From contig CAIRCM010000008.1 in NCBI GenBank assembly GCA_903877125.1, positions 1 to 64,000 of the forward strand: DNA of 64,000 bases, written 5' to 3'. A program made the position numbers and the translations under genes. This stretch comes from an uncultured Acetobacteraceae bacterium (lineage in GTDB: Bacteria; Pseudomonadota; Alphaproteobacteria; Acetobacterales; Acetobacteraceae). This document shows positions 1 to 64,000 of the stretch, one piece after another. The notes beneath the pieces are model-generated. The model was given only the letters and a program-made list of their open reading frames with translations. It made no database searches and had not been told where the DNA came from. Position 1 is the first letter of the stretch. Each line of letters opens with the position of its first letter.

Positions 1-2154
1 CGGATGGGCGATACCGGCCCCTGCGGCCCGTGTTCGGAGATTTTCTATGACCACGGCCCCCCCATCCCCGGCGGCCCGCCCGGCAGCCCGGATGAGGACG
101 GGGACCGTTTCATCGAAATCTGGAACCTCGTCTTCATGCAGTTCGAGGAAGGGCCGCCCGGCACACGCAACCCGCTGCCACGCCCATCCATCGACACCGG
201 CATGGGCCTGGAACGCTTCGCCGCCATCCTCCAGGGCAAGCACGATAACTACGATACCGACACCCTGCGCGCCCTGATTCTGGCCAGCGCCGAGGCCACC
301 GGCCAGGACCCTGACGGGCCGCACCGCACCTCCCACCGCGTGGTTGCCGACCACCTGCGCAGCTCCGCCTTCCTCATGGCCGATGGCGTGCTGCCGTCGA
401 ACGAAGGCCGCGGCTACGTCCTCCGCCGCATCATGCGCCGTGCCATGCGCCACGCTGCGATGATGGGCGCGCGGGAGCCGGTGATGCACCGTCTCGTGCC
501 CGCCCTGGTCCGCCAAATGGGCGCCGCGTACCCGGAACTCGGGCGCGCCGAAGACCTGATCGAGGACACGTTGAAGCTCGAGGAAACCCGATTCAAACAA
601 CTCCTCGACCGCGGTCTGCATCTCCTGGCCGAGGAAACCGACAAGCTCGGTGACAAGGAAGCGCTGCCCGGCGCTGTCGCGTTCCGTCTCTATGATACGT
701 TCGGCTTCCCGCTCGACCTCACGCAGGACGCGCTGCGCGAACAGGGCCGCACCGTGGACCTCGATGGCTTCGAAGCCGCGATGGCCGAACAGCGCCGCCG
801 CGCCCGCGCCGCCTGGGCCGGATCCGGGGAGGCCGCGACCGAACGGGTGTGGTTCGAAATCAAGGAAGAGGTCGGGGCGTCCGACTTCCTCGGCTACTCC
901 ACCGAAAGCGCCGAAGCCGCCATCCTGGCCATCGTTGCCGCCGGCGCCTCGGCCCAAACGGCCAGCGCGGGGACCGACGTCGCGGTCGTGTTGAACCAAA
1001 CGCCCTTCTACGGCGAAAGCGGCGGTCAGGTCGGCGATACCGGCGTGATCACCGGTGCCGACGGGCTGCGGATCGCCATCACCGACACGCAGAAAAAGCT
1101 GGGCGATCTGTTCGTCCATCTCGGCCGCGTCGAAGCCGGCGTCGCCACCGTCGGAGCCGCCGTCGTCGCCTCCGTCGATCACGCCCGCCGCTCGGCCATC
1201 CGCGCACACCACTCCGCCACACATCTCCTGCATGAGGCATTGCGCCGGAAGCTCGGCACCCATGTGCAGCAGAAGGGCAGCTTGAACGCGCCGGACCGCC
1301 TCCGCTTCGACGTCAGCCAGCCCCGCCCGATCACGGCCGAGGAACTGTCCTGGGTCGAAACCCAGGTCAACGCCCGCATCCGCGAAAACACCGAAGTCAC
1401 CACCCGCCTCATGACCCCTGACGCCGCCGTCGCGCTCGGCGCGATGGCCCTGTTCGGCGAGAAATATGGCGACGAGGTCCGCGTCGTCGGCATGGGCGCG
1501 CCCGATGACGGCAAGGCCAACTGGTCGGTGGAACTCTGTGGCGGCACCCATGTCCGCCGTACCGGCGATATCGGCTATTTCCGCATCGTCGCCGAAAGCG
1601 CCGTCGCCGCCGGCGTACGCCGGATCGAAGCGGTGACCGGCGCCTCCGCCGAAACCATGGTCATGGAACGCGAAAGCCGCTTGAACGACGTCGCCGCCGC
1701 CCTGCGCGCGTCCCCCGCCGAACTGGCCGACCGCGTCGCCGCGCTGATGGAAGACCGCCGCAAGCTCGAACGCCAGGTGGCGGAACTGCAGAAAAAACTC
1801 GCGACCGGCGGATCGGCCGCCGCGATCGAAGATATCGGTGGGGTAAAATTCTCCGCTCGCAACATGGGGGAAGTGCCGCCGCGCGACCTCAAAGGCATCG
1901 CCGAGGCGATCGGCAAGCAGATGGAATCCGGCGTCGTGGCGCTGGTTTCCACCGCCGAGGGCAAGGCCAGTATCGTCGTCGGCGTGTCGGCCGATCTGGT
2001 GGGGCGGTTCAACGCGGTCGATCTGGTGCGCGTTGCCGCCGCCGCGGTTGGCGGCAAAGGTGGCGGCGGCCGTCCTGATATGGCGCAGGCCGGCGGCCCG
2101 GATGGGGCTCGGGCCGATGAGGCACTGGCGGCGGTGCGGGGCGCGTTGGGATAG
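1..2154 (+). CDS. alaS: Alanine--tRNA ligase, 5' end cut by window
   Basis: AlaRS charges tRNA-Ala with alanine and hydrolyses mischarged tRNA in the cytoplasm. The reading frame is open from base 1, so the true start lies upstream. The first visible residues ([12 protein letters not shown], numbered from the Met at base 4) belong to the class II catalytic core, which is partly missing. The editing domain has the zinc-type motif HHSATH at about residues 402-406 and CGGTH at about 512-516. A coiled region and the C-Ala domain with a Gly-rich stretch near the end follow. About 717 of the usual roughly 880 residues are present. Codon use and motifs look normal. The next gene begins 91 bases downstream. 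Confidence 0.97.
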
Positions 2155-2245
2155 ACGGCACACCCCCTGGCTGACGGGAGCGGTTGGATGTAGCGTTCGG
2201 CGCATCGACGTACAACCATAAAGACCCGTTACGGGAGAAAACGTC

Positions 2246-3823
2246 ATGCGCCGTCGTACCCTTATGCAGGCCGCAACGGCGGCTGTGCTGCCGGCCCGTT
2301 TCGCGATCGCGCAGCCGATGCGGGGCAAAACGTTGCGATTCGTGCCGCAGGCCAACCTGAGCGTGCTGGACCCGATTTTCACCACGTCTCAGCCGACCGT
2401 GAACCATGGCTGGGCGATTTACGATCTGCTGTTCGGGATCGATGCCGATTTGCAGCCGCGGCCGCAAATGGCCGACGGTTACACACTGTCCGATGACGGG
2501 CGGGTTTATACGATCAAGCTGCGCGACGGATTGAAATTCCACAACGGGGAACCGGTTCGGGCGCAGGATTGTGCGCCAAGCCTGGCACGTTGGGCCGCGC
2601 GGGAAACGATCGGTCAGACGGTTTGGCAATATGTCGATGAATGCAAGGCAGCCGACGACAAGACGCTTGTCATCAAGCTCAAACGCCCGATCGGGATATT
2701 TATCGATGCGATCGCGCGCGGCGGTGCCTCCGTGGCATTCATGATGCCGGAGCATGTCGCGAAGACCGATCCCTTCAAACAGATACAGGAGCACATCGGA
2801 TCGGGCCCGTACAAATTTCTGCCAGGGGAGTTCATCGCGGGTGCGACCGTGGCGTACGAGCGGTTTGCCGGGTATGTGCCGCGGCAGGAACCAGCGGTTT
2901 GGTCGTCAGGCGGCAAGGTCGCGTATTTCGAGCGGATCGAGTGGAAGGTCATCCCGGACACCGCGACGGCCGCTGCGGCGCTGCAATCTGGCGAGGTCGA
3001 TTGGTACGAGCATTGCGAAGCCGATCTGTTGCCGGTCCTTCGAAAGAATCCGGATATCGCCTTCGGAAAGGCCAATCCAACGGGCTTCAACGGGGTAATG
3101 CGGTTCAACCATCTGCATCCGCCATTTGACAACGTGAACGTCCGGCGCGCGGTGATGTTGGGTGTACGGCAGGAAGACTACATGGCAGCGGTGACCGGTG
3201 GGGACAAATCGCTGTACTGGACCTGCAATTCGATGTTTCCCTGCCACAGCCGTTACGATCGGAATATCGGCGCGCCGTTCATGCCGGGGGATATCGATCG
3301 CGCGAAGCGGGCGCTGGAGGCCTCGGGCTACAAGGGTGAGCGGGCCGTGCTGCTCAATCCGACCGATCTCGTGACCGTCGCGCCGATGGGTGAGCTGACC
3401 TACGACCTGATGAAGCGCATGGGCATGAACGTGGAAATGGTTGCCACGGATTGGGGCACGGTGACCCAGCGTCGCAGCAACCGCGATACGGTCGACAAGG
3501 GGGGCTGGTCGGTGCACCATACTTGGGGGCCCTCGACCATCCGGCAGACACCGGTCGAGCACAGTCAGATACGCGGCCAGGGGGCGAAAGGTTGGTTCGG
3601 CTGGTATGGCGACGAGGAGATGGAGCGTCTGACGCGCTCATTCGTGGAAGCGCCGGGGATGACCGAACGGGACGCAATCGCCGATACGATCCAGCTACGG
3701 GCGTTCGAGATGGCGCCCTCGGTGCCGTTGGGGACTTTTATCATTCCTACGGCTTATCGGAAGAGTTTGACCGGGATGATCGAGGCGACCGGCCCATATA
3801 TGTGGAATATCAGGCGGGTATAA
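2246..3823 (+). CDS. ABC transporter substrate-binding protein, family 5 (peptide/nickel type)
   Basis: A 525-residue periplasmic solute-binding protein of the DppA/OppA family, which delivers peptides, opines or similar solutes to an ABC permease. The N-terminus (MRRRTLMQAATAAVLPARF) has an RR-containing Tat-like signal ending near AIAQP. The core shows the family pattern TLRF...LDP, then DGLKFHNGEPVRAQD in place of the usual DGxxFHDGxPxxAxD. Length is typical. No permease or ATPase gene lies next to it; the only ATPase pair of this class in the window is at 50.3-52.3 kb. Substrate cannot be assigned. A hairpin follows the stop codon. The ATG at 2246 is preceded by GGGAGAAAA, a plausible ribosome binding site. 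Confidence 0.9.
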   Translation: MRRRTLMQAATAAVLPARFAIAQPMRGKTLRFVPQANLSVLDPIFTTSQPTVNHGWAIYDLLFGIDADLQPRPQMADGYTLSDDGRVYTIKLRDGLKFHNGEPVRAQDCAPSLARWAARETIGQTVWQYVDECKAADDKTLVIKLKRPIGIFIDAIARGGASVAFMMPEHVAKTDPFKQIQEHIGSGPYKFLPGEFIAGATVAYERFAGYVPRQEPAVWSSGGKVAYFERIEWKVIPDTATAAAALQSGEVDWYEHCEADLLPVLRKNPDIAFGKANPTGFNGVMRFNHLHPPFDNVNVRRAVMLGVRQEDYMAAVTGGDKSLYWTCNSMFPCHSRYDRNIGAPFMPGDIDRAKRALEASGYKGERAVLLNPTDLVTVAPMGELTYDLMKRMGMNVEMVATDWGTVTQRRSNRDTVDKGGWSVHHTWGPSTIRQTPVEHSQIRGQGAKGWFGWYGDEEMERLTRSFVEAPGMTERDAIADTIQLRAFEMAPSVPLGTFIIPTAYRKSLTGMIEATGPYMWNIRRV

Positions 3824-3828
3824 CGAAC

Positions 3829-3858
3829 GCGCCGTCCCGGAGGTCCCCGGGACGGCGC
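3829..3858. terminator. Perfect 12-bp GC-rich stem between convergent genes
   Basis: GCGCCGTCCCGG (3829-3840) is followed by a 6-base loop and its exact reverse complement (3847-3858). It occupies the 43-base gap between the convergent substrate-binding protein and dehydratase genes, so it could end transcription from both sides. There is no clear T-tract, so intrinsic termination is inferred from stem strength and location. Confidence 0.6.
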
Positions 3859-3866
3859 GGCCGGCG

Positions 3867-5660
3867 TCAGTGATTGTTTCTGCTCTCGCCCTTCGTCTCG
3901 ATCACATTCAAATACAGCGTCGCCGGCTCAAGGCACGCCCCGGTGCCCATCTGGCCCACCATCGACCGGTAAATCTCCTCCCAAGGCGTCTTGCTCGGAA
4001 TCACATCCGGCTTCCACGCCGCGCGGCGGGCAGCGAGTTCGCCCTCGGGCAGAACGACATCGACCTTGCGCGTGTTGAGATCGATGCGAATTGTATCGCC
4101 GGTTTTCAGCAGTGCCAGACCGCCGCCGATCGCCGCTTCCGGCGAAACGTTCAGGATCGACGGCGAACCGGAGGTGCCGGATTGGCGGCCGTCGCCCATC
4201 GTCGGAAGCGTCATCACGCCCTTCTTCATCAGATACGCGGGGGGTTGCATGTTCACGACTTCGGCGCTGCCGGGGTAGCCGACAGGGCCGCAGTTGCGTA
4301 TGACCAGGACCGATTGTTCCTGAATGTCGAGCGAGGGGTCCTCGATCCGATGATGATAATCCTCCGGCCCCTCGAACACGATGGCGCGGCCTTCGAAGAC
4401 ATTGGGCCGGTCGGGGTTGGATAGGAACCGTGCCCGGAAATCCTGGTCGATGACGCTGATCTTCATCACCGCCGTATCGAACAGGTTGCCGGACATCACG
4501 ACGTAACCAGCGGCTTCCTTCATCGGGTTGGCGTAGGAACGGATCACCTCGCGGTCGCCGTCCTGAGTATTGGCGAGGTTTTCCGCCACGGTTTTGCCGG
4601 TCACGGTCATCGCGCCCGCGTTCAGCTTCCCGGCGCCCAGCAGTTCCTTCATGACGGCGGGGACGCCACCGGCGCGGTGGAATTTCTCGCCCAGGAACCG
4701 ACCGGCCGGCTGCACATCGCACAGCAGCGGCACGCTCGGTCCCAGCCGCTGCCAGTCATCGAGCGAATGGTCGACGCCCATGTGCCGCGCGATCGCGACC
4801 ATGTGGATCGGGCAGTTCGACGACGCGCCGAGCGCCGCCGCCGCGACAACGGCGTTCTCGAACGCTGCCTTGGTCATGATGTCGGACGGCCGAAGGTTTT
4901 CCTTCACCATCCCCACGATCCGCTTGCCGGTTTCGAACGCCATCCAGCCACGTTCCCGATACGGGGCGGGAATGGCGGCACAGCCGGGAAGCGACATGCC
5001 AAGTGCCTCCGCCAGCCCGTTCATCGACGACGCGGTGCCCATCGTGTTGCAGTGACCCACCGACGGAGCGGAGGACGACACCATCTGCATGAATTCCTCG
5101 TAGCCGATCTTGCCCTCGGCGAAGAGTTTGCGACCTTCCCAGACGATGGTGCCGGAACCGGACAGCCGGCCCTGCCACCAGCCGTCGAGCATCGGGCCGC
5201 CGGACAGCACGATGGCGGGGATGTTCACCGTCGCTGCGCCCATCAGCATGGCCGGCGTGGTCTTGTCGCAGCCGGTGGTGAGCACGACGCCATCGAGCGG
5301 GTAGCCATGCAGCACTTCCACCAGGCTCAGATAGGCCAGATTACGGTCAAGCGCGGCGGTGGGGCGCTTGCCGGTTTCCTGAATCGGATGGACGGGGAAT
5401 TCCAGCGGCACGCCGCCAGCGTCGCGGATGCCGTCGCGGACGCGGGACGCCAATTCGATATGGTGGCGGTTGCACGGCGACAGATCCGAACCGGTCTGGG
5501 CGATGCCGATGATCGGCTTTCCGCCGCGCAGTTCGTCGGGCGTGATGCCGTAATTCATGTACCGTTCCAGGTACAGGGCGGTCATTGCGGGATCGGCCGG
5601 ATCGTCGAACCAGCGGCGGGACCGAAGGCGTTGCGCGCCGTTGGATTCATGCTCGGTCAT
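3867..5660 (-). CDS. IlvD/Edd family dehydratase, aldonate (L-arabinonate-type) dehydratase
   Basis: A 597-residue Fe-S dehydratase that removes water from a sugar acid to give a 2-keto-3-deoxy acid, or less likely serves as dihydroxy-acid dehydratase in branched-chain amino acid synthesis. Three cysteines stand at 63 (SPCNRHH), 131 (TTGCDKTTP) and 204 (GHCNTMGTA). Their spacing matches the [2Fe-2S] ligands of pentonate dehydratases such as the Rhizobium L-arabinonate enzyme. The substrate-loop motif RQSGTSGSPS lies near the C-terminus. Family membership is secure; the sugar-acid substrate is inferred. No sugar dehydrogenase or lactonase is adjacent. It converges on the substrate-binding protein gene. 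Confidence 0.9.
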   Translation of the reverse strand: MTEHESNGAQRLRSRRWFDDPADPAMTALYLERYMNYGITPDELRGGKPIIGIAQTGSDLSPCNRHHIELASRVRDGIRDAGGVPLEFPVHPIQETGKRPTAALDRNLAYLSLVEVLHGYPLDGVVLTTGCDKTTPAMLMGAATVNIPAIVLSGGPMLDGWWQGRLSGSGTIVWEGRKLFAEGKIGYEEFMQMVSSSAPSVGHCNTMGTASSMNGLAEALGMSLPGCAAIPAPYRERGWMAFETGKRIVGMVKENLRPSDIMTKAAFENAVVAAAALGASSNCPIHMVAIARHMGVDHSLDDWQRLGPSVPLLCDVQPAGRFLGEKFHRAGGVPAVMKELLGAGKLNAGAMTVTGKTVAENLANTQDGDREVIRSYANPMKEAAGYVVMSGNLFDTAVMKISVIDQDFRARFLSNPDRPNVFEGRAIVFEGPEDYHHRIEDPSLDIQEQSVLVIRNCGPVGYPGSAEVVNMQPPAYLMKKGVMTLPTMGDGRQSGTSGSPSILNVSPEAAIGGGLALLKTGDTIRIDLNTRKVDVVLPEGELAARRAAWKPDVIPSKTPWEEIYRSMVGQMGTGACLEPATLYLNVIETKGESRNNH

Positions 5661-5714
5661 GGTCGTTCTCCCCTGGTCGATGCCCGCAGACTTCGCGCGG
5701 ACAGCCGGGCGGAG

Positions 5715-6413
5715 TCAATCCGAAGCCAGGATGGCGCGCATCCGGGCGGCTTGGTCCGCAGCCGCGAACAGGTAGGTCGGCGTCGCGGCGAAGCGACCGC
5801 GCGGCAGGTAGCCAAGGTCCAGCAGGAATTGGGCGACCGAGTTGAAGGCAGCGGCGTCGGCGGCTTCGATCATCAGGTCGGGCCGCCAGTGGCCGAGCAG
5901 CCGGACCGCACCTTGAAGCACGGCGAGTTCGGAACCTTCCACATCGATTTTGATCAGGCCGACCGGCTGACCGAACGCGATTGAATCCAGGCGCATCATC
6001 GGTATCTGGCCGTCGCCGGCAATACATGCGGTCATGCCGAGGTTGGTGGCGGGTCCATCGGTCATGACGGCGAAACCGTCCAGTGCACCGATCGCCGCGG
6101 GGCAAAGTGCGACCTTCGATTGCAGTCGGTTGATCGCAACCGTCAGTTGGAGAAGATCGAAGCTGGGCCCGTGCGGTTCGAAGGCATGGACCGTTGCGCC
6201 CATGACGCCGGCGAAAAACAATGTATGGTTGCCGATATTCGCGCCGACATCCACGATCGCAGTGCCGGGCAGGTGAATTTCCCGGCATTTCATCAGAACA
6301 TCCAGCTCGTAGAACGTGCGGTTGGCCTTGATGACGGTCGCAAGATGGTCGGGATCCGGATGGAGCAACAGCTCCAGACGGCGGCCCATGAATTCGATGG
6401 TTTGTCGCTGCAT
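5715..6413 (-). CDS. FkbM family SAM-dependent methyltransferase
   Basis: A 232-residue class I methyltransferase of the FkbM type; family members often O-methylate sugars of glycans, lipids or antibiotics. The SAM motif I DVGANIGNHT lies at about residues 55-64, followed by the acidic motif HAFEPHGP near 77-84 and LIKIDVEGSELAVL, the FkbM hallmark, in the second half. I chose the internal ATG at 6413. The longer frame from 6470 would add 19 residues unlike the family and would run through an inverted repeat that looks regulatory. Its natural substrate is unknown. It ends 54 bases before the dehydratase gene and may be cotranscribed with it. Confidence 0.85.
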   Translation of the reverse strand: MQRQTIEFMGRRLELLLHPDPDHLATVIKANRTFYELDVLMKCREIHLPGTAIVDVGANIGNHTLFFAGVMGATVHAFEPHGPSFDLLQLTVAINRLQSKVALCPAAIGALDGFAVMTDGPATNLGMTACIAGDGQIPMMRLDSIAFGQPVGLIKIDVEGSELAVLQGAVRLLGHWRPDLMIEAADAAAFNSVAQFLLDLGYLPRGRFAATPTYLFAAADQAARMRAILASD

Positions 6414-6434
6414 GGGCCTATCATGGCAGAAATT

Positions 6435-6453
6435 CGTTAACAAAAAGTTAACG
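6435..6453. promoter_or_regulatory. Inverted repeat CGTTAAC-N5-GTTAACG upstream of the FkbM gene
   Basis: Perfect 7-bp arms separated by AAAAA, centred about 30 bases upstream of the methyltransferase start, in an AT-rich patch of the divergent intergenic region. Size and position suit a small dimeric repressor. The binding protein is unknown. Confidence 0.45.
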
Positions 6454-6496
6454 GTGTGGAGCGAAAACACGGATCCGACAAATCATCGGAAAGGCA

Positions 6497-6525
6497 TTGA
6501 CAAATGGTCAGTCGTACAAAATGAT
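6497..6525 (+). promoter_or_regulatory. Putative sigma-70 promoter for the small secreted protein
   Basis: TTGACA (6497-6502, a perfect -35) is followed after 17 bases by AATGAT (6520-6525, a partial -10). It lies about 70 bases upstream of the ATG at 6593 and reads towards it. Confidence 0.5.
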
Positions 6526-6592
6526 CCGAACGGCCGCGCGGGCAGCCGCGTCGCCTGTTTTTTCCTCATCGACAATGAATAACGGAGCTCAC

Positions 6593-6973
6593 ATGTTCTC
6601 CCTGAAGATGCCTGTTTTGGCCGTGCTCGCGATGTCCGCGACGCTGCTGTCCGCCCCATGCGCCCGTGCCGCGAACGACGCCGACTTCACTCTGAAGAAC
6701 AAGACCGGCTATCAGATCGACGAGGTTTATGTCAGCCCCACGTCCAGCAACAACTGGGGCCGCGATGTCATGGGCCGCGATGCGCTGGCCGATGGCGAAC
6801 AGGTGAAGATCGTATTCCCGCACGGCAGTGGCGCCTGCGTCTTCGACTTGAAGGTGAAATACCACGACGACGGCAGCACGGCCGAGTGGGACAAGATCAA
6901 CCTCTGCAACACCGACGTCGTCTCGATCTTCTGGGACGCGAAAAACCAGGTCAGCCGCGCGACCTTCGACTGA
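6593..6973 (+). CDS. Small secreted protein of unknown function
   Basis: A 126-residue protein with a classical signal peptide (MFSLKMPVLAVLAMSATLL, cleavage likely after APCARA). The mature part of about 100 residues begins ANDADFTLKNKTGYQIDEVYVSP and contains two cysteines (GACVFD and NLCNTD) that could form a disulphide. A GGAG ribosome binding site sits 5 bases before this ATG, which is why I rejected longer upstream starts. I recognise this type of periplasmic beta-rich protein from alphaproteobacteria but know no established function. It is preceded by its own TTGACA promoter and followed by an SDR gene. Confidence 0.8.
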   Translation: MFSLKMPVLAVLAMSATLLSAPCARAANDADFTLKNKTGYQIDEVYVSPTSSNNWGRDVMGRDALADGEQVKIVFPHGSGACVFDLKVKYHDDGSTAEWDKINLCNTDVVSIFWDAKNQVSRATFD

Positions 6974-7029
6974 ACCTGTCGTAATGCCCGGTTGAGGGGC
7001 ATGGCCCCTCAACCGTTGCGGTATTGGGT

Positions 7030-7785
7030 ATGAACCGTCCACGCTCCATCCTCGTCACCGGCGCCGCCAGCGGCATCGGCGCGGCCATTTGTCGAACGCT
7101 CGCGGGACCCGATTCCGCCATCCTCGTGCATACTCGCCGCAATCGCGACGGCGCCGAAACCGTTGCCGCCGAAATCCGCGCGAAAGGCGGACGCGCCGAG
7201 GTATTTCTCGCCGATCTCGCCGCCTCGGATGCCGCGGCCGCCACGGTAGGGCACGCCGTCGCGCGGTTTGGCGGCCTGGACGTGCTCATCAGCAATGCCG
7301 GATTCGCCGACCGCACGCCAATCGCGGATCTGTCCGATGCCGCAATGGCATCATCGGTCGATGCCATCCTCGGAGCCTTCTTCCGCCTCGCCCGCGCCGC
7401 GATCCCGCATTTGCGCACCGCCACCGACCCAAGGGTGATCGCGGTTTCCAGCTTCGTCGCCCACACCTTCCGTACCGATGTCGCGACCTTCCCCGCGTCA
7501 GCCGCCGCCAAGGCGGGGCAGGAGGCTCTGGTGCGTTCATTGGCCATCGAGCTCGGCGATGCCGGCGTCACCGTCAACACCGTCGTGCCCGGCTTCATCC
7601 GCAAGGATGCCGGCGCCCATCGTGCCATCGACCCCGCCGCGCTCGCCGCGCAAGCGGCCAAAATCCCGCTTGGCCGCATAGGCCTGCCCGAGGAAGTCGC
7701 CGCCGCCGTTGCCTTCCTCGCATCTCCGGCCGCGAGCTACATCACAGGGCAGGCGCTTCATGTGAACGGCGGACTGGCGATCTGA
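7030..7785 (+). CDS. SDR family protein lacking the catalytic tyrosine
   Basis: A 251-residue short-chain dehydrogenase/reductase. The N-terminal nucleotide-binding motif TGAASGIG, the LISNAG motif and the C-terminal pattern [14 protein letters not shown] are all present. In the active site the usual YxxxK reads SAAAK (Ser157, Lys161), because codon 157 is TCA; the upstream active-site serine (VSSF) is kept. An NAD(P) fold is therefore secure, but normal oxidoreductase chemistry is doubtful. Start: ATG at 7030, or 7024 two codons earlier. It sits between the secreted protein and pdxA, with a 64-base gap to the latter. Confidence 0.88.
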
Positions 7786-7849
7786 ATCATCGCGACAAAG
7801 CCCGCGATCCTGTATCTGCCCGCCACAGTCACTGACCGAGGCCATAGCC

Positions 7850-8878
7850 ATGCCCGACCAAGCAATCCGCCCGCTTGCCTTGACGATGGGGGATCCGGCC
7901 GGGATAGGCGGGGAGTGCACGTTGCGGGCCTGGCTCGCTCGGCGCGACGGCTATCCATTCGTGACCTTGGATGACCCGACGCATCTGAACGACCTCGCTC
8001 GGCGACTGCGCCTGCATGTGCCGATTATCCCCGTGGCGGATACCGAAGCCGCGGTCCGCGCCTTCCCAAATGCGCTGCCGGTCCTGTCGATCCCGCTGGC
8101 GAGTCAGCCCCGCCCCGGGGTGCCCGATGCCGCCAATGCCCCGGCTATCGTCGGCTCGATCACCCGGGCGGTCGCGATGGCGCTGAACGGGCAGGCCGGG
8201 GCGGTGGTAACCAATCCGATCAACAAGGCGGCGCTTTACGCCACTGGGTTTGCCTATCCCGGCCATACCGAGTTCCTCGCCGCCCTGACCGGTGTCCCCG
8301 GCCGGGAAATCATGATGCTGGCCAGTCCATTGCTGCGCGTCGTGCCGGTCACGGTGCATGTGTCGCTGCGCGAGGCCATCGCCAAGCTCACCCCCACGCT
8401 GATCGCCGCCGCCGCCCGCACGACGCATGCGGCACTGGTCCGCGATTTCGGCATCGCCCATCCTCGTCTCGCCATCGCCGGACTCAACCCGCATGCCGGT
8501 GAACAGGGTGCGCTGGGTGCCGAAGAATCCATCCTCGTTCGTCCTGCGATCGACCTGCTGCTCGGCGAAGGGTTGGACGTCTCGGGGCCCTGGCCGCCCG
8601 ACACGATGTTTACCCGCATCGCCCGCACCCGCTACGACGCGGCGATTTGTCTTTACCACGATCAGGCACTTATACCGTTGAAAACACTGGATATGGATCA
8701 CGGCGTGAACGTCACGCTGGGCTTGCCAATCGTCCGCACATCGCCCGACCACGGTACGGCTTACGACATCGCCGGCCAGGGCGTTGCCGACCCCACCAGC
8801 CTCATTGCCGCGCTGGATCTTGCCGCGGAACTTGCACGACGCAGGAGCTTCCTTGGTTCGGGGCGCGCCGTTGGATAG
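7850..8878 (+). CDS. pdxA: 4-hydroxythreonine-4-phosphate dehydrogenase
   Basis: PdxA oxidises 4-phosphohydroxy-L-threonine in pyridoxal 5'-phosphate synthesis, in the cytoplasm. The 342-residue protein has the family start [12 protein letters not shown], the central NPINKAAL and GHTEFLAAL segments with the metal-binding His, and the [12 protein letters not shown] and [13 protein letters not shown] motifs near the C-terminus. Length is typical. In many proteobacteria pdxA sits with surA and ksgA; here it precedes ftsE by only 9 bases, so the genes could share a transcript. Start ATG at 7850. Confidence 0.95.
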
Positions 8879-8887
8879 TCTTACGCT

Positions 8888-9565
8888 ATGGTGCGATTCG
8901 AGTCGGTGGGACTGCGGTATGGCCGGACCGGGGGAAGGGACCCGGCGCCGGAGGTTTTGCGCGACATCAGCTTCGAACTGCCGGAGGGCACGTTCTGCTG
9001 GCTGCGCGGTGCGTCCGGCGCGGGCAAGACCAGCCTCCTCCGTCTGATGTATCTCGCCGTGCTCCCCACCAGCGGCAAATTGACCCTGCTCGGCGCCGAT
9101 ATCGGCCGCACCCCGCGTGCGGGCCTCCCGCCGCTGCGCCGGCGGATCGGCGTGGTGTTTCAGGATTTCCGTCTGATGCCTCACCTCTCGGCGTTCGAGA
9201 ATGTCGCTCTGCCGCTGCGCCTCGCCGGCGGGTCGGATGCGCAGATACGTGCCGATGTGATCGAGTTGCTGCGCTGGGTCGGGCTTGGCCGCAAACTTTA
9301 CACCCTGCCGGAGGAACTGTCCGGTGGCGAGCAACAACGCGTCGCGATCGCCCGAGCGGTGATTGCCCGCCCGTCGCTGCTGCTGGCGGACGAACCGACT
9401 GGCAACATGGATGAAGCCCAGGCCGAGCGGCTGATGGTGCTGCTGGGCGAGTTGAACCGGATCGGTACGACAGTGGTGGTGGCCAGCCACAACGATGCAC
9501 TGGTCGAACGCCATCCGGCGGCGGAGCTCCGCCTGGACCGCGGCCGGATGGTGCGCGAGCCATGA
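8888..9565 (+). CDS. ftsE: Cell-division ABC transporter ATPase FtsE
   Basis: The cytoplasmic ATPase of the FtsEX complex, which couples division to peptidoglycan hydrolase activation at the septum. The 225-residue protein has Walker A GASGAGKTSLL, Q-loop VFQDFRLMPHLSAFENVA, ABC signature LSGGEQQRVAIARA, Walker B LLLADEPTG and the H-loop VVASHND. Its stop overlaps the ftsX start in ATGA, indicating translational coupling. It leads the run ftsE-ftsX-ydcF-plsC. Confidence 0.93.
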   Translation: MVRFESVGLRYGRTGGRDPAPEVLRDISFELPEGTFCWLRGASGAGKTSLLRLMYLAVLPTSGKLTLLGADIGRTPRAGLPPLRRRIGVVFQDFRLMPHLSAFENVALPLRLAGGSDAQIRADVIELLRWVGLGRKLYTLPEELSGGEQQRVAIARAVIARPSLLLADEPTGNMDEAQAERLMVLLGELNRIGTTVVVASHNDALVERHPAAELRLDRGRMVREP

Positions 9566-10491
9566 AGGTACCGTCCGCCTCCGCCCGCGCATTGCGTGCC
9601 GACGAGCTCGGTTTGCGACGCGCTTTGCCCGGCCGCACGCTGCCGCTGATGGTCGCCGCGATGGCTTTGCTCGCGGCGTTGTCGGTCGCCGGCTGGATTG
9701 GGACCAGCGCTCTGGCGCGGCAGTGGCGCGAAGGGGCCGGTACGGCAATGACGGTACAGGTGCCGCGTCCGAACGAACCGTCGGCGAAGCCGGACACCAC
9801 AAGGCTCGCCGCCGCCGTCGCGCTGTTGGCGGGCACCAGGGGCGTGGCATCGGTCCACGTGCTGACCGAGGCCGAACTGACCGACCTGCTGCGTCCCTGG
9901 CTGGGTGACAGTGCCAGCCAGCTGGCGTTGCCGATGCCCGCCGTTGTCGCGGTTCGTCTGTCTGGCGCGGCGATCGACCTCGCAGTGCTTGGCCATGCCT
10001 TGGATGACGCAGCAGCGGGGACCGCGGTGGAGGATCATGGCGTCTGGATGCGGCGCCTGTCCGCGCTGGCGTTCAGTCTGCAGGCCTGCGCCTTGCTGGC
10101 GCTGGCGCTGGTCGGTGCGGTCTCCATCGCCGTGATCGCCGTTGCCACCCGTGCTGGCCTCGCGGCCCGGCGCGATGCGATCGAGATCGTGCACGGGCTT
10201 GGTGCGACCGACGGGTTCATCGCGGGCCGGTTCGCCAGGCGTACGATGTTGCTTGCGGCCTTCGGCGGTTTCGTCGGCGCCTTCATCGCGGTACCGGCGC
10301 TGTTGGTCCTGGCGCAATTTGCCGCGCCGTTTGCCGAGAATGCCAGTGCGTCCCCCGGTCACGCGGCGTTGTTTGCCGCATTACCCATCCCGCTTTGGGG
10401 CAGTATCGCGGCGTTGCCGATCGTGGCGGCAGCGATTGGCTTTGTCACCGCGCAACTGACCGTCCGCGGGTGGCTGCGACACTTGCCATGA
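9562..10491 (+). CDS. ftsX: Cell-division membrane protein FtsX
   Basis: The membrane partner of FtsE. The 309-residue protein has a cytoplasmic N-terminus, a first membrane helix at about residues 27-50, a periplasmic loop of roughly 110 residues with the FtsX-type SVHVLTEAELTDLLRPWLG segment, and three more helices in the C-terminal half. The ATG overlaps the ftsE stop, and its own stop overlaps the ydcF start, both as ATGA. Sequence divergence is usual for FtsX; neighbour and topology support the call. Confidence 0.9.
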   Translation: MKVPSASARALRADELGLRRALPGRTLPLMVAAMALLAALSVAGWIGTSALARQWREGAGTAMTVQVPRPNEPSAKPDTTRLAAAVALLAGTRGVASVHVLTEAELTDLLRPWLGDSASQLALPMPAVVAVRLSGAAIDLAVLGHALDDAAAGTAVEDHGVWMRRLSALAFSLQACALLALALVGAVSIAVIAVATRAGLAARRDAIEIVHGLGATDGFIAGRFARRTMLLAAFGGFVGAFIAVPALLVLAQFAAPFAENASASPGHAALFAALPIPLWGSIAALPIVAAAIGFVTAQLTVRGWLRHLP

Positions 10492-11102
10492 TCGCGCTGG
10501 CATCCTGTCTGCGCCGCTGGTGGGCCTTGCCGGCACTGTTGTTGACAGCTTGGGTTGGCGGTTTCGCGTGGTTTCTCTGGCTCGCGGAACGGCCCGCCGC
10601 GACGTTCGGCCGCGCGGATGGCATCGTCGTGCTGACGGGTGGGGCGGAGCGGGTCGAGGAGGGGTTGCGGCTGCTGTTCGAAGATCGCGCCGCGCATCTG
10701 TTGATTTCCGGCATTGGCGGCAAGGCGGAGCTTTCGGCGATCGCACATGGGTCGGGAATCGATACGGCGCCGCTCGCGGACCGAGTGCGCCTGGGGCGGG
10801 AAGCAATGTCGACCCATGGCAACGCTCGGGAAACCGCGTCGTGGGTGAACGAATACCGCATTCGTTCCTTGATTGTCGTAACCGCCTGGTTCCACATGCC
10901 GCGGGCTTTGTCCGAACTGCACAGGATGCTGCCAGACGTGGTGCTGCTGCCCGAACCCGTGCATGCGCAGCGCGGTAACGGACGTCCCGAACCAAGCATC
11001 GCCTCCACCGGGCGTATTTTATTGGAAGAATACAGTAAGTACCTGATCGCGATCACGGGTCTGACGGGCTATTTGCCGGCGAAAGGGGCGACGCGTCCGT
11101 GA
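10488..11102 (+). CDS. YdcF/SanA family (DUF218) membrane-anchored protein
   Basis: A 204-residue protein with one N-terminal membrane helix (about residues 12-32) and a DUF218 domain: DGIVVLTGGAERVEEGLRLL, then HLLISGIGGK, NARETASWV and SLIVVTAWFHMPRAL. E. coli relatives (YdcF, SanA, ElyC) act in envelope integrity, but the reaction is not firmly known. The start at 10488 overlaps the ftsX stop (ATGA) and the stop overlaps the plsC start (GTGA), so it is translationally coupled on both sides. This fits an envelope-biogenesis operon. Confidence 0.85.
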   Translation: MIALASCLRRWWALPALLLTAWVGGFAWFLWLAERPAATFGRADGIVVLTGGAERVEEGLRLLFEDRAAHLLISGIGGKAELSAIAHGSGIDTAPLADRVRLGREAMSTHGNARETASWVNEYRIRSLIVVTAWFHMPRALSELHRMLPDVVLLPEPVHAQRGNGRPEPSIASTGRILLEEYSKYLIAITGLTGYLPAKGATRP

Positions 11103-11830
11103 TTCCGTTGCTGCGCTCATTGCTGTATTCTATCGTCTTTTACGGTGGGACTTTCGCGATGTCGCTGGCCGGCACCGTCGTCCTGCCGTTCCGGCCACAG
11201 TGGCTGTTGGCTTTCGCGCGGGCCTGGGCACACCTGGGCATTTGGTCCGCACGCGTGTTCTGCGGGGTGCGGGTGTTGGTGATCGGGTCGGAGAATCTGC
11301 ACCCTCAACCGGTCTTGATCGCCTCGCGCCACCAATCGGCATTCGACACGATGGTGTGGTTCACGCTGCTTCCGAATGTTACCTACGTCATGAAGCAGGA
11401 ATTGCTGCGCATTCCGCTGATGGGGCGCCTGATGGCGGCGGCCGGCATGATTGCCGTGGATCGGGACGGCGGGGCGCGCACGATCCGCACGCTGGTGAAA
11501 GACGGCAAGCGCGCCGCCGCCGCCGGCCGGTCGATTGTCATTTTTCCCGAGGGCACGCGAGCCGAGCCCGGCGCCTTGTTGCCGTTGCAACCCGGCGTGG
11601 CGGCGCTGGCGTCGGCCACCGGACTTCCGGTGGTTCCGGTGCTGACCGATTCCGGCATGTTGTGGGGCCGCAAGTCCTTCGTCAAACACGCGGGCACGAT
11701 CCATGTCGTGATCTGCCCGCCGCTGATGCCGGGGTTGGAACGGGGTAAGCTTATGGACGAGCTGAGACATCAGTTGGAAACTGAGATTCACATCAAAATC
11801 CCCACTGTGGATAAAGCTGTGAACCAATGA
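11099..11830 (+). CDS. plsC: 1-acyl-sn-glycerol-3-phosphate acyltransferase
   Basis: PlsC transfers an acyl chain to lysophosphatidate to form phosphatidic acid at the inner membrane. The 243-residue protein has the HX4D catalytic motif (ASRHQSAFDTM) and the glycerophosphate-binding motif FPEGTRAEPG, with a hydrophobic N-terminus. It starts with GTG overlapping the ydcF stop. The genome segment carries a second PlsC domain inside the LplT-Aas fusion at 18.6 kb. It ends the ftsE operon; an AT-rich region follows. Confidence 0.92.
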   Translation: MIPLLRSLLYSIVFYGGTFAMSLAGTVVLPFRPQWLLAFARAWAHLGIWSARVFCGVRVLVIGSENLHPQPVLIASRHQSAFDTMVWFTLLPNVTYVMKQELLRIPLMGRLMAAAGMIAVDRDGGARTIRTLVKDGKRAAAAGRSIVIFPEGTRAEPGALLPLQPGVAALASATGLPVVPVLTDSGMLWGRKSFVKHAGTIHVVICPPLMPGLERGKLMDELRHQLETEIHIKIPTVDKAVNQ

Positions 11831-11873
11831 GGACGACGCGGTCCGGTCAGGCGTCGAAAATCACGGTAACTAT

Positions 11874-11901
11874 TTGATTTATAATATTTTTATTCTATAA
11901 T
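11874..11901 (+). promoter_or_regulatory. Promoter in an AT-rich island upstream of the DUF2125 gene
   Basis: TTGATT (11874-11879), 16 bases, then a perfect TATAAT (11896-11901). The segment around 11865-11925 is strikingly AT-rich against GC-rich surroundings. It would give a leader of about 150 bases before the ATG at 12057. The 226-base gap 11831-12056 holds nothing else I can name. Confidence 0.6.
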
Positions 11902-12056
11902 ACATTGGGATCGGATATTAAAGTCCCCCTGGGGATGGTACTTGTGTTTCGCGCTTTGGTTGTAAAAAATCAGTCTGGCAGCGTCGTGCGCGGTTTCGCT
12001 CCTGGTCGGGGCGTCCTATACAAAGTGCCAAGCCGATCTCCGGGCAATGAGGGAAT

Positions 12057-13094
12057 ATGCGCCGCGGAACCTGGATCATCGTCCTGACCCTGGCGGCCAT
12101 GCTTCCGGTTGCCGACACGATCCTGTGGGACGTTGCCGTCGGGCGGCTACAGACCGGATTCGATGCCTGGGCAACCGCGAGCACGGCGTCGAATCTGCAT
12201 GTCACACGCGGCAAAATCGTTCCCGGCGGCTGGCCCTTTGCCGCCACGCTGCGGATCGAAAACGTTAAACTGTCGGCCACCGATCCTTTGACGCCCGAGG
12301 GCGTGACCTGGTCCGCCCCCGAGGTCCTGTTGCGCCTGTCGCCCCTGCGGCCGCGGAGTATGGACGTGGTTTTCCAGGGCGAGCAGCGCCTGCATGTCGG
12401 CACGATGCCGGACATCGTCGTTGCCGGCGCCCGCCTGTTCGCCGTTGTCAGTGCCGGGGACGGCGACCATCCCGGTGTGCTCGATCTGCTTGCCGATCAG
12501 GCGACGATGACCTCCAAAATCGGCGGCATCGCTATGGCGGATCACCTGCGTATGCATATCGAAGTCCCGACATCCACCGCCGCCAGCGATACCGGACGAG
12601 CCTTCGCGTTCAGCGCAGCGGGCATCACGCTGCCTGACAACATTGCTTGGCCGCTTGGTCGTACGATTGCCAGGCTGGATTGCGACGGGACCGTGGAGGG
12701 GCGGATTTTGCCCGCGCCTACAATGGCGGCGGGGGTCAGCGCGTGGCGCGACGGCGGTGGGTCCGTGCAGCTCCAGAACGTCGTGCTGAATTGGGGGCCG
12801 CTCAGCCTGACCGCGTCGGCAACGCTCGCGCTCGACGATCAGTTGCAGCCGATGGGCGCCGGCACATCGCACGTAACGGGTTATGCCGCGACGTTGGATG
12901 CGCTGGCTAAAAGCGGGGTGTTGACCCGATCCGCCGCGACCGCCGCCAAGGCCTTGTTGGTATTGCTGGCCGGTACGCCGGGCGATGGCGGGCCGGACGA
13001 CGTCGATGTGCCGCTTACTTTCCAATACCGCACGCTTTCGATGCGCCAGGTGCCGCTTGTCAGGTTTCCCGAAGTGGATTGGCCGGGGTTATAG
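12057..13094 (+). CDS. DUF2125 domain protein, probably periplasmic
   Basis: A 345-residue protein with an N-terminal signal or anchor helix (RRGTWIIVLTLAAMLPVADTIL) followed by a DUF2125-type body: LHVTRGKIVPGGWPFAA, SAPEVLLRLSPLRPRSM, and repeated beta-strand segments ending with a central LFAVV...VLDLLADQ part. DUF2125 proteins are common in alphaproteobacteria and are predicted to face the periplasm; function is unknown. It has its own promoter, separate from the ftsE operon, and converges on nth. Confidence 0.8.
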   Translation: MRRGTWIIVLTLAAMLPVADTILWDVAVGRLQTGFDAWATASTASNLHVTRGKIVPGGWPFAATLRIENVKLSATDPLTPEGVTWSAPEVLLRLSPLRPRSMDVVFQGEQRLHVGTMPDIVVAGARLFAVVSAGDGDHPGVLDLLADQATMTSKIGGIAMADHLRMHIEVPTSTAASDTGRAFAFSAAGITLPDNIAWPLGRTIARLDCDGTVEGRILPAPTMAAGVSAWRDGGGSVQLQNVVLNWGPLSLTASATLALDDQLQPMGAGTSHVTGYAATLDALAKSGVLTRSAATAAKALLVLLAGTPGDGGPDDVDVPLTFQYRTLSMRQVPLVRFPEVDWPGL

Positions 13095-13160
13095 GACGAT
13101 GGAGCTGGGTTCGAGCGTGATCGCCTGAGGTGGAACCACACGGCGGCGTGAATCATGCGA

Positions 13161-13883
13161 TCAAACAAAAGCTTCTGGAGCGTTCGCCGGCATCTCCGTC
13201 TTGTCCTTGTAGCGGCACCACGCGGTTGCCGGGCAGCGCCAGCATTCCGGCTTGCGCGCCTTGCAGATATAGCGGCCATGCAGAATCAGCCAGTTATGGG
13301 CGTCCCGAAGCAGATCGGCCGGAATTCGTTTGACCAGTGCGTCCTCCACCGCGCGAACCGACGCGCCAGGCGCGAGGCCGGTGCGGTTGCCAAGGCGGAA
13401 GATATGGGTGTCGACTGCCATCGTGGGATCGCCGAACGCGACGTTCAGCACCACGTTGGCCGTCTTTCGCCCCACGCCCGGTAACGCCTCCAGCGCCGCT
13501 CGGTCATGCGGCACCGTCCCGCCGAAACGGTCCAGCAGTATCTGCGACAACGCCACGACATTACGGGCCTTGCCCTGCCAAAGGCCGATGGATTTGATGT
13601 GGCGCGCGACGCCCTCGACCCCCAGCTGCACCATGGCCTCGGGCGTGCTGGCCTCCCGATACAGCGTCGCGGTCGCCTTGTTGACCGATATGTCCGTGGC
13701 CTGCGCCGAAAGCACCACCGCCACCAGGAGGGTGTAGGGATCGGAAAACGCCAGTTCGCTGCGCGGTTCGGGGTGGCCGGCGGCAATCGCCGTCACGAAG
13801 GCGCGCACATCGGCCAACGGCATGGCGCGGGGCTTCGCGCGTGGTTTGGCGGTCGTGCGAACGGGCGAAAGGCTGCGGGTCAT
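13161..13883 (-). CDS. nth: Endonuclease III
   Basis: A bifunctional DNA glycosylase/AP lyase that removes oxidised pyrimidines in base-excision repair. The 240-residue protein has the helix-hairpin-helix LPGVGRKTANVVLNVAFG with the catalytic Lys, the catalytic Asp in AVDTHIFRLGNRTG, and a C-terminal [4Fe-4S] cluster motif CKARKPECWRCPATAWC with the canonical C-X6-C-X2-C-X5-C spacing. The N-terminal 25 residues are basic and of low complexity. It diverges from the DUF2244 gene with a gap of about 50 bases. Confidence 0.95.
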   Translation of the reverse strand: MTRSLSPVRTTAKPRAKPRAMPLADVRAFVTAIAAGHPEPRSELAFSDPYTLLVAVVLSAQATDISVNKATATLYREASTPEAMVQLGVEGVARHIKSIGLWQGKARNVVALSQILLDRFGGTVPHDRAALEALPGVGRKTANVVLNVAFGDPTMAVDTHIFRLGNRTGLAPGASVRAVEDALVKRIPADLLRDAHNWLILHGRYICKARKPECWRCPATAWCRYKDKTEMPANAPEAFV

Positions 13884-13932
13884 GCGATGCCGATTCTTGC
13901 GGGGGGTGTTCCCCGGGGATTACACCAATCGG

Positions 13933-14454
13933 ATGCCGTCCAACACGCCCGGTTCGATCCTGTTCGAAGCACTGATCGTGCCACACCGCAGCCTCTCGTC
14001 GGCCGGTCGTCGCGGGCTCGCCGTTGCGCTGGCTGGAATGTGCGCGTTGGTCGGATTGCGCTTCTGGTTCCTCGGCGCCTGGCCTGTGATCGTTTTCAGT
14101 GGCCTGGAGGGGGCGGCGGTCGTTTTCCTGATCTACCTCAATCACCGCCGTGCTCGGGCATCCGAACTTGTGATGCTGAGTGCCGATACGCTCACGGTGG
14201 TGCGTACGTCCCCTTCCGGTGAGCGGATGCAGGTCGCGCTGTCGTCCGCCTGGTTGAATGTCCGAATGGAGGAGCGCGAAGGCCGGGTTCCCCGCCTTCT
14301 GGTGGGGGTGCGCAACCAGCGAATCGAAATTGGCGCGGCGCTGGGTGAGGTTGCGAAACGCGAGTTGGCGGATGCCTTGCGCGCGGCACTGCACCGCGCG
14401 CGCAATCCGTTGTTCGACGGTGGGCTTATGCTTCCACCGGACCCATCGATTTGA
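13933..14454 (+). CDS. DUF2244 domain membrane protein
   Basis: A 173-residue protein starting MPSNTPGSILFEALIVPHRSLS, followed by two membrane helices (about residues 33-52 and 54-72) and a cytoplasmic beta-rich domain (LTVVRTSPSGERMQVALSS, LNVRMEEREGRV, LLVGVRNQRIEIG). This matches the DUF2244 layout; the function is unknown. A longer frame exists upstream, but its extra residues overlap the nth start region and do not resemble the family. Its last 29 bases overlap the 3' end of the convergent XRE regulator gene. Confidence 0.75.
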   Translation: MPSNTPGSILFEALIVPHRSLSSAGRRGLAVALAGMCALVGLRFWFLGAWPVIVFSGLEGAAVVFLIYLNHRRARASELVMLSADTLTVVRTSPSGERMQVALSSAWLNVRMEEREGRVPRLLVGVRNQRIEIGAALGEVAKRELADALRAALHRARNPLFDGGLMLPPDPSI

Positions 14455-14884
14455 TCAGGTCGAACATGCGCTTGCGGACGTTGGGGTCGGTGATCCGGTA
14501 GTAGGCTCGGACCAATTCCAATGTTTCCCTCCGATTCAAAGTATCGTCGGGGAACGCTTCATGCCCGTCGGTCAGGGCGCCCGGGCGGCGTCCATGCGGG
14601 CCGCCGAAGGACGCCGCCAGGTTTTCCGGCATGTCGTCGAAGAAGAAGCTGATGGGCACGTCCAGCACGCGCGACAGGTCGAACAGCCGGGATGCCCCGA
14701 CACGGTTAACCCCGCGTTCGTATTTCTGAACCTGCTGGAAGGTCAGTCCGAGGGCTTCGCCCAACCGTTCCTGCGACATGCCCAGAAGCGTGCGGCGCAG
14801 GCGGATGCGCGTGCCAACATGGACATCGATAGGGCTGGGGCGGCTTTCCCGTTCGACACCAACAACCTGCTCTGCCGGTACCAT
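14426..14884 (-). CDS. XRE family helix-turn-helix regulator
   Basis: A 152-residue DNA-binding protein. The helix-turn-helix covers about residues 22-78 (VGTRIRLRRTLLGMSQERLG, LTFQQVQKYERGVNRV), followed by DVPISFFFDDMPE and a C-terminal helix region (LELVRAYYRITDPNVRKRMF). This type is conserved in alphaproteobacteria, often near lnt and metK; a GAGGG ribosome binding site precedes the ATG. It lies just downstream of lnt on the same strand but appears to have its own promoter. Target genes are unknown. Confidence 0.88.
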   Translation of the reverse strand: MVPAEQVVGVERESRPSPIDVHVGTRIRLRRTLLGMSQERLGEALGLTFQQVQKYERGVNRVGASRLFDLSRVLDVPISFFFDDMPENLAASFGGPHGRRPGALTDGHEAFPDDTLNRRETLELVRAYYRITDPNVRKRMFDLIKSMGPVEA

Positions 14885-14995
14885 GGCACAACCCTCACAC
14901 TCTTATAAATTGACAAATGATCTGCGTCCACGGGACACGGATTCGGAGGGCGTTCGATGATCCACACAGCCACCGGTTCGCGGGGAACGGACTGG

Positions 14996-15024
14996 GTGAT
15001 ACCTTCACAACCGCGAATTGTCAA
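14996..15024 (-). promoter_or_regulatory. Putative promoter for the XRE regulator
   Basis: On the minus strand, TTGACA (15019-15024), 17 bases, then TATCAC (14996-15001). The -35 overlaps the end of lnt. A weaker alternative, TGGACG-17 bases-TATAAG (14902-14930), lies closer to the start codon. Confidence 0.45.
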
Positions 15025-16595
15025 GGAGAACCGGATATATCGTCCGGATTTTTCCAAAAATTAGACAAGGCTAATAAAAGGGCGGAATCCGAGGGCTGGC
15101 CTCGGGGAAAGCGCGATCCAATCCACCCGGCCACCAGCGATGCGAGTGCCAGGAGACCCGGAGCCCATAGCCCAAGCCGGCTGTAAAGCGTCGGCGACAG
15201 CGCGGGCGGCAGGGCCTCCACCAGCATGCCGGTCTGACCCATCCCAAGCCGGGCAATTTCATGCCCATACGCATCAAAAATCGCTGAAATGCCTGTGTTC
15301 GCCGCACGAATTAACGGTAGCCCTTCTTCCACCGCGCGCATCCTGGCCGCGGCGAGGTGCTGGCGTGGCCCGCTGGAATTGCCGAACCAGGCATCGTTGG
15401 TGACATTGACCATCCAGGCAGGACGGTTCGCCGCATCGACAACCTGGCCGGAGAAAATCGCCTCGTAGCAGATCAGCGGTGCTACCGGCGGGATGCCCGG
15501 CACCGTCAGCGTTTGCGGTCCCGGGCCGGGTGCGAATCCGCCTCCGGGCACCAGTTGAATGCCAATCTGCGCCCAGGAGGGTTGGTATTCGCCGAACGGC
15601 ACCAGGTGTCCCTTGTCAAATATCCGTGAGATCGTGCCGCCGGTGGTCAGCGCGAACAGGCTGTTGCGCGGTCGGCCGTCCTGACCGAATCGGACCGACC
15701 CCACCAGCCCCACTGCCGAACCGGTCACCTCGGCGATGGCCTGCCGGGCGTTCGCATCGGTTTCCAATTGGAACGGCGAAGCCGTTTCCGGCCATACGAT
15801 CACGGCCGGCGCCGTGCCGACTTGCCGCAAGCCGTCGGCGGTCAAGGCGAGGTATCGATCGAAGATGGCGTTCACCAGGGAACGGTCCCATTTCTGCCCC
15901 TGCGCGATGTTGCCTTGCACGACCACGACCCGAACCGGGCCGGCCGCTTGCCTGTCCCCGCCGATCCGCACGATCCCGCCGCCAGCCCAGAGCAGGAGCA
16001 AGGCCAACGCCAAGCCGCGCCCGCGCCATCGCAGGGTAGGGGCCGCGGCCACGATCAGCGTCGCCAACGTCAAACCATGGATGCCGATCGCCGCCGCAGG
16101 CTGTATCATCGCATCCCCAGCGCCGTTCGGCATCTCCCACACGCTGCCCATCGGGTTCCAGGGAAAGCCGCTGAGGATGAATTGCCGCACCAGATCGGTC
16201 AGCGTCCAGGCCCCGGCCAGCGCGCAGGCCATCGGCCAGCCGGGCCGGGCCCGTCGCGCCACCCCGGCCGCGAGGCCGATGAACACGCCCATCACCGCCG
16301 ACAGTGCCGGCACCGCCAGCGGCACCAGCCACCAGAACCGGTCGGCTTCGAACAGAATCGCCTCGGTGATCCAATAAAGCCCGAGCAGATTCAACCCGAA
16401 GCCGAACCACCAGCCGCGACGAAAAGCCGAGCGGAAGCTGGCCGTGGCCCCAATCGCCAACAGCAAGGCGGGAATGCCCAGCAGCAGAACCGGACTGACG
16501 TAGAACGGCGGCAGCGCCAACGCGCTCAGTAGCCCAGCGGCGACCATGGCGGCATCGGCCCGCCAGCCGGAAAGCGCGGCTACACGAGCAAACAT
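15021..16595 (-). CDS. lnt: Apolipoprotein N-acyltransferase
   Basis: Lnt adds the third acyl chain to the N-terminal cysteine of lipoproteins at the periplasmic face of the inner membrane. The 524-residue protein has about six N-terminal membrane helices and a nitrilase-type domain with the catalytic triad visible as VIVWPETASPF (Glu), RIFDKGHLVPFGEY (Lys) and PLICYEAIFSG (Cys), then a C-terminal helix. I chose the ATG at 16595, which has GGAG 7-8 bases upstream, over 16643, which lies inside olsB without a ribosome binding site. The gap to olsB is 16 bases. It is the third gene of fur-olsB-lnt. Confidence 0.94.
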   Translation of the reverse strand: MFARVAALSGWRADAAMVAAGLLSALALPPFYVSPVLLLGIPALLLAIGATASFRSAFRRGWWFGFGLNLLGLYWITEAILFEADRFWWLVPLAVPALSAVMGVFIGLAAGVARRARPGWPMACALAGAWTLTDLVRQFILSGFPWNPMGSVWEMPNGAGDAMIQPAAAIGIHGLTLATLIVAAAPTLRWRGRGLALALLLLWAGGGIVRIGGDRQAAGPVRVVVVQGNIAQGQKWDRSLVNAIFDRYLALTADGLRQVGTAPAVIVWPETASPFQLETDANARQAIAEVTGSAVGLVGSVRFGQDGRPRNSLFALTTGGTISRIFDKGHLVPFGEYQPSWAQIGIQLVPGGGFAPGPGPQTLTVPGIPPVAPLICYEAIFSGQVVDAANRPAWMVNVTNDAWFGNSSGPRQHLAAARMRAVEEGLPLIRAANTGISAIFDAYGHEIARLGMGQTGMLVEALPPALSPTLYSRLGLWAPGLLALASLVAGWIGSRFPRGQPSDSALLLALSNFWKNPDDISGSP

Positions 16596-16611
16596 GCCGA
16601 AACTCCGATCC

Positions 16612-17421
16612 TCAGGCGATGGGGTCGCGCGACTGCCGCTCATAATGGCGGTAATAGCGCGTGGTCACGAGGTCGGTCTTCACGACCACGGCAACGTCGG
16701 TGGTGTTGAACTGCGGGTCCACGACCGCGCCATCGCCCACGAAACCGCCCAGCCGCAGATAGCCCTTGATCAGGGGCGGCAGCTTTGCCAGCGCGCGGCG
16801 GGGGTCGTAGGCGTCCTGGTCGACCCGCCGCATCTCGATATACCGATGCGGCAGGGCTCGGGGGCGGATCTCGGGCGGGGCGAGATGATTGTAATAAAGG
16901 TAGGTCAATTCATCGCCAATTGCGTCCGGTTCGGTGCCCGGAAGGCTGGCGCAGCCGAACATCAGCGCGATCTTGTGATGGAACACATAGGCGGCGATAC
17001 CGCTCCAGAGGAGTTGCATCGTCGACCGCCCGCGATAGGCGCTGGCCACGCAGGACCGCCCGAGTTCCATGATGTTGCCGGGAAACCGCTCGACCGTCGC
17101 AACGTCGTATTCATCCGCGGAATAGAACTGCCCCAGCTTCGCCGCCGCTTCCCGCCGGATCAGACGGTAGGTGCCGATGACGCCCTCGGGCCCATCGCCC
17201 AGCGCGTGATCCACGACCATCAGATGATCGGCGACCGCGTCATATCGATCGGCGTCGCGATGAGATGCCGCGGTGCTCGCATCCGCCTTGGCGCCCATTT
17301 CCTCGTAGAACACGCGGTAACGTAGCGCCTGGATCGCATCCGTGTCCGCTTCATCCACCGCCAGACGCAGGCCGAGGTTTCCCGCCCGGATTTCTGGAAA
17401 AATTGGTTCCTGCGCGGTCAT
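16612..17421 (-). CDS. olsB: Ornithine lipid N-acyltransferase (OlsB-type GNAT)
   Basis: OlsB attaches a 3-hydroxyacyl chain from acyl carrier protein to ornithine, the first step to the phosphorus-free ornithine lipids. The 269-residue protein carries the family segments ALRYRVFYEEMGA, GVIGTYRLIRREAA, MELGRSCVASAYRGRS and LMFGCASLPGTEP, and a C-terminal PPLIKGYLRLGG...VVDPQFNTTDVAVVV. Its ATG overlaps the stop of the fur-family gene (ATGA). A hemolysin-like GNAT is the alternative name for the same family. The acyltransferase that would finish the lipid (OlsA) is not adjacent, though plsC at 11.1 kb is a relative. Confidence 0.85.
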   Translation of the reverse strand: MTAQEPIFPEIRAGNLGLRLAVDEADTDAIQALRYRVFYEEMGAKADASTAASHRDADRYDAVADHLMVVDHALGDGPEGVIGTYRLIRREAAAKLGQFYSADEYDVATVERFPGNIMELGRSCVASAYRGRSTMQLLWSGIAAYVFHHKIALMFGCASLPGTEPDAIGDELTYLYYNHLAPPEIRPRALPHRYIEMRRVDQDAYDPRRALAKLPPLIKGYLRLGGFVGDGAVVDPQFNTTDVAVVVKTDLVTTRYYRHYERQSRDPIA

Positions 17422-17894
17422 GCGGGGACCTGATCCGCGGTTGTCGCGGTGCGGCGGGGCCGGCGCGGCTTGACTGTCTCCGCCGGCTCGAGGCGGCGTC
17501 CAAACAGCTCCAACCGGAGCGAAACCAGCTCAAAACCGAGCCGCTGGGCAATAGTGCGCATGAGGGCTTCGTGCTCCGCATCCTGGAATTCAATGACCTT
17601 GCCGGTGCCGACATCGATCAGATGGTAATGGTGGCCGTGCTCGCTCGGTTCGTAACGCGCCCGTCCGCCGCCAAAGTCCCGCCGTTCGAGGATACCCTTC
17701 TCTTCGAACAGCCGCACGGTGCGGTATACCGTAGCAATGGAAATGCGCGAGTCCAGATGGGCCGCGCGCCGATACAGTTCCTCGACGTCGGGATGGTCGG
17801 ACGCATCGGACAGGACGCGGGCGATGACGCGGCGTTGCCCCGTCATTTTCAACCCTCGCTCCACGCACAGGCGTTCGATGCGCGATTCCATCAT
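17418..17894 (-). CDS. Fur family transcriptional regulator
   Basis: A 158-residue metal- or haem-responsive repressor. The winged helix spans about residues 8-80 (MTGQRRVIARVL, SRISIATVYRTVRLFEEKGIL). The hinge and metal site are represented by GHHYHLIDVGTGKVIEFQD; the Cys of the CxxC zinc knuckle found in E. coli Fur (LICLDCG) is absent, as in many alphaproteobacterial Fur/Mur proteins. A basic, low-complexity tail ends it. The start is either of two adjacent ATGs; the second (17891) has better spacing from GAGG. It is translationally coupled to olsB. Metal specificity cannot be told. Confidence 0.88.
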   Translation of the reverse strand: MMESRIERLCVERGLKMTGQRRVIARVLSDASDHPDVEELYRRAAHLDSRISIATVYRTVRLFEEKGILERRDFGGGRARYEPSEHGHHYHLIDVGTGKVIEFQDAEHEALMRTIAQRLGFELVSLRLELFGRRLEPAETVKPRRPRRTATTADQVPA

Positions 17895-18023
17895 GTCCTC
17901 GGTACCCGATGCCGCGCGATATACCAGATTGGATTGGCTGTCATGGGATCGTACGGCCGGGTTCGCTGATCTTCCTGGCAGGACGACGAAATATCGGTTG
18001 CGCCGCTCGTCCGGGGTTGATAA

Positions 18024-18041
18024 TTAACGATCGATCGTTAA
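18024..18041. promoter_or_regulatory. Perfect 18-bp palindrome, probable TetR operator
   Basis: TTAACGATCGATCGTTAA is identical to its reverse complement. It lies 13 bases upstream of the tetR start in the fur/tetR divergent region (17895-18053). Size and location are those of an autoregulatory TetR-family operator. Confidence 0.75.
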
Positions 18042-18053
18042 GAAAGGCGGCTC

Positions 18054-18617
18054 ATGCGCGAACCCGGCGGCAAACGCGAACGCATCAAGCAGGAGGCGAT
18101 CCGCCTGTTCGCCGAACGGGGGGTCGAGGCCGTGTCGGTCCGCGATATCGCCGCCGCATGCGATATGAAGGCGCCGAACCTCTACGCCCACTTCGCCTCC
18201 AAGGAGGCACTGGCGTGGGACCTCTTCCGCGACGGCTACGCTGAGTACGGCGATATTCTGGCGGCCGAGACCGCCGGCACCGCGCCGTTCCGCACCCGCC
18301 TGGATCGGCTGATGCGGGCGATCTGCCGTCTGCACGATACCGACAACGATCGATTTCGCTTTCTGGTGATGACCCAGCACGGCTACCTCGCCAACGTGCC
18401 GCGCGATGAGCGCAACCCCGTGGAAGTCATCTGTCGCGCCGTCGCCTCGGCGATGGAGGCGGGGGAGATCCCCAAACGGGAACCGGAACTGATGGCACTG
18501 GCCGTCATCGGGATCATCGTCCAGCCCGCGACCGCCCGGCTGTATGGCCGGCTGACCGGCGGGCTGACCGAACGTGCCGACGAACTTGTCGCGATGGCCT
18601 GGAGGGCCCTGTCATGA
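18054..18617 (+). CDS. TetR family transcriptional regulator
   Basis: A 187-residue repressor with the N-terminal TetR helix-turn-helix at about residues 8-55 (RIKQEAIRLFAERGVEAVSV, RDIAAACDMKAPNLYAHFAS) and an all-helical ligand-binding domain of unknown ligand. The perfect palindrome 13 bases upstream suggests autoregulation. Its stop overlaps the start of the LplT-Aas gene in ATGA, so regulator and lipid enzyme are one operon; an acyl chain or acyl-CoA ligand is a reasonable guess but only inferred. Confidence 0.92.
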   Translation: MREPGGKRERIKQEAIRLFAERGVEAVSVRDIAAACDMKAPNLYAHFASKEALAWDLFRDGYAEYGDILAAETAGTAPFRTRLDRLMRAICRLHDTDNDRFRFLVMTQHGYLANVPRDERNPVEVICRAVASAMEAGEIPKREPELMALAVIGIIVQPATARLYGRLTGGLTERADELVAMAWRALS

Positions 18618-21600
18618 ACGATGAAGCGCATCCGCTCACGCTGCTGACTTCGCGCCGGTTGTGGCCGTTGGCGCTCACCCAGGCCTGTGGGGCGTTGAAC
18701 GACAATATCGTGAAGAACGCGATGGTGGTCCTGGCACTGTTCCAACTCGGGCAGGGCGGCGCGGGGCTGTCGGCGTTGGCCGGGGCGTTGTTCATCTTCC
18801 CCTACATCCTGTTGTCCGCGACCGGCGGTCAGATCGCCGACCGGTTCGCGAAGGATCGGGTGATCCTGGCTTACAAGCTGGCGGAGGTCGTGCTGATGCT
18901 GGCCGCCGGGGCGGCTTTCCTGAGCCAGAGCATTCCGGCGCTGCTTACGGTCCTGGTAGGGCTGGGCACGCAGGCGGCGGTGTTCGGTCCGGTAAAATAC
19001 GGCATTCTACCCGAGCAATTGGAGGAACATGAACTCGTCGCCGGCAATGGGGCGATCGAGGCGGCGACGTTCCTGGCAATCGTCGCCGGCACCGTGGCCG
19101 GCGTGGAGTTCATGCACCTGCCGCATGGGACGGCGATCGTGGCCGCCGTCGGGGTGATGCTCTCGCTGGTCGGGTTGTTCGCGGCGAGCCGGGTGTTGCC
19201 GGTGCCGGCCGCCGATCCGGCGCTGCGGGTTGGGTGGAACATCCTCGGTGAGAGCTGGGCGCTGTTGCGCGTGGCCCAAGGTCAGCGGGCGATCTGGCTG
19301 TGTCTGCTGGCGATCAGTTGGTTCTGGACCATCGGCGCGACCTTGCTGACCGAATTCGCGATCGTCGCTCGCGACACATTGCACGCCGACAGTTCGGTGC
19401 TGGGCCTGTTGCTCACCGTCTTCGCGGTGGGGGTCGGGTTCGGTTCGATCGGCTGCGCGCGGCTGTTGCATGGGGAGGTCTCGCCGCGGCACGTCCCGTT
19501 CGCGGCCTTCGGCATCTCGCTGTTCTGCTGGGATTTCGCGCATGCCGCAGGGGCGGCGGGGACATTGCCCGACGTTTGGGCGGTGCTGGTGTCGTTCCAG
19601 GGCTGGCGGATGCTGGCCGATCTGGCACTGTTGGCGGCCTGCGGCGGGATTTTCTCGGTCCCGCTTTACGCGATCATTCAGGAAAATGCGGCGCCGGCGG
19701 AGCGGTCGCGGATGGTGGCGGCCAACAACATCATGAACGGGCTGTTCATGGTGGCCGGCGCCGGCGGGGCGGCCGTGCTGGCGATGCTGGGGTTCAGCCC
19801 GCCGGGGGTGCTGACGATCGCGGCGTTGGCCAATCTGGCCGTTGCCTGCTGGATCGTCCGTATCCTGCCGCAGGAGACCTATCGCGCGGCGTTCCGCTGG
19901 TATTTCGAAACTTTCCATGGCGTCGAAGTGCATGGTCTGACGAACTACCGGGCGGCGGGGCAGCGGGTGGTGATCGTGTCAAACCATCAATCCTACATGG
20001 ACGCCTGCCTGATCGCATCCTTTATGCCGGATAGCCCGACCTTCGCGATTCACTCGTCGCAGATCAGCAAGTGGTATGTGAAACCGTTCATCGCCGCCGT
20101 CGACGTCTTCCCCGTCGACGTGCAATCGCCGTTCGCCATCAAACGCATGGTCGAGGCGGTGCGGGATCACGGCCGCAAGCTGATGATCTTCCCGGAGGGG
20201 CGGCTGACCAAGACCGGTGCGCTGATGAAGGTCTACGAGGGGGCCGGATTGGTTGCCGACAAGGCGGGCGCCAAAATTCTGCCGGTGGTGGTGGAGGGGC
20301 TGCAATTCTCCAAACTCAGCCATATGGGCGCGAAGCAGCGGGTGCGGTGGTTTCCGCGGCTGAAGCTGACCATCCTGCCGCCGGTCGATCTGACGCCGCC
20401 CGAGGCCGACGTGCTGCCGCCGCGCAAACGGCGGGAGGCGATCGGGCGGGCGTTGCAGGACGTAATGGTGGACGCGGTATTCCGCAGCAAGAACGTCGAC
20501 CGCACCCTGTTCGCCGCGCTGCTCGACGCTCGGGCGTCGCATGGCGGGAAGACGCTGATCGCCGAGGACGTTCAGCGGCGGCCGATTTCCTACGACCGGA
20601 TGCTGCTGGGCGCGGCCGCGGTCGGTCGGCAACTGCCGGTCGGTTATGTCGGACTGATGCTGCCGAACGCCAATGCGACCCTGGTGGCGTTTCTGGGGTT
20701 GCAGGCCTTCGGGGCGGTGCCGTGCATGCTGAATTTCTCCGCCGGTGCCGATGCGATGCTGTCGGCCTGTGCCGCCGCCGGGGTCCGGACCGTGGTGTCC
20801 AGCCGGGCATTCGTGGAGAAAGGGAAGCTGGGGCCGGTCGTCACGCGGATGGAAAAAGCGGTTGGGTTCGTGTGGCTGGAGGACATGCGGGCTTCGATCG
20901 GCCCGCTCGCGAAGCTGCGTGCGAAATGGGACGCTTGGTTCCCTCGGCGGCTGCCGGGTGCGAAGACCGATCCTAATGGTGCGGCGGTGGTGCTGTTCAC
21001 CAGCGGGTCGGAGGGGCGGCCGAAAGGCGTGGTGTTGAGCCACCGCCAGTTGCTGTCCAACGTGGCGCAGCTGTCGTCGGTGATCGACTTCCACGGCGGC
21101 GACATTCTGTTCAACGCGATGCCGGTGTTTCACAGCTTCGGGCTGACGGGCGGGACGATCGTGCCGCTGCTGTCGGGCGTGCGGACGTTTCATTATCCGA
21201 GCCCGCTGCATTACCGGATCGTACCGGGTCTGATCTACGATACCGATGCGACAATTTGCTTCGGCACCGACACATTTTTGAACGGTTGGGCACGGTTCGC
21301 GCATCCCTATGATTTCTATGCCATGCGATACATTTTCGCCGGGGCGGAGAAAGTGCGGGAGGAAACCAAGCGGCTGTTCGCCGATCGGTTCGGGGTGCGG
21401 ATATTGGAGGGATACGGTGCGACCGAAACCGCGCCGGCCTTGGCGATGAACACCGCGATGCATTGCCGGTCCGGCTCCGTGGGGCGCTTCCTGCCGGGTA
21501 TCGATTACCGGGTGGACCCGGTTGCGGGTGTGGAAAACGGCGGCCGGCTGTTCGTTCGCGGACCGAACGTGATGCTGGGCTATCTGCGCGATGTCGCGCC

Positions 21601-22018
21601 GGGGGTCTTGGAAGCGCCGGAAGGTGGCTGGTACGACACCGGGGATATCGTTGCCGTCGATGCGGACGGATTCGTTTCGATCCAAGGGCGGGCGAAGCGG
21701 TTCGCCAAAATCGGGGGAGAGATGGTGTCGATGACGGCGGCGGAGAGTCTGGTCGGCGCGGTGTGGCCGGGCGAACTTTTCGCGGTGGTCGCGGTTCCGG
21801 ACGCGCGGAAGGGGGAGGCCTTGGTTCTGGTCACCGCTCGGGTTGGGGCCGATGTTCGCGATTTGCTGGCGCATGCCCGCGACAGCGGCGTACCCGAGAT
21901 CATGGTGCCGCGAACGCTGGTCATGGTCGACGCGGTGCCGGTGCTTGGGACAGGAAAGGTGGATTATCCCGCGGTGACAGCGCTGGTCTCGGCGCGGGCA
22001 CTGACATCGGTGAGATAG
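18614..22018 (+). CDS. aas: LplT-Aas fusion: lysophospholipid transporter, acyltransferase and acyl-ACP synthetase
   Basis: A 1134-residue three-domain protein for reacylating lysophospholipids. Residues about 10-405 form an MFS transporter (LplT-like, starting SRRLWPLALTQACGALNDNI). Residues about 410-600 form a PlsC-type acyltransferase with NHQSYMDA (His458 in the HX4D motif) and IFPEGRLTKTG. Residues about 625-1130 form an AMP-forming acyl ligase with FTSGSEGRPKGVVLSH (from about 795), GYGATETAP and YDTGDIVAVDADGFVSIQGRAKRFAKIGGE (two consecutive blocks). In E. coli LplT and Aas are separate proteins; the fusion is a known arrangement elsewhere. It is coupled by ATGA overlap to the TetR gene. 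Confidence 0.93.
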   Translation: MNDEAHPLTLLTSRRLWPLALTQACGALNDNIVKNAMVVLALFQLGQGGAGLSALAGALFIFPYILLSATGGQIADRFAKDRVILAYKLAEVVLMLAAGAAFLSQSIPALLTVLVGLGTQAAVFGPVKYGILPEQLEEHELVAGNGAIEAATFLAIVAGTVAGVEFMHLPHGTAIVAAVGVMLSLVGLFAASRVLPVPAADPALRVGWNILGESWALLRVAQGQRAIWLCLLAISWFWTIGATLLTEFAIVARDTLHADSSVLGLLLTVFAVGVGFGSIGCARLLHGEVSPRHVPFAAFGISLFCWDFAHAAGAAGTLPDVWAVLVSFQGWRMLADLALLAACGGIFSVPLYAIIQENAAPAERSRMVAANNIMNGLFMVAGAGGAAVLAMLGFSPPGVLTIAALANLAVACWIVRILPQETYRAAFRWYFETFHGVEVHGLTNYRAAGQRVVIVSNHQSYMDACLIASFMPDSPTFAIHSSQISKWYVKPFIAAVDVFPVDVQSPFAIKRMVEAVRDHGRKLMIFPEGRLTKTGALMKVYEGAGLVADKAGAKILPVVVEGLQFSKLSHMGAKQRVRWFPRLKLTILPPVDLTPPEADVLPPRKRREAIGRALQDVMVDAVFRSKNVDRTLFAALLDARASHGGKTLIAEDVQRRPISYDRMLLGAAAVGRQLPVGYVGLMLPNANATLVAFLGLQAFGAVPCMLNFSAGADAMLSACAAAGVRTVVSSRAFVEKGKLGPVVTRMEKAVGFVWLEDMRASIGPLAKLRAKWDAWFPRRLPGAKTDPNGAAVVLFTSGSEGRPKGVVLSHRQLLSNVAQLSSVIDFHGGDILFNAMPVFHSFGLTGGTIVPLLSGVRTFHYPSPLHYRIVPGLIYDTDATICFGTDTFLNGWARFAHPYDFYAMRYIFAGAEKVREETKRLFADRFGVRILEGYGATETAPALAMNTAMHCRSGSVGRFLPGIDYRVDPVAGVENGGRLFVRGPNVMLGYLRDVAPGVLEAPEGGWYDTGDIVAVDADGFVSIQGRAKRFAKIGGEMVSMTAAESLVGAVWPGELFAVVAVPDARKGEALVLVTARVGADVRDLLAHARDSGVPEIMVPRTLVMVDAVPVLGTGKVDYPAVTALVSARALTSVR

Positions 22019-22115
22019 GTACATACACGCAGTCGTATTGAGCTGCGAATAATCGTCCCCATGTCCTGGATACGGGCTGCGCATTTCGTCGTGGCCCTGC
22101 CAGGAGCAATAAATC

Positions 22116-22298
22116 ATGGACAAGAATCGGATTATCGGTGCGGCCAAGGAAGCCAAAGGCGCGGTGAAGCAAGCGGTGGGTTCGGCGACCGGCGATGCGA
22201 AATTGCAGGCCGAAGGCCGGGCGGAAAAGGCCGAAGGCAAGGTGCAGAACGCGATCGGTGGCTTGAACGACGCCGTACGCGAAGCGACGAAGCGATAA
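22116..22298 (+). CDS. CsbD family stress protein
   Basis: A 60-residue hydrophilic, Ala/Lys/Glu-rich protein (MDKNRIIGAAKEAKGAVKQA, then QAEGRAEKAEGKVQNAIGG) that matches the CsbD family. Such proteins accumulate under general stress in several bacteria; the biochemical role is not known. A CAGGAG ribosome binding site lies 9 bases before the ATG. A 55-codon membrane protein gene follows 31 bases later. Confidence 0.88.
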   Translation: MDKNRIIGAAKEAKGAVKQAVGSATGDAKLQAEGRAEKAEGKVQNAIGGLNDAVREATKR

Positions 22299-22329
22299 AT
22301 CCCATCGTTCTCAATCTGGAGGATTTGTC

Positions 22330-22497
22330 ATGGGCATAATTTTGTTCATCGTTGTCATCCTGCTGATCTTTGGTGGCGGTGGCGGGTATTACGCCCACAG
22401 CCGCTACGGCGGTGCGGGCCTCGGCGGCGTGCTTGGGACGCTGTTGGTCATCGTGCTGATTTTCTGGCTGGTAGGCGGGATGGGTTACTACCGCTGA
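22330..22497 (+). CDS. Small two-helix membrane protein (DUF3309-like)
   Basis: A 55-residue protein with an N-terminal hydrophobic helix (MGIILFIVVILLIFGGGGG), a short polar link with YYAHSRYGGAG, and a second helix (VLGTLLVIVLIFWLVGG) ending MGYYR. This matches the DUF3309 pattern of tiny membrane proteins. GGAGG lies 7 bases before the ATG. It directly follows csbD, so both are probably cotranscribed stress genes. Function unknown. Confidence 0.75.
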   Translation: MGIILFIVVILLIFGGGGGYYAHSRYGGAGLGGVLGTLLVIVLIFWLVGGMGYYR

Positions 22498-22508
22498 GCA
22501 GTGCGACA

Positions 22509-22534
22509 GCCGGCAGCCCGATCGGCCTGCCGGC
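22509..22534 (+). terminator. Hairpin after the small membrane protein gene
   Basis: GCCGGCAG (22509-22516), a 10-base loop and CTGCCGGC (22527-22534) form a perfect 8-bp stem 11 bases after the stop codon. There is no T-run, so termination is only likely. The rest of the gap to dapA (22535-22651) shows nothing else. Confidence 0.45.
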
Positions 22535-22651
22535 ATTCGCCATCGGCCGCCTTGACCGCTGCCCCGTACGCCCGGCGCGCCAGCCCTTGCGACGCCGCCG
22601 CCACACGCCTAGTTTGCCGCTTTCGCCAAACAGAAGGCTCGGGAGAGTATC

Positions 22652-23527
22652 ATGTTCAAGGGATCGCTCGTCGCATTGATTACCCCCATGCGAGATGACG
22701 GATCGCTCGACGAGAAAGCCTACGCTGAATTCGTGGATTGGCAGATCAGCGAAGGCACGCAGGGACTGATCCCGGTCGGCACAACCGGCGAAAGCCCAAC
22801 CCTGTCGCATGCCGAACACCATCGGGTGACCGAAATCGCGATCGAGGTCTCCAAGGGCCGTGTGCCTGTCATCGCCGGCTGCGGCTCCAACAGCACCGAG
22901 GAAGCGATCTCCCTGACCCGTCACGCCAAGGAAGCCGGCGCGGACGCGGCGCTGATCGTCTCCCCCTACTACAACAAGCCAACGCAGGAGGGGCTGTATC
23001 TCCACTTCAAGGCCATCGCCGACGCGGTGGACCTGCCCATCATCCTGTACAACATCCCCGGCCGCAGCATCGTCGACATCAGCGTCGAGACGATGGCACG
23101 TCTGGCCAAGCACAAGAATATCATCGGCGTGAAGGACTGCACCCCCCTCAATCGCCCGATCCAGCAGCGGCTGGCGATTGGGGAGCATTTCTGCCAGTTG
23201 TCCGGGGAAGACGGGACGGCCCTGGCGTTCAACGCTTCGGGTGGCCATGGCTGCATCAGCGTCACCGCCAACGTCGCCCCCCGCCTGTGCCGCCAGATGC
23301 AGGACGCATGGTTCGATGGGCGGATCAAGGAGGCGATGGCCATCCAGGACCGCCTCACCCCGCTGCATGACGCCCTGTTCAGCGAAACCAGCCCCGGGCC
23401 AGTCAAATACGCTGCCTCCCTGCTCGGCAAGACGTCCAACCGCTGCCGCCTGCCGCTGGCACCGCCCGGTGACGCCACGAAGGACCGGGTGCGCGCGGCG
23501 ATGACGGCCGTCGGGCTGTTGAACTAA
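22652..23527 (+). CDS. dapA: 4-hydroxy-tetrahydrodipicolinate synthase
   Basis: DapA condenses pyruvate with aspartate semialdehyde in lysine and diaminopimelate synthesis. The 291-residue TIM-barrel protein has the substrate motif VGTTGESPTLSHAEH, the catalytic Tyr in VSPYYNKPTQEG, YNIPGRS and the Schiff-base Lys in NIIGVKDCT. Length and order are typical. smpB follows after 27 bases, a common neighbour in alphaproteobacteria. GGGAGAG upstream of the ATG serves as ribosome binding site. Confidence 0.96.
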   Translation: MFKGSLVALITPMRDDGSLDEKAYAEFVDWQISEGTQGLIPVGTTGESPTLSHAEHHRVTEIAIEVSKGRVPVIAGCGSNSTEEAISLTRHAKEAGADAALIVSPYYNKPTQEGLYLHFKAIADAVDLPIILYNIPGRSIVDISVETMARLAKHKNIIGVKDCTPLNRPIQQRLAIGEHFCQLSGEDGTALAFNASGGHGCISVTANVAPRLCRQMQDAWFDGRIKEAMAIQDRLTPLHDALFSETSPGPVKYAASLLGKTSNRCRLPLAPPGDATKDRVRAAMTAVGLLN

Positions 23528-23554
23528 CCCGCGCGACCGCCTACGTCCACTCGC

Positions 23555-24043
23555 ATGGCAGAGACGAAATCGAAGAAAGGCCTGATCTCGCACGGCCTCG
23601 CCGCGCAGAACCGCAAGGCCCGCTACGACTACACGATCAAGGAAACGGTCGAGGCCGGAATCGTGCTGAAAGGGCCGGAGGTCAAATCCCTCCGGCTTGG
23701 CCGCGCGACACTGACCGAAGCCTGGGCCGGCGAACGGGACGGGGAGATGTTCCTCTTCAACGTCTACATCCCCGAATACCAGGGCGGCGTGCTGTCGCGG
23801 TTCGAGCCTCGGGCACCGCGCAAACTGCTGCTGAAAAAGAAGCAGATCGACAGTTTGCTGGGCCAGATCGCCCGGCAGGGTAATTCCGTGGTGCCGCTGG
23901 ATATCCACTTCAACGACGAAGGCCGTGCGAAAGTGCTGCTTGGCGTGGGCGAGGGCCGAAAAAAATCCGACAAGCGCCAGGCGATCGCCGCGCGCGATTG
24001 GGCACGGGACAAGGCGCGCTTGATGAGTTCGCGCCGGCAGTGA
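23555..24043 (+). CDS. smpB: SsrA-binding protein SmpB
   Basis: SmpB binds tmRNA and brings it to stalled ribosomes for trans-translation. The 162-residue protein shows the family core NRKARYDYTIKETVEAGIVL, KGPEVKSLRLGRATLTEAWA, PRKLLLKKKQIDSLLG and the basic C-terminal tail KRQAIAARDWARDKARLM. tmRNA itself is not seen next to it. The start follows dapA closely, and the molybdopterin gene begins 13 bases after the stop. Confidence 0.96.
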   Translation: MAETKSKKGLISHGLAAQNRKARYDYTIKETVEAGIVLKGPEVKSLRLGRATLTEAWAGERDGEMFLFNVYIPEYQGGVLSRFEPRAPRKLLLKKKQIDSLLGQIARQGNSVVPLDIHFNDEGRAKVLLGVGEGRKKSDKRQAIAARDWARDKARLMSSRRQ

Positions 24044-24056
24044 GGAGGGAGGCAGG

Positions 24057-24725
24057 ATGGCCGACGACGACGCCACACCGACCGGTACGCTGAACGAAAA
24101 GCTGATCGAGGCCAAGCAGGGCTGGGCCCGAGACGGACGCTTGTTGACAGGCACCACCGCCGACCCCGCACGCGACCGGTTGCCGCCCGGACAGCGCCTG
24201 GTCCGCGATTGGCCAGTTCTCGACCTCGGAGCCGAACCGGATGTAACGGCGGAGAAATTCCGCCTCGATCTCGACGGGGCGGTGGAAAACCGCCTAAGCC
24301 TTCGCCTTGACGACTACATGGCGTTGCCGATGGTCGAGAGTGTGTCCGACATGCATTGCGTGACGCAATGGTCTCGCTACGATAACCATTGGAAGGGGGT
24401 TTCCGCGCGGACCATCCTCGACATGGTGCGGCCCCAGAAGGAAGCCAGACACGTCATCTTCCATTCGTTCGATGGCTACACGACCAATATCCGGCTGGAT
24501 CAGTTCGACCAGTCCGACGTGTATCTGGTGCACGAATGGGAGGGAAAACCGATCAACCGGGCGCATGGGGGGCCAGTGAGAATGCTGGTGCCCCGGCTGT
24601 ATTTGTGGAAGTCGGCGAAATGGCTGCGACGGATTCAGTTTACCATCAGCGATCACCCCGGTTTCTGGGAAACCCGCGGCTATCACAACAACGCCGATCC
24701 CTGGTTGGAGGAGCGTTATGGCTGA
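24057..24725 (+). CDS. Molybdopterin-dependent oxidoreductase, sulfite-oxidase/MsrP-like
   Basis: A 222-residue protein of the SUOX-type molybdopterin fold, without a signal peptide and without a haem domain. The segment VSDMHCVTQWSRYDNHWKG places Cys101 as the likely molybdenum ligand; VHEWEGKPINRAHGGPVRML and KSAKWLRRIQF follow the family pattern. Unlike MsrP it has no Tat signal, so it is predicted to be cytoplasmic. Its electron donor and substrate are unknown. It is followed after 20 bases by a glutathione-peroxidase-like gene, suggesting a redox-linked operon. Confidence 0.85.
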   Translation: MADDDATPTGTLNEKLIEAKQGWARDGRLLTGTTADPARDRLPPGQRLVRDWPVLDLGAEPDVTAEKFRLDLDGAVENRLSLRLDDYMALPMVESVSDMHCVTQWSRYDNHWKGVSARTILDMVRPQKEARHVIFHSFDGYTTNIRLDQFDQSDVYLVHEWEGKPINRAHGGPVRMLVPRLYLWKSAKWLRRIQFTISDHPGFWETRGYHNNADPWLEERYG

Positions 24726-24745
24726 CATTGTTGGGAGGAACCGCA

Positions 24746-25228
24746 ATGGCTGACGATCCACGGGCGTGGGATTTCGGATTTCCGTCGATCGATGGCGGGC
24801 ACCTGGATTTCGCCGAGTTGAAGGGCAGGGTCCTTCTGGTGGTGAATACCGCGAGCTTCTGCGGCTACACCTATCAGTACGATGCCTTGGAGAAACTGCA
24901 CACCACGCGGCAGGCCCAGGGCCTGACGGTAATCGGCGTCCCCAGTCAGGATTTCAATCAGGAGTCGGCCGAAAACGCCACGGTCAAAACCTTCTGCGAA
25001 ACGCGGTTCGGCATCGATTTTCCTCTGGCGGGCGTGTCGCACGTGAAGGGGCCGCAAGCGGCTCCGTTCTATGCCTGGGTCAAGCAGGTGCGCGGCTGGG
25101 AACCATTATGGAATTTCAACAAAGTACTGATCGGGCGCGACGGTTCGATCGCCGGCACGTTCGGCTCGGGGGACGAGCCGGAGGGGCCTGCGGTTGGCAA
25201 GGCCATCGCAGCGGCGCTTGCAGCATGA
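24746..25228 (+). CDS. Cysteine glutathione peroxidase-like protein
   Basis: A 160-residue thiol peroxidase of the GPx family, which reduces hydroperoxides with thioredoxin or glutathione. The peroxidatic Cys39 sits in VVNTASFCGYTYQYDALEKL, corresponding to the selenocysteine/cysteine position. GVPSQDFNQES and LWNFNKVLIGRDG correspond to the active-site Gln and Trp regions. A GGGAGG ribosome binding site precedes this ATG. The stop overlaps the next start (ATGA). No signal peptide is seen. Confidence 0.88.
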   Translation: MADDPRAWDFGFPSIDGGHLDFAELKGRVLLVVNTASFCGYTYQYDALEKLHTTRQAQGLTVIGVPSQDFNQESAENATVKTFCETRFGIDFPLAGVSHVKGPQAAPFYAWVKQVRGWEPLWNFNKVLIGRDGSIAGTFGSGDEPEGPAVGKAIAAALAA

Positions 25229-26046
25229 GCGACGACCGCAAGGCCCGTATCAAACAGGATTTCATCGACGCCCGGGGATACTGGAGCTGGGGTTGGGATC
25301 CGCTGTTGGACATGGCACCCGATTATTTCGCCGCCTATGCGAAATTGTCGTCGGTGCCATGGAAGCCGGGCAGCGTGCTGTCGCCGAAGGTGAAGGAGCT
25401 GCTGTACATCGCCATCGACTCGTCGACGACGCATATGTACGAGCCGGGATTGCGGATCCATATCCGTAACGCATTGGGCTACGGCGCCACGCGGGACGAG
25501 ATCATGGAGGTGATGCAGCTGACGTCGGTGCTGGGCGTGCACACGGTGACGATGGGCGTGCCGGCGTTGCTGGACGCGATGCGCGCGGCTGGGCAGGAGA
25601 TGCCGGCATCTGAACTGACGCCGGAACAGAAACGCCTGAAGGACGAATTCATCGCCGCCCGCGGCTACTGGTCGGAAACCTGGGACAAGGTCCTGACCCT
25701 GTCGCCGGATTATTTCGAAGCCTATACCGAATTTTCCTCCGTTCCGTGGAAGTATGGGACGCTGGAGCCGAAGATTAAAGAGTTCGTCTATATCGCCATC
25801 GACAGTGCCACCACTCATCTGCATGAGTCAGGGACCCGGATCCACATGGCGAACGCGCTGAAGCTGGGTGCGACCCCGGCGGAGATCATGGAGGTTCTTG
25901 CGCTGACGTCTGTTCTGGGTGTGCATACAATGGCAGTCGGCGTTCCCGCTCTGCTCGCCGAATTGAAGCGAGCGAGCAGAAAACCAAGTCTTAGCAACGC
26001 CAGGAGGACCAGCCCCCGAGTAAAACCGACCCGGAGGCTGGCCTGA
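25225..26046 (+). CDS. Tandem carboxymuconolactone-decarboxylase-fold protein
   Basis: A 273-residue protein made of two similar halves (about residues 5-125 and 134-250). Each contains DFIDARGYWS or EFIAARGYWS, a YFxAYxxxSSVPWK segment, YIAIDSxTTH and a GATxxEIMEVxxLTSVLGVHT segment. Both halves lack the CxxC pair used by AhpD-type peroxidase partners, so redox chemistry is uncertain. The ATG overlaps the GPx stop. The tail after residue 250 is basic and low in complexity. Function unknown; probably part of the same redox operon. Confidence 0.82.
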   Translation: MSDDRKARIKQDFIDARGYWSWGWDPLLDMAPDYFAAYAKLSSVPWKPGSVLSPKVKELLYIAIDSSTTHMYEPGLRIHIRNALGYGATRDEIMEVMQLTSVLGVHTVTMGVPALLDAMRAAGQEMPASELTPEQKRLKDEFIAARGYWSETWDKVLTLSPDYFEAYTEFSSVPWKYGTLEPKIKEFVYIAIDSATTHLHESGTRIHMANALKLGATPAEIMEVLALTSVLGVHTMAVGVPALLAELKRASRKPSLSNARRTSPRVKPTRRLA

Positions 26047-26048
26047 CC

Positions 26049-26132
26049 CTACTTCCGGCCGATGTAGATGTTGACGGTAACCGTCAACCCTACTACAACC
26101 ATTAGCAGGAGCCAGGGATGGATGGTGACCAT
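26049..26132 (-). CDS. Tiny hydrophobic membrane ORF, 27 residues
   Basis: A 27-codon frame starts ATG at 26132 with a consensus AGGAGG six bases upstream, and ends TAG. The product starts MVTIHPWLLLMVVVGLTVT, then NIYIGRK, giving one membrane-spanning helix with a polar, basic end. It lies on the minus strand beyond the serine hydrolase gene and converges head-on with the CMD gene, whose stop is 3 bases away. I do not recognise it. Translation is inferred from the ribosome binding site and hydrophobic composition. Confidence 0.55.
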   Translation of the reverse strand: MVTIHPWLLLMVVVGLTVTVNIYIGRK

Positions 26133-26192
26133 CTGGTTCCTCCTGTGTTGCGGCGGCTGGACCATCCGGCCGCCGCTTTCGCTTATAGCGAC

Positions 26193-26219
26193 GAGAGGTT
26201 AACCAAAGGTTAACGTCTC
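26193..26219. terminator. Stem-loop between the tiny ORF and the serine hydrolase
   Basis: GAGAGGTTAACC (26193-26204), AAA, GGTTAACGTCTC (26208-26219) form a 12-bp stem with one mismatch; CTTTTT follows 6 bases later on the plus strand. It lies just past the stop of the serine hydrolase (minus strand) and could stop plus-strand transcription from the CMD operon. Confidence 0.5.
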
Positions 26220-26234
26220 GGCGGCTTTTTCGAC

Positions 26235-27467
26235 TTAGTCGGAAAATTTCCCGACGAGCGCGCTCCACAGTGCAATCAATTCCGCGGCTGCCGGATCTCG
26301 CGACGCTTTCAAGCGAACAGCTGTATGCACCAAGACCAGTTTCGCCTTGGGATCGACGAATATTGCCTGCCCGTGTATGCTGAGCAGCGCGAATTGACGG
26401 CGTGGGCCGGGCAGCAGCCAGGTCTGATAGCCGTAGCCGTAAAATTTCGTCATGCTGCCCGGTCGCAGAAAATCCGCTTGTGCGGTGGTCATATCCAATA
26501 GCCATTGCTTCGGAACAATCTGTTTTCCGTTCCAGATGCCGTCATGTGCCATCATCAGGCCCAGCCTTGCCCAATCGCGCAGAACCGCGCTGAAGCAACA
26601 ATAGGCCGGCTCATGACCGGTGGTGTCGATCATCCAGTTGGCATCGGCTTCCGCGCCAAGGGGCTGCCATATCCGCGTTGTCGCGTAATCCGACAACGAC
26701 ATGCCGGTCGCTGCCGCAACGGCCAGCCCAAGCACTTCGGTGTTGGGCCCGGCGTAGTTGAAGCGCGTGTCCGGTGCGGCCTCCCGCGTATTGAATGTTG
26801 CCAGGGCTTGTTCGGGGCCCGGGCTGGTTCGGCCGAACAGCAGGTTCGCCAAGCGCGCATTGTCGCTGTCGGGCACGTCGTAGACTTCACGGAACGCGAC
26901 GCCGGAGGCCATGTGCAGCAACGCCCTGATCGGGGTTTTTCCATATTCGGAGTCCGCCAGGCCGGGTACGTAGCTGGCAGCGGCTTGGTCGACCGAATGG
27001 ATCGCACCTTCCTGGATCGCGATGCCCATCAGCATCGCGGTGATTGTTTTGGCCATGGATTGGGACAGCAACGCGTCCCGGTCGGTACGGCCATACTGAT
27101 AATGCTCGAACAGGATCGTGTCGTCACGGGCGATCAGAAGGCCCGTGGCGGGATGCCGCGACAGGTAATCCGGCAGATCGTGGTGCGCGCCGCGATACGA
27201 ATAGGACAGCGTCACCTCGTCATCGGAACGATATAGCACCGATGGGGCGGGCGGGTGAGCAACGATGCGATGGCGGTATTTGTCGCCGGAGTGGCTGTAC
27301 GAGCCGACCATGTTGTTCTGAGGCAGCGGCCCCGCCATGCGCGGCCCGATCGGATAGCCCATCGCCGCGCCGTACGCCTCGGCATCGGGGCCGGAATCGG
27401 AAAAGAACGGGCCGGCCGCGTGCGCCGTCCCGGCCAGCGCCAGCAGCAGCACCAGAACGTGGATCAT
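26235..27467 (-). CDS. Serine hydrolase of the beta-lactamase/penicillin-binding fold
   Basis: A 410-residue secreted or periplasmic protein with a signal peptide (MIHVLVLLLALAGTAHA). The class C-type nucleophile motif SxxK appears in LSQSMAKTITAML, with FNYAGPNTEVLG in the position of the YxN motif. Relatives include 6-aminohexanoate-dimer hydrolase and esterases; the substrate is unknown. I chose the internal ATG at 27467 because it gives the signal peptide; the upstream extension reads through the neighbouring divergent SDR promoter region. Confidence 0.85.
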   Translation of the reverse strand: MIHVLVLLLALAGTAHAAGPFFSDSGPDAEAYGAAMGYPIGPRMAGPLPQNNMVGSYSHSGDKYRHRIVAHPPAPSVLYRSDDEVTLSYSYRGAHHDLPDYLSRHPATGLLIARDDTILFEHYQYGRTDRDALLSQSMAKTITAMLMGIAIQEGAIHSVDQAAASYVPGLADSEYGKTPIRALLHMASGVAFREVYDVPDSDNARLANLLFGRTSPGPEQALATFNTREAAPDTRFNYAGPNTEVLGLAVAAATGMSLSDYATTRIWQPLGAEADANWMIDTTGHEPAYCCFSAVLRDWARLGLMMAHDGIWNGKQIVPKQWLLDMTTAQADFLRPGSMTKFYGYGYQTWLLPGPRRQFALLSIHGQAIFVDPKAKLVLVHTAVRLKASRDPAAAELIALWSALVGKFSD

Positions 27468-27528
27468 TGGCGAGGTTCCAAGCTTATCCCAGCAGTGGCA
27501 CACTGCCGTAAACACGGAGGAAACAGCA

Positions 27529-28275
27529 ATGCCCGTACGCCCAATTCCAACCGCCATTTCGATGGATGGCAAACGTGTCCTCGTCACCGGCGCCGCCAGC
27601 GGCATCGGCAAGGCCACCGCGCTGGTCCTCGCCGAACTCGGCGCCAGCTTGCTGCTGTGCGACCTGTCGTCGCTGGACGATACGCGCGACGAAGTTCAGG
27701 CCCGCGGTGCCGCCTGCTCGGTATCCCAGGGGGACCTGACCGACCGGGCGTTTCTTGCCAGCCTCTTCGCTGGCGATCGGCTGCACGCCATGGCCCATTG
27801 CGCCGGCATCCTGATGGGCCGCCCCTGGCATGAGGACACCGGCTGGGACGAACGCTTCCATCGTATGATGGACGTCAACGTGCGCGTACCGCTGGAGATT
27901 GCTCATGCGGCGACCGAGCACATGGCAGCACATGGGGGCGGGCATATCGTGCTGGTGGGTTCGGTGGCCGGAAAGACCGGCGGCACGTCGCTGAGCACGC
28001 CGCCGGATTATTCCGCGTCCAAGGGCGCGGTGCATGCGCTGGTGAAATGGATGTCGCGCAACGCGGTCGGCCGGGGCGTGATGATCAATGCGGTCGCACC
28101 TGGCCCGGTGCAGACCGCGATGACCCGCAATTCCAACATGGGCCCGACCTTGCCGATGGGCCGGATGGGGCATGCGGAGGAACTGGCATGGCCGATCGCG
28201 TTCCTGTGCTCGAGCGCCGCGAGCTACATGTCCGGTGCGATCCTGGATGTGAACGGCGGGGCCTTCGTGGGTTAA
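27529..28275 (+). CDS. SDR family oxidoreductase
   Basis: A 248-residue classical short-chain dehydrogenase. [20 protein letters not shown] is the dinucleotide motif, AHCAGIL replaces the NAG motif, and the catalytic YSASK is intact (Tyr161, Lys165) with the upstream VGSVAGK serine. The C-terminus SSAASYMSGAILDVNGG is typical. Substrate unknown. CGGAGG precedes the ATG. It diverges from the serine hydrolase and converges on the HSL-type hydrolase. Confidence 0.9.
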   Translation: MPVRPIPTAISMDGKRVLVTGAASGIGKATALVLAELGASLLLCDLSSLDDTRDEVQARGAACSVSQGDLTDRAFLASLFAGDRLHAMAHCAGILMGRPWHEDTGWDERFHRMMDVNVRVPLEIAHAATEHMAAHGGGHIVLVGSVAGKTGGTSLSTPPDYSASKGAVHALVKWMSRNAVGRGVMINAVAPGPVQTAMTRNSNMGPTLPMGRMGHAEELAWPIAFLCSSAASYMSGAILDVNGGAFVG

Positions 28276-28338
28276 GGCAGCGTCGGCAAATAAGTGCGCC
28301 AGCGTGCCGACAAAGCTGCCGCTCAAAACAAAGATTTA

Positions 28339-28386
28339 GGGCCTGTTCGAACCGCTAATTCGATTCGATTATCTTCGAACATGCCC
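28339..28386. mobile_element. Possible MITE or IS-end remnant, 48 bp
   Basis: GGGCCTGTTCGAA and the reverse complement of TTCGAACATGCCC match in all but one position, are separated by 22 bases, and are flanked on both sides by TA (TTA left, TAA right). Terminal inverted repeats with a TA duplication resemble IS5-family ends. It could instead be a bidirectional terminator, since it lies between convergent genes and includes part of the stop codon of the hydrolase. Confidence 0.4.
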
Positions 28387-29315
28387 TAACCCGCCAACGT
28401 CTCATTCACCCAGGCACAGGCCTCGTCCATCGCCGCACCGGATTTGTCGACGATGCCGACAAAGAAGAAAAACCCATGGTTGACGCCGTCCCAGCGCTTG
28501 ATCCGTGTTGGGACGCCCGCCGCCTGTAGCGCTTGGCCGTAAATTTCGCCCTCATCGCGCAACGGATCGTATTCCGCTGTCGTGACGTAGGCCGGCGGCA
28601 AGCCAGCCAACGTGGCCGCGCGCATGGGGGAGGCGTGCGGGTGAGCACCGTGCGACGAATCGGCGAGATAATGGTTCCAGAACCATTCCATACCCGCGCG
28701 GGTCAGACCGTAACCCTCTGCATTTTCGGCGTAGGATGGCGTTCCCGGGGTGTGATAGTCGGTGACGGGGTAGATCAGCAGTTGTCCGGCAAGCGCCGGG
28801 CCGCCTTCGTCGCGGCAGCGCAACGCCGTCACCGCGGCGAGGTTGCCGCCCGCGCTGTCGCCGGCAACGATCACCCGGGTCGCGTCCCCGTTCAACGCCC
28901 CGGCGTTCGCCACAGCCCAGCGTGTTGCCGCCAGACAATCGTCCGGTGCCGCCGGAAATTTGTGCTCGGGGGCAAGCCGGTAATCCACCGAAACCACCAC
29001 GCTGCCAGTGCCCACGCACAGATTGCGGCACATCGCGTCATGCGTATCCAGGCTGCAGACCACGAACCCGCTGCCATGGAAAAACACCATCAGCGGAAAG
29101 GGGCCTGTGCCCTCGGGTGTGTATATCCGGAGTGGCAGCCGCCCGCCCGGCCCCGGCATGTCGCGGTTCACGACCGAGGCCACGTCCGGGATACGCAGGC
29201 CGGGAATCGCGCGCGCCGCCATCTGCTGCCGAGCGTCCGCCACCGACAGGGTATGCATCGGCGGCAGGGCCGCTCGGGCGTTCAACAGCACCTGGATTTG
29301 CGGATCGACCGGCAT
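28386..29315 (-). CDS. Alpha/beta hydrolase, HSL (hormone-sensitive lipase) family
   Basis: A 309-residue esterase/lipase. VFFHGSGFVVCSL is the oxyanion-hole HG motif, VAGDSAGGNLAAV contains the nucleophile Ser (GDSAG), and the C-terminus has the Asp and His of the triad (AEYDPLRDEGE and GVNHGFFFF). The start MPVDPQIQ at 29315 lies two bases after the thiolase stop, so the two are cotranscribed. No signal peptide. Substrate unknown, but the thiolase neighbour suggests acyl or ester breakdown. Confidence 0.9.
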   Translation of the reverse strand: MPVDPQIQVLLNARAALPPMHTLSVADARQQMAARAIPGLRIPDVASVVNRDMPGPGGRLPLRIYTPEGTGPFPLMVFFHGSGFVVCSLDTHDAMCRNLCVGTGSVVVSVDYRLAPEHKFPAAPDDCLAATRWAVANAGALNGDATRVIVAGDSAGGNLAAVTALRCRDEGGPALAGQLLIYPVTDYHTPGTPSYAENAEGYGLTRAGMEWFWNHYLADSSHGAHPHASPMRAATLAGLPPAYVTTAEYDPLRDEGEIYGQALQAAGVPTRIKRWDGVNHGFFFFVGIVDKSGAAMDEACAWVNETLAG

Positions 29316-29317
29316 GC

Positions 29318-30520
29318 CTAAGCGACCTCGAACAATCCGGCCGCACCCATGCCGCCCCCGACGCACATCGTAACAACGACCAGCTTGGCGCCGCGGCGCT
29401 TACCCTCGATCAGCGCGTGCCCGACCATGCGGGCGCCCGACATGCCGTAGGGATGGCCGATCGAGATGGCGCCGCCGTTGACGTTCAGCTTGTCCGGATC
29501 GATGCCGAGGCGGTCGCGGCAATACAGCACCTGACAGGCGAAGGCCTCATTCAGTTCCCACAGGTCGATGTCGCCGATTTTCAGACCGTGCTTTTCCAGC
29601 AGTTTGGGCACGGCGAAAACCGGTCCAATGCCCATTTCGTCGGCGTTGCAGCCGGCGACCGCCATACCGCGGTAGATTCCCAGGGGCGAGAGGCCGCGGC
29701 GCGATGCCTCGGCTTCCTCCATCAGCACCGCCGCTGACGCGCCGTCGGATAGTTGCGAGGCGTTCCCGGCGGTGATGAACCGTCCCTGCGGCACGACCAT
29801 GCCGTTGGCGAAGACCGGCTTCAGCGACGACAGGCCTTCGAGGTTGGTGTCGGCGCGATTGCCTTCATCCTTCGTCAGCGTGAGCTTCTTTTGCGATACT
29901 GCCCCGGTGGCGCGATCGGTGACGTTCATCGTCGCGGTCATCGGCACGATCTCATCGTCGAACCGGCCGGCCTGTTGGGCGGCGGCGGTGCGCTGCTGGG
30001 AGCGCAGGGCGTATTTGTCCTGCGCCTCCCGCGTTACGCCGTAGCGGTCCGATACGAGTTCGGCGGTTTCCAGCATGGACATGTAAAGGCCCGGGACGCT
30101 TTCCAGCAGGGCAGGGTCCTGCGCACGGTCGCGGCGGAGGTCGTTGGTCTGCACCAGCGAGATCGATTCGACGCCGCCGCCGATGGTGATCGTCATGTCG
30201 TCGTGCAGGATCTGTTTCGCCGCCGTGGCGATTGCCATCATGCCGGAGGCGCACTGGCGGTCCACCGACATGCCGGCCACGGACTGCGGCAGCCCGGCCC
30301 GCAATGCCGCCTGCCGAGCAACGTTGGATCCCTGTGCGCCCTGCTGCAGCGCCGCGCCGAGGATGACATCGTCGACTTCCCCCGGTGCGATGCCGGCGCG
30401 TTTCACCGCCTCGGCGATCGCGTGGCCGGCCAGGGCCTGTGCCTGCGTGTCGTTGAACGCGCCGCGATAGGCGCGGCCGATCGGGGTACGGGCGGTGGAA
30501 ACGATGACGGCGCTGCGCAT
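29318..30520 (-). CDS. Acetyl-CoA C-acyltransferase (thiolase)
   Basis: A 400-residue thiolase that cleaves 3-ketoacyl-CoA or condenses acetyl-CoA. The catalytic Cys lies in [13 protein letters not shown], the His in [17 protein letters not shown], and the second Cys in [20 protein letters not shown] stands 8 bases before the ATG at 30520, favouring this start over the longer frame. It precedes the HSL-type hydrolase by two bases. No fadB- or acd-type gene is adjacent, so degradation versus synthesis is open. Confidence 0.93.
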
Positions 30521-30620
30521 GGCGGTTACTCCCCAAGGGTTGCGGCAGTTCATAGCAGGGTCCTCTGCCGTCGCCGAATCTTCGCTCGCGCTGCGGTGCA
30601 GCATGCGCTAGACGCGCGGC

Positions 30621-32252
30621 ATGCTGCAAATCGACAACCTCGTCTTCAACGCCTGGGGCAGGCGCTTTTTCGACCGCGCCAGCCTCAATCTGCCGCCGAC
30701 CGCCAAGGCCGGGCTGGTCGGACGCAACGGTGTGGGGAAATCCACGTTGTTCAAGTTGATCCTGGGGGAGTTGCAGCCGGATGGCGGAGAAATCTCCTGG
30801 CCAAAGGGCACCACCATCGCGGCGGTCGCGCAGGAGCATCCTGCGACCCCTGTCAGTCTGCTCGACACTATCCTTATGGCGGATACCGAACGCCACGCGC
30901 TGATGCAGGAGTTGGACACGGCAGACCCCGACTGGATGGGCGACATCTATCTGCGCCTGATGGAGATCGATGCCGATCGCGCGCCCGCTCGGGCCAGCGA
31001 AATTCTTGCCGGTTTGGGATTTTCGACCGCCGACCTTAGCCGAGCGATGTCGGAGTTTTCGGGCGGGTGGCGCATGCGGGTGGCGCTGGCGGCGGCTTTG
31101 TTCGCCGAACCGGATATTCTCCTGTTGGACGAACCGACCAACTACCTCGATCTCGAAGGGGCGCTGTGGCTGGAAGCGCGACTGCGGAAATTCCCCAAGG
31201 CGGCGCTGGTGATCAGCCACGACCGGGAACTGCTGAACAATTCCGTCGATTCGATCCTGCATGTGCGCGAGGGCAAACTCGATTTCTACACCGGCGGCTA
31301 CGATGCGTTCGAACGCCGGCGGGCCGAAAAGGCTCGGTTGCAGGCGGCGTTCCGGGCCAAGCAGGAGGCCGAACGGGCGCATCTGCAAAGTTTTGTCGAC
31401 CGTTTCAAGGCCAAGGCGAGCAAGGCCGCGCAGGCGCAATCGCGGATGAAACGGCTGGCGAAGATGGAGCCGGTGTCGGCGCTGGTCGAGGAACGGGTCG
31501 CGCCGTTCACATTGCCCTCGCCGCAACGGCCTTTGGCCCCGCCGCTGATGCGTCTGGAACACGCGGCGATCGGTTACGGCGGGGAGCCGGTGCTGCGCAA
31601 TCTGAACCTGCGCCTCGACCTCGACGATCGGATCGGTTTGCTGGGCGTGAACGGCGCCGGCAAATCAACCTTCGCGAAAATGGCGGCGGGTGCCCTGGGC
31701 ATTCAGGCCGGGCTGATGCAGCGGGAGAAGCGGATCAAGGTCGGCTGGTTCCATCAGCATCAGATCGAGGCGATGAATCCCCGCGACACACCCATGGACA
31801 TCATCCGAGACGCCCGTCCGCAGGACAGCGAAACATCATACCGCTCGAGGTTGGCGAGTTTTGGCATCAGCTTCGACAAGCAATCCACCACTGTCGAGAA
31901 TCTGTCCGGGGGTGAAAGGGCGCGGCTCCTGCTGAACATGGTGGCGATGGACGCGCCGCATCTGCTCATTTTGGATGAGCCGACCAACCATCTGGACATC
32001 GACAGCCGTCGCGCCCTGCTGGATGCGCTGAACGAATACGAGGGCGCGGTCATTTTGATCACGCATGATCGTTCGCTGATGGAACTGGTGGCGGACCGGT
32101 TGTGGCTGGCGGCCGACAATACAATCGTGCCCTATAACGGCGACATGGATGACTACGCCGCTTTTGTGCTGGAGCGGGCGAAGGGTGGGTCGGCACCGGG
32201 GCAGGGCAGGGCGGTCAAACCGAAGCGGGAAAAGCTGCGCCGAACCGGCTGA
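30621..32252 (+). CDS. ABC-F family ATPase
   Basis: A 543-residue soluble protein with two ABC domains and no membrane segment. The first has GRNGVGKSTLFKLILGE, SGGWRMRVALAAALF and LLDEPTNYLD; the second has GVNGAGKSTFAKMAAG, LSGGERARLLLNM and ILDEPTNHLD. The linker at about residues 240-300 is charged and helical. ABC-F proteins act on ribosomes (EttA, Uup, YheS) or give antibiotic resistance; sequence alone suggests a housekeeping Uup/YheS-like type. It diverges from the thiolase gene. Confidence 0.92.
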   Translation: MLQIDNLVFNAWGRRFFDRASLNLPPTAKAGLVGRNGVGKSTLFKLILGELQPDGGEISWPKGTTIAAVAQEHPATPVSLLDTILMADTERHALMQELDTADPDWMGDIYLRLMEIDADRAPARASEILAGLGFSTADLSRAMSEFSGGWRMRVALAAALFAEPDILLLDEPTNYLDLEGALWLEARLRKFPKAALVISHDRELLNNSVDSILHVREGKLDFYTGGYDAFERRRAEKARLQAAFRAKQEAERAHLQSFVDRFKAKASKAAQAQSRMKRLAKMEPVSALVEERVAPFTLPSPQRPLAPPLMRLEHAAIGYGGEPVLRNLNLRLDLDDRIGLLGVNGAGKSTFAKMAAGALGIQAGLMQREKRIKVGWFHQHQIEAMNPRDTPMDIIRDARPQDSETSYRSRLASFGISFDKQSTTVENLSGGERARLLLNMVAMDAPHLLILDEPTNHLDIDSRRALLDALNEYEGAVILITHDRSLMELVADRLWLAADNTIVPYNGDMDDYAAFVLERAKGGSAPGQGRAVKPKREKLRRTG

Positions 32253-32258
32253 TCCGCA

Positions 32259-32693
32259 TCAGTTCTTCATCCCGTTGCCGCCACCCCCGCCCGACAGCCC
32301 CCCCGGCACCGTCATGCCGGTGACCTTCCAGACATCGCCATCCTTCACCAGTGTCATCTCGACCGGTAGCGCCGTGCCCGATTTCAGCGTCACCGTGCCG
32401 CTCAACGTCCCCGTCGATCCGCTCATGCTGCGACTGGACCAACTGGCAGAGGCGAAATCGTCCAGATGCAGACGCATGACGTCGCCGACAAGCGAAGCCT
32501 CGTTCGTGCGCGTCTGAAACGCCGGGGAAGCCGAGATATAGGCCGCGTGCGGCCCGTCCGTCGCCAGCGTCCGCAGGAAGGCGGTTCCGGCCTCGGCGAC
32601 CCCCGCGGTGGCGCTGAAGACAAACCAGATAATTGCCCCAACGAACGCGGTGCCAGCCAGCGCGACGATGGCAACGATCTTCCAGGGTTTCAT
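32259..32693 (-). CDS. Hypothetical membrane-anchored protein
   Basis: A 144-residue protein with one N-terminal helix (about residues 5-28, IVAIVALAGTAFVGAIIWFV) and a small alpha+beta domain of about 90 residues (FLRTLATDGPHAAYISASPA, later VEMTLVKDGDVWKVTG) that resembles the NTF2/cystatin-like lumenal domains. A Gly-rich tail ends it. No function is recognised. It lies 24 bases upstream of nothing on its own strand and converges with the ABC-F gene (6-base gap), and follows the deacylase gene. Confidence 0.65.
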   Translation of the reverse strand: MKPWKIVAIVALAGTAFVGAIIWFVFSATAGVAEAGTAFLRTLATDGPHAAYISASPAFQTRTNEASLVGDVMRLHLDDFASASWSSRSMSGSTGTLSGTVTLKSGTALPVEMTLVKDGDVWKVTGMTVPGGLSGGGGGNGMKN

Positions 32694-32717
32694 CGTCGGG
32701 CCTCCGACGTGGAAGGA

Positions 32718-34442
32718 TCAGGCGCCGATACGCTCCCGCCGCACCAGTCCACCCGGCAGCGCGCCGGTGGCCTCGCCATTGCGATACGTGATCTGCCCAG
32801 CCTTCACTGTCGCCGCGTAGCCGCGTGCCTTTTGCATCAGGCGACGTCCGCCGGCGGGCAGGTCGACGACCATCTCCGGCCGTTCCAGTGCCAGATTGGC
32901 GAAATCGATGACGTTGATGTCCGCCTTCATGCCCGGCGCCAGCACCCCGCGATCGGTCAGGCCGGCGAACTGCGCGGGCACTTTGGTCTGGCGCCGCACC
33001 AGATCGTGCAGCGGCAGCCGCCCCTCCGGCACATCCCGGCCCCAGTAGCTGAACAGGAACGTGGGGAATGAGGCGTCGGAGATGAACGCCACATGCGCCC
33101 CGCCATCGGACAGGCCGGGGATCACATGATCCTTGCTGTACATCGTTCGTACGGCTTCAAGGTCGTAATTCGCGTAGTTCACGATACAGGCGAAGATGAA
33201 CCCCTTGCCGTCATCGTCGATCTGCATGTCGTAGGCGACTTCCTGCGGTGTTACGCCTTTCCGGGCGGCGATGGCGGTAATCGAGTCCTCGCGTGAGGGG
33301 GTGTAGTTCAGCGGGTTGGTGAAGGCGAACATCCGCTCGAACCCGACGCGCACCAGCAACGACCAGGTGTTGAACTCCCAGGGGTCGTCGGCCAGGATTT
33401 GGGCGCGTACGGCGGGATCGCGCATACGGGCCACGCGATCCGCCAGCGGCAGATGCGCGATCGACTTGTATGTCTTCGTGCCGGCAAAGGGGTTTTGCGA
33501 CCCTGTCAGCCCCAGCAGCGCCCCGATCGGTCGGGGCGGTGCGACGCAGCGGATGGGCAGCCCGTCGGCGGCGGCTTGTTCGGACAGCGACAGCAGATCC
33601 TTCCACGCCTCCGTCCGGTCGTGCCGCTGATTGATCGAGAACACCAACGGCCGTCCTGACGCATCCATGATACGCCGCACCATGGCGAATTCCGTGGCCG
33701 GATCCGGCGTGTTCCAGTCCGAGGTCATTTCGATCATGCCCCAGCCCGCATCCTTCAGGCCCATCGCGATGCCCATCAGCTCGTTCTCATGGGCACGCAG
33801 GGTGGGCGTGTTTTCCCCAGCCAGCGTCTTGTGCGCGATGGTGCGCGACGTCGAGACACCCCAGGCGCCGGCGCGGACCGCCTCGGCGGTCAGTTCCCGC
33901 ATGCGGGCAATGTCTTCCTGGTTGGCATCTTCCAGCGCCATTGCCCGGTCGCCCATCACGTAGACCCGCAGCGGCGCGTGCGGCAGCAGCGCGCAAAAAT
34001 CGATGTCGTGCTTGCGCCGTTCCAACGCGGACAAATACTCGCCAAAGCTTTCCCAGGAGAAATCGAGGCCTTCGCTGATCGACGGGCCCGGCAGATCCTC
34101 CACCCCTTCCATCAGGGCAATGACCGCATCCTGCGTGTCCGGCTTGACCGGCGCGAAGCCGACGCCGCAATTGCCCATCACGATCGTGGTGACGCCGTGC
34201 CACGATGACGGGGCGAGATGAGAATCCCACATCGCCTGTCCGTCGTAATGCGTGTGGATGTCGATGAAGCCCGGCGTGACCGCCAGACCGGTGGCGTCGA
34301 GTTCCTCGGCACCGCGACCGGAAACCTGTCCAACGGCAGCGATTTTGCCGTCCTTGACAGCAACGTCGCCCGTATAGGGCGTGCCGCCATTGCCATCCAT
34401 GATGGTGCCGCCGCGGATCACGATGTCGTACTGATCGGACAT
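32718..34442 (-). CDS. N-acyl-D-amino-acid deacylase family amidohydrolase
   Basis: A 574-residue amidohydrolase-superfamily enzyme. The HxH metal motif is in GFIDIHTHYDGQAMWD, and the family cysteine in MGNCGVGFAP. The beta-sandwich parts are at both ends: VIRGGTIMDGNGGTPY at the start and MKADINVIDFANL near the end. Such enzymes release D-amino acids or act on dihydropyrimidines and related amides; the substrate is not determined here. Start MSDQYDIVI at 34442. A LysR regulator on the same strand lies 53 bases upstream. Confidence 0.88.
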   Translation of the reverse strand: MSDQYDIVIRGGTIMDGNGGTPYTGDVAVKDGKIAAVGQVSGRGAEELDATGLAVTPGFIDIHTHYDGQAMWDSHLAPSSWHGVTTIVMGNCGVGFAPVKPDTQDAVIALMEGVEDLPGPSISEGLDFSWESFGEYLSALERRKHDIDFCALLPHAPLRVYVMGDRAMALEDANQEDIARMRELTAEAVRAGAWGVSTSRTIAHKTLAGENTPTLRAHENELMGIAMGLKDAGWGMIEMTSDWNTPDPATEFAMVRRIMDASGRPLVFSINQRHDRTEAWKDLLSLSEQAAADGLPIRCVAPPRPIGALLGLTGSQNPFAGTKTYKSIAHLPLADRVARMRDPAVRAQILADDPWEFNTWSLLVRVGFERMFAFTNPLNYTPSREDSITAIAARKGVTPQEVAYDMQIDDDGKGFIFACIVNYANYDLEAVRTMYSKDHVIPGLSDGGAHVAFISDASFPTFLFSYWGRDVPEGRLPLHDLVRRQTKVPAQFAGLTDRGVLAPGMKADINVIDFANLALERPEMVVDLPAGGRRLMQKARGYAATVKAGQITYRNGEATGALPGGLVRRERIGA

Positions 34443-34495
34443 GGGACTTATCCTCATACTGGTTGGTAGCAGTGTCGGCCTATTGCGCCGTCAGG

Positions 34496-35359
34496 TCAAA
34501 CCGCCGGCCGCTGTAGCCGGTCGCCGCTGGCCAGGATCGCCTGCGCCAACTCCGCCGCCGGGCCGCGTTGACCGTCCCGTAGCGCTCGGACCACGAATTC
34601 GGCATCGCCCAGCGCGGGCAATCCGAACGATAACGGAATCTCGGCCAAGCCTTCCGGGATCAGACCGCGCGCATGCACCGTCACGCCCAGGGACGCCAAG
34701 GCCGCGGCGCGCAGGCCGCTCAGGCTGCCGCTGGTACAGACGACCCGCCACGGCCGCCTCTCCCGTTCCAGCGCCTCCAGAGCCGCGGTGCGGGTGATGC
34801 TGGGTGGCGTATAAAAAATAAGCGGCAGCGGTTGCGCTGGGTCCGCCGACCAGCCGGGCGCGCCGATCCAGACCAGCCGGTCCCGCCACACCAACTGTCC
34901 CCGGTCGTCGCCGGCCCGCCGTTTCGCCAGCACCAGGTCCAACTCCCCCGCGTCCTGCTGTTCGTAAAGTTGTGCGCTCAGGCCAACGGTGAGTTCGAGA
35001 TCGACGTCCGCATGGCGACGGACGAAATCGCGCAGCAATTCCGGCAGACGCGAGCTGACGAAATCCTCGGAAGCGCCGAACCGCAGCCGCCCGCGCAACT
35101 GCGATCCCGCGAAATACCGGCGGGCGCGTTCATTCGCATCCAAAACCGACTGCGCGAAGCCCACCATCGCCTCCCCATCCGGGGTCGGAACGACCGAATG
35201 GGTGTCGCGCACGAACAGCCGCCGGCCCGCCGTGTCCTCCAGCTTCCGCACATGCTGGCTGACGGTGGATTGCTGGAGCCCGAGACGGCGCGCCGCTTCG
35301 GAGAAATTGCGCACCTGGGCGACGGCGAGGAAACTGCGGAGGTGCACCGGATCGAGCAT
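34496..35359 (-). CDS. LysR family transcriptional regulator
   Basis: A 287-residue regulator (290 if ATG 35368 is used). The helix-turn-helix spans about residues 1-60 (LRSFLAVAQVRNFSEAARRL, LQQSTVSQHVRKLEDTAGRR), followed by a two-lobed effector domain. It diverges from a bile-acid:sodium-symporter-like gene with an operator-like dyad in between (35419-35438), and precedes the deacylase gene on its own strand. It could regulate either; effector unknown. Confidence 0.9.
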   Translation of the reverse strand: MLDPVHLRSFLAVAQVRNFSEAARRLGLQQSTVSQHVRKLEDTAGRRLFVRDTHSVVPTPDGEAMVGFAQSVLDANERARRYFAGSQLRGRLRFGASEDFVSSRLPELLRDFVRRHADVDLELTVGLSAQLYEQQDAGELDLVLAKRRAGDDRGQLVWRDRLVWIGAPGWSADPAQPLPLIFYTPPSITRTAALEALERERRPWRVVCTSGSLSGLRAAALASLGVTVHARGLIPEGLAEIPLSFGLPALGDAEFVVRALRDGQRGPAAELAQAILASGDRLQRPAV

Positions 35360-35368
35360 GCCTATCAT

Positions 35369-35378
35369 AATTCACGAT
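35369..35378. repeat. Decamer AATTCACGAT, copy 1
   Basis: This decamer directly precedes the longer LysR start. Two more tandem copies lie past the transporter gene at 36466-36485, so the three bracket that gene. Role unknown. Confidence 0.5.
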
Positions 35379-35418
35379 AACAATAACTACGGCAAGCGGT
35401 GTTCAACATGACCGAAAA

Positions 35419-35438
35419 ATGCGTCAATTTTGTTGCAT
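35419..35438. promoter_or_regulatory. Operator-like dyad in the LysR/transporter gap
   Basis: ATGCGTCAATTTTGTTGCAT has 14 of 20 positions symmetric (ATGC..CAA....TTG..GCAT), a typical size and position for a LysR-type binding site. It ends 25 bases before the transporter start. Confidence 0.5.
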
Positions 35439-35463
35439 CCCATCAAACCCGGGAGCGCCCCCC

Positions 35464-36450
35464 ATGGCACACCGTCTGCCCATCGATCCCTACATCGCCG
35501 CTATCGTCGCCACGGTCGGTGTCGCCTCGGTCCTGCCCGCGCAGGGGGCGATCGAGGCCAGCTTGGGCGGGCTGACCTATGCCGCGATCGCGCTGCTGTT
35601 TTTCCTGCACGGCGCCCGGCTGGCACCGCGGGCGGCACTGGCCGGCGCCAGCCACTGGCGCCTGCACATCGTCGTGTTGGTCAGCACCTTCGTGCTGTTC
35701 CCCGCCTTGGGTCTGGGGCTGAGGGCGATGTTTCCCCGCTTGCTGCCCCCCGAACTTTGGACCGGTCTGATCCTGCTCTGTGTGTTGCCGTCGACCGTGC
35801 AGGCGTCGATCGCCTTCACCTCGATCGCCCGCGGCAACGTGCCGGCAGCGCTTTGCGCCGCCACCGCGTCGAACCTTCTGGGCATGGGCCTTACCCCGCT
35901 GCTGGCAGGCCTGCTGCTGGGCACCCAAGGCGGGCTCTCCGGCCACGCCGTGTGGAGTATCGTCCTGCAACTGCTGGTCCCGTTCGCGGCTGGCCAATGC
36001 GCCCGTCCGCTGATCGGTGCCTGGGTCGCCCGCCACAAGCAGATGCTGGGGCTGGTCGATCGCGGCTCGATCCTGTTGGTGGTCTACGGCGCCTTCAGCG
36101 AAGGAATGAACGAGGGTATCTGGCACCAGCTCGACCTGCACGGCCTGGCGACGCTTGGTGCCGTGGATGCGGCGCTGCTTGCCGCGGTGGTGCTGATCAC
36201 CGCCGCGACCAGCCGGCTGCTTGGCTTTTCAAAGGCCGACGAGATCGTGGCGGTGTTCTGCGGTTCCAAGAAGAGCTTGGCGAGCGGTCTTCCGATGGCG
36301 ACCGTGTTGCTGGCCGGCCAGTCGGTGGGATTGATCGTGCTGCCACTGATGCTGTTCCATCAGATACAGCTGATGGCCTGCGCGGCCCTGGCTCGCCGCT
36401 ATGCGGCACGTTCGGAAATGCCGCGCGACTCGGCACTCGCGGCGGCGTAA
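35464..36450 (+). CDS. Bile acid:sodium symporter family transporter
   Basis: A 328-residue inner-membrane transporter with about nine or ten hydrophobic helices. It resembles the YfeH/SBF-like branch: ALLFFLHGARLAPRAAL near residue 45, CVLPSTVQASIAFTSIARGN, AALCAATASNLLGMGLTPL and FCGSKKSLASGLPMATVLL. The transported solute is unknown; family members move bile acids, pantoate or organic anions with sodium. It diverges from LysR, which probably controls it. Confidence 0.88.
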   Translation: MAHRLPIDPYIAAIVATVGVASVLPAQGAIEASLGGLTYAAIALLFFLHGARLAPRAALAGASHWRLHIVVLVSTFVLFPALGLGLRAMFPRLLPPELWTGLILLCVLPSTVQASIAFTSIARGNVPAALCAATASNLLGMGLTPLLAGLLLGTQGGLSGHAVWSIVLQLLVPFAAGQCARPLIGAWVARHKQMLGLVDRGSILLVVYGAFSEGMNEGIWHQLDLHGLATLGAVDAALLAAVVLITAATSRLLGFSKADEIVAVFCGSKKSLASGLPMATVLLAGQSVGLIVLPLMLFHQIQLMACAALARRYAARSEMPRDSALAAA

Positions 36451-36465
36451 ATGGGTGTCTGACGA

Positions 36466-36485
36466 AATTCACGATAATTCACGAT
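36466..36485. repeat. Tandem decamer AATTCACGAT x2
   Basis: AATTCACGATAATTCACGAT consists of two direct 10-bp copies, 15 bases after the transporter stop. A third copy lies at 35369-35378 before the gene. The remaining gap to the next gene (36486-36598) shows nothing else clear. Confidence 0.6.
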
Positions 36486-36598
36486 GTGTACGCGCAGGGG
36501 ACGAACGTATTCACGCTAGGCAGTCTGTGTCTGGCCAATAAACCGGGTCACACTCGGGCTTCATCGCTGATGACAGCACCCAGTGAAAGAGGCTCTCG

Positions 36599-37078
36599 AT
36601 GACCCATGTTCCCGCCCAGCTGCTAGCCGATCGTTTCGCTCCAATCGAAATTGCGACGATGGCGACGACACAATGCCAGCCTGTGCTGGCCGTGGTCAGC
36701 GACAACCCTGATGTTGCATCGGCACTTGATACAATATGCGACTTCCTCGGATTTGGCATTGAACTGCTTTCGACCGACACCGACCTGGGGCCATTGCTGG
36801 CGCGCTACAAACCGATGGCGGTCGTGGCCGAACTCGACGGCGCCGGCCAGGATGGATGCCACGTGATGATGCAGGTCGCCGATCACGACGCGACGCTGCC
36901 GTTGCTGATCCTGACGGGCGACGAGCCCGGTATATCCGGTGCCGTGGATGCGATCGAGGAACTCTGGCATCTGACCAGCGTCACGCAGTCCCGTCATCTG
37001 CCCGCGATTGGCGATCTGGTGGAATTTCTGTTCCACGCGGGGCGTCGTGGAAACTGCGTCCGCATGATGCCCTTGTGA
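36599..37078 (+). CDS. Pseudo-receiver domain protein
   Basis: A 159-residue single-domain protein that resembles a response-regulator receiver: VLAVVSDNPDVASALDTICD gives an N-terminal strand with acidic residues, PMAVVAELDGAGQDG the central strand, and PLLILTGDEP the strand with the conserved Thr. Where the phosphorylated Asp is expected, a Glu (E78) stands, with D80 shifted by two. No kinase or output domain is nearby. AGAGG precedes the ATG. Function unknown. Confidence 0.65.
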   Translation: MTHVPAQLLADRFAPIEIATMATTQCQPVLAVVSDNPDVASALDTICDFLGFGIELLSTDTDLGPLLARYKPMAVVAELDGAGQDGCHVMMQVADHDATLPLLILTGDEPGISGAVDAIEELWHLTSVTQSRHLPAIGDLVEFLFHAGRRGNCVRMMPL

Positions 37079-37161
37079 CAACAAGCCCGCGGCGCTCGGG
37101 CGTGACATTCCCGTTGTTTGTCCGGTAACCTCCCGAGCGGACGAAGCCAGGGGGGGATGGC

Positions 37162-38010
37162 ATGAAGGCGCTTGGATTATTGACGTTGGTCGTTACGATG
37201 TTCGTGTCCTTCGCCGCTGCGGCGGCGGAACCCGATATCGCCCGTGGTCAGTATCTTCTCAATGGCATCGTTGCCTGCGGCAATTGCCATTCACCCCGGG
37301 GCCCGGATGGAAATGTACCCGCCGGCCAGGAACTGGCTGGCGGTCTGGTCATCGAGACCCCGGGGTTCAGCGCTGTCGCCCCGAACATCACACCCGACAA
37401 GGACACCGGAATCTGCAACTGGACCGACGCGCAGATCGTCGCCGCGATCCGCGACGGCAAGCGCCCCGACGGCACGCTGATCGGCCCGCCGATGCCCATC
37501 GGGTTCTATCGGAATATGTCTGATAACGACGTGCGTGCCATCGTCGCGGCGTTGCGGGCGGTAAGGCCGGTCAACCACGCTGTCGGAAAATCGACATACA
37601 AGATCCCCTTGCCGCCGTCCTATGGCCCACCGGTGGAACGGGTGGCGGATGTGCCCCGAGCCAACGCGGTCGCGTATAGCAAATATCTCGCGGAGATCGG
37701 CCATTGCATGGAATGCCACACGCCGCGCGTAAAAGGCGTTCTGGATATGGCCCGTGTCGGTGGTGGCGGACAGGAACTGCCGGCCGGAAATGGCGGGATC
37801 GTGGTGTCGGCCAATCTGACCCCGGGGAACCCGAACGGCATGGCACGCTGGACCGACGCCCAGGTGAAGGCCACCATCGCTACAGGCATCCGGCCGGACG
37901 GACGGAAGCTGGTGCCGCTGATGGCGTTCGATTGGTATAGAACGATCAAGACCGACGACATGAACGCCCTGGTCGCCTATTTACGGACCTTGAAGGCGGT
38001 CGGGAATTGA
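37162..38010 (+). CDS. Diheme cytochrome c
   Basis: A 282-residue periplasmic cytochrome with a signal peptide (MKALGLLTLVVTMFVSFAAA) and two CxxCH haem motifs: CGNCH at residues 39-43 and CMECH at 182-186. Each lies in a class I cytochrome c fold of the kind found as electron-accepting subunits of alcohol, aldehyde or sugar dehydrogenases. No dehydrogenase partner is adjacent; a sulfatase gene follows 19 bases later. The partner is unknown. Confidence 0.92.
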   Translation: MKALGLLTLVVTMFVSFAAAAAEPDIARGQYLLNGIVACGNCHSPRGPDGNVPAGQELAGGLVIETPGFSAVAPNITPDKDTGICNWTDAQIVAAIRDGKRPDGTLIGPPMPIGFYRNMSDNDVRAIVAALRAVRPVNHAVGKSTYKIPLPPSYGPPVERVADVPRANAVAYSKYLAEIGHCMECHTPRVKGVLDMARVGGGGQELPAGNGGIVVSANLTPGNPNGMARWTDAQVKATIATGIRPDGRKLVPLMAFDWYRTIKTDDMNALVAYLRTLKAVGN

Positions 38011-38029
38011 CCGCCAAGGGGAGAATCCC

Positions 38030-39469
38030 ATGCCGTCGTCCAAGAACCTCATCGTCATCATGTCCGATGAGCACAATCCCTTCGTCGCTGGTTACGCTGG
38101 CCACCCGGTCATCGACACTCCGAATCTCGACCGCATCGCCGCGGGCGGCACGCGCTTTTCGGCCGCCTATACCCCGTCGCCGATTTGCGTCCCTGCCCGA
38201 GCCAGCTTCATCACCGGCCAGCCGGTGCATGTACACAAGGCATGGGACAACGCGATCGCCTATGGCGGAGTGCCGCCGGGTTGGGCGCACATGCTGCGGG
38301 ACCGGGGCCATATGGCGGTGTCGATCGGCAAGCTCCACTACAAGGGCCATGGCGGGGACGATTACGGCTTTACCGAATCCCGTTTGGCGATGCACATCGC
38401 CGGCGGTGTGGGCGACGTCACGCATCTGATCCGCGATCCCGACGATGTCCGCATCAGCGGTGCGTCCCTGCTCCGCAACGCCAAAGCGGGGGAGAGCGAC
38501 TATACGCTGTACGACCGGCAGATTGCCGCCGACGCCCAGGTCTGGCTGCGCGAAACCGGTGCGAAGCGGCATGACAAGCCATGGGTTCTGTTCGTATCGC
38601 TGGTGTCCCCGCATTTTCCGCTGACCGCGCCCCCTGAGCATTTTTACCGCTACCGGGGGCGGAATTTGCCTCGGCCAAAGCTGTACGATGAGGGCGATCG
38701 GCCGATGCATCCGTACGTGGCAATGTATCGTCGCAAGTCGCATTACGACGCGCCGTTCAAGGGCGACGACGATCTGAACCGGGCATTGGCAGGATATTTC
38801 GGGTTGGTGTCGTTCCTGGATGAGCAGATTGGCAAAATCATGACCGCCGTGGACGCGGCCGGGCTGCGGGAGACGACGCGGATCGTTTACACATCGGATC
38901 ACGGTGACAACCTCGGCACGCGCGGGCTTTGGGGCAAGGCCACGATGTATGAGGAGAGCGCGGGAATTCCCATGCTGCTGACAGGCGCCGATGTGCCGTC
39001 GGCCGCCGTTTGCCGTACGCCCGTGACGCTGTGCGACGTCTCCGCCACCATCCTGGACGCGGTGGGGGTGACCGACGTGTCACTTCCGGGTGCGTCGCTT
39101 CTGCGTCTTGCGAACGCGCCGGCCGAGGACCGCGTCGCACTGTCCGAATTCCATACCTACGGCCCCGACGCGTTTTATATGTTGCGGACGTTGCAGCATA
39201 AATATGTGCATTACGTCGGCGCGCCGCCGCAACTGTTCGATCTGGAGGCCGACCCCGAGGAACTGAACGACCTCGGATCGGCGAACAGCGCGGCCGGGAT
39301 TCGCGCGGCGCTGGAGGCTCGATTGCGAGAATTGGTCGATCCCGAGGCCGCGGACAGCGATGCGAAAGCGGATCAGGCGGCGATGGTCGAGGTTTATGGC
39401 GGGGAGGCGGTGTTGCGCGCGAAAACCCCGGCGGCCTTTACCCCACCGCCAGCCATCGGCGGGCATTGA
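38030..39469 (+). CDS. Sulfatase-like hydrolase
   Basis: A 479-residue alkaline-phosphatase-superfamily enzyme. The N-terminal metal ligand MSDEHN and the sulfatase signature CVPARASF, with Cys53 as the residue converted to formylglycine, are present; YTSDHGDNLGTRGLWGK supplies further metal and active-site residues. Substrates may be sulfate or phosphonate esters. No signal peptide is seen, unlike many sulfatases. GGGGAGAA precedes the ATG. It follows the cytochrome c gene and converges with the LLM oxidoreductase. Confidence 0.9.
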   Translation: MPSSKNLIVIMSDEHNPFVAGYAGHPVIDTPNLDRIAAGGTRFSAAYTPSPICVPARASFITGQPVHVHKAWDNAIAYGGVPPGWAHMLRDRGHMAVSIGKLHYKGHGGDDYGFTESRLAMHIAGGVGDVTHLIRDPDDVRISGASLLRNAKAGESDYTLYDRQIAADAQVWLRETGAKRHDKPWVLFVSLVSPHFPLTAPPEHFYRYRGRNLPRPKLYDEGDRPMHPYVAMYRRKSHYDAPFKGDDDLNRALAGYFGLVSFLDEQIGKIMTAVDAAGLRETTRIVYTSDHGDNLGTRGLWGKATMYEESAGIPMLLTGADVPSAAVCRTPVTLCDVSATILDAVGVTDVSLPGASLLRLANAPAEDRVALSEFHTYGPDAFYMLRTLQHKYVHYVGAPPQLFDLEADPEELNDLGSANSAAGIRAALEARLRELVDPEAADSDAKADQAAMVEVYGGEAVLRAKTPAAFTPPPAIGGH

Positions 39470-39485
39470 AGGCCGCCCGGCGTTC

Positions 39486-40646
39486 CTAACCCCGCTTGGT
39501 GAACGCCGGCATCACTTCCTTGCTCACCCACTGGAACTGCTCGATCATCCGAGCCTGCGGCGTGCCCATCGGCGTGCTCAGGTTGATGTGCTCCATGCCT
39601 GGGTAGCGCGTTTCAAGGTCCTTCAGATACGCAACAAGTCCTTCCGGCGGGCCGGCGTACCAGGCCCCGGTTTCTATGAAGCTTTCCAGGGTCGGCACCC
39701 CCGCTTCGTACCAGCCGCCGCGTTTGGCGATGGCGGCGATATGTTCCGGCTTCGCGCCCGGCAGGAAGCCGAGGGGCGCGAACATCTTGGCATGTTCCTC
39801 GTACACGGGGCGCAGCGCCTCGATGGCTTTCTCCTTCGTATCCTCCAGATGGAAGAAGATGCCGAGCATGAGGTTTTCGCCGAGTTTCAGGTCTTGGCCG
39901 GCGCGCGCCGCGGCGTCGCGGTAGGCGGTGATCGGTCCCTGTTGCAACGTCGCCGCCCCGCCGCCGACCGCACCCTTGATGCCGTGCTTGACCATGAAAT
40001 CGAGCCCGCGCGCCCCCGCGCTGACCACCGGCTGCCAGGTTTCGACCGGCAGGTTGACCGGCCGCGGCACCAGCGTCAGTTCCTTGAGCTGGTAGCCGCG
40101 ATACGGCACTTCCGGCGGCAGAGTGTAGTACTTGCCCTTGTGCGAGAATGATTCGTTATTGAACGCCTTGAACAGGATTTCCACCTGTTCCTCGAACAGG
40201 TCACGGTTGGCGTTCTGGTCCAGCATCGGGGCGCCGAAGGTTTCGACCTCCCGCGTGTGGTAGCCGCGGCCGACGCCGAAGACCGTTCGGCCTTTGGTGA
40301 GAATATCGGCGACCGCGTAATCCTCCGCCAGACGCAGCGGGTGCCACATCGGTGCGATGTTGAAACCGCAGCCGGTTTTCAGGTTTTTCGTCAGATGCGC
40401 CAGATGTACGGCGAGCATCAGCAAATTGGGGATGACCTCATACCCTTCGAACTGGAAGTGGTGCTCGGCCATCCACAACGTGTCCCAGCCGCCTTCATCC
40501 ATGACCTTCGCCACCGCTTCCGTCTTGGCGAAGACGCCGGCCAGTTCCGCGTTGGAAAAGCGGCGCTCGTTGGCCGGGGTCGCGTCCTTCCCGTGATCGG
40601 GCAGATCGACATGGCCGGGGTAGACGGTGGCGAATTTGGTGATCAT
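39486..40646 (-). CDS. LLM-class flavin-dependent oxidoreductase (luciferase-like)
   Basis: A 386-residue TIM-barrel monooxygenase that uses reduced flavin. GWDTLWMAEHHFQFEGYEVI is the family's early signature and GRTVFGVGRGYHTREVETFG the flavin-binding region. Its flavin reductase partner lies 4 bases upstream on the same strand, so the pair forms a two-component monooxygenase. Substrate unknown. Confidence 0.92.
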   Translation of the reverse strand: MITKFATVYPGHVDLPDHGKDATPANERRFSNAELAGVFAKTEAVAKVMDEGGWDTLWMAEHHFQFEGYEVIPNLLMLAVHLAHLTKNLKTGCGFNIAPMWHPLRLAEDYAVADILTKGRTVFGVGRGYHTREVETFGAPMLDQNANRDLFEEQVEILFKAFNNESFSHKGKYYTLPPEVPYRGYQLKELTLVPRPVNLPVETWQPVVSAGARGLDFMVKHGIKGAVGGGAATLQQGPITAYRDAAARAGQDLKLGENLMLGIFFHLEDTKEKAIEALRPVYEEHAKMFAPLGFLPGAKPEHIAAIAKRGGWYEAGVPTLESFIETGAWYAGPPEGLVAYLKDLETRYPGMEHINLSTPMGTPQARMIEQFQWVSKEVMPAFTKRG

Positions 40647-40650
40647 GGCA

Positions 40651-41154
40651 TCAGCCTCCGTAATAGACGGTGTCGCCGAGGTCCTTCATTTCCAGGATCG
40701 CCGCGTCCGCGCGACCTTCGGGGGCCTTGATCAGGTGGGCTTCGGTCACCTCGGCCACCACCACGCTGTGGTCGCCCATTTCCAGCACCTGCTTTACCGA
40801 ACATTCGACGGCGGCGATGGCGATGTCGAGGATCGCGCAGCCATTGCCGCCCGCCTTGAAGCCGAAGCCGTTGATCTTGCCGTCCTCGACCTTGGCCGGC
40901 TTGAAGAACGCGAACGCCGCGCCTTTGCCGTCCTTGCCCAGCATGTTCAGGGTGAACTTGCCGGTGCCCTTCACCACGGTATGGGCGCCGGAATCGGCCT
41001 TGACGCCGACAACCACCAGTGGCGGCGCGAACGAGGACTGGGTGACCCAGTTGACCGTCGCCGCGCCGACATTGCCTTTGCCGTCATCGGATGTCAGCAC
41101 GTAGATCCCGTAGGGGATCATGCGCAGAGTGGTCTTCTTCGCGGCGTCGTCCAT
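40651..41154 (-). CDS. Flavin reductase family protein
   Basis: A 167-residue FMN-binding split-barrel protein (RMIPYGIYVLTSDDGKGNVG, NWVTQSSFAPPLVVVGVKA) that supplies reduced flavin, presumably to the adjacent LLM monooxygenase. A GGGAGGG ribosome binding site precedes the ATG and is partly caught in a perfect 8-bp inverted repeat (41162-41187), so initiation may be controlled. Confidence 0.92.
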   Translation of the reverse strand: MDDAAKKTTLRMIPYGIYVLTSDDGKGNVGAATVNWVTQSSFAPPLVVVGVKADSGAHTVVKGTGKFTLNMLGKDGKGAAFAFFKPAKVEDGKINGFGFKAGGNGCAILDIAIAAVECSVKQVLEMGDHSVVVAEVTEAHLIKAPEGRADAAILEMKDLGDTVYYGG

Positions 41155-41161
41155 AGTTCCC

Positions 41162-41187
41162 TCCCAAGGGTTCGGTTAACCTTGGGA
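41162..41187 (-). promoter_or_regulatory. Inverted repeat overlapping the flavin reductase SD
   Basis: TCCCAAGG (41162-41169) and CCTTGGGA (41180-41187) form a perfect 8-bp stem with a 10-base loop in the phoB-flavin reductase gap. On the minus strand the second arm runs into the GGGAGGG ribosome binding site. It may end phoB transcription, limit initiation of the reductase gene, or both. Confidence 0.5.
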
Positions 41188-41199
41188 AAGAGTAAAGGC

Positions 41200-41925
41200 T
41201 CAGACCGCTTCGGTGTCCAGCGCGTAGCCGGCGGTGCGGACAGTGCGGACGACGTCGAGCTCGCCCTCGCCGTTGATCGATTTGCGCAGCCGGCGGATAT
41301 GCACGTCGACGGTGCGGGGTTCGACATGGATGTCCGGTCCCCAGACCGCGTCCAGCAATTCTTCCCGCGTAAAGACCCGGCGCGGATGCTGAAGGAAGAA
41401 TTCCAGCAGACGAAACTCCGTCGGCCCGAGGGGAATGCGCCGCCCATTGCGGGTCACCCGGTGCGTCGCCAAATCCATTTCGATATCGTGGAACGCGAGC
41501 TGCCCCTTCACCGGAACGGTCGACGACCGACGGAGCAGCGCCCGCATACGAGCCATCAGCGCTTCGATGTTGAATGGCTTCGTGACGTAGTCGTCGGCAC
41601 CGGTGTTGAGCGCGCGAACGGCGTCCTGATCCTCGGTCCGGGCGGTGACCATGATCACCGGCAGATCGCGGGTGTTGGGGCGGCGGCGGAGCTGGCGACA
41701 GACCTCGATGCCCGACAACGTCGGCATCATCCAGTCCAGCAGTACCAGATCAGGTCGCGTCTCGGCGATGCGAGTGAGCGCTTCCTGCCCGTCGGCGGCT
41801 TCCTCGACCCGGAAACCCTGCTTTTCCAGATTGTAACGCAGCATCGTTGCAAGCGGTGCTTCGTCCTCGACCACCATGATCAGCGGCTTTGGCAGGCTCG
41901 ATACGCCATCGGGCATGGTCAGCAA
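41200..41925 (-). CDS. phoB: Phosphate regulon response regulator PhoB
   Basis: PhoB binds Pho boxes when phosphorylated under phosphate limitation. The 241-residue protein has the receiver domain with phospho-acceptor Asp64 (VLLDWMMP), the Thr in VTARTE and Lys in TKPFN, and a C-terminal winged helix (FREL-type: LGPTEFRLLEFFLQHPRRVF, then VDVHIRRLRKSI). It is the last gene of the pst operon; no phoR kinase gene accompanies it in the window. Confidence 0.95.
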   Translation of the reverse strand: MLTMPDGVSSLPKPLIMVVEDEAPLATMLRYNLEKQGFRVEEAADGQEALTRIAETRPDLVLLDWMMPTLSGIEVCRQLRRRPNTRDLPVIMVTARTEDQDAVRALNTGADDYVTKPFNIEALMARMRALLRRSSTVPVKGQLAFHDIEMDLATHRVTRNGRRIPLGPTEFRLLEFFLQHPRRVFTREELLDAVWGPDIHVEPRTVDVHIRRLRKSINGEGELDVVRTVRTAGYALDTEAV

Positions 41926-41933
41926 CTCCTGTC

Positions 41934-42653
41934 TTATTCTTTCGGCCGCACGACGGCGTAGGCCGAGGTGTCACCCTTCGGCCGGACATCGGGCAATACC
42001 TCGCCCCGAACGGCGTAGTAGACCGTTTCGGCGATGTTGGTGGTGTGATCGCCGATCCGTTCCAGGTTCTTGGCGATGAACAGCAGATGGGTGCACGGGG
42101 TGATGTTCCGCGGGTCTTCCATCATGTAGGTGATCAACTCGCGGAAGATGCCGTTGTAGACAGCATCCACCGTCGCGTCGGAGCGCCAGACCTCGATCGC
42201 CTTGTCGGTATCGTCGGTGCCTACGGCATCGATGATGTTCTTCAGTTGTGCCTGCACCAACTGGCACATATGGGCCAGGCCAGCGAACGGAATGGGCATC
42301 GGAAATTGCGAGAGCACGATGCTGCGCTTGGCGACGTTGGTTGCATAATCGCCGATCCGTTCCAGATCGCCGGTCATCTTCAACGATGCGACGATGAACC
42401 GCAGGTCGGCCGCCATCGGCTGGCGCAGCGCCAGCATGCGGACAACGTTCTGTTCAACTTCGCGTTCCAGCGCGTCGACCCGGGGGTCTTCTTCGACGAC
42501 CTTCATCGCGGCATCGTTGTCGCGGTGGATGATGGCCTGCGTGGCGAGCGAAACCTGGTTTTCCACCATGCCGCCCATGTCGGCCATCATCGCGCGAAGG
42601 CGTTTCAGTTCTGTATCGTAGCTTTTGACGAGATGTTCGGGTGCGTCCGACAT
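41934..42653 (-). CDS. phoU: Phosphate signalling regulator PhoU
   Basis: PhoU links the Pst transporter to PhoR and represses the Pho regulon in phosphate-rich medium. The 239-residue protein has the two repeated helical PhoU domains with the paired metal-binding patterns (LKMTGDLERIGDYATNVAKR and AKNLERIGDHTTNIAETV). I chose MSDAPEHL at 42653; the upstream extension overlaps pstB. It lies between pstB (19-base gap) and phoB (8-base gap). Confidence 0.96.
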   Translation of the reverse strand: MSDAPEHLVKSYDTELKRLRAMMADMGGMVENQVSLATQAIIHRDNDAAMKVVEEDPRVDALEREVEQNVVRMLALRQPMAADLRFIVASLKMTGDLERIGDYATNVAKRSIVLSQFPMPIPFAGLAHMCQLVQAQLKNIIDAVGTDDTDKAIEVWRSDATVDAVYNGIFRELITYMMEDPRNITPCTHLLFIAKNLERIGDHTTNIAETVYYAVRGEVLPDVRPKGDTSAYAVVRPKE

Positions 42654-42672
42654 GGCATTGAATCCTTGGCGC

Positions 42673-43503
<831 letters not shown>

Positions 43504-43518
43504 TTGTCCGTTAAGGGC

Positions 43519-44409
43519 TCAGCGCTTACCGCGAAGGGCGAACCGCGCGAGGATATTGATGGTCAATACGCCAACGGTGATCAACAGCGCGCCGACCCAG
43601 GCCAGTTGCACCCAGTCTTCGAACGCCGAACCCGCGTACTGGTAGATGGCGACCGGCAGGCTCGCCATCGGGCTGCCCATGCCACCCAGCGCGGAGGAGT
43701 TGCCAAGGCTGGTGAACAGCAGCGGAGCGGTTTCCCCGGCGATCCGCGCGATGGCCAGAAGCACGCCGGTGACGATGCCTTCCTTCGCTGAACGGTAGCA
43801 GATCAACGTGATCATTTTCCATTTCGGCGCGCCGAGGCCGATCGCGGCTTCCCGCAAGGTCGCGGGGATCAAATGCAGCATGTCTTCCGTCGTGCGTACC
43901 ACGATGGGGATGACGATGATCGCCAGTGCGAGACTGCCGGCGATGCCGCTAAAACCGCCAACCGGCTCAACCAGGAACTGATAGACGAACAGGCCGATCA
44001 GGATCGACGGTGCCGAGAGCAGAATGTCCGATACGAAACGCACGATGTCGGCGATCTTCGACCCCTGACCGTATTCCGCCAGATAGGTGCCGACCATCAG
44101 ACCGATCGGCGTGCCAACGGCCGTGCCGATCACGGTCTGGATGAGCGTGCCCAGGATCGCGTTCAGCAGCCCGCCACCCGATCCCGGTGGTTTGGTCATC
44201 GTGGTGAAGACCGACAGCGACAACCCTCCCACGCCCTTGACCAGCAATGTGAACAGAATCGATGCCAGCATCACCAGCCCGATCAACGTCGCCAGGATGC
44301 AGAGATATTTGACGATCGTATCGGACCGGCGCCGGCGGTTGCTGAGGCGCTGAGCGACCGTCTCATTCTTGGCCGCGCCGGGGATGGAGGAATACGTGGT
44401 CGCGCTCAT
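43519..44409 (-). CDS. pstA: Phosphate ABC transporter permease PstA
   Basis: The membrane permease subunit of the Pst importer. The 296-residue protein has six predicted helices and the EAA loop region ([20 protein letters not shown]). Length is typical. It begins 4 bases after the pstC stop and is likely coupled to it. Confidence 0.95.
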
Positions 44410-44413
44410 GGCA

Positions 44414-45378
44414 TCAGCCCTTCAAGCGGGGTTTGAGCATCATGCGCGAGATCGTCAGCACGATGAACGAGATCACGAACAGGATGAACCCTAGGGCCAG
44501 CAGCGAAGAAAGCTTCAGGCTGCCGGCGGGACTTTCAGGAAATTCCAGCGCGACGATTGAAGCGATGGTATTCCCCGCCCCGAAAAGCGAGGTCGCGATC
44601 CGGTCGGAATTACCAATCACGAAGGTCACCGCCATCGTCTCGCCCAGCGCGCGGCCCAGACCCAGCATGATGCCGCCGACGACCGATGTGCGGGTATATG
44701 GCAGCACGATGGAGCGCATCACCTCCCACCGCGTGCAGCCGACACCGTAAGCCGACTCTTTATAGACCTGCGGGACGGTATCGAACACGTCGCGCATTGT
44801 CGCGGCGATGAATGGGATGATCATGACCGCCAGAACGAAAGCGGCGGTGAAGATGCCGGGCCGAAGGGCGGGCCGGAAAACAGATCTTCCAGGACCGGAA
44901 TACCGTCGAACAGATCGATCGCCGGCGGCTGGATGTAGGTGCTCATCAATGGCACGATGACGAAAAAGCCCCACATGCCGTAGATGATCGACGGCACGGC
45001 GGCGAGCAATTCGATCGCGGTTCCCACCGGGCGGCGCATCCAGTCGGGCGCCAGTTCGGTCAGAAAAAACGCGATTCCGAACGCGAGCGGCACGGACAGG
45101 AACAGTGCCAGCGTCGCGGTCACGAGCGTGCCGAAGATCGAAACAAGCGCACCGAAATTCTCGGTGACAGGGTTCCATTCGGCCGAGATCACGAAGCCGG
45201 GGCCGAACTTCATGAATGCCTGCAGGCCGCCCAGGAACAGAATGACGATCAGACTGCCCAACAGCACCAGGACAAACCCGCCGGAGCAGCGGGCGATGGC
45301 GGCGAAAATCGCGTCGCCGGCCGAACGCCGGGGGGCGCTGGCGGGGATCGCATCTGTGGCGGTAACGGCTTGCTGCAC
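44414..45378 (-). pseudogene. pstC: Phosphate permease PstC, frameshifted
   Basis: The permease partner of PstA, here interrupted. The N-terminal half (from 45378) reads MQQAVTATDAIPA and carries three helices up to LEDLFSGPPFGP; the family then continues in another frame with GIFTAAFVLAVMIIPFIAAT, the EAA loop YKESAYGVGCTRWEVMRSIV and the last helices to the stop at 44414. The switch lies near 44856-44862, where adding one C/G to GATGCCGGGCC would restore a 321-residue protein. Both halves are well conserved, so either the mutation is very recent or it is a sequence error. Confidence 0.88.
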
Positions 45379-45403
45379 TTTCGATATCCAGATGTCGCGT
45401 GGG

Positions 45404-45432
45404 CGGCGTGCCAGGCGGAACCCGGCACGCCG
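45404..45432 (-). promoter_or_regulatory. Hairpin between pstS and pstC
   Basis: CGGCGTGCC (45404-45412) and GGCACGCCG (45424-45432) form a perfect 9-bp stem in the 72-base gap after pstS. Such hairpins downstream of pstS commonly protect or partly terminate the message, giving more binding protein than permease. Confidence 0.55.
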
Positions 45433-45450
45433 TTTACGCAGGGGGGCCGA

Positions 45451-46464
45451 TTACTTCGGCAGTTGGGCCTTCCAGGCCGCCCGGATGCTTTCCTGCACCG
45501 CCTTCGGCAGAGGAACATACAGCAGGCTCGTGGCAATCTCGTTGCCGTGCGCGAAGCCCCAGTCGAAGAACTTGGTCACCGCGGCGCTCTGCGCGGGGTC
45601 CTTCGGGTCGGTCGGCAGCAACACGAACGTCGCCGACTCGATCGGCCAGCTCTTGTCGCCGGGCTGATCGTTCAGGTTGATCGCGAAATTCTGCACCTTC
45701 GACCAGTCGGCATTCGCCGCCGTCGCCGCGAACGCGTCCATCGTCGGGGCCACGAACTTCCCGGCATGATTCTGCAGCTCAACCGTCGTCAGGTGGTTCT
45801 GCTCGGCATAGGCTGCCTCGGCATACCCGATCGCGCCGGGAACTTGGCGCACGGTGCCGGCCACGCCGTCGCTACCCTTGCCGCCCTGACCGCCCGGCCA
45901 CGACACCGACGTCGCGGCGCCAACCTTGGACTTCCACTCGGCGCTCTGCGTGCCCAGGTAGTCGGTGAACACGAACGTGGTGCCCGACCCATCGGCGCGG
46001 TGCACGCTCGCGATGGCCAGCGACGGCAGCTTCAGGCCCGGGTTGATCTTCGCGATCGCCGGATCGTTCCATTTGGCGATTTTGCCCAGGTAGATGTCGG
46101 CCAGCAGCGCGCCGGTCAGCTTCAACTCGTTCGGCTTGATGCCGGGCAGGTTGACGATGATGTCCACGCCACCGATCACGGTCGGGAACTGCATCAGCTT
46201 ATGAGCGGCCAGATCCTCGGCCTTCACCGGCATGTCGGACGCGCCGAAGTCGACGGTGCGGTTGTTGATCTGGTTGATCCCGGCGCCCGAGCCGACCGCC
46301 TGGTAGTTCAGCTTGATCCCAGCGGCGCTGGCAGCGGCTTCGCCCCACTTGCCATAGATCGGCGCGGCGAAGCTGGAGCCAGCGCCGGTGATGGGGGTTT
46401 CCGCATGGGCGGCCGTCACGGCCAGTCCCAGCGCGAGCGCGGTGAGAGCGATTTGCTTTTTCAT
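45451..46464 (-). CDS. pstS: Phosphate ABC transporter substrate-binding protein PstS
   Basis: The periplasmic phosphate-binding protein. The 337-residue protein has a signal peptide ending AAHAE, then ITGAGSSFAAPIYGKW, GSGAGINQINNRTVDFGASD and VHRADGSGTTFVFTDYLG, the phosphate-binding loops. It is the first gene of the operon, preceded by a Pho box and -10. Confidence 0.97.
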   Translation of the reverse strand: MKKQIALTALALGLAVTAAHAETPITGAGSSFAAPIYGKWGEAAASAAGIKLNYQAVGSGAGINQINNRTVDFGASDMPVKAEDLAAHKLMQFPTVIGGVDIIVNLPGIKPNELKLTGALLADIYLGKIAKWNDPAIAKINPGLKLPSLAIASVHRADGSGTTFVFTDYLGTQSAEWKSKVGAATSVSWPGGQGGKGSDGVAGTVRQVPGAIGYAEAAYAEQNHLTTVELQNHAGKFVAPTMDAFAATAANADWSKVQNFAINLNDQPGDKSWPIESATFVLLPTDPKDPAQSAAVTKFFDWGFAHGNEIATSLLYVPLPKAVQESIRAAWKAQLPK

Positions 46465-46520
46465 GGATATGCGAGTCCTTCTGGCGATCCGAGGCGGCTG
46501 TCTACGTGCGGCCCGAGACG

Positions 46521-46554
46521 ACTATGTTTCAGATTTGTGAAGGTTGGATGACAG
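46521..46554 (-). promoter_or_regulatory. Pho box and -10 of the pst operon
   Basis: On the minus strand CTGTCATCCAACCTTCAC (46537-46554) matches the PhoB consensus CTGTCAT-N4-CTGTCAY at 7 of 7 and 5 of 7 positions. Ten bases downstream is CATAGT (46521-46526), the usual spacing to a -10. It lies 73 bases before pstS. Confidence 0.75.
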
Positions 46555-46633
46555 CGGCCGGCCCGGCTGCCCATGACAGGGGGCGGCGGCCGTGCGTTCC
46601 GGCCGGATTTGGCGATCGGCGCGCCAATACGGC

Positions 46634-46729
46634 ACGTTGCGCATCGGCCTGAACGAGGACCCGGACAACCTCCATCCCGCCCGTGGTACGGGCTACTTCG
46701 GCCGGGTCGTCGCGTTTTCGCTGGTCGAT
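46634..46729 (+). pseudogene. Remnant of an ABC substrate-binding protein (family 5)
   Basis: A plus-strand frame reads TLRIGLNEDPDNLHPARGT and continues GYFGRVVAFSLVD, exactly the N-terminal mature region of DppA/OppA-like proteins (usual form TLRIGLxxDPDxLDP...GRxxFxxLxD). It then diverges within a few codons and runs into the antisense 3' end of the MFS gene. No start, signal peptide or remainder is left, so it is a decayed fragment of about 32 codons. Confidence 0.65.
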
Positions 46730-46754
46730 GTCACAGGAGAATGTCGATCCGCCG

Positions 46755-48023
46755 TCACGCTGCCATCGCGCCGCGCCGCCCGATCCGCATCACCAGCCAA
46801 GCCGCGAGCAGGCAAGCCACACCGGCGGCCAGGAACGCCGGCAGGTAGCTGCCGGACGCACCCCGCAGCACCCCCGCCCCCATCGCCGCCAGGGCACTGC
46901 CCGCCTGATGCAGCGCATAGACCCAGGCCACCAGCACCGGGGCTCGTTCCTTCCCAAAGACCTCGTTCAACAGCTTGACGATCGGCGGCACGGTCGCGAC
47001 CCATTCGACCCCGTTGAACACCGCGAAGGCCGTCAGGCTGGCCACGTCGAAGCCGCTGTAGGGCAGCAGCATCAGCGACACCCCACGAAGCACGAAAATC
47101 GCCAGCAGCATCAACCGCGCGTCGCACCGGTCGGTGAGCCAGCCCGAGGCGATCGAGCCCAGCAGGCTGGAAACCCCCAGCGAGCCGAGCAACCCGGCGG
47201 ATGCCGCCTGGGAGTAGCCCTCATCGACGCAGTAGGCGATGAAATGGGTGCCCACCAGGCCGGCGGTCGAAAAACCGCAAATCGCGAAACTGCCGGCGAT
47301 CAGCCAGAAATCGATGGATCGGGCACCCGCGATGAGGCCTTGCAGGGTCATCAGGAATGGATTGCCGGTGCGTGGCGGTGCGATCGCCTCAGGCACGCCG
47401 CCGAGCGGGGCGAGGCCGATGCATCGGGGGGAGTCGGGGAGCAGAAAGAACACCACCGGCACCAGGCAGGCCACCACCACCGTGACCAGTTCGGATACCG
47501 CGCGCCAGCCATGATCCTGCGCGACCCGCCCGAGGATCGGCAGAAACACGAGCTGCCCCGCCGCGTTGGCCGCCATCAACATGCCCATCGCAAGGCTGCG
47601 ATGGGCGGTGAACCAACGATTGGCCACCGCCGCCGCCATGCCCATCGCCCCGCCACTGACGCCAATGCCGATCAGGACCCCCCAGGTCATGAACAACTGC
47701 CAGGGTGTCGCGATAAAGCAGGACAGCCCGGTCCCCAACAACAGCACCGCCAGGCAGGCCAGCATGGAGTTCTTCAGTCCGATCACCGACATCAACCCGG
47801 TGACGAACGGTCCAACCAAGCCGAGGAGCAGCAAATTGAGCGATATCGCGCCCGAAATCGTGGCGACATCCCAGCCGAACGCGTCCCGCAGCGGCACGAG
47901 GATAACCCCGGGCGCGCTGCGCACCCCCACTGACCCCATCATCACGACGAAGCTGACGCCCAGGGCGATCAAGGCGTAGTGCAGACGGCCCGCGCTGAGG
48001 CGGGCCAGGGTGGCGGCGACCAT
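46755..48023 (-). CDS. MFS transporter
   Basis: A 422-residue major facilitator with 12 hydrophobic segments. It starts MVAATLARLSAGRLHYALIA at 48023 and carries VMMGSVGVRSAPGVILVPL, typical of the oxalate/formate-antiporter-like or monocarboxylate branch. Substrate unknown. The start of the ArsR-family gene lies upstream with an 8-base gap between the genes, so the two form an operon. Confidence 0.87.
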   Translation of the reverse strand: MVAATLARLSAGRLHYALIALGVSFVVMMGSVGVRSAPGVILVPLRDAFGWDVATISGAISLNLLLLGLVGPFVTGLMSVIGLKNSMLACLAVLLLGTGLSCFIATPWQLFMTWGVLIGIGVSGGAMGMAAAVANRWFTAHRSLAMGMLMAANAAGQLVFLPILGRVAQDHGWRAVSELVTVVVACLVPVVFFLLPDSPRCIGLAPLGGVPEAIAPPRTGNPFLMTLQGLIAGARSIDFWLIAGSFAICGFSTAGLVGTHFIAYCVDEGYSQAASAGLLGSLGVSSLLGSIASGWLTDRCDARLMLLAIFVLRGVSLMLLPYSGFDVASLTAFAVFNGVEWVATVPPIVKLLNEVFGKERAPVLVAWVYALHQAGSALAAMGAGVLRGASGSYLPAFLAAGVACLLAAWLVMRIGRRGAMAA

Positions 48024-48031
48024 GGTTGGAA

Positions 48032-48712
48032 TTATTGCCCGAAACTGGCGTCGAACCCAAATCGCGCCTGAAATCCCACGCGCCCCTCCGCCGTGACCGC
48101 GAGCGCTCTTGTGTCGCGCTGGCGGCGGATCCAGCCCAGATCGAAGCACCGGCACGCCAGCGCCGCGCCGACCCGGCCGGCCAGATGCGGCCGCCGCTCG
48201 CTCCAATCCAGGCAGGGCCGGCAAAAGACCCGCTTGCTTGGTCCCGGTTCCGCGCCGAAGTCCCGCAGGAATGCCAGGCCCGAGGCCGACACCTCGCCGC
48301 CGTCGGACGACAAGACGAGGTGACCGGCATCCATCAGGAAACTGGCCAAGGCTACACCGAGCCGTCCGGCCAGATGATCGTAGCACGTGCGGGCGTTGCG
48401 CAGCCCCTCACCGCCACGCCATGGGCGCGGTGGCTGGGTGTCGGTCACGGCCATGATGGATTCCAACATCTGGGCGACACTGGCGGATGCCAGCCGGAAG
48501 TAGCGGTGCCGGCCCTGCTTCTCCATCGTCAGCAGGCCGCCTTCGAACAGTTTGCCGAGGTGTCCACTGGCGGTTTGCGGCGTGACATGGGCCGCATAGG
48601 CCAGTTCCTTCGCCGTCAACGCTCGGCCGTCGAACAACGCGACCAGAATATTCGCGCGCGCGGGGTCGCCAAGCAGGGCGGCGATGGACGCCAGATGGTT
48701 GATGTCGCTCAT
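48032..48712 (-). CDS. ArsR family winged-helix regulator
   Basis: A 226-residue regulator. The ArsR winged helix covers about residues 1-90 (LASIAALLGDPARANILVAL, LTAKELAYAAHVTPQTASGH). The C-terminal part is longer than classical ArsR proteins and contains cysteines (RTCYDHLAGRLG, FCRPCLDWSERRPHLAGRVG, ACRCFDLGWI), as in ArsR regulators paired with transporters. It precedes the MFS gene and may control it. Confidence 0.9.
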   Translation of the reverse strand: MSDINHLASIAALLGDPARANILVALFDGRALTAKELAYAAHVTPQTASGHLGKLFEGGLLTMEKQGRHRYFRLASASVAQMLESIMAVTDTQPPRPWRGGEGLRNARTCYDHLAGRLGVALASFLMDAGHLVLSSDGGEVSASGLAFLRDFGAEPGPSKRVFCRPCLDWSERRPHLAGRVGAALACRCFDLGWIRRQRDTRALAVTAEGRVGFQARFGFDASFGQ

Positions 48713-48777
48713 GACCGCGACACTATGCCGGACCGCGTCCCCCCGCCCACCGGAATGATGCGGCCAGCGCCGAAGCG

Positions 48778-48987
48778 TTACCAGCGGGGCCCATACCCGT
48801 AGTAGCTACCCGGCGTGTAATACCCCTCGTGCCAGTGGTGATGATGCTCCCGCCACTCATGTTCCCGCCATTCCCGCTCCCGCCATTCCCGGCGGCGCCA
48901 GTCATCGCGATCCGCCATCGCGGGGGACACGGCGCCAATGACAAACATGGCACCCAAAGCGGCCAAAATCAGCGAACGCGTCTTCAT
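48778..48987 (-). CDS. Small secreted Trp/Arg/Glu/His-rich protein
   Basis: A 69-residue protein with a signal peptide (MKTRSLILAALGAMFVIGAV, cleavage after SPAMA). The mature part begins DRDDWRRREWREREWREHEW and holds tandem WRExEWRE units, then HHHHWHEGYYTPGSYYGYGP. GGAGG lies 5 bases before this ATG, which decides the start. The histidine cluster suggests metal binding, but this is only inference. No family is recognised. Confidence 0.75.
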   Translation of the reverse strand: MKTRSLILAALGAMFVIGAVSPAMADRDDWRRREWREREWREHEWREHHHHWHEGYYTPGSYYGYGPRW

Positions 48988-49048
48988 TGAAACCTCCATC
49001 CGGCACCCGGTTGGGATGCCGATGAGGTAACCTTGACAAATAATTGTG

Positions 49049-49120
49049 GCCCGAGTCGGTCAAAATCGCGGCAAACGCTTCCCATTGACCGCGCGCTTGG
49101 TCTAAGACGGCGACTCGGGC
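49049..49120. repeat. 10-bp inverted repeat in the ftsB leader
   Basis: GCCCGAGTCG (49049-49058) and CGACTCGGGC (49111-49120) are exact reverse complements 52 bases apart, the second ending 13 bases before the ftsB start. A smaller pair (CGGTCAA/TTGACCG) lies inside. It may fold as a leader structure; a chance pair is possible. Confidence 0.35.
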
Positions 49121-49133
49121 GGAAGGGCGGCGA

Positions 49134-49463
49134 ATGGGTTTTTGGGCAAATGTCAAGCGACGGCTGAAGGCGGCGACCGCACCGCTTCTTCTGCTGAGCG
49201 TTGCTGCTTTTTTTGGATGGAATGCCACCCAGGGCAACCACGGCCTTGTCGCGTATGCACAACGGCAGGTGATGCTGGCACAGGTCCAGGCGGACAACGC
49301 CGCCGCCCGAAGCGAACGCGACGCATGGCTGCGCCGTATCGCCGGACTCCAGGCATCCCATCTCGATCCCGACCTGCTTGATGAACGCGCGCGCGCCATG
49401 CTCAACTACGCCGATCCGCGCGATGTCGTGGTGCTCTACCCCCAGACCGACAAGCTGTTCTGA
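49134..49463 (+). CDS. ftsB: Septum formation initiator FtsB/DivIC
   Basis: FtsB joins FtsL and FtsQ in the divisome and activates septal peptidoglycan synthesis. The 109-residue protein has one helix (about residues 14-33, ATAPLLLLSVAAFFGWNATQ), a coiled coil (about 42-75) and the C-terminal ARAMLNYADPRDVVVLYP of the DivIC family. In alphaproteobacteria it usually lies between eno and pdhA; here neither is present. Confidence 0.88.
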   Translation: MGFWANVKRRLKAATAPLLLLSVAAFFGWNATQGNHGLVAYAQRQVMLAQVQADNAAARSERDAWLRRIAGLQASHLDPDLLDERARAMLNYADPRDVVVLYPQTDKLF

Positions 49464-49481
49464 CCAACAAGAGGTTTCCCG

Positions 49482-50261
49482 ATGAACGTATCCACGACGC
49501 CGGCGCAGCTGCATGGCGTGTCGGACGCCGAGTGGGCGATCCGCTGCGATCTCGCCGCGCTTTATCGTCTGGTTGCGTACTATCGCTGGACCGACTTCAT
49601 CTACACCCATCTCAGTGCCCGTATCCCCGGCCCGGACCATCACTTCCTGATCAACAAATATGGCGTCAATTTCCACCAGATGCGGGCCTCCGACCTGGTG
49701 AAAATCGACACCGACGGCAACGTGGTGGAGGAAGGTGACATCTCCACCCGCCGGGTGAATGCCGCCGGCTTCACCATCCACTCCGCCATCCACATGGCCC
49801 GCCCCGACCTGATGTGCGTCGTCCACACCCATACCGTCGCCGGCATCGCCGTCTCCGCGATGAAGGAAGGACTCCTGCCGCTGTCCCAGCACGCGCAGAA
49901 ATTCTACGGCCGCATCGGCTACCACGATTACGAGGGTATCGCCCTCGACCTGGGGGAGCGGGAACGGCTGGTGAAGGACCTTGGTCAGCACAAGGCCATG
50001 ATCCTGCGCAATCACGGGTTGCTGGTGGGCGGCACTTTGATCGCCGAGGCCTTTCACATGATCTACATGCTCGAACGGGCCTGCGCCGCCCAGGTCGCCA
50101 CGCTGTCCCAAGGGCGGGAGATCGTGCTGCCCCCGCATGCCGTCAGCCGGCACACATCCGACCAGTTCCACGGGTTCGAGGTCGATGTCGCCCATTATGC
50201 CATGGTTTGGGACGCCGCCCTGCAACTGATCGACGGCGGGGCGTCCGATTATCGGAGCTGA
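49482..50261 (+). CDS. Class II aldolase/adducin family protein
   Basis: A 259-residue zinc-dependent aldolase-type protein. VVHTHTVAGIAVSAM supplies two of the metal-binding histidines and RNHGLLVGGTLIAEAF a conserved loop. Members cleave sugar phosphates (fuculose-type) or act on hydroxy-ketones; the length without a separate epimerase is ordinary. It starts 18 bases after ftsB and is followed after 1 base by the OppD-type gene, suggesting one transcript with the ABC ATPases. Confidence 0.88.
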   Translation: MNVSTTPAQLHGVSDAEWAIRCDLAALYRLVAYYRWTDFIYTHLSARIPGPDHHFLINKYGVNFHQMRASDLVKIDTDGNVVEEGDISTRRVNAAGFTIHSAIHMARPDLMCVVHTHTVAGIAVSAMKEGLLPLSQHAQKFYGRIGYHDYEGIALDLGERERLVKDLGQHKAMILRNHGLLVGGTLIAEAFHMIYMLERACAAQVATLSQGREIVLPPHAVSRHTSDQFHGFEVDVAHYAMVWDAALQLIDGGASDYRS

Positions 50262-50262
50262 G

Positions 50263-51239
<977 letters not shown>

Positions 51240-51243
<4 letters not shown>

Positions 51244-52331
51244 CCGCACCGCTGCTGGAGGTCCAGGGACTCACGCGTCATTTCGCGGTCAAGCGGGGCC
51301 TGGTTTTCAGCCGCGATGCCGGGGTGGTCCGCGCGGTCGATGGGGTGTCGTTCCGGCTGGACCGGGGGGAGACCTTGGCGCTGGTCGGTGAATCCGGCTG
51401 CGGCAAGTCCACCACCGCGCGGCTCGTCTTGCGGCTGATCGAACCGACCGCGGGTACGGTCTGGTTCGAGGGGCAGGACGTCACCGCCATGACCGGGGAG
51501 CCGCTCAGGTCACTGCGCAAGCGGCTGCAGATTGTTTTCCAGGACCCCTTCGCGTCCCTCAATCCCAGGATGACGGTGGGCGAGATTCTGGAAGAACCGC
51601 TGATCGTGCATGGCATCGGCGACGCCCGTTCCCGGGCGGACCGGGTGGCGGCGCTGCTGGGACAGGTCGGACTCGCAGCGTATCACGCACAGCGCTATCC
51701 GCACGAATTTTCCGGTGGCCAGCGCCAGCGTATCGGCATCGCTCGGGCCTTGGCCGTCGAGCCGTCGTTGATCGTGTGCGATGAGCCGGTGTCGGCGCTG
51801 GATGTGTCTGTCCAGGCGCAGGTCATCAACCTGCTCAAGGATCTGCAACGCGCGCTCGGTCTGTCCTATCTGTTCATTGCCCATGATTTGGCAGTGGTGA
51901 AGCACATGGCCGACCGCGTGGCGGTCATGTACCTCGGTCAAATCGTGGAAATCGGCCCAGCGGCTGCGTTGTTCGCGAACCCGCGCCATCCCTACACCCG
52001 CACGTTGCTGGCCGCGATTCCGCGTCCCGATCCGCACCGGACCCACGTCCAGGCGGTCGCGACTGGGGATGTGCCGAGCCCGATGAATCCGCCGGCGGGG
52101 TGTCGGTTCCATACCCGCTGCCCCCTGGCGGTCGATCGCTGCCGGACGGAAATGCCGGTGCTCGGCGCTGTCGGCGATGGCCATTCGGCCGCCTGCCACC
52201 GGTCCGCGGAATTGCCGCCGTTGGATGCGGAGACGGCCGCCGCATCCGCCCCGGCCGCCGCACGGCGCTTGGCGCTCTACGCGGCGCGCCGTGCGGAGGC
52301 TTTGGCGACGACCGTCAGCGCGACATCGTAA
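51240..52331 (+). CDS. Peptide-type ABC transporter ATPase, OppF-like
   Basis: A 363-residue partner ATPase. Walker [18 protein letters not shown]-loop [17 protein letters not shown], signature [16 protein letters not shown] and Walker [11 protein letters not shown] are present, followed by an oligo_HPY segment with [19 protein letters not shown]. Alanine-rich C-terminal tail. Its last 17 bases overlap the convergent monooxygenase gene. Confidence 0.92.
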
Positions 52332-53955
52332 ACCCTTCGTATCCGTTCGCCGCCACCGCGTCGCAGCGCTTCTTGTAGCCGGCAAAACCGCCGACATAGG
52401 GCATGAACACGCGCGGTTTGCCGGGGATATTCGCGCCGACATACCAGGAGTTGGCCAGCGGATACAGCGTGCTGTCCGCCACATCGTTGACGTGCTGCAC
52501 CCAGTCCCGTTCCGCGTCCGGCGTCGGTTCGATCCGGGTCATGCCGCGTTCGCGCATGGTGCCGAGGCAGTCGGCGATCCAGTCCATGTGTTGCTCGATC
52601 GCGACAATCATCTGGGTCTTGACGGATGGGCTGCCGGGACCGGTAATCGTGAACATGTTGGGAAAGCCCGCGACCATCAAGCCGAGGTAGGTCGTCGGCC
52701 CGCCCTCCCATTTCTCGGCCAAGGTCGGTCCGTTGCCAACGCGGATGTCGATTTCCTTCAGCGCGCCGGTCATCGCATCGAAACCTGTGGCGAACACGAT
52801 GGCATCGAATTCATATGCCTGTTCGGTGGTGCGCAGGCCGGTTTCCGTGAGTTCCACGATCGGGTTGGCGCGGGCGTTGACCAGCGTGACGTTATCGCGG
52901 TTGTACGTTTCGTAATAGTTGGTATCCAGGCACAGGCGTTTGGTTCCGATCGGATGATCCTTCGGCGCCAGCAGTTCGGCGGTAACCGGATCCTTGACGA
53001 TGCCGCGAATCTTGTTGCGAACAAATTCCGAAGCGGTGTCGTTGGATTCCTTGTTCACCAGGATATCGGTGTAGGAATACAGGAAGCTGATGCTGCCGCC
53101 CTCGGCCCATTTGGCCTCGTACTGCGCCTCGCGTTCCTCGGGGGTCACCTCCAACGCGGATTTCGTGGGGGGCGGGAAGCCGGCGATGCCGAATGGGGTC
53201 TCATAGGCCGCTGCGCGGCGGTCGGGATATTCCGATTTGTGGCGGGCCTCGATTGTCGGGTCCATCGGGGCGTTGCGCGCGGGCAGGCTGAAATTCGCGG
53301 TGCGCTGGAAAACGTGCAAATGTTTCGCTTGGCGGGCGATGATCGGTATCGACTGCACCCCGGACGACCCGGTCCCTACGATGCCCACGCGCAGGCCGGT
53401 GAAATCCACGCCCTCATGCGGCCACAGCCCGGTGTGGTACCATTTGCCCTTGAACCGCTCGATACCTTTGAAATCGGGGACGCGCGGCGTGGATAGATTG
53501 CCCGTCGCCATGATGCAGAACGGCGCGGTGACGACGTCGCCCTTGTCGGTTCGCACGGTCCAGATGTTGCGGCCCTGATCGAACGAAGCCTCGGTCACTC
53601 GGGTGTTGAGCTGCACGTCTTTGCGGAGATCGAAACGATCTGCGACGTGGTTGATGTATTGCAGGATTTCCGACTGGTTGCCGTAACGCTCCGGCCAGTG
53701 CCATTCCTGTTGCAGGTCATTGTCGAACGAATAGGAGTATTCCAGGCTTTCCACATCGCAGCGGGCGCCGGGATAACGGTTCCAGAACCAGGTCCCGCCG
53801 ACACCGCTGCCGGCTTCGAACGCTTTAGCCTTCAGGCCGAGCCGGCGGAGACGGTGCAGCGCGTAAAGCCCACCCAAGCCACCGCCGACGACGATGGCAT
53901 CGAAGTCCGCCGCGCGCGATGGGACGGAGGCGCTGCGTTCCATGGTTTCCGACAT
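52315..53955 (-). CDS. Flavin monooxygenase, Baeyer-Villiger type
   Basis: A 546-residue FAD enzyme. [15 protein letters not shown] binds [19 protein letters not shown] binds NADPH, and between them [12 protein letters not shown] matches the Baeyer-Villiger fingerprint FxGxxxHxxxWP. It would convert a ketone to an ester or lactone; the substrate is unknown. A 20-bp TetR-like operator lies 21 bases upstream of the start codon, indicating induction by substrate. Confidence 0.9.
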
Positions 53956-53976
53956 GTGGACGGGACTCCCTGCATG

Positions 53977-53996
53977 AACCTACTGGTCGGTAGGTT
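53977..53996. promoter_or_regulatory. TetR-type operator upstream of the monooxygenase
   Basis: AACCTACTGGTCGGTAGGTT has 7-bp perfect arms (AACCTAC/GTAGGTT) and a form common to TetR-family operators. It lies in the 74-base gap before the monooxygenase start. No TetR gene is adjacent; the one at 18 kb has a different palindrome. Confidence 0.6.
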
Positions 53997-54029
53997 TCCA
54001 CAGGATCGCCCCGGCCGCAACCTTTGGCG

Positions 54030-54785
54030 CTAAAACCGCACGACCTGCTCCACCGCGACCGACCGGCAGTCCATCTCGTATTCCAGCCCGACGACCGGCG
54101 GGCGGGCATAATGCCAGCTCAGCCCGTGTTCGGCGGCGCCGCGGCGGACGATCTCATCGGCCAGAAAAGGGTGAAGGTCGTGCACGGTATAGACCTGCAC
54201 GGCGGTCGTATCCGCCCACGCGGCGCCGATCGCGGCCAGACGTTCCTCCATCCGGCCGAGCACGTAGATGCCCTTCTCCCGCATCGCACCGGCGCTGGTC
54301 TCCCCGAACCGGACGGTGCGCTCGCGGTACGACGCGTGACCATCCTCGGCCTCACCGCTGCCCGAGATCGCGAACGAACCGGACGCCCCGGGGGCCGGCC
54401 GAGCAAAGCAGAACGCGTGAAAGCTGGGTTCGAGCGGCTTGTGTTGCTCCGGGCAGACGTTGCTGCGGGCGACCGGGTTACGGTCGTCGCGCATCACCCC
54501 CCAACGCTCCAAAGTCTCGCAGTAAAGCCTGTTGAAGGCGATGAAGCCCGCATCGGTGAACGGCGCGGGGGAGCGTAGTTCGCACGCGCAGAACGCCGTC
54601 AGCGGGATGTCCTCCGCCCCCAGAAAGCGCTCGATGAACGCAAATCCCTCGGCCAGCGGGACCGTGCGGTGGAACGACACACGCTCGATCCGAAATCCGT
54701 CCAGGGCCTGCACACCGGCGGAGTATTGAAACACGCCGGGGATGTAGCGGTAGCCGGCGTGCGGCAGGTCGATCGTCGCGCCCAT
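54030..54785 (-). CDS. CnbZ-like/Rid-type deaminase family protein
   Basis: A 251-residue protein resembling the 2-amino-5-chloromuconate deaminase (CnbZ) group of the YjgF/Rid superfamily: GYRYIPGVFQYSAGVQAL, FCACELRSPAPFTDAGFIAF and VQVYTVHDLHPFLADEI. The Rid fold removes ammonia from reactive enamines. The exact substrate is inferred from distant similarity only. AGGAG stands before the ATG. It follows hldE by 13 bases on the same strand and is separated by a 74-base gap from the monooxygenase, with which it could share catabolic function. Confidence 0.65.
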   Translation of the reverse strand: MGATIDLPHAGYRYIPGVFQYSAGVQALDGFRIERVSFHRTVPLAEGFAFIERFLGAEDIPLTAFCACELRSPAPFTDAGFIAFNRLYCETLERWGVMRDDRNPVARSNVCPEQHKPLEPSFHAFCFARPAPGASGSFAISGSGEAEDGHASYRERTVRFGETSAGAMREKGIYVLGRMEERLAAIGAAWADTTAVQVYTVHDLHPFLADEIVRRGAAEHGLSWHYARPPVVGLEYEMDCRSVAVEQVVRF

Positions 54786-54798
54786 TGGGTTTCTCCTG

Positions 54799-56289
54799 TT
54801 ATGTTTCCGGCAACGCCATGCGCCGGATGGTGCCCGTCGTGCTGTGGCCTTCTTCCAGCGTGACCAGCAGCACCTCGCCGCCCCAACCCATGACCTCCCG
54901 GGCGCCGACGACCTGATCCACGGTGTAATCCGATCCTTTGACCAATACATCGGGCTTCAGCGCCTGGATCATCTCCAACGGGGTGTCCTCGTCGAACAGC
55001 GTCACCAGATCCACCGGCGCCATCGATGCCATAACGATGGCTCGGGCGGTCTCGCTTTGCAGCGGGCGGTTCGGCCCTTTCAGCCGCTTGACCGAAGCAT
55101 CGGTGTTCAACGCCACGATCAGCCGGTCGCAGGCGGCGCGCGCCTCCGACAGCAGGCGAACATGGCCCGGATGGATCAGATCGAAGCAGCCATTCGCGAA
55201 ACCGACGCGCAGCCCCATTTCGTGCCAGGTTTCGACCTGCGCCATGGCTTCGCCAAGCGTCGCGACCTTACGGTCGGTCACCGCCAGGTCGCGCCGGTGC
55301 AGCGCGCCCAGCAGTTCCTGGCGGGTGACCGTCGCGGTGCCCTGTTTGCCAACCGAGATGCCGGCGGTGACGTTCGCAAGCCGAGCGGCGTCGGGCAGCG
55401 AGGCGCCGGCCCCCAGCGCGACGGCAAGCGCGGCCACCAGCGTATCCCCCGCGCCCGACACGTCCGCGACCTCCCGGGCTCGGGTGGGCAGATGCATGGC
55501 ATCGCGGTCGCGCCGGACGAGGGTCAGTCCCTTGGCCGAACGGGTGACCAGCACGGCCTCGCCCTGCGTGGCGGCAAGGGCGGCGCGTCCGGCGGCATCG
55601 GCCTCGGCGTCGTGTTCTGCCCCGATCCGGGTGGCGGCGCGGACTTCGTGCTCATTCGGGGTCAGGATCGTGGCGCCGCGATAGGCGCTGAAATCGGCGC
55701 GTTTGGGGTCGGCGATGACGATGCGCCCCGCCTGGGCGGCCAAAGCGAGCGTTGCCGTCAGCACCCGGTCGCATAATACCCCTTTGGCGTAGTCCGACAG
55801 GACAACGATGTCGGTACGCCCAAGCGCAGCTTCGACCCGGGCGATGACGGCGGTGGCGGTCTCGGCGTCCAGCGGTGCGACAACTTCTTCGTCGAGGCGC
55901 AGCAACTGGTGCGAGCCGGCCATGAACCGGGTCTTCGCGGTGGTGGGGCGGTCGGACGCGATCGTCAGGCTGGACACGATATTGGGGGTGTCGGTCAGCA
56001 ATGCCCCGATCTCCGCCCCGGCGACATCGGCGCCCACGACCCCGATCAGTTCGGCGTGTCCCCCCAGCGTCGCCACGTTCAGCGCTACGTTGGCCGACCC
56101 ACCCAACGTCGAGCGACGTTCGTCGGGCCGCAGAACGGGGATCGGCGCTTCGGGGGACAGGCGCGACACGGCCCCCGTGACGTAGCGATCCAGGATGACG
56201 TCGCCCACGACCAGCACCCGCGCGCGCGGGAAATGCCGCACGATGTCCGCGAGGCCGGTGTCGCCTTGAGGATGGTCACTGTCCGCCAT
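54799..56289 (-). CDS. hldE: Bifunctional heptose-7-phosphate kinase/heptose-1-phosphate adenylyltransferase
   Basis: HldE makes ADP-D-glycero-beta-D-manno-heptose for the lipopolysaccharide core. The 496-residue protein has an N-terminal PfkB-type kinase (VLVVGDVILDRYVTG, GGSANVALNVATLGG, DVSGAGDTLVAALAVALG) and a C-terminal nucleotidyltransferase with FANGCFDLIHPGHVRLL carrying the HxGH motif. I chose the ATG at 56289. It lies opposite the repeat protein and giant glycosyltransferase gene, whose GT9 domain would use heptose. Confidence 0.95.
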   Translation of the reverse strand: MADSDHPQGDTGLADIVRHFPRARVLVVGDVILDRYVTGAVSRLSPEAPIPVLRPDERRSTLGGSANVALNVATLGGHAELIGVVGADVAGAEIGALLTDTPNIVSSLTIASDRPTTAKTRFMAGSHQLLRLDEEVVAPLDAETATAVIARVEAALGRTDIVVLSDYAKGVLCDRVLTATLALAAQAGRIVIADPKRADFSAYRGATILTPNEHEVRAATRIGAEHDAEADAAGRAALAATQGEAVLVTRSAKGLTLVRRDRDAMHLPTRAREVADVSGAGDTLVAALAVALGAGASLPDAARLANVTAGISVGKQGTATVTRQELLGALHRRDLAVTDRKVATLGEAMAQVETWHEMGLRVGFANGCFDLIHPGHVRLLSEARAACDRLIVALNTDASVKRLKGPNRPLQSETARAIVMASMAPVDLVTLFDEDTPLEMIQALKPDVLVKGSDYTVDQVVGAREVMGWGGEVLLVTLEEGHSTTGTIRRMALPET

Positions 56290-56450
56290 AAGGCCCGTCT
56301 TCCTGTTGTCGTGCCTGCCCGATAGCACCCCCAACCGGAGCCCGCACCGGTAAAAAATGCGGTCGAGGCGGTTCCCATCGGTCGCCGCCGCTTGTATTCA
56401 TTCCCGGTGTTTTCGTCTTTGGGGCCAGTGCCCATCAGCCCGGAGCAGTC

Positions 56451-56846
56451 GTGAAATACATTCCTCCCTTCGATCTCATCCGGCGTTCGGTGGAGATATC
56501 CACCATACGCGGCGAATTGCGGGTCAATGTCTCCTACGACGATTTTCTCCGTTTGTTGAAAAAGATGATCGTGGGGATCGACGTCGATGAGGAATGGTAC
56601 CTGCGCACCTATGAGGACATAGCCGAAGCCGTCCGGTCGGGGGCGATCAGCTCCGCGCGGCACCATTTCGTGGAGGATGGTTACTTCGAAGGCCGGCTGC
56701 CCTTCCCGATCGGGGTCGATGAGCAGTGGTATATGAGCCAGTACCCCGATGTCGGCGACAGCGTGCGGCGCGGGCTTTTGCCATCGGCCCAGACCCACTT
56801 TGACGAGGACGGGTACCGCGAGGGGCGCCTGCCCTTTGGAATGTAG
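56451..56846 (+). CDS. Small protein with two tandem glycan-locus repeats
   Basis: A 131-residue protein with no signal peptide. Two repeats with a period of 44 residues (about 45-85 and 89-129) share VDExWYxxxYxDxxxxVRxG, SAxxHFxxDGYxEGRLPF. Similar repeats are found in glycosyltransferases and surface-glycan proteins, where they are thought to mediate interactions. The N-terminal 40 residues are unrelated. It precedes the large glycosyltransferase by about 100 bases. Function unknown. Confidence 0.75.
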   Translation: MKYIPPFDLIRRSVEISTIRGELRVNVSYDDFLRLLKKMIVGIDVDEEWYLRTYEDIAEAVRSGAISSARHHFVEDGYFEGRLPFPIGVDEQWYMSQYPDVGDSVRRGLLPSAQTHFDEDGYREGRLPFGM

Positions 56847-56949
56847 CCGTCCGTGCTACAAGCCCGACCGAACAGACGATATCCGAAGGTAGGTCGTGCA
56901 TGAAGGCGTTTGTCGGGCAAGGCGCGAACGGATCGGCGCGAGGTTGCCC

Positions 56950-59900
56950 ATGACCCGCAACCCCCGCACCTTGCCTGCCGGAACGACTGCGCGAGGCCAC
57001 CGGCGCAGGCCGATCAGGATCGAGGTTGATCCGGCTGTGTCCGGCGGATTTTTGCTGGGCCGGTTCGATGTGTTGATCCGGGGAGCGGTTGTCTCCGCTT
57101 CGGCCGTCGAGGAAATCGATCTGCTGATGGGCGGTGCGCCAGTCAGCACAGCGCGTTACGGCGATCCAGACCGGCGGGCGGGGAAATACGGCTTCCATTT
57201 CAACCTGCCGCGTTTGCGGGCGATGGCCGGCGGCTACTACAACCTGAGTATTCGCGCACGCACGGTCGATGGCGACGTGCACGAGGAAGCCTATGAACTG
57301 GCAGTCGCGCCGGACGATCCGGCCCCGGTGAGCCTGCTGTCCGGGGCCGTGCGAAGGCCGAAGGCGGGGCCGGGGCCGATGCCGCCGGTCATCGTCTACG
57401 TCGAACAAGCCGACATCGATGCTGACGGAACCGTTGTGGTGAAGGGCTGGGCGGTCTCGACGGCGGCGCCGGCTACGGTTCAGGTATATGTCGGCGACAG
57501 CCAGATTGCCGCCGCCGCGCCGGGGGAGGAACGCGATGATGTCGCGAAGGCCTATCCGGACTACCCGAATGCCGCCCTGGCGGGATTTAGCCTCTCGGTG
57601 CGCGTCGATGATCCGCAACGCCAGGCGCGCGCGGTGCGGGTCGAAACCCTTGGCCCCCGCGGCATCGCCCATGCGGTCGCGGTGCCGCTGGAGCGCCTGT
57701 CCAGCCGCGGGCCCGCGCCCGCGGCGGCTGCACCGGGGCCAGTCATCCCCACGGCGGAACCCGTCGCGCGGCATCCGATCCACATGTTCTGCGACAGCGT
57801 GACCTTGGCGGAGGACGGCTTTCTCACGCTGTCCGGATGGGCGACATGTGCCGACGATATTTCCACGGTGCTGATTTATCTGGACGGTATTTTGGTTGGT
57901 GAAGCGGAGCGTGGCCGCGAACGTCCCGATGTCGCGAGGCATTACGGAGCCATTCCGTCTTCGGCCCGTGCCGGATTCGAATTTCGTCGGCGCATGGCCG
58001 ACACGGTGGGAACCGAACATACGGTGCGCCTGCTGGTGCGCAGCGGCGCGGGGGAGGAACGGGAGGAAACCCTCGCCATCTCGTCGATTACGCCGGTGGC
58101 GACTGTCGCCCCATCCGGCCCGGCGTTCGATTCGACCGAACCCGAGGAGTTTCGGTTTCAGCTCGATTCGCCACGGGTCGTGGACGGCGCCGCCGTCGCG
58201 ATCGTCACCCGGCGCTTGACCGTCGAAGGGTGGGTGTTGGCGCGATCCGGCGTCGCTGGGGTCGACGTCGTCCTGAACGGCCAGCGTCTGGGGGAGGTTC
58301 ATTACGGCCTCGTCAGGCAGGATGTCGGAATGGCGTTTCCCGACTGGAACAATGCCAACCGCGGGGGATTCGTCTTCCATTGTCCCCCGCGCAGCTTGCG
58401 CAATGGAGTGCACGACCTGCGCATGGAAGTACGCGCCAAAAACGGCAACGTTCTTACCCAGTCGTTCAGGATCGAGGTGCAAAAAGCCGAGGATGAGGAC
58501 AATATCGCCCTCATCCGGCGCCGGGTGTCGCGGGTGGAAAGCGATATGCTCGATGCCATACTGGCCGATCTGACGGGCACCGGCATGCCGTTGCGGTTCG
58601 CGCTGTTTCTGCGCCAGTCCGGCGCGGTCGATCCCGACGCGCTTTCAGCCACGCTGAATGCGCTGCGGCTGCAATGTTTCCGCGATTGGCGACTCACGAT
58701 CCTCGCGGACGACCCGGCGAACCGGGCCCCGGTCGCCGCCGTCCTGGACACCTTTGGCGAAGCGTTCGCGGCGATGGCGACCATCGTCGCACCGGACGAC
58801 GAGGCATGGCGGGAACCGCTGGGGCCCGACGGCGGGCTGGTCGGTTTCCTCTGTCCCGGCGACGAACTGGGGGCCGACGCCCTGATCGAATTTGCGCTGG
58901 CTCGGAGATTGCGGCCGGCTGCCGACTTCCTTTATGCCGATGAGACGAGACTGAGTGTTGTCACTCAGGAACGGGAGCCGTTCTTCAAACCGGACTTCTC
59001 CCCCGACCTGTTGTTGTCCACCAACTATATTGGGCGGCCATGGGTGGCTGACGCCTCCGTGATCAATCGGCTTCTGGTCGCGCCAGCCGATCTGGCCAGC
59101 ACCGGCGAATACGATCTGGTGCTGCGCGCGACCGAAGCGGCCGGAAACGTCCATCATATCCCTAAAATTTTGTGCGCGCGTGGCCCGGCGGCGCTCGACA
59201 GCGATGAAACAGGCATGGAAGCCCTGACAAGGGCGGTCAAACGCCGGGGCATAGTCGCTGATGTGCTGCCGACACCGGTCGCGGGCACTTGGCGCGTCAG
59301 GCGGGCGTTGACCTCGACGCCCAAGGTTTCCATCGTCATCCCGACCTGCGCCGCGCACGGGTATATCGAGACCTGTATCGAAACCCTGCGGGCGACGACC
59401 CGCTATCCGAATTTCGAAATCATCGTCATCGACAATATTCCGGTCAGCCAGATGGCATGGAAGATCTGGTTGCGGAAGCATGCCGACAAGATCGTCGACA
59501 TGCCGCTGGCGTTCAACTGGTCGCGCTTCAACAACACCGCGGTCGACGCCGCCGATGGCGAATTCGTGCTGTTCCTCAACGACGATACCGAATTCGATCA
59601 GCCGGATTGGCTGGACGCGCTCATGGAGCATGCGCAGCGCGCCGCGGTTGGGGTCGTCGGCGCAAGACTGCTCTACCCCGACCGCAGGGTGCAGCATGCG
59701 GGTATGTTCTTGGCACGCAATGGCATTGGTCGCCACGCATTCCGTTTCGAAAAAGAACACGACCCCGGGTATTTCGGATTATCGCTGACCCAGCGCAACA
59801 CGATCGCCGTCACCGGCGCTTGCATGCTGGTCCGGCGGTCGGTGTTCGACGCCCTGGGGCGCTTCGATGAAGCGCATGAAATCGTCAACAATGACCTCGA

Positions 59901-61290
59901 TTTTTGTCTGCGGGCGCACCAGGCGGGGCTGCTGACCGTCTACACACCCTACGCGACGGTCATTCATCACGAACTCGCCAGCCGGGAGGGGTTGGAGGAC
60001 GTCTACGACCTGGGCCATTTCAACAGCCAATGGCGGACCAGATTCGCGGCGGGGGATCCGTATTTCAACCCGAATTTATCGCGTAATGCCGATGATTACC
60101 GATTGGACGACGAGCCGGTGGAAGTGGTGCACCCCGGCTATCCGCTGTTTCGTACGGACGATATCCAACGCATACTGGTCGTGAAACTCGATCATATCGG
60201 GGATTTCGTCACCGCATTGCCTGCGATCCGATATTTGCGGCGTATTTTTCCCCACGCGGAAATCAGTGTTCTCGCGGGGCCGGCATCGCACGCCTTCGCC
60301 AGTATGGAACCGGCGATCGACGAATTCATTGAATTCTCTTTCTTCCACAGCCGTTCGCAATTGGGGGAACGAGGCCTAACGCCTGACGATTTTGCCGGAC
60401 TCGCTGAGCGATTGAAACCGCGACGTTTCGATCTTGCCGTCGATTTGCGAAAGCACACATCGACCCGCGATGTCCTTCGCTACACCGGTGCCCGGTTTCT
60501 CGCGGGTTTCAACTACCTCGGCCAATATCCGTTTCTGGATATTTCGTTGGAGTGGGACGGCGACCGGGGATTGCAGCGCAAGCATGTGCATGTCATCGAC
60601 GATCTGATGATTCTGGCCACGGCGATCGGCCGAGCGACGGGGGCCGGCCGGGCGCCGATTCAGGGCAATTTCGAACCATTGCCGGTGGATGAATTTCCGG
60701 AACAGATACAAAAAATATTCGATAAACCGGTCGTCGCGGTGCATCCCGGCGCCGGCAACATCACCAAGCAGTGGCCGGTCGAGCATTTCTCCGCTCTGAT
60801 CGATCTGTTGATTGAACGGAACGGTGTCAATGTGTTGCTGATCGGCGGTCCGGATGAGGTCGGGATCGCTGATACGCTTCGAGAAAGCGTGCTTCACAAG
60901 GGGGCCGTTGCCTCCATGGCCGGGCAGACTTCGCTGGTCATGCTGCCGCGCGTCCTCGCTGCCTGCGTGCTGTATATCGGTAACGACAGCGGCCCCAAAC
61001 ACATCGCGGCCGCCATGGGCATGCCGACGATCGGAATTCACTCCGGGGTGGTCGACGCCGCGGAATGGGGCCCGGTGGGCCCGCGCGCGGTGGCGGTGCG
61101 GCGAAATATGACCTGTAGCCCATGCTATCTCGCGGACGCCGCCGACTGCCCGCGCGCTCTCGCCTGCCTGCGCGGCCTCGACGCCACCCACGTCCACAAC
61201 TTGGCCGAAGTCCTGCTCGGTCGCACAACCGCCCGATCCCGACCGCTTGGGCGCCCCGACGCCGGGCAACAGGCCCAGGAGGCACCGTGA
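56950..61290 (+). CDS. Giant glycosyltransferase fusion: four beta-sandwich modules, two GT2 domains, GT9
   Basis: A 1446-residue protein. Residues about 22-120, 148-248, 276-378 and 401-515 are four similar beta-rich modules sharing a GW...vylDG...vG...R.DV...aGF pattern. Residues about 540-760 are a degenerate GT2 (FFKPDFSPDLLLSTNYIG). Residues about 790-1040 are a full GT2 with VSIVIPTCAAHGYIETCIET and NDDTEFD (Asp878-879), and residues about 1072-1430 a GT9 heptosyltransferase-type domain with ILVVKLDHIGDFVTALPAI, HPGAGNITKQWP (His1265) and GNDSGPKHIAAA. An upstream GTG at 56896 is possible. No signal peptide or membrane segment. It likely builds a heptose-containing surface glycan. Confidence 0.9.
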   Translation: MTRNPRTLPAGTTARGHRRRPIRIEVDPAVSGGFLLGRFDVLIRGAVVSASAVEEIDLLMGGAPVSTARYGDPDRRAGKYGFHFNLPRLRAMAGGYYNLSIRARTVDGDVHEEAYELAVAPDDPAPVSLLSGAVRRPKAGPGPMPPVIVYVEQADIDADGTVVVKGWAVSTAAPATVQVYVGDSQIAAAAPGEERDDVAKAYPDYPNAALAGFSLSVRVDDPQRQARAVRVETLGPRGIAHAVAVPLERLSSRGPAPAAAAPGPVIPTAEPVARHPIHMFCDSVTLAEDGFLTLSGWATCADDISTVLIYLDGILVGEAERGRERPDVARHYGAIPSSARAGFEFRRRMADTVGTEHTVRLLVRSGAGEEREETLAISSITPVATVAPSGPAFDSTEPEEFRFQLDSPRVVDGAAVAIVTRRLTVEGWVLARSGVAGVDVVLNGQRLGEVHYGLVRQDVGMAFPDWNNANRGGFVFHCPPRSLRNGVHDLRMEVRAKNGNVLTQSFRIEVQKAEDEDNIALIRRRVSRVESDMLDAILADLTGTGMPLRFALFLRQSGAVDPDALSATLNALRLQCFRDWRLTILADDPANRAPVAAVLDTFGEAFAAMATIVAPDDEAWREPLGPDGGLVGFLCPGDELGADALIEFALARRLRPAADFLYADETRLSVVTQEREPFFKPDFSPDLLLSTNYIGRPWVADASVINRLLVAPADLASTGEYDLVLRATEAAGNVHHIPKILCARGPAALDSDETGMEALTRAVKRRGIVADVLPTPVAGTWRVRRALTSTPKVSIVIPTCAAHGYIETCIETLRATTRYPNFEIIVIDNIPVSQMAWKIWLRKHADKIVDMPLAFNWSRFNNTAVDAADGEFVLFLNDDTEFDQPDWLDALMEHAQRAAVGVVGARLLYPDRRVQHAGMFLARNGIGRHAFRFEKEHDPGYFGLSLTQRNTIAVTGACMLVRRSVFDALGRFDEAHEIVNNDLDFCLRAHQAGLLTVYTPYATVIHHELASREGLEDVYDLGHFNSQWRTRFAAGDPYFNPNLSRNADDYRLDDEPVEVVHPGYPLFRTDDIQRILVVKLDHIGDFVTALPAIRYLRRIFPHAEISVLAGPASHAFASMEPAIDEFIEFSFFHSRSQLGERGLTPDDFAGLAERLKPRRFDLAVDLRKHTSTRDVLRYTGARFLAGFNYLGQYPFLDISLEWDGDRGLQRKHVHVIDDLMILATAIGRATGAGRAPIQGNFEPLPVDEFPEQIQKIFDKPVVAVHPGAGNITKQWPVEHFSALIDLLIERNGVNVLLIGGPDEVGIADTLRESVLHKGAVASMAGQTSLVMLPRVLAACVLYIGNDSGPKHIAAAMGMPTIGIHSGVVDAAEWGPVGPRAVAVRRNMTCSPCYLADAADCPRALACLRGLDATHVHNLAEVLLGRTTARSRPLGRPDAGQQAQEAP

Positions 61291-62051
61291 TGCAAGATAC
61301 CGAACTGCTGGAACTCGCGGCCGGCCTCGCCTTGCGCGCGGCAGCCGTCATCCTCGAAATCCGCGCACGCGGGTTCGCGGTCGAGCGCAAGGAAGACCGC
61401 TCGGTCGTCACCGAGGCCGATCGTGCCGCCGAGGAACTCATCGTCGCCGGACTGCGTGACGCCTGCCCGGATATTCCCGTGATCGCCGAGGAAGAGGTTG
61501 CCGGCGGTCGGATCACCGCGGCGGCTCATCGGTTCTGGCTGGTCGATCCGCTGGATGGGACGCGGGAGTTCACCTCCGGCAGCGATGATTTCGCGGTCAA
61601 CATCGGTCTGGTGCGGGATGGGCGTGTCGCATTGGGCGTCGTCGGCGTGCCCGCGACCGGCGAACTGTTCGGCGGCATCGTGGGCCACGGCGCCTGGAAG
61701 CGTGTGGGCGGCCAACAAATCGCGATCCGCACCCGCGCGGTGCCGCCCGAAGGCGTGACCGTCGTCGCCAGCCGCCACCATGGTGCCGGTCCCGAACTCG
61801 ATGCGTTCCTGGCGGGACGCAGCGTCGCCGCGATCCGCAACTATGGCTCCAGCCTGAAGTTCTGCCGATTGGCCGAAGGGATCGCCGATCTTTATCCGCG
61901 CTTCGGGCGGACGATGGAATGGGACACCGGGGCGCCGCAGGCGGTGCTGGAAGCGGCGGGAGGATCGGTGCGCACCGTCGGCGGAAGCCCGCTTCTGTAC
62001 GGCAAGCCCGGCCGGGAAAACCCGCATTTCATCTGCTCGGGTGCCGGTTGA
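61290..62051 (+). CDS. cysQ: 3'(2'),5'-bisphosphate nucleotidase/inositol monophosphatase family
   Basis: A 253-residue lithium-sensitive phosphatase. EEE-type metal ligands (IAEEEVAGG) and the family signature WLVDPLDGTREF are visible, followed by the C-terminal EWDTGAPQAVLEAAGG. CysQ recycles PAP formed in sulfate assimilation; inositol or histidinol phosphatase activity is an alternative. AGGAGG at 61277-61282 favours this ATG over the GTG 3 bases earlier. It overlaps the glycosyltransferase stop by one base. Confidence 0.88.
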   Translation: MQDTELLELAAGLALRAAAVILEIRARGFAVERKEDRSVVTEADRAAEELIVAGLRDACPDIPVIAEEEVAGGRITAAAHRFWLVDPLDGTREFTSGSDDFAVNIGLVRDGRVALGVVGVPATGELFGGIVGHGAWKRVGGQQIAIRTRAVPPEGVTVVASRHHGAGPELDAFLAGRSVAAIRNYGSSLKFCRLAEGIADLYPRFGRTMEWDTGAPQAVLEAAGGSVRTVGGSPLLYGKPGRENPHFICSGAG

Positions 62052-62103
62052 CAGCAGCTTAACCGTTCTATGATGTCCGCTTGGTTACAACAGGCTGCGA
62101 TTC

Positions 62104-62913
62104 ATGCTTCTCGTCGTCGATGCGGGCAACACCAACGTCGTCTTCGCCGTCCATGACCCCTCGGGCTGGCGCGGGGTCTGGCGCATCCGCACCGATGCCC
62201 AGCGCACATCCGACGAATACGCCGTCTGGCTGCTCACCCTCCTGACCCATAGCGGCCTCAAGCCCGGCGATGTCGAAGCGGCGGTGATCGGCACCGTCGT
62301 CCCCGCCGCGCTCTATCACCTGCGCCGGCTCTGCCGGGAATGGTTCAACGTGGAGCCTCTGGTCGCCCGAGCAGCGCTGGATTGGGGGTTCGAAATCAAG
62401 GTGGACAACCCGAATGAGGTCGGGGCGGACCGCCTGCTCAACGCTCTCGCGGGGCACCGGCAGTTCGGCGGGCCGCTGATCGTGGTGGATTTCGGCACCG
62501 CCACCACCTTCGACGTCGTGGATGCGAGCGGGGCCTATCTGGGCGGGGTGATCTGTCCCGGCGTGAACCTCTCGTTGGAGGCTTTGCATCAGGCGGCGGC
62601 GCGCCTCCCGCGCATTGGCATGGGCCGTCCCCAATCGGTGATCGGCCGGGCGACGGTGCCGGCCATGCAATCGGGTGTGTTCTGGGGATATATCGGGCTG
62701 ATCGAGGGGCTTCTCGCCCGCATCATGGGCGAATTCGGCTGCAAGATGAAGGTGATCGCCACCGGCGGCCTGGCGCCCCTGTTCTCCGAGGGCACGACGA
62801 TGATCGATCACATCCTGCCCGACCTGACCCTGGATGGTCTGCTGATGCTCGCGGAACGCAACCCCGCGCCCCCGATCCCGCGGGAGCGAAGCCGGATGAT
62901 CGAGCCGGAATAG
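62104..62913 (+). CDS. coaX: Type III pantothenate kinase
   Basis: CoaX phosphorylates pantothenate, the first step of coenzyme A synthesis; type III enzymes need a monovalent cation and are not feedback-inhibited. The 269-residue protein has [39 protein letters not shown] and [12 protein letters not shown]. It is next to rnj, the usual alphaproteobacterial order. Confidence 0.95.
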
Positions 62914-62994
62914 CAGGCAAACCGCGATAAACTCGACGCGGGCGGTGCATCGCATGTATAGGGCCTCCGACATGTATTGCACTGACAGGATTTC

Positions 62995-64000
62995 ATGAAC
63001 GCGGCGATTGGCGACCTTGCGTTCCTGCCTTTGGGCGGAACGGGCGAAATCGGGATGAATCTCAACCTCTACCGCTGCAAGACGCCAAAAGGCGACCGTT
63101 GGCTGGCGGTGGATTGCGGTATCGGCTTCGGTGGTGCGGAACACCCCGAGGTCGAGGTGATGACGCCCGATCCCGGCTTCATCGCGGACCGGCGGGATGC
63201 GCTGGTGGGCCTGGTGATCACCCACGCACACGAAGACCATCTTGGCGCGGTGGCACATCTGTGGCCGCAACTGCGCTGCCCGGTCTACGCAACCCCCTTC
63301 GCCGCGAGCGTGCTGCGCCGCAAGCTGGGCGAGGCCGGGCTGGTCCGAGACGTGAAGCTGAACGTGGTACCGCCGGGTGGGGAGATCGCCCTGGCGCCGT
63401 TCAAGCTGCGTTTCATCCGGATGTCGCACTCGATCCCGGAATCGCAGGCGCTGGTGATCGACACGCCCTATGGCGTGGTCCTCCACACCGGTGACTGGAA
63501 GCTCGACCCCACGCCGCTGCTCGGTCCCCCCTCCGATGAGGCCGCGTTGGCCGCCCTGGGGGAACGGGGCGTGCTGGCCATGGTCTGCGATTCCACCAAT
63601 GCGATGGTGGAAGGGACCTCCGGCAGCGAACTCGATGTGCGCCGCAGCCTCACCGCGCTGATCCGGGGCATTCGCCGGGGACGGGTCGCGGTGACCTGTT
63701 TCGCCAGCAACGTCGCGCGTATGGAAAGTATCGCGATCGCGGCCAGGGAAGCGGGGCGCAGCACGGCCCTCGTTGGCCGCTCGCTGCGCAACATGGACGC
63801 GGCGGCGCGGGAATGCGGTTATCTCAAAGGTCTGCCGCCATTCCTGACCGAGGATGACGTGGACGACGTCTCCGACGACCACATCGTGCTGATCGTCACC
63901 GGCAGCCAGGGCGAACCGCGCAGCGCTTTGTCCCGAATCGCGATGGACACCCACCCCCGGGTCGCCTTGGGGGAAGGCGATACGGTCATTTTCTCCTCCC
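62995..64000 (+). CDS. rnj: Ribonuclease J, 3' end cut by window
   Basis: RNase J is a metallo-beta-lactamase-type endo- and 5'-exoribonuclease for RNA maturation and decay. The first 335 codons are present. LPLGGTGEIGMNLNLY starts it, VITHAHEDHLGAV is the zinc motif HxHxDH, VVLHTGDWKLDPTPL and CDSTNAMVEGTSGSE follow, and IVTGSQGEPRSALSRIA lies near the end. The gene continues past base 64000. It is preceded by coaX with an 81-base gap. Confidence 0.96.
   Translation, partial: MNAAIGDLAFLPLGGTGEIGMNLNLYRCKTPKGDRWLAVDCGIGFGGAEHPEVEVMTPDPGFIADRRDALVGLVITHAHEDHLGAVAHLWPQLRCPVYATPFAASVLRRKLGEAGLVRDVKLNVVPPGGEIALAPFKLRFIRMSHSIPESQALVIDTPYGVVLHTGDWKLDPTPLLGPPSDEAALAALGERGVLAMVCDSTNAMVEGTSGSELDVRRSLTALIRGIRRGRVAVTCFASNVARMESIAIAAREAGRSTALVGRSLRNMDAAARECGYLKGLPPFLTEDDVDDVSDDHIVLIVTGSQGEPRSALSRIAMDTHPRVALGEGDTVIFSS

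Follow-up and report, generated by a model that had tools for sequence, protein, structure and literature searches.

A GT2-GT2-GT9 fusion protein of Acetobacteraceae, probably an undescribed machine for a heptose-containing surface sugar

One polypeptide of an uncultured Acetobacteraceae bacterium joins four Ig-like modules, a degenerate and a complete GT2 domain (GTa and GTb) and a heptosyltransferase-type GT9 domain. Since this fusion recurs in Acetobacteraceae, often near heptose-making genes and a small repeat protein (rep), it is probably real, a so far undescribed machine building a heptose-containing surface sugar. The explanation that best accounts for the whole, which we give a little better than an even chance, is a cytosolic bifunctional GT2 and GT9 transferase with a linked HldE, in which GTa, the modules and rep would serve docking.

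Locus layout and spread of the fusion

The window, that is, the whole stretch of 64,000 nucleotides that was analysed, carries the following features.

54799-56334, minus strand: hldE, bifunctional heptose-7-phosphate kinase/heptose-1-phosphate adenylyltransferase, divergent from the others (NCBIfam)
56451-56846, plus strand: rep, 131-residue two-repeat protein with a GTG start (no Pfam match)
56580-56708, plus strand: rep unit 1, residues 44-86 (hhalign against unit 2)
56712-56840, plus strand: rep unit 2, residues 88-130 (hhalign against unit 1)
56950-61290, plus strand: fusion glycosyltransferase, 1446 aa from ATG (GTG at 56896 is an alternative start)
57007-57333, plus strand: Ig-like module M1, residues 20-128, most divergent (profile-profile comparison, AlphaFold2)
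57382-57705, plus strand: Ig-like module M2, residues 145-252 (same methods)
57763-58095, plus strand: Ig-like module M3, residues 272-382 (same methods)
58141-58491, plus strand: Ig-like module M4, residues 398-514, best conserved (same methods)
58582-59304, plus strand: GTa, degenerate GT2, residues about 545-785, probably non-catalytic (alignment with the tandem paralogue L172)
59320-60099, plus strand: GTb, complete GT2, residues about 791-1050, NDD motif at 877-879 (PF00535)
60151-61239, plus strand: heptosyltransferase-type GT9 domain, residues 1068-1430 (PF01075, alignment)
61114-61167, plus strand: four-cysteine cluster C-x2-C-x7-C-x5-C, GT9 residues 1389-1406 (invariant in 12/12 aligned)
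61290-62051, plus strand: cysQ, 3'(2'),5'-bisphosphate nucleotidase (TIGR01331)

This layout agrees with a preliminary description of the locus, which had placed the repeat protein just before the fusion and hldE on the opposite strand; its account of the 1446-residue protein, with four related modules, a degenerate and a complete GT2 domain and a GT9 domain, is borne out by Pfam, hhalign, AlphaFold2 and alignments. That description does not mention cysQ, whose start lies within the fusion stop codon (TGATG, 61288-61292, a one-base overlap), and the encoded protein scores 243.1 against the TIGR01331 cut-off of 228.8.

An assembly artefact or a set of split genes, the concern raised with that description, is ruled out by the long frame: 30 of the 33 same-genus genomes encode the glycosyltransferase part as a single frame, 1361 aa or longer (G016 and G019 among them being cut at contig ends), and in the other three (G012, G013 and G020) at least one piece stops at a contig end. 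The co-occurrence of fusion, rep and hldE was surveyed in 19 same-genus loci, selected for long contigs out of these 33 genomes, and in 24 loci from other genera. In all 19 of the former, hldE adjoins the fusion, a stand-alone rep lies beside or near it and cysQ follows downstream; elsewhere, hldE is present at 10/24 and stand-alone rep at 13/24 loci.

Across 150 Acetobacteraceae genomes, which are not independent of one another, the GTa-GTb-GT9 fusion is found in 26, representing 21 of 102 genera. Neighbouring gene order is rearranged between loci, and hldE, hldD or rep often remain close. Tandem GT2-GT2 matches without the GT9 part occur in 53 of the 150, a count that includes G203, where a fusion is probably truncated because its contig stops there. 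When 385 genomes of the class were surveyed at E <= 1e-130, the fusion appeared in the source genome alone among the 21 rows listed, five of which are from Acetobacteraceae. Outside the family, HldD (370.9 bits against a cut-off of 274.6) is encoded after the fusion in a Methylobacteriaceae MAG, and a Gemmobacter plasmid bears a 5'-truncated copy together with HldE, a GmhB-like phosphatase, rep and rfbABCD. The plasmid copy is IS-flanked and lies alongside dTDP-rhamnose genes. Among the matches listed from open-licence PMC text, the titles and abstract openings describe no such fusion.

The GT2 domains and the Ig-like modules

GTb is a clear GT2 domain (PF00535, 58.6 bits against a cut-off of 23.3, residues 794-969), and its motifs are invariant in 13/13 sequences. 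GTa gives no glycosyltransferase Pfam match, and its profile slice finds no match to GTb in hhalign (0.5%). It aligns to the first GT2 domain of L172, in which PF00535 is intact (residues 119-279 of that protein); the DHDD motif of L172 reads PGDE in the window fusion and is missing from all nine fusion rows aligned, which suggests that GTa is probably non-catalytic. The fusion is not alone in this degeneracy, since the first GT2 domain, intact in L172, is also degenerate in L170 and L171. These tandem proteins, of the Myxococcus RfbC type, share the GTa-GTb tandem with the fusion and, unlike it, have no GT9 domain.

The modules are clearly related to one another. Profile-profile comparison with hhalign gives 99.6-99.8% among M2, M3 and M4 and 87-96.5% between M1 and the others, against at most 1.4% in 36 comparisons with column-shuffled controls, and AlphaFold2 models the region as four beta-sandwich modules (pLDDT 86.3, pTM 0.50). 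That they are mere noise, the other concern raised at the outset, is ruled out by this homology. Two to five modules are present in the fusions of Acetobacteraceae where readable, counts that are minima because a divergent first module may drop under the threshold. The Pfam matches of the modules are limited to Big_7 (26.7 bits against a cut-off of 24.1) and, weakly, Big_13, with no CBM family, and the fold search chiefly retrieves generic Ig-like domains; neither lends support to a possible carbohydrate-binding role. With the module profile as query, the PDB sequence search gives no match below E 0.7; the modules are absent elsewhere in the source genome (search at E 0.001) and were not found on plasmids with M3-M4 as query. 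A simple hydropathy scan of the fusion detects no signal and no clear membrane segment, and the modules therefore probably sit in the cytosol.

These results bear directly on the interpretation first put forward, in which the fusion polymerises processively while its modules keep hold of the growing chain. A single polypeptide with two GT2-type domains and a series of modules would fit such an enzyme. Two-domain GT2 polymerases of the chondroitin or hyaluronan synthase type have two catalytically intact GT2 domains, whereas only one of the two keeps its motifs here and GTa is degenerate in 9/9 fusion rows; the modules have a generic Ig-like fold and are probably cytosolic, and no test run gave any sign of processivity. 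We thus consider both polymerisation and the chain-holding role highly improbable, while the heptose link and, by inference, the surface-glycan setting of that interpretation stand.

The GT9 domain and the supply of heptose

The GT9 assignment is firm at the family level (PF01075, 108.6 bits against a cut-off of 22), and a PDB sequence search with the GT9 profile retrieves WaaF (1psw, E 6.3e-18, profile positions 7-296 of 359) and WaaC (2h1f, E 2.7e-10, positions 7-313). With these enzymes the fusion shares the sequence family, the catalytic Asp and most donor-site motifs; they are stand-alone proteins, whereas its GT9 domain is fused C-terminally to the Ig-like modules and both GT2 domains. 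D1085 and H1351, equivalent to WaaC Asp13 and His266, to which we assign the catalytic roles of the WaaC residues, are invariant in 12/12 sequences. The main motifs are intact in the window protein, and two of the 12 relatives deviate at two donor-site positions: the equivalent of WaaC Lys192 is Lys in 10/12 and Arg in 2/12 (L018 and L035), and in these two, as in Gemmobacter, the change to Arg is paired with Asp to Asn in the NDSGPKH motif, so donor use may vary.

Unlike LPS heptosyltransferases I and II, the domain stays under the NCBIfam equivalog cut-offs (heptosyltransferase II, 88.9/134.6; III, 85.3/170.2; I, 71.3/185.3). Models II and III are nonetheless the nearest, which is in keeping with a fused LPS-core enzyme of housekeeping role, in which GT9 would place the heptose of the core and GTb the sugar that comes after it. 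The fusion is present, at least in part, in 33/33 same-genus genomes beside hldE, and none of three stand-alone GT9 proteins tested, out of the 12 matches in the source genome, reaches a heptosyltransferase cut-off. Most genomes of the family should carry a core enzyme, whereas the fusion is patchy (26/150), and the insertion-flanked plasmid copy beside dTDP-rhamnose genes also argues against this role, which we regard as possible but doubtful.

Protein heptosylation, as performed by the autotransporter heptosyltransferases TibC and AAH, is suggested by the four invariant C-lobe cysteines, which resemble the iron finger of TibC (Cys 339, 342, 358 and 370). The C-x2-C-x7-C-x5-C spacing of the fusion is unlike this arrangement, and TibC chains are not among the PDB sequence matches of the GT9 profile up to E 1. 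TibC also has an N-terminal beta-barrel and forms a dodecamer, and neither TibC nor AAH carries a fused GT2 domain like that of our protein. No autotransporter was recognised among the named neighbours, and on the whole this activity seems very unlikely.

The linkage to hldE and hldD, as observed around the fusion and including the Methylobacteriaceae MAG and the Gemmobacter plasmid, supports ADP-heptose as the probable GT9 donor. The window hldE exceeds the NCBIfam cut-offs for both of its domains (TIGR02198, 352.9 versus 345; TIGR02199, 188.5 versus 181.5), falling narrowly under the full-length model PRK11316 (482.9 versus 521). The hldE genes of the ten other-genus loci are arranged in four or more ways, and two of these (L180 and L182) include hldD too. 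In an HldE tree of 24 fusion-linked sequences (L073, L074, L078, L084, L156 and L176 being left out), the 23 from Acetobacteraceae form one clade with support 0.997, set apart from 11 second genomic copies (1.0); the Gemmobacter sequence is the 24th. It may be, though, that this clade is no more than the HldE lineage native to the family.

A GT9 donor other than ADP-heptose, with an incidental hldE link, could explain the scores under every heptosyltransferase equivalog cut-off, the paired donor-site changes in 2/12 relatives and Gemmobacter, and the 14/24 non-genus loci with no hldE within the stretch covered, several contigs being short (9/24 show neither hldE/hldD nor stand-alone rep, with the same restriction). 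We judge it improbable against the hldE or hldD linkage in three settings with differing HldE lineages or HldD, the hldD gene following the fusion in an independent lineage among them; the heptose link made in the preliminary description is thereby upheld.

Its notion of a compact locus proved too narrow. The source genome has a second hldE, hldD on another contig, GmhA-like and GmhB-like genes under strict cut-offs and 12 GT9 matches, which rule out the local hldE as an exclusive partner of the fusion. Compared with the ordinary HldE/HldD route to ADP-heptose, hldE is here fusion-linked with a second copy in the same genome, and hldD is linked to the fusion in other lineages. Heptose genes beside glycan assembly genes are a feature shared with capsule clusters that carry heptose genes of their own, such as that of the heptokinase WcbL; clusters of this type are not known to contain a fused GT2-GT9 enzyme or rep.

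The repeat protein and a proposed mechanism

The two units of rep match each other in hhalign with a probability of 99.9%, and its AlphaFold2 model has a pLDDT of 95.5. It has no Pfam or PHROGs match and nothing over an NCBIfam cut-off, and comparison of its fold with the PDB yields nothing at E <= 0.001 (best VIA Z 2.2, 162 chains aligned), which is not proof of a new fold. A rep match is found in 21/26 fusion genomes versus 33/124 other Acetobacteraceae genomes (Fisher p 3.7e-7), a count that takes the 150 genomes of both surveys to be identical, as their identifiers suggest, and that is biased towards fusion genomes, its profile (A3) containing rep proteins from fusion loci. Rep units are also located N-terminally in GT2/GT4, pyruvyltransferase and WbsX proteins. 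One rep paralogue in the source genome lies beside acyl-CoA-type genes, not near glycan genes.

The computation above shows the order of the domains, the conservation of their motifs, the persistence of the fusion in different genera and its linkage to hldE, hldD and rep, whereas we infer the location, donor and acceptor of the fusion, its two transfers and the roles of all modules and of rep. We propose that the fusion works in the cytosol as a glycosyltransferase with two activities, in which GTb would add one sugar to a carrier-bound surface glycan and GT9 would add heptose from ADP-heptose onto the same glycan. The linked HldE would supply the ADP-heptose together with HldD, encoded elsewhere in the source genome. 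GTa and the string of Ig-like modules may be structural or docking parts, and rep may be a docking adaptor, its repeat unit being fused elsewhere directly to other glycan enzymes. A bolder and rather unlikely extension is an assembly line dedicated to heptose glycan, in which two to five cytosolic modules would act as spacer or ruler and rep, as a new small repeat fold, would be a general docking adaptor. Whether fused to its partners or acting in trans, rep would then bring many different glycan enzymes together on one carrier-bound glycan.

If the proposed mechanism is true, Acetobacteraceae would possess, in patchy distribution, an undescribed heptose-containing glycan built by a single two-site transferase, and a hypothesis would be at hand for the function of an uncharacterised repeat that is found repeatedly in the N-terminal region of various glycan enzymes. 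Two points become testable, namely which group is transferred by the GT9 half and whether rep binds to the enzyme or to the carrier.

Locus layout and distribution of the fusion gene

The host genome of the locus is 5.15 Mb and 97.9% complete. On its contig C8, the gene for the 1446-residue fusion protein lies between those for a two-repeat protein (rep) and a 3'(2'),5'-bisphosphate nucleotidase, with an ADP-heptose synthesis gene on the opposite strand:

56334-54799, minus strand: hldE
56451-56846, plus strand: rep, 131 residues
56950-61290, plus strand: fusion gene (with a possible GTG start further 5', at 56896)
from 61290, plus strand: cysQ, its start overlapping the fusion stop as TGATG

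Both HldE domains exceed their NCBIfam cut-offs, and the cysQ product scores above that of TIGR01331. A CnbZ-type gene adjoins hldE (54030-54950, minus; 2-amino-5-chloromuconate deaminase, NF049982, 375.1 bits vs a cut-off of 220). A flavin monooxygenase gene occupies 52315-53955 (minus), its best NCBIfam model, of Baeyer-Villiger type, being far under cut-off (266 vs 1100).

All 33 genomes of the same genus strongly match at least part of the fusion, and 30 carry its glycosyltransferase part in a single frame of at least 1361 aa. The order of hldE, rep and cysQ around the fusion is identical in 19/19 fetched loci, chosen among the 33 genomes for their long contigs; the rep match is fragmented in three (L076, L080, L086). 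Across the family, a fusion of a degenerate GT2 (GTa), a complete GT2 (GTb) and a GT9 domain occurs in 26 of 150 Acetobacteraceae genomes and 21 of 102 genera, and G203 is probably a 27th, with its fusion presumably truncated by a contig end. At a threshold of E 1e-80 there are matches in 79 of the 150 genomes; beyond the 26 with the fusion, 53 of them, including G203, match by the GTa-GTb part only. Modules, GTa, GTb and GT9 follow in this order in the 26 loci readable for modules and GT9, with two to five modules detected; three further loci end before the modules and stand outside this count. The fusion of one genome (G132) contains an in-frame TGA. In a class-wide survey of 385 genomes, the window genome alone scores at E <= 1e-130. 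The most divergent fusions, L192 and L193, share a cluster that includes a sulfotransferase-like gene (by eye), and that of L193 also encodes a large protein bearing one module-like stretch.

Domains of the fusion protein

The four N-terminal modules are mutually homologous by profile comparison, with shuffled controls scoring far lower, and are predicted by AlphaFold2 as beta-sandwiches (pLDDT 86.3) whose mutual arrangement is not fixed in the model (pTM 0.50). Fold comparison matches them to Ig-like domains of a generic kind; the three highest-ranking hits fall on the last module and belong to a sulfite dehydrogenase, a sulfite oxidase and an S-layer protein (Z 9.9, rmsd 2.0-3.5, 86-101 residues). 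The predicted Ig-like fold points to no particular function, and the chain-holding role ascribed to the modules in the preliminary description finds no support.

GTa, which has no glycosyltransferase match in Pfam, can be aligned to the first GT2 in paralogues with a GT2-GT2 tandem and no GT9. This first GT2 is intact in paralogue L172, with the motif DHDD where the window fusion has PGDE; DHDD is absent from GTa in 9/9 aligned fusions, and likewise from the tandem-only paralogues L170 and L171. GTb keeps NDD and its other conserved motifs in 13/13 sequences. A simple hydropathy scan (19-residue mean) peaks at 1.60 within GTa, and its maximum over the first 60 residues is 1.37. The protein is probably cytosolic, the compartment that contains the nucleotide sugars.

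The GT9 domain retains the equivalents of the catalytic Asp and His in 12/12 aligned sequences, together with an invariant four-cysteine cluster (C-x2-C-x7-C-x5-C, fusion residues 1389-1406), which resembles the TibC iron finger in idea but differs from it in spacing. The domain can be aligned to the LPS heptosyltransferases WaaF and WaaC across most of its length; in the window fusion it scores under the NCBIfam cut-offs of the LPS heptosyltransferase I, II and III models. In 2/12 sequences (L018, L035), and also in Gemmobacter, a donor-site Lys is replaced by Arg and the Asp of NDSGPKH by Asn; these paired changes may reflect a different donor or an altered activity. The GT9 domains concerned are:

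L018, 1495-2571
L035, 4615-5691
L195 (Gemmobacter), 12099-14540

Heptose-gene neighbours and the rep protein

Among 24 fusion loci from other Acetobacteraceae genera, the fetched stretch contains hldE in 10, hldD in 2, stand-alone rep in 13 and cysQ in 5; nine have no hldE, hldD or stand-alone rep, one of them (L179) with rep units embedded in an adjoining glycosyltransferase. The arrangement varies: hldE and the fusion are divergent, as in the window, in 7 of the 10 loci with hldE and convergent in L156, while L182 has hldE, fusion, hldD and rep on one strand and L180 runs fusion, rep, hldE, hldD. A Methylobacteriaceae MAG (L092) encodes a 39% identical fusion with three modules, followed by HldD (370.9 bits vs a cut-off of 274.6). 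On Gemmobacter fulvus plasmid p5 the 5' part of the fusion gene is missing, with an IS6 element at the break; nearby are genes for an AGE epimerase, a GmhB-like phosphatase (under its cut-offs), HldE and rep, rfbABCD, and a gene in which a rep unit is fused to what looks by eye like a sulfotransferase (L195 19498-20964, no Pfam match). The latter fusion is consistent with the position of cysQ 3' of the fusion gene in the window genus. The Gemmobacter HldE falls outside a 23-leaf clade of fusion-linked Acetobacteraceae HldE. A second hldE in the window genome (G000:C200:18911-20335) is 48% identical to the first; a search of 22 same-genus genomes finds this type in 19, as a broken copy in one or two of these, and 11 of its sequences form their own clade. 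This second hldE adjoins a phosphoesterase-like gene (by eye) in 5/5 loci compared.

W49, Y50, H72, F73, G77, E80, R82 and P84 are among the invariant residues of rep (40 sequences), which is modelled by AlphaFold2 (pLDDT 95.5) as two three-helix units preceded by a beta hairpin and a helix. Fold comparison with the PDB gives no match at E <= 0.001, the best VIA Z being 2.2, which does not in itself prove a new fold. Among the selected loci, rep units are embedded in ten larger frames, in six of them within the N-terminal part:

L223, 861-4007
L224, 1139-4660
L227, 4044-7676
L228, 98-1483
L179, 4470-7508
L196, 3995-7954

Six of seven scanned frames carry Pfam glycan-enzyme domains (GT2, GT4, pyruvyltransferase, WbsX); the seventh, a sulfotransferase-like protein, has no Pfam match. 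A Bradyrhizobium ottawaense plasmid bears a stand-alone rep flanked by a WbsX/GT protein and a pyruvyltransferase. The embedded rep unit is a glycan-enzyme module for which Pfam has no model. Rep matches at E <= 1e-20 occur in 21/26 fusion genomes vs 33/124 others (Fisher p 3.7e-7), with a profile that included rep proteins of fusion loci and is biased toward that result. By eye, the neighbours of one rep paralogue of the window genome (L198, G000:C176:4726-5112) are enoyl-CoA hydratase and acyl-CoA ligase-like genes rather than glycan genes.

Proposed role of the fusion enzyme

The best-supported reading is a cytosolic enzyme that performs two transfers on a carrier-bound surface glycan; the polymerase proposed in the preliminary description is not supported. 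The main rival explanation is a core-LPS role for the fusion. GTb would make one transfer onto the carrier-bound glycan and GT9 would add one heptose to it, with GTa, the modules and rep acting as docking parts. We infer both the donor and the acceptor. Rhamnose in the glycan is hinted at by the dTDP-rhamnose genes of the Gemmobacter plasmid, and sulfate by cysQ and the neighbouring sulfotransferase-like gene, though neither is more than a hint. The domain types are all already known; what is new, to our knowledge, is their combination, its spread over many genera within a single family, and the association with rep.
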